From positions 1 through 22,265 of IMG/VR virus record IMGVR_UViG_3300021139_000167: a stretch of 22,265 nt of DNA, one strand, 5' to 3'. Of this stretch, positions 1 through 22,265 are shown piece after piece. Numbering within the stretch: position 1 is the stretch's first letter; each line of letters begins with the position of its first letter. The DNA is from a virus. The position numbers and the translations under genes were made by a program. The notes under the pieces were generated by a model. That model ran no database searches. It was not told the origin of the DNA and saw only the letters and a program-made list of their open reading frames with translations.

Positions 1-1
1 A

Positions 2-109
2 CGTGAGGCGTGTGCAAAAACTGTCGAAACGATTAAAGCCTACAGAGAACTTGAGAAGGTTTGCTTTAAGTTTGCCGCAAAAACAATCCGAGCAAGGGGA
101 CAACAATGA
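2..109 (+). CDS. Partial small phage protein, first of three tandem paralogs (3' end only)
   Basis: The frame is open from the window edge to a TGA at 107-109. The visible residues begin REACAKTVE and end with TIRARGQQ. The REACAK motif and the IRARG ending recur in the next two genes, so this is the C-terminal part of the first copy of a tandem family. Its stop overlaps the next start as ATGA, and the codons for the IRARG end contain the AAGGGG that acts as ribosome binding site for the next gene. Small proteins with this signature are, from memory, common in environmental phages and have no known function. The 5' part lies outside the window. Confidence 0.75.
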   Translation, partial: REACAKTVETIKAYRELEKVCFKFAAKTIRARGQQ

Positions 110-360
110 CACACAAAAACTGGTGGCACACCGAAGGAAGTGGAATCCGACCATTACCAAACGAAGACATTGAAGAGTTTGCTAAGCGTATTACTGAAAT
201 TGCTTGGTCAAATGGTGAGTACATGGAGCGTGAAGCGTGTGCAGAGTTGTGCAAAACTTTGTCAGCCATTCCAAATCGCCATGTTCCACAATTACAACCA
301 GCAGTTGAGTCTGCGCTTGATTTTTATGCTGAAAGAATCAGAGCAAGGGGGCAAGCATGA
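106..360 (+). CDS. Small phage protein, second tandem paralog (EREACA...IRARG family)
   Basis: This is an 84-residue protein. It has a variable N-terminal half (MTHKNWWHTEGSG...) and a conserved C-terminal half holding EREACAELC and ending AERIRARGQA. The same C-terminal pattern occurs in the genes on both sides, which makes it a member of a three-gene tandem family. The ATG overlaps the previous stop as ATGA, and an AAGGGG lies about 6 nt upstream, so this start is well supported. It ends in an ATGA overlap with the next gene. I see no catalytic motif, signal peptide or membrane segment. The function is unknown; the charged helix looks like an interaction element, which is inference only. 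Confidence 0.85.
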   Translation: MTHKNWWHTEGSGIRPLPNEDIEEFAKRITEIAWSNGEYMEREACAELCKTLSAIPNRHVPQLQPAVESALDFYAERIRARGQA

Positions 361-581
361 CCAACGAAGAACTAATGCAAATGATGACCGACATGGGACT
401 ACATGAAGGTGGCATGGAAAACTGGGTAGTTGATAACGCTTGGCTACGAGTGGCTAATGCAGTAGAGGAAAGAGAGCGTGAGGCGTGTGCAAAGATTTGT
501 GATGAGTGGGCAAACAGTTTGTCTGGTGAGCCTGAAATGGTGGAGATGGCGAAAGAAATTCGAGCAAGGAGTAACGTATGA
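357..581 (+). CDS. Small phage protein, third tandem paralog (EREREACA...IRAR family)
   Basis: This is a 74-residue acidic helical protein. It has a Met-rich N-terminus (MTNEELMQMMTDMG), a central EREREACAKIC and an end KEIRARSNV. It aligns by motif with the two genes before it: the distance from the REACA motif to the IRAR end is similar, while the N-termini differ. Start and stop are both ATGA overlaps, and AAGGGG lies just upstream of the start. The function is unknown. The differing N-termini on a shared C-terminal module suggest duplication followed by exchange or divergence of the first half. Confidence 0.85.
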   Translation: MTNEELMQMMTDMGLHEGGMENWVVDNAWLRVANAVEEREREACAKICDEWANSLSGEPEMVEMAKEIRARSNV

Positions 582-847
582 AAAAAGAACTTATTTTCGT
601 TTTGACCGCAATCTTGGCAGGTTGTGCAACTCAAAAACAGTACAACGACTACGCAGATTTGCCCAATTCCACGATGTTGGTGGACAAAGAAATGTCAGCG
701 TTGTCTCGCAGCCAAATTATTTCAGCGATTCAGGAATGTCAATCGGGAAACCTACGACCCGTTCTCATCTATTCCAAGCGCAAAATAAACGGTCAGGTCA
801 ACGACACGGTGGTTGATGTCTCTTGTGCCCCCAAATTTGGACAGTGA
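578..847 (+). CDS. Small phage lipoprotein
   Basis: This is an 89-residue protein with a classic lipoprotein signal. MKKE gives a positive n-region, LIFVLTAI is the hydrophobic core and LAGC at residues 13-16 is the lipobox, so signal peptidase II would leave Cys16 lipidated. The mature part is about 74 residues with two more cysteines (in QECQ and VSCAP) that could pair in the periplasm. The start overlaps the previous stop as ATGA and is preceded by AAGGAG. Phage lipoproteins in early operons often block superinfection by masking a receptor (T5 Llp is the known example). That role is only a guess here, and the lipobox is the only firm evidence. Confidence 0.8.
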   Translation: MKKELIFVLTAILAGCATQKQYNDYADLPNSTMLVDKEMSALSRSQIISAIQECQSGNLRPVLIYSKRKINGQVNDTVVDVSCAPKFGQ

Positions 848-849
848 AA

Positions 850-1689
850 ATGGACTTTGTTAAATTTGCCCAAGGCCACGGCCTTATAGTCAATCAGATT
901 GTCACCAACCGCTGGGTGGCCACGCCAACGCAAGACCATCCGAGGTCGTCAAACGGCAGGTACAAGTTTTTAGGCGATGTTGGTTGGGTGCAGAACTGGG
1001 CTTTGATGGAAAAGCCAGCCACATGGTTTGCAGAAGGCAAAAATGCCCAGAGCCTTGAGGTTAGGCAATCCATTTTGGGTTCGACCCAAGACAGAGACGA
1101 AAAGGCAAAAAAGGCCAAGGCCAAGGCAGAATGGATTCTGCAGCAGACCAGTTTGGAGTCACATCCGTACTTGGAAAAAAAGGGTTTCGCTGACCAACAG
1201 GGAAACGTTTGGCAGCGGGAGGGGCAGCGTATTTTAGTCATTCCAATGCGTCACGGCAGGGAATTGACAGGCTGCCAGTTCATTGATGAGCAGGGGAGCA
1301 AAAAGTTCTTGTATGGTCAGGTTAGCAAAGGCGCAACTTTCACCATCGGTGCAAAGGGGACTGCAATATTTGTTGAGGGTTTCGCTACTGGATTGTCGGT
1401 GCGTACCATCATGCAGCATATGAACATTCCTTGTCACATCCACATTTGCTTTAGTGCAAGCAATGTGGAGTTTGTATCTAGGAACCATCGGAACGGGGTC
1501 ATCGTTGCTGATAACGACCCCAACGGAGTCGGAAAGGCCGCTGCCGAGAAAGCAAGCAAGCCGTATTGGATTTCCGAAACAGTCGGGGAAGATTTCAATG
1601 ATTACCATAAGCGTGTTGGTGATTTTAGGGCGTCACAGTCCTTAAAGAAGACGCTACTTTCCTTAAAAACCTTGCCTCAATCTGCCTAA
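850..1689 (+). CDS. Toprim-domain DNA primase-like protein
   Basis: This is a 279-residue protein. Residues 105-113 (HPYLEKKGF) match the segment that precedes the Toprim fold in P4-type and related phage primases. A Toprim core follows: VEGFATGLS with the catalytic Glu near 176, ADNDPNG with the DxD pair at 221-223, and a final EDFNDYHK near 247-254. These acidic residues bind metal in primases and topoisomerases. No CHC2 zinc finger and no helicase domain are present, so it would need a partner helicase encoded elsewhere. I chose ATG 850, just after the lipoprotein stop, over an in-frame ATG at 823 that would run back through that gene. Its last 65 bases overlap the convergent sigma-like gene. 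It likely primes phage DNA replication. Confidence 0.82.
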   Translation: MDFVKFAQGHGLIVNQIVTNRWVATPTQDHPRSSNGRYKFLGDVGWVQNWALMEKPATWFAEGKNAQSLEVRQSILGSTQDRDEKAKKAKAKAEWILQQTSLESHPYLEKKGFADQQGNVWQREGQRILVIPMRHGRELTGCQFIDEQGSKKFLYGQVSKGATFTIGAKGTAIFVEGFATGLSVRTIMQHMNIPCHIHICFSASNVEFVSRNHRNGVIVADNDPNGVGKAAAEKASKPYWISETVGEDFNDYHKRVGDFRASQSLKKTLLSLKTLPQSA

Positions 1690-1906
1690 CTCGTTCACGG
1701 GTCACGCCGTGCATCAGTCCGATTTCATGCAGGGAATAACCTTTTGACCGCATACAAAGGATGTCCCAGTATCGTTCACGGCTTTCATCACGCAAGCTGC
1801 CGTACATTTCGTTGAATTTTTCTTTGTTTGGAAAGTCAACCAGTTTGTAAGGGGTTTCCCCCCCTACAAGTACTGGTACTTTACCTTTGGCTTCTTTTAA
1901 GTTCAT
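1625..1906 (-). CDS. Sigma factor region 4-like DNA-binding protein
   Basis: This is a 93-residue protein. Residues 58-85 read YSLHEIGLMHGVTRERVRQI, then EARFLRK, and closely match the helix-turn-helix of sigma70 region 4.2 (the VTRERIRQIE signature that reads the -35 box). Regions 1-3 are absent, so it cannot melt a -10 element alone. The N-terminal 40 residues have no recognised domain. It is the last gene of the leftward operon, with an ATGA overlap with the gene upstream of it. Its 3' end overlaps the 3' end of the primase gene on the other strand. It may act as a transcription activator, an RNA polymerase appropriator or a -35 competitor. The HTH call is firm; the role is inference. Confidence 0.82.
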   Translation of the reverse strand: MNLKEAKGKVPVLVGGETPYKLVDFPNKEKFNEMYGSLRDESRERYWDILCMRSKGYSLHEIGLMHGVTRERVRQIEARFLRKVASSLRTVTP

Positions 1907-2118
1907 AAGTCAATCTCCATGATTCTGTAGTCGTGTGGCTTGTACTGGGATTCGGATGAATACCAACCATCGCCGTGTTTTGTTTCAAGAAAGTCGCACA
2001 GATACTTCAGTGCTTCGGTGTATGTCTTAAACCGACAAGGGCGGGGTTTCCCCCGCTCGTCTTGCACAGTCCATCGATTTATCCATTCGTTTTTGTCGTA
2101 GGTCTGAATTTCAAACAT
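1903..2118 (-). CDS. Hypothetical small phage protein
   Basis: This is a 71-residue protein with no recognised family. It is rich in aromatic residues (MFEIQTYDKNEWINRW, then YLCDFLETKHGDGWY) and looks like a compact alpha/beta domain. The segment FKTYTEALKYLCDFLE resembles an amphipathic helix. Its start overlaps the stop of the upstream gene by one base (TAATG), and its stop overlaps the start of the sigma-like gene as ATGA, so all three are probably translationally coupled. A GC-rich inverted repeat lies inside the coding sequence at 2041-2056. There is no signal peptide or membrane segment. Confidence 0.75.
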   Translation of the reverse strand: MFEIQTYDKNEWINRWTVQDERGKPRPCRFKTYTEALKYLCDFLETKHGDGWYSSESQYKPHDYRIMEIDL

Positions 2119-2549
2119 TACCAGCTCGATTGATAGGTGAAAGAGAATTCTTCAAGGTTTGGGTCACTGAGCAACGTGTTAAGCATCTCTGCCGTATCTT
2201 TGATGTCAGCCCAATAATCTTCGTCATATTCTTTTGAACCGAAAAAGAATCCTTCAGCTCTAGGCAGCAGGTGGCTATACCCGCCGTCTAAGCATTGTCG
2301 GCAGGTCTGCAGCAGCTCGATTAGTTTGTCACGGTCAACATCGTATTCCCTGCAGTTGTCTTCGCCGTTTTGCACGTTTTCTACAAACCAAGCATGGATG
2401 TGGTTTGCCTTACGCCAGTAGGCAGCCTCGATTGTGATTTCTTTGACTCGGTTTCCAACTTCAAGGATTTCACCGATTTTTTTTGCCACTTCGGCGTCTT
2501 TGTTACGCCACAGGTATTTCTTGGCGTTGAGGTACATATCTAATCCCAT
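2118..2549 (-). CDS. Conserved phage protein of the MGLDMYL type
   Basis: This is a 143-residue soluble protein beginning MGLDMYLNAKKY, with the segments AAYWRKANHIHAWFV and EGFFFGSKEYDEDYWADI. From memory, this N-terminal signature and the YWRKAN and FFFGS motifs mark a conserved family seen across many unrelated phages. It is sometimes labelled phosphoglycerate kinase without support, and I see no kinase motif here. The start has a good AGGAGT ribosome binding site that is contained in the last codons of the upstream gene. It ends in a TAATG overlap with the next gene. The function is unknown; the position in an early-type operon suggests host takeover or metabolism. Confidence 0.82.
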   Translation of the reverse strand: MGLDMYLNAKKYLWRNKDAEVAKKIGEILEVGNRVKEITIEAAYWRKANHIHAWFVENVQNGEDNCREYDVDRDKLIELLQTCRQCLDGGYSHLLPRAEGFFFGSKEYDEDYWADIKDTAEMLNTLLSDPNLEEFSFTYQSSW

Positions 2550-2552
2550 GGT

Positions 2553-2735
2553 TTACTCCTTGTAGTTTTCCTGCTGCAGCAGAAGTTCTTCAATCCCTTT
2601 GAGGGTTTCGGGTGAAACGGCTAACCAGTTGGTTTTGCCGTGTGACGATTGAATCTGCATGACAAACCGCTGGTCACTATCTGGTGTTAGCGGGAATGGT
2701 GCGACTTTGAACATTTGTGCTTCAACGTAGTTCAT
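2553..2735 (-). CDS. Hypothetical small phage protein
   Basis: This is a 60-residue protein starting MNYVEAQMFKVAPFPLTP and ending in the helix ETLKGIEELLLQQENYKE. No family is recognised. Its start overlaps the stop of the upstream gene as ATGA. Its final codons (tac aag gag taa) form the ribosome binding site of the next gene, three bases away, so expression of the two is tightly linked. The pattern of beta strands (FVMQIQS, NWLAVS) followed by a helix suggests a small folded domain that presents a ligand or protein surface. No function can be given. Confidence 0.7.
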   Translation of the reverse strand: MNYVEAQMFKVAPFPLTPDSDQRFVMQIQSSHGKTNWLAVSPETLKGIEELLLQQENYKE

Positions 2736-3004
2736 CCTCGTGCCTCCATTTCTGCTTGTGTTTCCTCTTCGGTCAGGTTAGCCAATGGCACTCCCCAAAG
2801 TAGGTCGTCTACAGTGCTTTCAAAGTGTTTTCTTGTCATTTCGAGACAATCAATCAGTGTGTAGGGCGGCATGAATTCGACCAGTTCCCAAGCCACAACC
2901 GAATCGTCTTCGGCACGGATGAGGTCAATAATGTCTTGATACTCCAATTCTTTTGGGTAGTCGGACAGCCATTCGTTTAATGCGAATCGTTCTGAATGTT
3001 TCAT
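2732..3004 (-). CDS. Hypothetical acidic phage protein
   Basis: This is a 90-residue protein if it starts at MKHSERFALNEW. That ATG overlaps the TGA of the upstream gene as ATGA, which I take over a longer in-frame start at 3028 lying inside the upstream gene. The protein is acidic and helical (ELEYQDIIDLIRAEDD, then MTRKHFESTVDDLLWG). No known domain is recognised. The strong net negative charge and the lack of cysteines or membrane segments fit a small cytoplasmic inhibitor or DNA mimic, but that is speculation. It is part of the coupled leftward operon. Confidence 0.72.
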   Translation of the reverse strand: MKHSERFALNEWLSDYPKELEYQDIIDLIRAEDDSVVAWELVEFMPPYTLIDCLEMTRKHFESTVDDLLWGVPLANLTEEETQAEMEARG

Positions 3005-3204
3005 GCTATTTGCTCCTCTAGTTGCCATTTGATTGCGTCATTCCACATACAAAGTGCATCCATGATGCTGGTGTACTCGCTTGAATAGTCAATGTCTTCT
3101 CCGTTTGCCCACTGTTCAACAAACTTGGCCACCCGTGTTGGGTGAACGTCTGCCACGTTGTTTGCGTATGCTTCTACGAATGCGTCTTGTTCTGCTGGTG
3201 TCAT
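3001..3204 (-). CDS. Hypothetical small phage protein
   Basis: This is a 67-residue helical protein starting MTPAEQDAFVEAYANNVADV and ending MWNDAIKWQLEEQIA. No family is recognised. Both ends are ATGA overlaps with neighbours in the leftward operon. The composition (many Ala, Glu, Asp and Trp) suggests a two- or three-helix bundle. There are no metal-binding or catalytic motifs and no signal peptide. The coding call rests on length, coupling and consistent spacing rather than on a recognised family. Confidence 0.72.
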   Translation of the reverse strand: MTPAEQDAFVEAYANNVADVHPTRVAKFVEQWANGEDIDYSSEYTSIMDALCMWNDAIKWQLEEQIA

Positions 3205-3773
3205 GCTGCAGCTCCTTGCACAGTAAATTCACGGGTGTTGAGTTTGGTGATGCGGCACAGGTGTCCGCTGGGTGTCCTGAATACGTTCTTGCGAATCGGG
3301 TCGTAGGTGTAGGTGAAGGTGTCAATCTTTTCAACCCAGCCGCCGAAGTCAAAGGTCAGCGGGTGAGACAGTTTGATAACGTCACCATATGAAAGTTTTG
3401 GTGTTTTCTTGGCAGCTGCAGCCTTGGCACGGCATTTTTGACGCCATTCAATCGCCATCTTGCTGGGTGTTGGATACAGTGCATCGAGCTTGTCCAGCAA
3501 TTTTTTCGGTGCATCGTAGTAGTAAGGGCCAACTGATTCGCCCATCTCCTTAAGGTAAATCCAGCCATCCTCCTTGCGAGCCAACACGACCATTGCCTCT
3601 GCGACGACAATGCCAGTGTGTTTGTCTTCGGTCATGTAAATTCCATACGCAACATTGCCACGCATGGAGACGTCAGTAAACAGGAAGCGGTGCGTGTCCG
3701 TCTCGCTGGTCAGTTCTTTGATGATGTAGTCCTTAACGGACAATCCTTGTGCATTTGAGCCAGTCCATCCCAT
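3201..3773 (-). CDS. Conserved phage protein starting MGWT
   Basis: This is a 190-residue protein, the largest of the leftward operon. The N-terminus MGWTGSNAQGLSVKDYI and the segment ESVGPYYYDAPKKLLDKL recall a family of phage proteins beginning MGWT that may be catalogued as DUF6927; I could not verify that. The first ~115 residues look alpha/beta. A Lys/Ala linker follows, then a C-terminal beta-rich part (LTFDFGGWVEKIDTF...TPSGHLCRITKLN) that resembles a small SH3-like barrel. The start has a consensus AAGGAG site that overlaps the stop of the upstream gene. The function is unknown. Confidence 0.8.
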   Translation of the reverse strand: MGWTGSNAQGLSVKDYIIKELTSETDTHRFLFTDVSMRGNVAYGIYMTEDKHTGIVVAEAMVVLARKEDGWIYLKEMGESVGPYYYDAPKKLLDKLDALYPTPSKMAIEWRQKCRAKAAAAKKTPKLSYGDVIKLSHPLTFDFGGWVEKIDTFTYTYDPIRKNVFRTPSGHLCRITKLNTREFTVQGAAA

Positions 3774-3783
3774 GGTTTTCTCC

Positions 3784-4137
3784 TTAATATTCAGATGTGA
3801 GCATTAAAACGTTATCGACCAAGAAAAACCGATACAGACCAGTTGGGCAGTCGGTGTAGTCAAGGTGTTTGGTTTTAATGGTTTTGCAATCGCCGTCTTC
3901 GACACTGATGTCAGCCTTTTGGTGGATGACAATCAAGTTGATTGACTGAAACGGCACATTCTTGAGCAGCGGTGCGTACTCGGTGGCAATGATGTCGAGC
4001 AGCCAGTAAGCCCCAGCTCGGTCACAGAAGTGTTTCACCCCATCGGTGTGTACCATTTTGCTGAATGGTGACGAGCGGTGAAAGTATTCTGTACCAGTGA
4101 ACTGGGACAGTTCTTGTGAAAGGTCTAAAGTTTCCAT
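3784..4137 (-). CDS. DUF6876-like phage protein
   Basis: This is a 117-residue protein. The features LSQFTGTEYFHR, then TDGVKHFCDRAGAYWLLDII, then DYTDCPTGLYRFFLVDNVLML match my memory of the DUF6876 family, which is found in phages and plasmids and has no known function. The spacing of FTGTE, the AGAYWLLD helix and the DxTDCP strand supports the call. The start has a good ribosome binding site (TAGGAGAAACAC before ATG). It follows a short non-coding stretch with a GC-rich hairpin at 4162-4180. It is a full-length cytoplasmic protein by appearance. Confidence 0.8.
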   Translation of the reverse strand: METLDLSQELSQFTGTEYFHRSSPFSKMVHTDGVKHFCDRAGAYWLLDIIATEYAPLLKNVPFQSINLIVIHQKADISVEDGDCKTIKTKHLDYTDCPTGLYRFFLVDNVLMLTSEY

Positions 4138-4161
4138 GTGTTTCTCCTAGCAGTTGAGTAA

Positions 4162-4180
4162 GACCCCTTTTCAGGGGTTT
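4162..4180 (-). promoter_or_regulatory. Small GC-rich hairpin in the leftward operon
   Basis: The arms ACCCCT and AGGGGT pair around a 4-base loop in the short gap between two leftward genes. On the leftward transcript the 3' side is followed by CTTACTC, which is not a proper U-run, so this is a weak terminator at best. It may trim or protect the mRNA, or lower expression of the genes downstream. Confidence 0.45.
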
Positions 4181-4187
4181 CGTCTAT

Positions 4188-4367
4188 TCAAGACTCGTCA
4201 GTTACTCTTTGGTACATGTTCCAGCCGCAGGTGACGATTTCGTGGTTGTGCTTGATAAGTTCAGCAATCATGGAGCGGTCAAACTCATGCCAGCTGGGTG
4301 AATCGACAGGGAGACGGCAGACTTCGTGCCAGCCGTGGTCATTTTTGGCGTGGTAGGCGACAATCAT
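4188..4367 (-). CDS. Hypothetical small phage protein
   Basis: This is a 59-residue protein starting MIVAYHAKNDHGWHEVCRLP. I place the start at 4367 because that ATG overlaps the stop of the small gene upstream as ATGA; a longer in-frame start at 4388 would run into that gene. It contains several Trp and His residues (GWHEV, SPSWHEFD, CGWNMYQR) and looks like a single small alpha/beta domain. No family is recognised. It is the last gene before the hairpin at 4162-4180. Confidence 0.68.
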   Translation of the reverse strand: MIVAYHAKNDHGWHEVCRLPVDSPSWHEFDRSMIAELIKHNHEIVTCGWNMYQRVTDES

Positions 4368-4531
4368 TCTTGACTCACTTTCCCGCATCTATTGCCGTTG
4401 ATGTCGTACAGGTACTTCGGCAGCGCATGACGTTCGACCATCTGCAGGGCAAGGTTGTCCAAGATACGAGCCACTTCTGAATAAAGGTCTTCAAAGGCGG
4501 CGTTGTCGGTGTTGATTTCAATAGTTATCAT
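4364..4531 (-). CDS. Very small conserved phage protein (55 residues)
   Basis: Reading the minus strand gives a 55-residue frame starting MITIEINTDNAAFED, passing through VARILDNLALQMVE and ending DINGNRCGKVSQE. It fits exactly into what would otherwise be an unexplained gap. It overlaps its upstream neighbour by 14 bases and its downstream neighbour as ATGA, and AGGAGAAAAAC lies before its ATG. From memory, the N-terminal EI-TDNAAFED and C-terminal DINGN motifs recur in short phage proteins of unknown function. A short beta strand, a helix and a final strand are likely. It is below common gene-finder length limits and is easily missed. Confidence 0.78.
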   Translation of the reverse strand: MITIEINTDNAAFEDLYSEVARILDNLALQMVERHALPKYLYDINGNRCGKVSQE

Positions 4532-4730
4532 GTTTTTCTCCTAAAATTTGTTGACGAATCTCTTCGGCAGCCGACAGGATGTCAGCCTTTGAGCCAGTTA
4601 GACCGAATTCTTTTTTGAGGATGGTGAAAGCCGAAGGCGAACGGCTACGGGTCAGACCTTTTGATTCAAGCTTGGCCATCATCACAATGGTCAAGAATCG
4701 AGCGTTGAGTACTTGGTCGCCAGTGAGCAT
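4518..4730 (-). CDS. Hypothetical small phage protein
   Basis: This is a 70-residue basic helical protein: MLTGDQVLNARFLTIVMMAK, then SPSAFTILKKEFGLTGSKAD and EEIRQQILGEKHDNY. The middle part (FTILKKEFGLTGSKADILSAAEEI) could form a helical hairpin or an HTH-like unit, but no classic DNA-binding motif is clear. The start has AGGGGAA upstream, formed by the last codons of the preceding gene, and it overlaps the next gene by 14 bases. No family is recognised. Confidence 0.7.
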   Translation of the reverse strand: MLTGDQVLNARFLTIVMMAKLESKGLTRSRSPSAFTILKKEFGLTGSKADILSAAEEIRQQILGEKHDNY

Positions 4731-4732
4731 GG

Positions 4733-4972
4733 TTATTCCCCTGCAATCATGTAGTTTTTGCTTTTCCAGCAGACAGCGGTGTTGTCTGGGTCTTCGGTGA
4801 TAACGACAGAGAAGTCCTCGCAGCCGTCAGGTACTTCACCGTCAGAGGACAGGTCAATGCCAATGGCGTGAGAGTACTTGTTTGCCCACCAATCAGGGTC
4901 GAGAGAGCCGTTGTCACCCAACTGAATGCGGGTTTCTTCATTTCCAAAGCGGTCTTTTATCAGTGCGTACAT
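4733..4972 (-). CDS. Hypothetical small phage protein
   Basis: This is a 79-residue acidic protein starting MYALIKDRFGNEETRIQLGD and containing FSVVITEDPDNTAVCWKSK near the end. I chose ATG 4972 because GGAGAACACC precedes it; the longer in-frame start at 5086 would run back through the neighbouring gene. A UUCG-capped hairpin (4984-4997) sits directly before this ribosome binding site on the transcript. The fold looks beta-rich. No family is recognised. Confidence 0.7.
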   Translation of the reverse strand: MYALIKDRFGNEETRIQLGDNGSLDPDWWANKYSHAIGIDLSSDGEVPDGCEDFSVVITEDPDNTAVCWKSKNYMIAGE

Positions 4973-4983
4973 GGTGTTCTCCA

Positions 4984-4997
4984 GCCCCCGAAGGGGC
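4984..4997 (-). promoter_or_regulatory. UUCG tetraloop hairpin before a ribosome binding site
   Basis: On the leftward transcript GCCCC, TTCG and GGGGC form a 5-bp stem with a very stable UUCG loop. It lies in the gap between two genes and directly before the GGAG that serves the gene starting at 4972. No U-run follows, so it is not a terminator. mRNA stabilisation, a processing boundary or insulation of the ribosome site are the likely roles (inference). Confidence 0.5.
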
Positions 4998-5003
4998 AAC
5001 AGG

Positions 5004-5192
5004 TTAGTAGTTGAATCGTTTGAACAGGTCAGCGAAGGCAGTGACCAGCTTGTCTTTGTTCTTACTATCGGCGTAAAAGTAAGCATCAGATATGGCAGCT
5101 GCGAAGTGTCCTCCTGATTTCATGTTGTTGGCGGCACGGAATTCAGCTTCGAACTTGTGCTGCAGCAGGGTTTCTTGTAATTCTTCAGTCAT
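5004..5192 (-). CDS. Hypothetical small phage protein
   Basis: This is a 62-residue protein from MTEELQETLLQHKFEAEFRA to LFKRFNY. The start at 5192 is chosen because AAGGAGAACACC lies before it; a longer frame from 5321 has no ribosome binding site and overlaps the next gene by over 100 bases. The protein is helical with a Gly-rich turn (NMKSGGHFAAAIS). No family is recognised. It sits second in the leftward operon. Confidence 0.7.
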   Translation of the reverse strand: MTEELQETLLQHKFEAEFRAANNMKSGGHFAAAISDAYFYADSKNKDKLVTAFADLFKRFNY

Positions 5193-5202
5193 GGTGTTCT
5201 CC

Positions 5203-5442
5203 TTAGAAAGCGGTTGAACGAATCTCTTGTGCATACTCGTGGCGCAGCTGGACATTGCGAGCCAGTTGTTTGAATGCTTCGAGACAGTCAGTTTGGTAGT
5301 ACTCAAGGATGTCTCCATCATCCCAAGCCTCAGCTACTTCATCCCAGCCTCCAGACTCGTAGTGTTCTAGTGCGTAGATGCGAACAATGCGAATGAACTG
5401 CTGCTCATCCAGTGGTTGGGTCAGTTGTGTTGGGTAATCCAT
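5203..5442 (-). CDS. Hypothetical acidic phage protein, first gene of the leftward operon
   Basis: This is a 79-residue acidic helical protein: MDYPTQLTQPLDEQQFIRIV, then GWDEVAEAWDDGDILEYYQT and ARNVQLRHEYAQEIRSTAF. The ATG is preceded by CTAGGAGATTCAC. It is the first gene read leftward from the divergent control region and is followed closely by the next gene. Its position and acidity fit an early host-directed protein, but no family is recognised and the function is open. Confidence 0.72.
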   Translation of the reverse strand: MDYPTQLTQPLDEQQFIRIVRIYALEHYESGGWDEVAEAWDDGDILEYYQTDCLEAFKQLARNVQLRHEYAQEIRSTAF

Positions 5443-5496
5443 GTGAATCTCCTAGCAGGTGGGTTAGTTGCGATGTCATCTAGTGACACAACGCAT

Positions 5497-5522
5497 GTTA
5501 TAGATACTAGGTTGACAGTCAA
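5497..5522 (-). promoter_or_regulatory. Weak candidate leftward promoter
   Basis: On the minus strand TTGACT (5517-5522) and TATAAC (5497-5502) resemble sigma70 elements, and the expected start lies about 50 nt before the first leftward gene. The spacer is only 14 nt, shorter than the usual 16-18, so activity is doubtful unless an activator helps. The -35 half sits inside the TTGACAGTCAA palindrome. Confidence 0.35.
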
Positions 5523-5706
5523 GCCCCCAAACCTTCAACTTTACATAACTTTACACAATATTGGTGCGAAGGTATTCAGTTTGTGTGGTTCAAAATCAAT
5601 ATTGGTTCGGCAGCGCGGGTGTTGGCACGAAGTAGCGAAGGCGGCGAGAAAGGTAAAGCGGCGGCACGTTGATAGCGAAGCGGAACAGTGTGGTGTCTGC
5701 TCTAGT

Positions 5707-5739
5707 AGAGATAGATAACACTATCAGAGAAGTATCTCT
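5707..5739. repeat. Nested inverted repeats upstream of the rightward promoter
   Basis: AGAGATA (5707-5713) pairs with TATCTCT (5733-5739). Inside it GATAG (5710-5714) pairs with CTATC (5721-5725). The group ends six bases before the -35 box at 5745. This is a plausible binding site for a dimeric regulator or an RNA hairpin element; I cannot tell which. Confidence 0.5.
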
Positions 5740-5744
5740 CAGCC

Positions 5745-5772
5745 TTGACAGTATCTTGAAGTGTCCTAGAAT
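5745..5772 (+). promoter_or_regulatory. Sigma70-type promoter for the rightward packaging block
   Basis: A perfect -35 TTGACA (5745-5750), a 16-nt spacer and a -10 TAGAAT (5767-5772) are present. Transcription should begin near 5779. This argues that the small terminase gene starts at ATG 5803 rather than at the ATG at 5776, which would lie before the transcript start. The -35 and its next bases (TTGACAGT) match half of the palindrome seen at 5512, so a shared regulator is possible. Confidence 0.65.
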
Positions 5773-5802
5773 CGGATGGTACTCAACTCGTACTTAACAA
5801 TC

Positions 5803-6699
5803 ATGCCAGCCAAACTCACAAGAAAAGAAATCCAAGAAGGGATTAAGCAAGTTCCAATCGAGCGGATTCTGTTGGGAGCTACTAACCCAGCAAATATCAA
5901 ACTCACCAAGAAACAAAAGGCATTCGCTGAACAAGTGGTAGAGACAGGCAACAAGACAGAAGCGTACAGACGAGCCTACAACACCAACGGCAAGAGAACG
6001 ACAGCTGCACCATCAGCAAACAAACTCTCCAAAAACCCAAACGTGAACACTTACATCATGGCGCTAAACGCAGCTAAAAGTGTTGAGGAATATCTTTTAC
6101 CCGCTCGTTTGAGGTCAATGGCAATACACAAACTCTCCCAGTTAGCACTATCGGATGATATTGCCCCCGCCCAGCAGCTCAAGGCGTTGGAGCTTGTGGG
6201 CAAAATGACAGAGGTTGCGCTGTTCACCGAGCGGCGTGAGCTGGTGCATACGATGGACTCTGACACCTTGAAAGTCAAGCTGATGGAAGCGGTGCAGCTG
6301 GCCATTGCTAACAGCAAGGGCATTCGCCAGACGACCAAGAGAAGTGCAGCCGAGCTGCTGGCGGAGCTTACCAACCAGAGTGAGCCTGAAGATATTGAGT
6401 ACATTGACATGCAATCAGTTGACATGCAACCACTTGACAGTCAAGCTGAGCTTGAATCCATCTCTGAGCTGGCGGGGGAAGGGCATGTGAAACGGCAGGG
6501 CGACGACCCCACCGAGGGGCATCCCCCATTTTTTCCAAACGAATCGGCGGCTCACTTGCATAGTATTCCGCACAATCAATCATCGCTTCAAACGGGTGGG
6601 GGGGATCAATTTTCTGTTGACAGTCAAGTAGGCTCGGATATGGAAAAGGCCCCCCTTGTGATTTTTGATGAAAATGGGGAGGGGGGTATACAAAAATGA
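5803..6699 (+). CDS. terS: Terminase small subunit
   Basis: This is a 298-residue protein. The segment LTKKQKAFAEQVVETGNKTEAYRRAYN (about residues 34-60) followed by APSANKLSKNPNVNTYI is the DNA-binding HTH region typical of phage small terminases. A helical oligomerisation part follows. The last ~110 residues are acidic, Ser/Gln-rich and probably disordered. This subunit binds the pac or cos site and hands DNA to the large subunit. ATG 5803 is preferred over 5776 because the promoter start is near 5779; no clear ribosome binding site precedes it. The 3' third holds a 15-bp-period repeat and two TTGACAGTCAA palindromes, which is where some phages keep pac. It overlaps the next gene as ATGA. 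Confidence 0.85.
   Translation: MPAKLTRKEIQEGIKQVPIERILLGATNPANIKLTKKQKAFAEQVVETGNKTEAYRRAYNTNGKRTTAAPSANKLSKNPNVNTYIMALNAAKSVEEYLLPARLRSMAIHKLSQLALSDDIAPAQQLKALELVGKMTEVALFTERRELVHTMDSDTLKVKLMEAVQLAIANSKGIRQTTKRSAAELLAELTNQSEPEDIEYIDMQSVDMQPLDSQAELESISELAGEGHVKRQGDDPTEGHPPFFPNESAAHLHSIPHNQSSLQTGGGDQFSVDSQVGSDMEKAPLVIFDENGEGGIQK
6404..6444 (+). repeat. Tandem 15-bp repeat inside the small terminase gene
   Basis: Three units with 15-bp spacing: TTGACATGCAA at 6404-6414 and 6419-6429, then TTGACAGTCAA at 6434-6444. In protein they read IDMQS, VDMQP and LDSQA. A further exact TTGACAGTCAA lies at 6617-6627. It may be a terminase or regulator binding array, or only a peptide repeat. Confidence 0.7.
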
Positions 6700-6923
6700 C
6701 GCCAGCGCAAAAAGAGACATATTTAGTTATTGAGCAATGGTGGGCTACGTTTGGGTATGGGCCTACGATAGATGACATCATGCACTTGACGGGGGAGAAG
6801 GGTCGGGGGAATGTGGCTAGGAAGATGAGGAGGTTGATTGACTTGGGTGTGTGTAAGGGGACGATGAAGATGACTAGGAGTATTCGTCCGGCTCATTTGA
6901 GGTTGAGGAATTTGCATGGATGA
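6696..6923 (+). CDS. LexA-like winged-helix DNA-binding protein
   Basis: This is a 75-residue protein. Residues 1-55 (MTPAQKETYLVIEQWWATFG, YGPTIDDIMHLTGEKG, then VARKMRRLIDLGVC) follow the LexA N-terminal DNA-binding pattern: a first helix, the G-Y-x-PT-x-x-I turn, the recognition helix and a wing. The LexA protease domain is absent, so it cannot self-cleave. It overlaps the small terminase gene as ATGA and the large terminase gene by 8 bases; GGAGG lies before the start. It may repress or activate phage promoters. It may instead help the terminase bind DNA, since lambda gpNu1 also uses a winged helix. The fold call is good; the role is inference. Confidence 0.75.
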   Translation: MTPAQKETYLVIEQWWATFGYGPTIDDIMHLTGEKGRGNVARKMRRLIDLGVCKGTMKMTRSIRPAHLRLRNLHG

Positions 6924-8406
6924 TTTGCTTGAGATATTAAAGACTTTGCCTGAGGAGGAGCAGGCGGCGTTGCGTCCTTTGGCTATGGCGTATCGGGATG
7001 CGGTGACGAGGGAGAGTGGGCAGAATGACTTTATGGCTTTTGTGCAGACGATGTGGCCGGGGTTTATTCATGGGGCACACCATGCGTTGATGGCTCAGAA
7101 GTTTGAGGAGATTGCACAGGGGAAGATTAAGCGGTTGATTATTAACATGCCACCCCGTCATACGAAGTCGGAGTTTGCGAGTTATTTGTTGCCGGCTTGG
7201 TACTTGGGGAAGTTTCCTCAGAAGAAGATTATTCAGTGTTCGAACACGGCTGAATTGGCTGTGGGGTTTGGCCGTAAGGTGCGGAACTTGGTGGATGGGG
7301 AGAATTATGCCAAGGTGTTTCCAAATGTGGCGTTGAGGTCTGACTCAAAGGCGGCTGGACGATGGAGTACGAATGCTAACGGGGAGTACTTTGCGATTGG
7401 TGTGGGTGGTACGGTGACGGGTAAGGGTGCGGACTTGTTGATCATTGATGACCCGCATTCTGAGCAGGAAGCTGCACTGGCGTCGAGTGACCCGGCGGTG
7501 TTTGACAAGGTGTATGAGTGGTATACGTCTGGTCCACGTCAGCGGTTGCAGCCAGGCGGCTCGATTGTGGTGGTGATGACACGCTGGTCCAAGCGGGATT
7601 TGACGGGCAAGATCTGTCAGGCGATGGTGGACAGGGACGGGGATGAGTGGGAGATTATTAGTCTTCCGGCGATTAAGAGGAATGAAAAGCCGCTGTGGCC
7701 GGAGTTTTGGAGCTTTGATGAGCTGAATAAATTGCGAATTGAGTTGCCTTTATCGAAGTGGCAGGCTCAGTATCAGCAAGATCCAACGTCCGAAGAGGGT
7801 GCGTTGGTCAAGAGGGAGTGGTGGAAGGTGTGGGAGGATGAGAGGCCGCCAGCTTGTCATTACGTGATTCAGTCATGGGATACGGCGTTTACGAAGTCTG
7901 AGAGGGCTGACTATTCGGCGTGTACGACTTGGGGTGTATTTTTCTTGCACGAAAATGAGCAAGATCCAAATATTATTTTGCTGGATGCTTTTAAGGAGCG
8001 GATGGAGTTTCCGACTTTGAAGCAACGGGCAATGGAAATGTATCAGGAGTGGCAGCCAGATTCGTTCATTGTGGAGGCAAAGGCATCGGGTGCACCGTTG
8101 ATTTTTGAGCTTCGCAGGATGGGCATACCGGTGCAAGAATTTACACCGACGAGGGGCAACGACAAGATTTCACGGCTAAATGCGGTGACAGATTTGTTTG
8201 CCAGTGGTAAGGTGTGGGCACCAAGAAAACGTTGGGCTGAAGAAGTCATTGAAGAAGTAGCATCTTTTCCTAACTCAGATCATGATGATTTGGTAGACTC
8301 TACGACACAGGCTTTGCTTAGATTTAGGCGTGGCGGCTTTGTAAGTTTGCAAAGTGATGAGCCAGATGAGCCTAGAGAATTCAGACGCAAAAAAGGCTAT
8401 TACTAA
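6916..8406 (+). CDS. terL: Terminase large subunit
   Basis: This is a 496-residue packaging motor and nuclease. The ATPase part shows the deviant Walker A MPPRHTKSE (residues 78-86), Walker B LLIIDDPH (174-181) and the coupling motif VMTRW (220-224). The RNase H-like nuclease part shows SWDTA (Asp322), VEAKASG (Glu387) and SDHDDLVDS (Asp residues near 455-461), all intact. Length and motif spacing fit the Terminase_6-type large subunit. It docks on the portal and cuts DNA during packaging. The start at 6916 overlaps the LexA-like gene by 8 bases and has GAGG upstream. The first two thirds are unusually G-rich and C-poor on the coding strand compared with the next gene. Confidence 0.96.
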   Translation: MDDLLEILKTLPEEEQAALRPLAMAYRDAVTRESGQNDFMAFVQTMWPGFIHGAHHALMAQKFEEIAQGKIKRLIINMPPRHTKSEFASYLLPAWYLGKFPQKKIIQCSNTAELAVGFGRKVRNLVDGENYAKVFPNVALRSDSKAAGRWSTNANGEYFAIGVGGTVTGKGADLLIIDDPHSEQEAALASSDPAVFDKVYEWYTSGPRQRLQPGGSIVVVMTRWSKRDLTGKICQAMVDRDGDEWEIISLPAIKRNEKPLWPEFWSFDELNKLRIELPLSKWQAQYQQDPTSEEGALVKREWWKVWEDERPPACHYVIQSWDTAFTKSERADYSACTTWGVFFLHENEQDPNIILLDAFKERMEFPTLKQRAMEMYQEWQPDSFIVEAKASGAPLIFELRRMGIPVQEFTPTRGNDKISRLNAVTDLFASGKVWAPRKRWAEEVIEEVASFPNSDHDDLVDSTTQALLRFRRGGFVSLQSDEPDEPREFRRKKGYY

Positions 8407-8414
8407 GGAATCAT

Positions 8415-10949
8415 ATGTCAATTGATAAAGCAATGTATCAAGCTCCTGCTGGACTGCCCAGTTTGGATAATCCAGACGTTGAGATTGAGATTGTTGATCC
8501 TGAAGAGGTTGACATCAAGGTTGGCGACATGGAAGTCCACATGGGCGGGGAAAATACGGAAGACTTTGATGCCAACTTGGCTGAATACATTCCTGAATCA
8601 ATCCTGTTGCAAATTGGCTCTGAACTGTTAGATGACTACCAAACCGACATTGATTCCCGCAAAGATTGGATTCAAACCTACGTGGATGGCTTGGAACTTC
8701 TTGGCCTGAAGATTGAAGAACGCACAGAACCTTGGGAAGGTGCTTGCGGGGTGTATCACCCAGTGCTGGCCGAAGCGGTGATTAAGTTTCAATCTGAAAC
8801 AATCATGGAAACTTTCCCGGCTGCGGGTCCCGTCAAAGGCGAGATCGTTGGCAAGGAAACCCAAGAAAAGAAAGACGCTTGTGAGCGTGTCGTGGAAGAC
8901 ATGAACCACGAGCTGGTGGACGTGATGCAAGAGTACCGTCCAGAACATGAGCGTATGTTGTGGGGTGTGGGATTATCAGGTAACGGTTTTAAAAAGATTT
9001 ACGTTGATCCACGACTTGACCGTCAAGTCTCGATGTACATCCCAGCGGAGGATTTGGTTGTTCCTTATGGCTCAGCCAATTTGGAAACGGCAGAACGTAT
9101 TACGCACGTGATGCGTAAAACAGAAAATGAAGTCAAGCGTCTGCAGTATGAGGGTTTTTACCGAGACGTTAATCTTGGAACGCCAGACAACACGCTGGAT
9201 GAGATTGAAAAGAAGATTGCCGAAAAACTTGGCTTTCGCGCAACCACAGATGACCGCCACAAGATCTTAGAGATCCATGTTAACTTAGACATTCCCGGCT
9301 TTGAGCATATTGACAAGGACGGCGAACCCACCGGAATTGCATTGCCTTACGTGGTGACAATTGATAAGTCCTCCAGCACGGTTTTGGCAGTACGCCGAAA
9401 CTGGAAAGAAAACGACAAGACGCACCAAAAACGCCAGCATTTTGTCCATTATGGATACATCCCCGGCTTTGGTTTTTACCATTTTGGGTTGATTCACTTG
9501 ATTGGTGCGTTTGCTAAATCTGGTACGTCTATCCTGCGCCAGTTGGTGGATGCTGGCTCGTTGGCCAACTTACCCGGCGGTTTTAAAACCCGTGGTCTTC
9601 GGGTCAAGGGTGACGACACACCGATTGCACCGGGCGAATTCAGGGACGTAGATGTCCCAAGCGGCACGATGAAAGACAACATCATGCCCTTGCCTTACAA
9701 AGAACCCAGCCAAACATTGATTGTTTTGCTAAACCAAATCGTTGAAGAAGGCCGTCGTTTTGCTTCTTCTGGCGACTTGAAGGCTTCGGACATGTCCAGC
9801 CAATCCCCCGTGGGAACAACGCTGGCCATTTTGGAACGCACATTGAAAGTGATGTCTGCCATTCAGGCACGTATTCACTACTCAATGAAGCAAGAGTTTC
9901 GTCTTTTGAAGAACATCATTGCCGAGTATGCGCCTGCAGACTACGACTATGAACCGTTTACAGGAACTCGTAAAGCCCGTAAATCTGACTATGAGATGGT
10001 CAACATCATTCCAGTCAGTGATCCAAATGCGGCAACGATGAGCCAAAAAGTGGTTCAATATCAGGCAGTTTTGCAGCTGAGCCAAACAGCGCCACAGCTC
10101 TACAACTTGCCTTACCTACACCGCCAGATGTTGGAAGTCATTGGGATTAAAAACTTGGAAAAACTGGTTCCCCTGCCAGAGGATCAATCTCCCGTGGATC
10201 CAGTAACTGAGAACGTAAATGCTTTAAAAAACAAACCTTTAAAAGCGTTTTTGCATCAAGACCATCAAGCCCACATACAAATTCATTTGTCGGCTTTAAA
10301 TGATCCAAAGATCAAACAAGTCATTGGCCAAAACCCTCAGGCTCCGATGATGATGCAAGCGTTGCAGGCACACATCACTGAGCACGTTGGCATGGAATAC
10401 ATGCGTCAGATGCAGCTGTCCATGGGCATCAACATTCCTTACTCGGACAACGACGACAACGAAATCAAGTTGACGCCAGAGCAAGAGATGATGATTACCC
10501 GTCTGGCCGTGCCTGCGGCGCAGAATTTGCTCAATCAAAATCAAACGGCCATGGCTGCACAGCAAGCCCAGCAAGCGGCACAAGATCCAATTGTCCAAAT
10601 GCAAATGAAAGAACTCCAGCTCAAAGCGCAAGAGATCGACATCAAGCAAAAGAAAATGCAAATGGATGCAGCGGCCAAAGCAGACCAGCTGGAGATCGAA
10701 AAACAACGCATTGCGGCACAAAAAGAAATTGCCGGTATGCAAGTTGGCGCAAAGATCAAAACAGACAAAGAGAAGTTAAAAGCCAGTCAGCAATTAGAAG
10801 GCATGAAACTTGGCCACCAAATTGGCAATGCTCAAGCCCAGTTGAACCAGCAGCGTCAAAACGAGAAACTGCGCGTAGCCGCTGATCTCTATAAAGCCCA
10901 AAATCAAAACGAGAAACAGCAACCACCTTCAAAAAAGGAAGATAAATGA
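8415..10949 (+). CDS. Portal protein
   Basis: This is an 844-residue protein, long for a portal and similar in size to P22- and T7-like forms in environmental phages. The order is: acidic flexible N-terminus (1-70); portal body with segments such as RTEPWEGACGVYHPVLAEAV, LWGVGLSGNGFKKIYVDP and SGDLKASDMSSQSPVGTTLA; then from about residue 680 a long Gln/Lys/Ala-rich coiled coil. It forms the dodecameric ring through which DNA enters and binds the large terminase. The call rests on this pattern, its place right after terL and my memory of similar proteins. AAGGA precedes the ATG, and it overlaps the next gene as ATGA. Confidence 0.88.
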   Translation: MSIDKAMYQAPAGLPSLDNPDVEIEIVDPEEVDIKVGDMEVHMGGENTEDFDANLAEYIPESILLQIGSELLDDYQTDIDSRKDWIQTYVDGLELLGLKIEERTEPWEGACGVYHPVLAEAVIKFQSETIMETFPAAGPVKGEIVGKETQEKKDACERVVEDMNHELVDVMQEYRPEHERMLWGVGLSGNGFKKIYVDPRLDRQVSMYIPAEDLVVPYGSANLETAERITHVMRKTENEVKRLQYEGFYRDVNLGTPDNTLDEIEKKIAEKLGFRATTDDRHKILEIHVNLDIPGFEHIDKDGEPTGIALPYVVTIDKSSSTVLAVRRNWKENDKTHQKRQHFVHYGYIPGFGFYHFGLIHLIGAFAKSGTSILRQLVDAGSLANLPGGFKTRGLRVKGDDTPIAPGEFRDVDVPSGTMKDNIMPLPYKEPSQTLIVLLNQIVEEGRRFASSGDLKASDMSSQSPVGTTLAILERTLKVMSAIQARIHYSMKQEFRLLKNIIAEYAPADYDYEPFTGTRKARKSDYEMVNIIPVSDPNAATMSQKVVQYQAVLQLSQTAPQLYNLPYLHRQMLEVIGIKNLEKLVPLPEDQSPVDPVTENVNALKNKPLKAFLHQDHQAHIQIHLSALNDPKIKQVIGQNPQAPMMMQALQAHITEHVGMEYMRQMQLSMGINIPYSDNDDNEIKLTPEQEMMITRLAVPAAQNLLNQNQTAMAAQQAQQAAQDPIVQMQMKELQLKAQEIDIKQKKMQMDAAAKADQLEIEKQRIAAQKEIAGMQVGAKIKTDKEKLKASQQLEGMKLGHQIGNAQAQLNQQRQNEKLRVAADLYKAQNQNEKQQPPSKKEDK

Positions 10950-11140
10950 AAGAAAAAATCTTAGACCATCTGCTCAAACAAGTGGATGCGAAAGTGAGGA
11001 GCTTGGAAGAGTCCCTCGGTACAGGTGTGGCCAAAGACTACGCTGACTACCAAAAGACGTGCGGACAGATCACTGGTCTTCTGACTGTACGGCTCTACAT
11101 GACAGACCTAAAAAAGAACTTGGAGAATTTTGATGAGTGA
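10946..11140 (+). CDS. Hypothetical small helical protein between portal and co-chaperonin
   Basis: This is a 64-residue protein from MKEKILDHLLKQVDAKVRSL to KKNLENFDE. It is almost fully helical with a heptad-like pattern and likely coiled coil. It overlaps the portal gene as ATGA and the co-chaperonin gene by 8 bases. This position, between portal and co-chaperonin, suggests a morphogenesis accessory or portal-binding role, but I recognise no family and the role is inference. Confidence 0.78.
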   Translation: MKEKILDHLLKQVDAKVRSLEESLGTGVAKDYADYQKTCGQITGLLTVRLYMTDLKKNLENFDE

Positions 11141-11543
11141 AATACTGATCGGCTCAAACCCCGATGATGTGAGTAACGCAACTGTTTTGCCCGAAACGGC
11201 AGAGGAAAAAGCCAAACAACTGCCTGTCCCACAAGGCTATCGCATGTTGGTAGGCATTCCAGACGCAGAAAAAACCTATGAAGGCGGCATTTTGAAAGCT
11301 GGATCAACATTGCACATGGAAGAAGTACTTTCAACCGTGTTTTTTGTGATCAAACAAGGCTCAGATTGCTACAAAGATGAAAAACGCTTTCCCAATGGCC
11401 CATGGTGCAAAGAAGGTGACTTCATTTTGGCTCGTCCAAACACGGGAACACGCCTAAAAATCCATGGTCAAGAGTTCCGATTGATCAATGACGACTCAGT
11501 TGAGGCCGTTGTTGAAGATCCTCGCGGCATCACCCGCGCTTAA
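11133..11543 (+). CDS. GroES-like phage co-chaperonin
   Basis: This is a 136-residue protein. After a flexible N-terminal extension of about 30 residues, VPQGYRMLVGIPD begins a GroES (Cpn10) barrel. KTYEGGILKAGS (about 48-59) matches the mobile loop that docks on GroEL (E. coli GroES has AGGIVLTG), followed by EVLSTVFFVIKQG and a C-terminal strand with EFRLINDDSVEAVVEDP. T4 gp31 is the known example of a phage protein that replaces GroES when folding the capsid protein. The gene lies four genes upstream of the major capsid gene, which supports that role. ATG 11133 has GGAG seven bases before it; the frame could also start at a TTG one codon earlier. Confidence 0.85.
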   Translation: MSEILIGSNPDDVSNATVLPETAEEKAKQLPVPQGYRMLVGIPDAEKTYEGGILKAGSTLHMEEVLSTVFFVIKQGSDCYKDEKRFPNGPWCKEGDFILARPNTGTRLKIHGQEFRLINDDSVEAVVEDPRGITRA

Positions 11544-11556
11544 CAGGAGAAAGAAT

Positions 11557-12519
11557 ATGGCAACAAGCGATGCAGACGCTTTTTCTTTCCTCAATAGCGA
11601 CGATGAGCTACCCGGGGATGGGAAAAAAAGCGCAGAAGACATAGAAATTCAAATTGTTGACGACACTCCAGAGGAAGATCGTGTCCATGCGACACCTTTG
11701 CCCAAGGAAATCGTCGATGAAATTGACAATGATGATCTAGAATCCTACTCAAAAGAGGCAAAACAGCGTCTTTTGCAGATGAAAAAGCTCATTAATGATG
11801 AACGTCGAGCAAAAGAACGTGCCGAACGTGAGGCAGCCGAGGCAACTCGTGTGGCTGGCGTGGTAATCAACGAAAACAAGAATTTGAAAGGCCGTTTATC
11901 TGATGGCGAGAAAGTTTTTGTGTCTACAGCCAAGGAAAAACTGGCTTCAGACCTAGACAAAGCTCGTCGTGAGTACAAAGAAGCCTATGATTCTGGCGAT
12001 GCTGACCGACTTGTCGAAGCTCAGGAAAAACTGACCGAGATTAAGTTCAAAGCACAAGAAATGGATCGTTATCGTCCCCAGTATGACGAAAACACTTTAC
12101 AGACTCAAGATTTTGGTGTACAAACTACACCACAACAGTCTCAACCAGAACGTTTGGATGCAAAAACCCAAGCGTGGCTTGACAAAAACAAGTGGTACGG
12201 GACTGATGATGACATGAGCTTTCTTGCTATGGGCATTCATAAGCGTCTGGAAAGGGAAGGAGTCCCAGCGGGTTCCGACCACTACTGGTCAACGATTGAT
12301 GCCGAGATGAGAAAACGCTTTCCCGACAAGTTCGGCGACGCAGAAACCAAAACTTCTGCCACAACTCGTAAATCCTCGGTGGTTGCACCAGCGACGAGAT
12401 CTACGTCTTCAAAAAAGATCACTCTCAACACACGTCAACTTGAACTGGCTAAGAAATTCAAACTTACGCCGGAACAATACTACAACGAACTGGTAAAAAC
12501 GGAGGCCCAAAATGGCTGA
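11557..12519 (+). CDS. Probable scaffolding protein
   Basis: This is a 320-residue acidic protein, mostly helical. It has an acidic N-terminus (SFLNSDDELPGDGKKSAEDI), a long charged coiled coil (about 75-180, with ERRAKERAEREAAEATR and LASDLDKARREYKEAYDSGD), a Gln/Pro linker, a short conserved-looking part (LDAKTQAWLDKNKWYGTDDD) and a basic C-terminal helix ending NTRQLELAKKFKLTPEQYYN. The acidic helical core with a basic C-terminal clamp, encoded between portal and capsid genes, is the usual profile of a scaffolding protein. ATG 11557 has CAGGAGA upstream. It overlaps the next gene by 8 bases. The function is inferred from position and composition. Confidence 0.75.
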   Translation: MATSDADAFSFLNSDDELPGDGKKSAEDIEIQIVDDTPEEDRVHATPLPKEIVDEIDNDDLESYSKEAKQRLLQMKKLINDERRAKERAEREAAEATRVAGVVINENKNLKGRLSDGEKVFVSTAKEKLASDLDKARREYKEAYDSGDADRLVEAQEKLTEIKFKAQEMDRYRPQYDENTLQTQDFGVQTTPQQSQPERLDAKTQAWLDKNKWYGTDDDMSFLAMGIHKRLEREGVPAGSDHYWSTIDAEMRKRFPDKFGDAETKTSATTRKSSVVAPATRSTSSKKITLNTRQLELAKKFKLTPEQYYNELVKTEAQNG

Positions 12520-12961
12520 GAATCGCACACCCCGAGAAATTGAAACACGTCAACAATCACAACGACCCAAACAATGGGTTGAACCTGAGTTGTTGCCTGA
12601 ACCAGACAAGGAACCGGGCTTCGCGTACCGCTGGGTCAGGACTTCAATATTGAACAACGTGGATCATCGCAACATCTCTTCCAAACGCAGAGAAGGCTTT
12701 GAACCAGTTCGTATTGAAGAACAGCCAAAGTTTTACATGATGACTGACCCCGATAGTCGTTTTAAAGACAACATCGAGATCGGTGGATTGTTGCTTTGTA
12801 AGATTCCTGAGGAGTTTGTTCAAGCTCGTTTTGACATGGAAAATCGTAAGACCCTTGCCAATGCGGAAGCTGTGGACAACAGTTTCTTGCGTCAGAGTGA
12901 TACTCGGATGCCTCTCTTCCAAGAGCGGAAATCTACAGTGACCTTTGGCCAACGTTCTTAA
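12512..12961 (+). CDS. Hypothetical virion or assembly protein
   Basis: This is a 149-residue protein with a basic, Gln/Pro-rich N-terminus (MAENRTPREIETRQQSQRPK), then YRWVRTSILNNVDHRNISSK, and a more compact part with GGLLLCKIPEEFVQARFDM. It ends with LRQSDTRMPLFQERKSTVTF. It overlaps the scaffold-like gene by 8 bases and precedes two head-type genes. I recall similar proteins at this position in environmental podovirus-like phages but no named family. A head-assembly role is likely by context only. Confidence 0.72.
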   Translation: MAENRTPREIETRQQSQRPKQWVEPELLPEPDKEPGFAYRWVRTSILNNVDHRNISSKRREGFEPVRIEEQPKFYMMTDPDSRFKDNIEIGGLLLCKIPEEFVQARFDMENRKTLANAEAVDNSFLRQSDTRMPLFQERKSTVTFGQRS

Positions 12962-12978
12962 ACTTTTTGGAGATTTAA

Positions 12979-13848
12979 ATGGCATATCCAACAGTCTCGG
13001 CCCCTTACGGCCTCAAGCCTGTTAACCTGATTGGTGGTCGCGTGTATGCGGGTTCTACTCGTATGTTCCCCATCGTGAACGGTTACAGCACTTCGTTGTT
13101 CAACGGTGACGTTGTTCAATTGGGCACCGGTGCTAACATCGGTTGCTTGGTCGCATCGACTCTTGCTTACAACGCTTCTAGCGCTGTGGCAGGTACCATC
13201 GGTGTGTTTGTCGGCGCTGAGTATTCAACTACCGGCGGCCCAATCTATGGCAAAAACCGCTATCAATTCTGGAACGCTTCCACAAGTGCTCCAGATGCAA
13301 TCGGTTATGTTGTGGATGATCCTCAAGCTGTGTTCCAAACCGCTGTTGTGGTTAACCCAGCTGGTACAGGTGGTTCTACTACTATCCAGTACGCTAACCA
13401 AGCGTTTGTTGGCTCTAACGCCTACTACATTGGTAACGCCGCTGGTAACACTGGTAGCACTACCACAGGTGATTCATTGGCTGGCGTGGCAATCTCTGCC
13501 TCTGCTACTGTGTCTACACCTATTACCACTTCTGCAGCTTTCCGTATCGTCGGTATTGTTCCTGCTTCTGCTGTGACTGTTGCCGCTTCTGCTACCAGCT
13601 CAAGCACAACCATCACTTTGGCTGCTTCTAACAGTGCAATCACCCCCGGTATGGCAGTGTCTGGCCCCGGCATCAACCCCGGATCCAACACATACGTGAC
13701 TGCAGTATCAGGCACTTCCGTGACCATCAACACCGCCGTGACTACTGCACAATCGACAGCAGTCAACTTCTCTTTCACTGGCTACCCCGAAGTGCTGGTG
13801 ACTTGGAACGCTGGTTACCATGGTTATAACAACTACACCGGCGTTTAA
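12979..13848 (+). CDS. Virion structural protein with an inserted beta module
   Basis: This is a 289-residue Ser/Thr/Gly-rich beta protein. The N-terminus MAYPTVSAPYGLKPVNLIGG and the C-terminus YPEVLVTWNAGYHGYNNYTG recall a virion protein family of uncultured phages. Between them, about residues 198-267, lies a repeat-like stretch with TTITLAASNSAITPGMAVSGPG and SNTYVTAVSGTSVTI. From memory, that pattern is a widespread beta module in phage structural proteins and looks inserted. GGAG lies ten bases before the start. The gene precedes the major capsid gene, so a head decoration or stabilising role is plausible, not shown. Confidence 0.75.
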   Translation: MAYPTVSAPYGLKPVNLIGGRVYAGSTRMFPIVNGYSTSLFNGDVVQLGTGANIGCLVASTLAYNASSAVAGTIGVFVGAEYSTTGGPIYGKNRYQFWNASTSAPDAIGYVVDDPQAVFQTAVVVNPAGTGGSTTIQYANQAFVGSNAYYIGNAAGNTGSTTTGDSLAGVAISASATVSTPITTSAAFRIVGIVPASAVTVAASATSSSTTITLAASNSAITPGMAVSGPGINPGSNTYVTAVSGTSVTINTAVTTAQSTAVNFSFTGYPEVLVTWNAGYHGYNNYTGV

Positions 13849-13863
13849 TTAAGGAGAACATAA

Positions 13864-14766
13864 ATGGCTATTTCACGTGCACAGTTACTTAAAGAACTGC
13901 TCCCCGGTTTGAACGCATTGTTCGGTCTTGAGTATGGTCGCTACGGCGAAGAACACAAAGAGATCTACGAGATTGAAACCTCTGAACGTTCGTTCGAAGA
14001 AGAAACAAAACTGTCTGGTTTCTCTGCCGCTCCTGTCAAAAACGAAGGTCAAGCCATCGCTTATGACAACGGCCAAGAAGCATGGACAGCTCGTTATAAC
14101 CACGAAACTATCGCTTTGGGCTTCAGCTTGACTGAAGAAGCTATCGAAGATAACTTGTATGACTCATTGTCTGGTCGCTACACCAAAGCCTTGGCTCGTG
14201 CTATGGCTTACACCAAGCAAGTCAAAGCAGCTTCAGTTTTGAACAACGGTTTTAACAGCCAATTCACCTACGGTGACGGCCAACCTTTGTTCTCTTCTGC
14301 TCACCCGCTGATCTCTGGTGGCACCAACGCCAACACTCCATCTACCCCTGCCGACTTGAATGAAACAGCGTTGGAAAACGCCGTGATTCAAATCGCTGCT
14401 TGGACTGATGAACGTGGTCTGTTGATCGCTGCTAAACCCAAGAAGTTGATTGTTCCCCCAGCATTGCAGTTCGTTGCAACTCGTTTGCTCGAAACTAAAC
14501 TGCGCGTTGGTACAAACAACAACGACATTAACGCTATCGAGAACAATGGTTCGATCCCTGAAGGTTATGTGATCAACCACTTCTTGACAGCTAACAATGC
14601 TTGGTTCTTGACAACTGACGTGCCTAACGGTTTGAAAATGTTCGTTCGTACACCATTGCAAAACAGCATGGACGGCGACTTTGATACCGGTAACGTGCGT
14701 TACAAGTCTCGTGAACGTTACTCCTTCGGTGTCTCTGACCCCTTGGGTGCATACGCTTCTTATTAA
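13864..14766 (+). CDS. Major capsid protein
   Basis: This is a 300-residue protein: MAISRAQLLKELLPGLNALF, then TKLSGFSAAPVKNEGQAIAY, EEAIEDNLYDSLSGRYTKAL, a segment GDGQPLFSSAHPLI, and the end DPLGAYASY. This is the profile of an HK97-fold major head protein related to Mu-type head subunits. Length fits a capsid without an N-terminal scaffold domain, in agreement with the separate scaffold-like gene. AAGGAGAACATAA precedes the ATG. The codon use is the C-ending, highly biased type often seen in strongly expressed genes. A strong terminator follows, so this gene ends its transcription unit. Confidence 0.88.
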   Translation: MAISRAQLLKELLPGLNALFGLEYGRYGEEHKEIYEIETSERSFEEETKLSGFSAAPVKNEGQAIAYDNGQEAWTARYNHETIALGFSLTEEAIEDNLYDSLSGRYTKALARAMAYTKQVKAASVLNNGFNSQFTYGDGQPLFSSAHPLISGGTNANTPSTPADLNETALENAVIQIAAWTDERGLLIAAKPKKLIVPPALQFVATRLLETKLRVGTNNNDINAIENNGSIPEGYVINHFLTANNAWFLTTDVPNGLKMFVRTPLQNSMDGDFDTGNVRYKSRERYSFGVSDPLGAYASY

Positions 14767-14782
14767 TCTTTGGATTAGTAAA

Positions 14783-14810
14783 AAATCAGGGGGCTTCGGC
14801 CCCCTTTTTT
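14783..14810 (+). terminator. Rho-independent terminator after the major capsid gene
   Basis: GGGGGC (14789-14794), the loop TTCG and GCCCCC (14799-14804) form a perfect 6-bp GC stem followed by six T residues. An upstream A-run makes it likely to work in part on the other strand too. It closes the capsid transcription unit, and a new promoter begins two bases later. Confidence 0.9.
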
Positions 14811-14811
14811 G

Positions 14812-14839
14812 TTGACAGCAACCAAAAATAGTGTATATT
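14812..14839 (+). promoter_or_regulatory. Strong sigma70-type promoter
   Basis: A perfect -35 TTGACA (14812-14817), a 16-nt spacer and the -10 TATATT (14834-14839) are present. Initiation is expected near 14846, giving a leader of about 80 nt before the gene at 14928. It lies directly after the capsid terminator, so the downstream gene is transcribed as its own unit. Confidence 0.75.
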
Positions 14840-14845
14840 TAAAGT

Positions 14846-14927
14846 GTCTGGGATTTCACTTGTACCGGACTGGCCCAGCAGACGATGCAACGATTGGTAC
14901 AAGTACTTTTGCATAAGGACTTTTGTC
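14846..14927 (+). ncRNA. Structured 5' leader of the gene at 14928
   Basis: This leader of about 80 nt contains two possible pairings. ACTTGTACC (14858-14866) can pair with GGTACAAGT (14896-14904), giving nine base pairs. ATGCAA (14885-14890) can pair with TTGCAT (14909-14914). The second crosses the first, so they form a pseudoknot or exclude each other. The TTGCAT arm touches the ribosome binding site AAGGAC (14915-14920). The 4-nt linker at 14905-14908 is short for a full pseudoknot across nine base pairs, so a switch between two folds may be more realistic. The pairings are read from the sequence; control of translation is inference. Confidence 0.5.
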
Positions 14928-15638
14928 ATGGCACGTTCCACCTTCTCCGGCCCAGTTCTTTCGGGCGATAACCGTTTTGGTCCAGTACGCAACGTCGGAT
15001 ACACCGACTTGGTTCAAACAGCTCTCTTGGATTTCTCAGTAACTTCTGCCGGCGCTAACTATGGCGGTGCCTCTGGTCAGTTTGTTGCTTCAAACGGTAT
15101 CCCCAATAGCAACGCTGTGATCTACACACCCCAAAGCGGCGTGTTTAGCAACACAGGACCTACTGCTGCATCAGCTCCTACTGCGGACGCTACCAACACT
15201 GTGTATCGTGGCGTGGTGTTTTATCTCCCCTACAGCTCCAACATCACTGATGTAATCTTGGACGTTGGTACCATTCCAAAAGACAACGCTGGTACACCTG
15301 TTGCTGTTAGCGCAATCCAGCCTTACGTTTCAAATAACTTCGCAACATCTACTGGTGTGTACGCAACATTTGCGAACATCTCTAGCCCTGCTGCTCAACG
15401 TTACACTGGAACATATGTTGGTTCGCAATTAACAAACAGCAATGCAACATTGCAAGACTTCCAAAACTTGCAGCCCGGTCAAGAGCCAGCATGGTTCTCT
15501 CAAGTGGTTGTGACATTGAAGATGACTACAACTGCAGCTGGTTTGTCTTCTGGTCAAGTTGAAGTGACTATTCGCTACAACCCAAATGACATGAACATTG
15601 GTAATAGCACAACTTACCCATACGGTAACTTTGACTAA
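14928..15638 (+). CDS. Virion structural protein, independently transcribed
   Basis: This is a 236-residue Ser/Thr/Asn-rich beta protein. The N-terminus MARSTFSGPVLSGDNRFGPV and central VVFYLPYSSNITDVILDVGT recall structural proteins of uncultured marine and freshwater phages; the exact part is unknown. ATG 14928 has AAGGAC seven bases before it; an in-frame ATG at 14844 lies at the transcript start and would cut through the leader, so it is rejected. The gene is a single unit with its own promoter and leader and is bracketed by two near-identical terminators. That suggests expression at a level different from the capsid gene, perhaps a decoration or tail protein (inference). Confidence 0.78.
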   Translation: MARSTFSGPVLSGDNRFGPVRNVGYTDLVQTALLDFSVTSAGANYGGASGQFVASNGIPNSNAVIYTPQSGVFSNTGPTAASAPTADATNTVYRGVVFYLPYSSNITDVILDVGTIPKDNAGTPVAVSAIQPYVSNNFATSTGVYATFANISSPAAQRYTGTYVGSQLTNSNATLQDFQNLQPGQEPAWFSQVVVTLKMTTTAAGLSSGQVEVTIRYNPNDMNIGNSTTYPYGNFD

Positions 15639-15647
15639 TTAATCCCG

Positions 15648-15668
15648 GGGGGCTTTGGCCCCCTTTTT
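15648..15668 (+). terminator. Rho-independent terminator, near copy of the one at 14783
   Basis: GGGGGC (15648-15653), the loop TTTG and GCCCCC (15658-15663) form a 6-bp stem followed by five T residues. It differs from the capsid terminator by one loop base. It ends the unit at 14928; the next gene begins twenty bases on and has no clear promoter of its own, so some read-through is likely. Confidence 0.85.
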
Positions 15669-15687
15669 GAAATTCAAGGAGATTAAT

Positions 15688-16461
15688 ATGGCGCAAAGTC
15701 CAAATGGAATTCCAAGCACCAATAACTCGGTCAATTCGATCTCACGTCAAGCCAAATACGAACCATTTGACTTGCAAGTAGCTCGTGGTCAGATTTATGG
15801 GCATAGTGTTTTAAACATCTATGGCTATCAAGCATCGGTAGGTACATCATTTGTTCCTGTATGGGAAGGTAACACTTCTTATACTTACCCTTCATCTGCT
15901 GCTCAAATGCACCTTGTTAGTTCTGTTAACACTGGTGCTGATGCGACTGCGTTGATAACTATCAACGGTTTAGACGCAAACTACAACCAGATTTCTGAAA
16001 CTATTAAGTTGAACGGTACAACGACTGTAACTACAGTCAAATCTTATTTACGTATCAATAGTATGGCAGTCACTAGCGGTGCTCCTACTGGAAACATCAC
16101 GTTAAAAGATACGTCAGATACGAATTTGTACGCAGAAATTGCTGCTGGTAATGGACGTACCTTAATGGGTATTTACACTGTACCAGCAGGATATACGTTT
16201 TATTTGAGCCGTATTGATATCAATACCAGCCTGAATGCGAACCCAGCAGGTTATGCAACGTATCAAAACTATCAAATAAGTAGTTCAGGCGTTCCAACCG
16301 TTACTATTGTTGCTCCATTCACAAATAACTATCACACACAACGAGTGATGCCCAGGCTTGTTCCTGAGAAAACTGACATCCAATTGCAAGCAAAAGTTAG
16401 TACTGGTACTGCGGCCTTGACGGTTTCGCAAGAAGGTTACTTAATTTCCAACGGTAATTGA
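15688..16461 (+). CDS. Virion structural protein
   Basis: This is a 257-residue beta-rich protein with a flexible N-terminus (MAQSPNGIPSTNNSVNSISR). The repeating core has FDLQVARGQIYGHSVLNIYG, MHLVSSVNTGADATALITIN, GRTLMGIYTVPAGYTFYLSR and the end TVSQEGYLIS. From memory this resembles structural proteins of many environmental phages that share the VARGQI and IYTVPAGYTFYL motifs. A fibre- or decoration-like role fits the fold and composition, unproven. ATG 15688 follows AAGGAGATTAAT; the in-frame start at 15655 lies inside the terminator and is rejected. Confidence 0.8.
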   Translation: MAQSPNGIPSTNNSVNSISRQAKYEPFDLQVARGQIYGHSVLNIYGYQASVGTSFVPVWEGNTSYTYPSSAAQMHLVSSVNTGADATALITINGLDANYNQISETIKLNGTTTVTTVKSYLRINSMAVTSGAPTGNITLKDTSDTNLYAEIAAGNGRTLMGIYTVPAGYTFYLSRIDINTSLNANPAGYATYQNYQISSSGVPTVTIVAPFTNNYHTQRVMPRLVPEKTDIQLQAKVSTGTAALTVSQEGYLISNGN

Positions 16462-16463
16462 TC

Positions 16464-16709
16464 ATGGCTAAAAGTCCAGCATGGCAAAGGAAAGAAGGCA
16501 AGAATCCAAATGGCGGCTTGAACGCCAAAGGGCGAGCCTCCGCAAAGAAGGAGGGGATGAATTTAAAACCCCCTCAACCCGAAGGCGGCAAGCGTCGGGA
16601 CTCTTTTTGCGCGAGGATGGAAGGGATGAAGAAGAAATTGACTTCGACCAAGACAGCCAAAGACCCAGACAGCCGGATTAACAAAAGCCTAAGGGCTTGG
16701 AATTGTTGA
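16464..16709 (+). CDS. DUF6321-like small basic protein
   Basis: This is an 81-residue Lys/Arg-rich protein: MAKSPAWQRKEGKNPNGGLN, then GRASAKKEGMNLKPPQPEGG, RRDSFCARMEGMKKKLTSTK, and the end DPDSRINKSLRAWNC. This pattern matches my memory of DUF6321, a conserved phage family of unknown function. It has two cysteines and strong positive charge, which fits DNA or acidic-protein contact inside the virion (inference). The start at 16464 lies two bases after the previous stop, and the next gene begins two bases after its own stop. Confidence 0.82.
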   Translation: MAKSPAWQRKEGKNPNGGLNAKGRASAKKEGMNLKPPQPEGGKRRDSFCARMEGMKKKLTSTKTAKDPDSRINKSLRAWNC

Positions 16710-16710
16710 T

Positions 16711-16956
16711 ATGGAAATGCAGATCTGGAACGTTTTGTTGACAACATTCATCGGGTTGCTTGCTTGGAACCTGAAGGAAAAGTCATCAGAATTGAATCGT
16801 ATTACTATCTTGCTGAATCGGACTCGGGAAGAAATTGCTCGTGACAATGTGACGCAAGCAGAGATGGACAAAATTGTTGCTCATATAGACAGCCGTTTTG
16901 ACAAGCTCAACGACAAGCTGGATGCTTTTATTAGGGAGTCTCGCAGTGCCCTCTAA
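16711..16956 (+). CDS. Small single-pass membrane protein with coiled coil
   Basis: This is an 81-residue protein. Residues 5-20 (IWNVLLTTFIGLLAWN) form one probable membrane helix. The rest is a charged coiled coil (about 21-78), including LNRTREEIARDNVTQAEMDK and HIDSRFDKLNDKLDAFIRES. Such short membrane-plus-coil proteins in structural operons are often called holin- or spanin-like, but the lysis role is not shown: no endolysin is seen nearby. It could also anchor in the host membrane during DNA entry. It overlaps the next gene by 11 bases. Confidence 0.75.
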   Translation: MEMQIWNVLLTTFIGLLAWNLKEKSSELNRITILLNRTREEIARDNVTQAEMDKIVAHIDSRFDKLNDKLDAFIRESRSAL

Positions 16957-17638
16957 ATCTAAAGCCCAGCATAACTTCATGGAAGCAATAGCTCATAATA
17001 AGGCTTTTGCTGAAAAGGTTCATGTTCCACAATCCGTGGGACGTGATTTCGCAGAAGCCGATAAAGGCAAACATTTCAAAAAAGGTGGAATTAACATGGC
17101 TACAAAAAAACGTAGTGTAAACCCAGCGATGGCAATGATGGCTGCCCGTGCCATGCCAACACCATCTGCTGCTCCCGCTGCTCAACCTCCAGTGGCTCCT
17201 GCCATGGGTGGCATGAAGCATGGTGGACTCTCTAAAGAGCATCACAAACACTTGGCTCATCACCACTTGGAGATGGCTGAGCACCACATGCACATGCACA
17301 AGGGCACTCACAAAATGGCTCATGGTGGAAAAACAGAATCCACTACAGAACCACGTGGTCACTTCAAGGAAAAAGAGTCCATGGGTACTCGCAACATGAA
17401 GTCTGATGTTGAAAAAGGCTCTAACAAACTGGGTAAATTTGGTGAGTCTAAAGTTGAAAAACGTGGCCACACCGAAGATCGTGAACCCAAAATGAAGGGC
17501 AACACGATTGGTACTGGCGCTTTAGTCAACACCAAAAAACACGGTGGCCATATCAAGAAAATGGCTCATGGTGGCGCTACTTCTGGCCGTGCTGATGGCA
17601 TTGCCCAACGTGGCCACACCAAAACCAAATATTGCTAA
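16946..17638 (+). CDS. Multi-part basic and His-rich virion-associated protein
   Basis: This is a 230-residue protein starting at GTG 16946, with GGGAG seven bases before it. The N-terminal ~45 residues (PSKSKAQHNFMEAIAHNKAF, then VPQSVGRDFAEADKGKHF) resemble a common short phage protein. An Ala/Pro linker follows (about 63-88). Next comes a His-rich stretch (about 91-127, with EHHKHLAHHHLEMAEHHMHM) and a charged repeat-like part with RGHTED. The C-terminal KMAHGGATSGRADGIAQRGH (from residue 206) recalls a tag-like ending of other small phage proteins. An internal ATG at 17096, after an AGGTGG, could start a shorter 180-residue form. Metal binding is possible from composition only. Confidence 0.72.
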   Translation: MPSKSKAQHNFMEAIAHNKAFAEKVHVPQSVGRDFAEADKGKHFKKGGINMATKKRSVNPAMAMMAARAMPTPSAAPAAQPPVAPAMGGMKHGGLSKEHHKHLAHHHLEMAEHHMHMHKGTHKMAHGGKTESTTEPRGHFKEKESMGTRNMKSDVEKGSNKLGKFGESKVEKRGHTEDREPKMKGNTIGTGALVNTKKHGGHIKKMAHGGATSGRADGIAQRGHTKTKYC

Positions 17639-17651
17639 TTAGGAGGCAATC

Positions 17652-17852
17652 ATGTCACACGGACACAAAAAACATCACGAGCATATCCATCATTTCATGA
17701 AAGAGCATGATGGCCACCACGCACATGGCGGTCATTTGATGAAACATGAAGCTCACGAGAAACATCTCAAAGAGCATGATGGCGGTATGCACGGTCACAA
17801 ACATCACCATGAGCATATCGAAGCGATGTGCCATGGCGGCAAAGCAAAATGA
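17652..17852 (+). CDS. Extremely His-rich small protein
   Basis: This is a 66-residue protein of which 23 residues are histidine (about 35%), with many Lys, Glu and Gly and one Cys. Motifs include KKHHEHIHHFMKEHDGHHAH and LKEHDGGMHGHKHHHEHIEA. The KEHDG unit occurs twice, 23 residues apart, and the DNA AAAGAGCATGATGGC is repeated exactly at 17700-17714 and 17769-17783. AGGAGG lies before the start, and the stop overlaps the next start as ATGA. The His spacing fits binding of Zn, Ni or Cu, but such proteins have no established role in virions. The coding call is secure because of the ribosome site and the coupling; the function is unknown. Confidence 0.82.
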   Translation: MSHGHKKHHEHIHHFMKEHDGHHAHGGHLMKHEAHEKHLKEHDGGMHGHKHHHEHIEAMCHGGKAK

Positions 17853-18103
17853 GAGCAAGTCGTGGGATGGGTTCAATAAAACCCACGAAGATGCCAAAAG
17901 GGAAGGTTATCCATAGAAAAGATAACCCGAACGATGTCGAGGTTTACGCAGGTGGCGGTCACATTGGCTTGTATGCCAATATTCATGCCAAACAGCAACG
18001 TATCGCCCATGGTTCGGGTGAGAAAATGCGTAAACCCGGCAGCAAAGGAGCACCTACTCACGATGCTTTTGTCCAATCTGCTAAGACAAGGAAAAAGAAA
18101 TGA
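17849..18103 (+). CDS. Small conserved phage protein with KMRKPGSKGAPT end
   Basis: This is an 84-residue basic protein: MRASRGMGSIKPTKMPKGKV, then RKDNPNDVEVYAGGGHIGLY, and the end HGSGEKMRKPGSKGAPTHDA followed by a Lys-rich tail. I recall the SGEKMRKPGSKGAPT and RKDNPDDV-type segments in structural operons of many environmental phages, without a known role. The start at 17849 overlaps the previous stop as ATGA (a longer in-frame start at 17828 is inside the His-rich gene). It ends in another ATGA overlap. Confidence 0.82.
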   Translation: MRASRGMGSIKPTKMPKGKVIHRKDNPNDVEVYAGGGHIGLYANIHAKQQRIAHGSGEKMRKPGSKGAPTHDAFVQSAKTRKKK

Positions 18104-18453
18104 ACTTAATTGAACGTGTTTTAAAGCATGTCCGCAGCGTTGGCCATGCCACACAAGGCGCTGAGCATCAATTGCTGTTGGATTTTGCTCAATTTTTGAG
18201 CAGCGAAGCTCCTGTAATGGCGTTTCTCAAAACCAAAAACATTAAGGTTGGTGGCGCAGAACACGCTGTTGTCAGCAAGTTTGCTGCTGAAATTGCACCA
18301 GAAGTTCCCGTTGTTACTGCTCCAGTTGAGCCAGCCCCCGAAGTTGTTGTCGAAGCTACCCCAGCTTCAGCGACTGTGACGTTGGCGACCAATGAAGCAA
18401 CCGTAACGGTGCAAGATGCAGCTCCAGCATCATCTGATCCACAAGCAGCATAA
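18100..18453 (+). CDS. Hypothetical protein with Ala/Pro/Val-rich tail
   Basis: This is a 117-residue protein. The first ~65 residues are a helical domain (MNLIERVLKHVRSVGHATQG, then LLLDFAQFLSSEAPVMAFL). The rest is a low-complexity tail of Pro, Val, Ala and Thr (VPVVTAPVEPAPEVVVEATP) that is probably disordered. It starts in an ATGA overlap and ends two bases before the next start. No family is recognised. The long unstructured tail is typical of proteins that link or tether partners in virion assembly; this is inference. Confidence 0.75.
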   Translation: MNLIERVLKHVRSVGHATQGAEHQLLLDFAQFLSSEAPVMAFLKTKNIKVGGAEHAVVSKFAAEIAPEVPVVTAPVEPAPEVVVEATPASATVTLATNEATVTVQDAAPASSDPQAA

Positions 18454-18455
18454 TC

Positions 18456-18635
18456 ATGTCTGAAAAATGGATTCAACACGCAATCAAAAAAGCTGGAGCA
18501 CTTCGTGAAGCCTTGGGTGTTAAAGAGGGCAAAACGATACCAGCTAAGAAACTTGCTGCGGCTGCTCATAAACCGGGCAAGCTAGGACAACGTGCTCGTT
18601 TGGCTGAAACCCTGAAGAAAATGCACCACAAATGA
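18456..18635 (+). CDS. Very small basic phage protein (59 residues)
   Basis: Reading the plus strand gives a 59-residue frame starting MSEKWIQHAIKKAGALREAL, with GVKEGKTIPAKKLAAAA and GKLGQRARLAETLKKMHHK at the end. It fits exactly between the stop of the previous gene (18453) and the next start, which it overlaps as ATGA. The KWI-AIKK-GALR and IPAKKL-A-GKLG-RARLA-TL motifs are, from memory, a widespread short phage family of unknown role. The strong basic charge and helix-breaking Gly-Lys turns suggest DNA or RNA contact. It lies just below common length limits and is easily missed. Confidence 0.82.
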   Translation: MSEKWIQHAIKKAGALREALGVKEGKTIPAKKLAAAAHKPGKLGQRARLAETLKKMHHK

Positions 18636-19591
18636 CAACTACTGGGACATCCGTATTTGACCTCAATATGAACGAACTCATCGAAGAGGCGTTTGAGCGG
18701 TGCGGTGTCGAGTTGCGAACTGGTTATGACTTTAGGACTGCCAAGCGGTCACTCAACCTCCTCACCGTTGAATGGGCTAATCGTGGTATTAACCTGTGGA
18801 CGATTGAGGAGGGTCAGATTCCTATGAATACTGGCCAAATCACTTATCCTTTGCCGATTGATACGATTGACTTGTTGAGTCAAGTGATCCGAACTGGCAC
18901 TTTGCAAAACCAGATCGACATCAACATCAGCCGTATCTCGGAAGACACATATTCGACTTTGCCCAACAAACTGGCGCAGGGTCGTCCCATTCAAGTCTGG
19001 ATTAACCGTCAGTCGGGTCAAACTAACCCAACAGCCTACACTTTGGCAGGCAACGGCACAACGCCTGGCATCAGTGCTACAGACACCACCATCCAGCTCA
19101 ATCAGTCAGATATGACTGGTTTGGCGGCCACAGGATACATCTCCATTGATGGAGAGATCATCTACTATCCAAACGTCAGCACAACGTCTCCACAGCTTTT
19201 GAATTGCTACCGTGGACAGGCTGGTACTACCGCTGCTTCCCATGCAGCCAACGCTGCGATTAGCGTGACCAATCTGCCTTGTATCAACGTCTGGCCAACA
19301 CCCAATGCACCGGGCAGCCAATATACGTTTGTGTACTGGCGTTTGCGTCGTATGCAAGATGCGGGTAGTGGGGTTTCTACCAATGACATTCCATTCAGAT
19401 TTATCAATGCGTTGGTGGCCGGCTTGTCCTACTACGTATCGCAAAAGGTTACTGGCATTGATCCAAACCGAATCATGGCCTTGAAGGCAGATTACATGGA
19501 GCAGTGGACTTTGGCTTCGGATGAAGATCGGGAGAAGGCTTCTGTTCGTTTTGTACCGAGGATGGGCTTTTACGCCGGTGGAGCTAGATAA
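18632..19591 (+). CDS. Head-tail connector (P22 gp4-like) with inserted beta module
   Basis: This is a 319-residue protein. The N-terminal part (MNELIEEAFERCGVELRTGY, then AKRSLNLLTVEWANRGINLW, then TYPLPIDTIDLLSQVIRTG) and the C-terminal part (INVWPTPNAPGSQYTFVYWR, then FRFINALVAGLSYYVSQKVT) fit P22 gp4-type head-completion proteins of environmental phages. Between them, about 132-214, lies a segment with SATDTTIQLNQSD, GYISIDGEIIYYP and CYRGQAGTTAASHAANAAI. That pattern is a known repeat-type beta module of phage proteins and interrupts the family sequence. It seals the portal exit after packaging. The start is coupled by ATGA, and the stop TAATG couples the next gene. Confidence 0.8.
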   Translation: MTTTGTSVFDLNMNELIEEAFERCGVELRTGYDFRTAKRSLNLLTVEWANRGINLWTIEEGQIPMNTGQITYPLPIDTIDLLSQVIRTGTLQNQIDINISRISEDTYSTLPNKLAQGRPIQVWINRQSGQTNPTAYTLAGNGTTPGISATDTTIQLNQSDMTGLAATGYISIDGEIIYYPNVSTTSPQLLNCYRGQAGTTAASHAANAAISVTNLPCINVWPTPNAPGSQYTFVYWRLRRMQDAGSGVSTNDIPFRFINALVAGLSYYVSQKVTGIDPNRIMALKADYMEQWTLASDEDREKASVRFVPRMGFYAGGAR

Positions 19592-20025
19592 TGCCTAGCA
19601 AGTACTCATCTGGCAGATGGGCGATTGCCGAATGTGACCGCTGCGGCCAACGGTACTTGCTCAAAGAGCTAAAAAAAGAAATTATCAAGACTAAGCTGTT
19701 CAACATCAAGGTATGTCCTGAGTGTTGGGATCCAGATCATCCACAGCTGAGTCTTGGACTTTATCCGGTTAACGACCCGCAGGCGGTCAGAGAACCTAGA
19801 CCAGACGTTAGCTACCAAGCTGGTGGCACATCTGGATTGTTTACGAATCCTTATGATCCAGTTGTAACCAACGTTGACAACCAAGGGTTTGTGAGTGACG
19901 GTAGCCGTCAAACGCAATGGGGATGGAACCCTGTGGGTGGAGCAAGTCATTTTGATCGCAAAATCACTTCCAATGATTTGCTTTTGGCAATTACAATCGG
20001 GTCAGTCACTGTGACCACAACTTAG
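19591..20025 (+). CDS. Cys4 zinc-ribbon phage protein
   Basis: This is a 144-residue protein. Cys15-x2-Cys18 (ECDRCGQRY) and Cys42-x2-Cys45 (VCPECWDPDH) form a likely zinc ribbon with a basic loop (LLKELKKEIIKTKLFNIK). A conserved-looking HPQLSLGLYPVNDPQAVREP and a longer loop-rich tail follow. From memory, this protein is frequent in virion blocks next to connector genes, where its job is unknown. It overlaps the connector gene by one base (TAATG). Metal binding is inferred from the Cys spacing, with no other ligands missing. Confidence 0.8.
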   Translation: MPSKYSSGRWAIAECDRCGQRYLLKELKKEIIKTKLFNIKVCPECWDPDHPQLSLGLYPVNDPQAVREPRPDVSYQAGGTSGLFTNPYDPVVTNVDNQGFVSDGSRQTQWGWNPVGGASHFDRKITSNDLLLAITIGSVTVTTT

Positions 20026-20034
20026 GAGCTAGAC

Positions 20035-20235
20035 ATGGCTAAACACGACGACGTAAAAGAGGACAAGAAGTTGATCAAAAAGGCTTTCAGTATGCACGAC
20101 AAACAGTTGCATGAAAACAAAAAGACCAACTTGTCTAAACTGAAAAAGGGTGGTGTAGCTGGCGTGGCTAGTGAATCCATGAAATCTGTTGGACGTAACA
20201 TGGCACGTGCTAACAATCAGCACGGAGGCAAATGA
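20035..20235 (+). CDS. Small basic phage protein ending with an RNMARANNQ segment
   Basis: This is a 66-residue Lys- and His-rich protein: MAKHDDVKEDKKLIKKAFSM, then HDKQLHENKKTNLSKLKKGG, and the end SVGRNMARANNQHGGK. The C-terminal GRNMAR-NQ type end and LKKGGV segment recall short phage proteins of structural operons. TAGGAGCTAGAC precedes the ATG. It ends as an ATGA overlap with the next gene. A role in packaging or virion DNA contact is possible, not shown. Confidence 0.8.
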   Translation: MAKHDDVKEDKKLIKKAFSMHDKQLHENKKTNLSKLKKGGVAGVASESMKSVGRNMARANNQHGGK

Positions 20236-20540
20236 TGAAGACCCAGATCAAACCTACCAAAAAGAATAGCCCTGCTGTTCATACAGGTCATGCCAAAAAT
20301 AACAAAGACGCTGATGCTTATGCAAAGCCTCATACCAACAAAGCAAAAAGCATTGATGGCAATGAAGTAATGGAGCATGGTGAATTTGCTCAATACAAAG
20401 CTGGAAAAAATGTCAACATTAAAGACCCAATTAAAAATGGTGTTGCTTATGGTGAAGCACAGCTTAAAACTGATGGTATTGAGATGCGTGGTGCAGGTGC
20501 TGCAACCAAAGGCCGCATGAGTCGTGGTCCAATGGCATAA
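20232..20540 (+). CDS. Small phage protein with RGAGAATKG end
   Basis: This is a 102-residue protein from MMKTQIKPTKKNSPAVHTGH to MRGAGAATKGRMSRGPMA. The first part is Lys/His/Asn-rich (GHAKNNKDADAYAKPHTNKA). Next comes a more ordered middle (MEHGEFAQYKAGKNVNIKDP) and a Gly/Arg-rich end that resembles the endings of other short phage proteins. The start is an ATGATG; the first ATG overlaps the previous stop (ATGA). Nine bases separate its stop from the next gene. The function is unknown. Confidence 0.78.
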   Translation: MMKTQIKPTKKNSPAVHTGHAKNNKDADAYAKPHTNKAKSIDGNEVMEHGEFAQYKAGKNVNIKDPIKNGVAYGEAQLKTDGIEMRGAGAATKGRMSRGPMA

Positions 20541-20549
20541 AGGTTCAAG

Positions 20550-21485
20550 ATGAACTACGTCCAGCTGTATCAAGCGATACAAGACTATGCGGAAACAACC
20601 GAAGCGACATTCGTTGCTAATATTCCTTTCTTCGTCATTGAAGCAGAAAATAGGATTTATAACTCGGTTCAGCTGGCCGTATTGCGTAAAAACGTACTTG
20701 GTAACTTAACACAGTACAACCAGTATTTGACGCTTCCATCGGATTGGAAATCGAGTTTTTCAGTTGCGATCATTGATTCATCTGGAAACTACAATTACAT
20801 CTTGAATAAAGATGTGAACTACATTCGGGCTGCCTATCCAAGCCCAACCGCATATGGAATGCCGCAGCACTATGCTTTGTTTGGTAATTCAACATCGGCT
20901 TCTAACACTTTGACTTTGATCATGGGTCCAACGCCAGATCAAGCCTATAGTGTTGAACTGCATTACTTTTATTACCCAGCAACGATTGTCCAAGGGCAGA
21001 TTACTACTGTTTCAATTGGATCTAGCGGTAGCTTGTATCAGCCGGGATATTACACAGAGGTTCCTGTGTCTTACAACTCTGGCAGCATTGGATCTGGAGC
21101 CAATGCAACTGCAACGGCGACAGTTAATAGTTCGGGTGCCGTGAGTGCTTTGACAATCACAAACGGTGGACAGTTTTACAACGTGGGCAATGTTTTGACA
21201 ATCAGCAGTGCTTATTTGGGTGGAACGGGTTCTGGAGTGACATTTACAGTAACTGCTGTGTCTAACGCAGACGGCACAAGCTGGTTGGGTAATAACTATG
21301 ATCCAGTTCTTTTCTATGGCGCAATGCGTGAAGCTGTGTTGTTCCAACGTCAAGAACAAGATGTGGTGAAATACTACGAAGACAAATACCAAGAGGCTCT
21401 TCAGCAGCTTAAACGTTTGGGCGATGGTTTGGATCGTGGCGATGCTTACCGAGATGGCCAGACAAAACTGAGAGTTAAATCATGA
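20550..21485 (+). CDS. Phage adaptor protein with inserted beta module
   Basis: This is a 311-residue protein. The N-terminal part (MNYVQLYQAIQDYAETTEAT, then ENRIYNSVQLAVLRKNVLGN, LPSDWKSSFSVAIID and VNYIRAAYPSPTAYGMPQHY) and the C-terminal part (SWLGNNYDPVLFYGAMREAV, then YYEDKYQEALQQLKRLGDGL) fit a tail-adaptor family of environmental phages. Between them, about 149-240, lies a Gly/Ser/Thr-rich beta segment with GANATATATVNSSGAVSALT and GTGSGVTFTVTAVS that looks like a module inserted in a loop. The protein would bridge the connector and the tail. ATGA overlap couples it to the next gene. Confidence 0.8.
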   Translation: MNYVQLYQAIQDYAETTEATFVANIPFFVIEAENRIYNSVQLAVLRKNVLGNLTQYNQYLTLPSDWKSSFSVAIIDSSGNYNYILNKDVNYIRAAYPSPTAYGMPQHYALFGNSTSASNTLTLIMGPTPDQAYSVELHYFYYPATIVQGQITTVSIGSSGSLYQPGYYTEVPVSYNSGSIGSGANATATATVNSSGAVSALTITNGGQFYNVGNVLTISSAYLGGTGSGVTFTVTAVSNADGTSWLGNNYDPVLFYGAMREAVLFQRQEQDVVKYYEDKYQEALQQLKRLGDGLDRGDAYRDGQTKLRVKS

Positions 21486-21925
21486 TCGTTCAAACCAACT
21501 GCACATGTTTTCAGCAAAATCTGTTGAGTGGTTTGGAGAATTTCTCTTCTGGTACACCTTACACCTACAAGATTGCGCTGTACAACGCCAACGCAAACTT
21601 GGGAAGTTCTACTACCACCTATACCTCAACCAATGAGGTAGTTGGAACGGGCTATACGGCTGGTGGACAGGCTTTGACAATCTCCGTGACCCCAACCAAG
21701 GACACGGTGAATAACATCACTTACATCTCGTTTAACAACGCTGTTTGGAACCCGGCATCGTTTACGGCGAGGGGTGCTCTTGTTTACAATGCAACGACAG
21801 GCGCAGCAGTATTTGTTTTGAACTTTGGTTCAGACAAAATATGCAACAGCTCGTTCACTGTTACTTTCCCAACTGCAAACTCATCCAGCGCAATTTTGAC
21901 AATTGGCGGCAGCACAAACACTTAG
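21482..21925 (+). CDS. Virion structural protein
   Basis: This is a 147-residue protein: MIVQTNCTCFQQNLLSGLEN, then SSGTPYTYKIALYNANANLG, TSTNEVVGTGYTAGGQALTI, and VWNPASFTARGALVYNATTG near the C-terminus. This pattern closely matches my memory of structural proteins in environmental phages, with unknown exact place. The fold is all beta. It starts in an ATGA overlap with the adaptor gene. GGAGC after its stop serves the next gene. Confidence 0.8.
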   Translation: MIVQTNCTCFQQNLLSGLENFSSGTPYTYKIALYNANANLGSSTTTYTSTNEVVGTGYTAGGQALTISVTPTKDTVNNITYISFNNAVWNPASFTARGALVYNATTGAAVFVLNFGSDKICNSSFTVTFPTANSSSAILTIGGSTNT

Positions 21926-21933
21926 GAGCTAAC

Positions 21934-22265
21934 ATGGCAAATGAAATTTCAAACTTTGGTGACCACGCTGTTGCCACAATGCAGGCCAAGGCCACTATCC
22001 CCGAGGGCATGGGCGTTGAAGGCTGGTACCACGTTGAGTGCCGAGACAAAGATGGCAACCTGAAGTGGACTGATGAGTTCCCCAATTTGGTCGTTGCTAT
22101 TGGCAAACAGTTGATGTTGGACACGCTGCTCAAAGGCAGCTCATACAGCGTCACAGGACCTTTCCTTGGCTTGATCAGCAACACCTTTACCGCTGCCGCC
22201 ACTGACACCATGGCTTCGCACACATGGACTGAGTTCACCAACTACACCGTTGGCGGCTCGGCAGT
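21934..22265 (+). CDS. Partial structural protein (5' end)
   Basis: The frame runs from ATG 21934 (TAGGAGCTAAC before it) to the window edge, about 110 residues. Visible segments are MANEISNFGDHAVATMQAKA, a YHVECRDKDGNLKWTDEFPN part and KQLMLDTLLKGSSYSVTGPF, then DTMASHTWTEFTNYTVGGSA. The WYHVECRDKDG-type segment and the LMLDTLL-GS-YTVTGP pattern recall head or tail structural proteins of environmental phages. The 3' end is outside the window, so length and role are open. Confidence 0.75.
   Translation, partial: MANEISNFGDHAVATMQAKATIPEGMGVEGWYHVECRDKDGNLKWTDEFPNLVVAIGKQLMLDTLLKGSSYSVTGPFLGLISNTFTAAATDTMASHTWTEFTNYTVGGSA

Follow-up and report, generated by a model that had tools for sequence, protein, structure and literature searches.

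The stretch of DNA analysed here, hereafter the window, covers 22,265 nucleotides of the 22-kb virus contig IMGVR_UViG_3300021139_000167, which encodes a terminase and a portal protein and is part of a Mu-gpT-type podovirus genome. The Mu-gpT-type major head (capsid) protein gene lies at 13864-14766, in the same record as these two genes. It is followed on the plus strand by an intrinsic terminator-like hairpin with a T-run (14788-14812), a predicted promoter (14812-14839) and, from an ATG at 14928, the gene of a 236-aa cement-protein candidate (14928-15638). The predicted promoter appears strong and sigma-70-like: it joins TTGACA (14812-14817) to TATATT (14834-14839) through a 16-nt spacer, agrees with the consensus at 11 of 12 positions and is the sole promoter-like site within 12900-16800. 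Because another terminator-like hairpin (15647-15668, plus strand) stands behind the cement gene, this gene would probably be expressed as a single-gene transcript. The hairpins at 14788-14812 and 15647-15668, which flank it, are closely alike and of the GGGGGCTTCGGCCCCC type. Elsewhere in the window, ORF 11130-11543 occupies the slot that holds a GroES-like co-chaperonin in named relatives, a likeness by position, and a scan of the whole window found no tRNA or tmRNA.

Between the predicted promoter and the 14928 gene lies a leader RNA of about 67 nt that is real, conserved and structured, and we regard the existence of its fold as nearly certain. The leader extends from about +2 of the predicted transcript up to the Shine-Dalgarno (SD) sequence, in the order T1a, P2a, hairpin A, hairpin B, P2b, T2b and AAGGA. 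Its architecture combines a single 9-bp stem, P2, with two pseudoknots, T1 and T2, each of which crosses P2. All elements are on the plus strand. P2 pairs ACTTGTACC (P2a, 14858-14866) with GGTACAAGT (P2b, 14896-14904). The 5' strand of T1, CUGGG (DNA CTGGG; T1a, 14848-14852), lies at about +2 and pairs with CCCAG (T1b, 14874-14878) inside the loop of hairpin A, CUG[GCCCAG]CAG (14870-14881; stem 14870-14872 with 14879-14881). T2 pairs the loop of hairpin B, AUGCAA (T2a, 14885-14890), with UUGCAU (DNA TTGCAT; T2b, 14909-14914), hairpin B being CG[AUGCAA]CG (14883-14892) with a 2-bp stem (14883-14884 with 14891-14892). T2b stops directly 5' of the SD, AAGGA (14915-14919), which in the window is itself unpaired, the paired part being its 5' neighbour only; the 3' end of P2 sits 10 nt upstream of it. 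The SD is the same in 81 of 81 aligned leaders, many of which were found with a search pattern that included AAGG.

An earlier, sequence-only reading had proposed the 9-bp pairing and a 6-bp pairing crossing it, next to the ribosome site of the 14928 gene. Both are perfect and lie at the positions it gave, with T2b ending at 14914 and AAGGA starting at 14915; the T1 pseudoknot and hairpins A and B were absent from it. It had held a full pseudoknot to be strained and suggested that the two pairings may alternate and so set translation on or off. In a classical H-type knot such strain would be a fair concern; here T2a is located in a flexible 29-nt loop, and by rough geometry the 4-nt linker can reach. 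No base belongs to both P2 and T2, the whole freshwater clade retains both, and the linkers are of nearly constant length, so that the two helices appear to belong to a single double pseudoknot. Their alternation was dropped for the window's clade on the grounds that no base is shared and both are conserved.

Folded without pseudoknots, the region has an ordinary energy (z = +1.1). The fold is thus invisible to a standard folding screen, and the evidence for it depends on the crossing pairs and on comparison. Of 1000 dinucleotide shuffles of the region 14846-14927, four contained a Watson-Crick helix of 9 bp, and none had such a helix together with a crossing 3'-side helix of at least 6 bp. 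A four-helix test, in which P2, hairpin A, T1 and T2 were all required, was passed by 97/115 freshwater leaders and 104/169 leaders of a wide set, and by 0/1420 shuffles; among the wide-set leaders that did not pass are short ones and ones of the Mu-gpT-DE type. Among 872 other SD-preceded gene starts, three passed, all of them family members whose peptide, MATTNFSGP, had slipped past the exclusion.

Comparison draws on a large number of relatives. A protein search returned 80 relatives, with the leader in nearly all. The loops are almost identical in the IMG/VR contigs, at least 120 in number, that a leader pattern search returned, and 115 distinct leaders were collected in all. In relatives the leader stands before the gene next after the capsid gene, and this gene, where readable, belongs to one family, the sole exception being L131, which has a different gene. 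As the pattern scan had fixed the T1 and T2 letters in the freshwater set, the wide set was collected by protein, in searches that started from the cement-like proteins of DSL-LC04, HTVC027P and L131. It contributed 240 additional loci, many of which (more than 100) keep the architecture although their letters differ. The leader was recognized by eye in the cultured Pelagibacter phages HTVC023P (L205) and HTVC027P (L203), and by eye and with a covariance model in phage DSL-LC04 (L204); the model, made without pseudoknots, gave one strong match per record. A scan of GTDB genomes matched two MAG contigs only, and blastn for phages with the leader returned just short, weak, terminator-sided matches. 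Judged from these sequences, the leader family appears widespread across lake and ocean phages, numbering hundreds.

Two relatives, L015 and L075, keep the cement gene and have no leader. Both have a GIY-YIG-homing-endonuclease-like gene (YIGIYKIRNKVTGKCYVGQS) between the capsid and cement genes (L015:1800-2387 and L075:1988-2575), the stop codon of which shares one base with the cement start codon. A homing endonuclease is annotated in the capsid-cement slot of GB2A (L208) too. Shorter leaders, of still other kinds, are found in L226, L236 and L251.

The compensatory changes whose absence the sequence-only reading had named as evidence against itself are present. In 81 freshwater leaders aligned with MAFFT, structure not being given as input, 96.7% of cells pair. 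Changes on both sides were seen at 9/9 pairs of P2, 2/3 of hairpin A and 2/2 of hairpin B, and the covariation score was 0.322 vs 0.122 shuffled, slid versions reaching at most 0.073. In this set hairpin A is paired in 100% of cells and hairpin B in 96%, with CG/UA and GC/AU covarying in the latter. Within the freshwater clade T1 and T2 showed no covariation across these 81 leaders, many of which had been fetched by a pattern with the T1/T2 letters. A sister set of 52 leaders, fetched by protein, has both-side changes in three pairs of T1, two pairs of T2 and 8/8 of P2, with a score of 0.444 vs 0.188; hairpin A covaries as well. The wide set contains 24 distinct helices for T1 and 24 for T2. 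There, complementarity with the leader's own partner amounted to 266 for T1 vs a maximum of 217 in 20,000 permutations, and to 462 vs 359 for T2, also in 20,000. For this permutation, complementarity served to place P2 and hairpin A but not T1 and T2, and each distinct loop was used once, which reduces relatedness without removing it; the helix parse was greedy and plainly wrong in a few examples, L258 and L295 among them. Covariation of P2 and hairpin A is thus seen within clades, that of T1 and T2 across lineages.

In the sister clade (alignment A2, L371-L449 set) a local 5' hairpin, P0, was also observed, columns 10-13 pairing with 21-24. Its variants are CCGG..CCGG, CUGG..CCAG and CCGA..UCGG, with 94% paired and two pairs covarying. 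P0 uses the same 5' strand as T1 and excludes it, which makes a two-state switch a candidate in that clade. This either-or pairing is confined to the sister clade and was not seen in the window.

The 14928 gene product is probably a capsid cement (decoration) protein, an assignment by position and fold, not proof. Its gene is the first one 3' of the Mu-gpT-type major capsid gene, in a slot that is annotated 'cement protein' in DSL-LC04. An AlphaFold model made with 60 relatives as input is beta-rich, with a mean pLDDT of 87.8. Foldseek with this model returned nothing significant; its weak matches include capsid chains of GP4 (E 0.045) and Pam1 (E 0.073). By sequence, the protein had no match in PHROG or the PDB, nor had the capsid protein in PDB searches, and tblastn of the cement protein found none of the named phages, for which the capsid protein served as the bridge. 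The PHROG label 'Rz-like spanin' for sister cement proteins was rejected, the match being weak and contradicted by position. The cement families behind the leader have only a short N-terminus in common, M..[ST]TF.GP (14928-14954 in the window), and the L131 family has THLGPW. This common N-terminus may anchor the protein to the capsid; for Pam1, contact between an extended N-terminal loop and the E-loop of the capsid protein is described (PMC9698820). In the GP4 head, capsid and cement protein are each present in 540 copies (PMC9698820).

The suggestion that the RNA is undescribed holds as far as the searches reach. No Rfam 15 family matches the window at the gathering threshold, and the loose-threshold matches in the region were weak and rejected as chance or terminator. 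Searches of the literature on HTVC023P-type phages and on pelagiphage transcriptomes did not find the leader mentioned. We therefore call it uncatalogued in the sense that Rfam 15 has no entry for it and the literature searched gave no description, Rfam not being the whole literature.

Among 20 diverse relatives searched against Rfam, L221 alone matched, as Mu-gpT-DE (RF03012). The same tool recovered this RNA at L207:3996-4048 (CRP-902) and L221:2450-2503, and gave no match to it in the window, whether at the gathering threshold or with E allowed up to 10. Mu-gpT-DE, the nearest of the named RNAs, occupies the same slot, between the gpT-type capsid gene and the next gene, and ends at the start codon. 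It fronts homologous proteins (CRP-902 (L207) vs DSL-LC04, 71% identity; L221, 77%), and by eye it shares with the new leader a hairpin followed by AC...GAC, a CUG-AC...GAC signature. However, it measures 53 nt, the 3' strand of its stem is the CAGG of the SD, and it lacks T1, whereas the SD of the window leader is AAGGA, preceded by T2b, and no stem contains a CAGG SD. Because homologous cement proteins stand behind both, Mu-gpT-DE and the new leader replace each other in one slot; common ancestry of the two is a guess. No description of the function of Mu-gpT-DE was found in the literature searched.

Pseudoknots at the SD are familiar from the S4 alpha-operon and S15 rpsO leaders, which serve proteins needed in fixed ratio. 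These differ from the present leader, which has no sequence or model match to them and precedes no ribosomal protein gene. A leader pseudoknot is likewise implicated in translational control of gene 32 of T4, a high-copy phage protein, but the fold and gene are others, and gp32 binds nucleic acid; for the cement protein no part in RNA binding is known.

The best explanation, to which we give a probability of about 0.65, is that of a cis-acting leader limiting the initiation of cement-protein translation. The sequence-only reading is borne out in so far as the leader is a conserved pseudoknotted RNA beside a ribosome-binding site among phage structural genes. A conserved, covarying structure lies between the promoter and the SD of one gene, the placement expected of a cis-regulatory leader. 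T1a lies 7-9 nt after the -10 element in 100 of the 122 upstream regions with a scored -10, so that the fold should begin at about +2. At the other end, T2b adjoins the SD directly in 138 of 212 scored members and overlaps it in another 62, as in CUAGG(AGG) of HTVC027P-like phages and UGAGG of L414. Transcription would begin just upstream of CUGGG, and the leader would fold compactly, with P2 formed and the loop of hairpin A reaching back to the 5' end (T1). The loop of hairpin B would then pair forward with the strand before or overlapping the SD (T2). With T2 formed, ribosome access would be limited; with T2 open, the SD would be free, and T2 is in this way the probable element of control. 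The fold would tune or switch initiation on the mRNA of a protein that is required in roughly as many copies as the capsid protein. Any modulator would probably be a protein and not a metabolite, the candidates being the capsid or cement protein of the phage and an RNA-binding protein of the host. Points against this explanation are the invariance of T1 and T2 in the freshwater clade, the unpaired SD of the window, and the presence of the gene without the leader in L015 and L075. Across clades, moreover, conserved unpaired bases are few, so that the fold could act with no regulator at all. Perhaps the leader also affects the life of the mRNA.

An effect on mRNA life is the whole of the next explanation, which we consider unlikely: a pseudoknot at the transcript start would block decay by RppH and RNase E or by a 5' exonuclease, giving a long-lived mRNA for an abundant virion protein, with the closeness to the SD secondary. 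The location of T1a at about +2 of the predicted transcript, the terminators on both sides of the cement gene and the high copy number of the product (540 per GP4 head; PMC9698820) are consistent with it. Yet an ordinary 5' hairpin would be enough for such a purpose, and the adjoining or overlapping of the SD by T2 in 200 of 212 SD-scored members is left unexplained.

Compact pseudoknots at the SD are found in the preQ1 and SAM-II classes of riboswitches, a resemblance that might suggest control of the cement gene by a metabolite or an ion. We judge this very improbable, since no Rfam riboswitch matches even at E up to 10, and few unpaired letters are conserved across clades (by eye, AC after hairpin A and GA(C/U) before P2b). 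Moreover, the target is a virion gene and not a metabolic one, and neither the pocket nor the target of a riboswitch was found. As for a DNA-level element or a chance arrangement, the unremarkable pseudoknot-free folding energy would agree with it, but it is scarcely credible for an element that is always in sense, directional and placed from promoter to SD, with compensatory changes in its helices and no equivalent among shuffles.

Translational control by the leader might, in a bolder and rather doubtful form, be the work of a new class of RNA switch that senses capsid assembly through free capsid or cement protein and matches the supply of cement to that of capsid, with Mu-gpT-DE as a reduced relative. 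If true, such an assembly-sensing class would span very abundant lake and ocean phages. The leader itself appears to represent an RNA family that is widespread, strongly supported by comparison and missing from Rfam. Mu-gpT-DE gains a context from it, as sister phages have either of these two leaders in that slot. The leader also offers a way to test how phages keep cement and capsid protein in balance.
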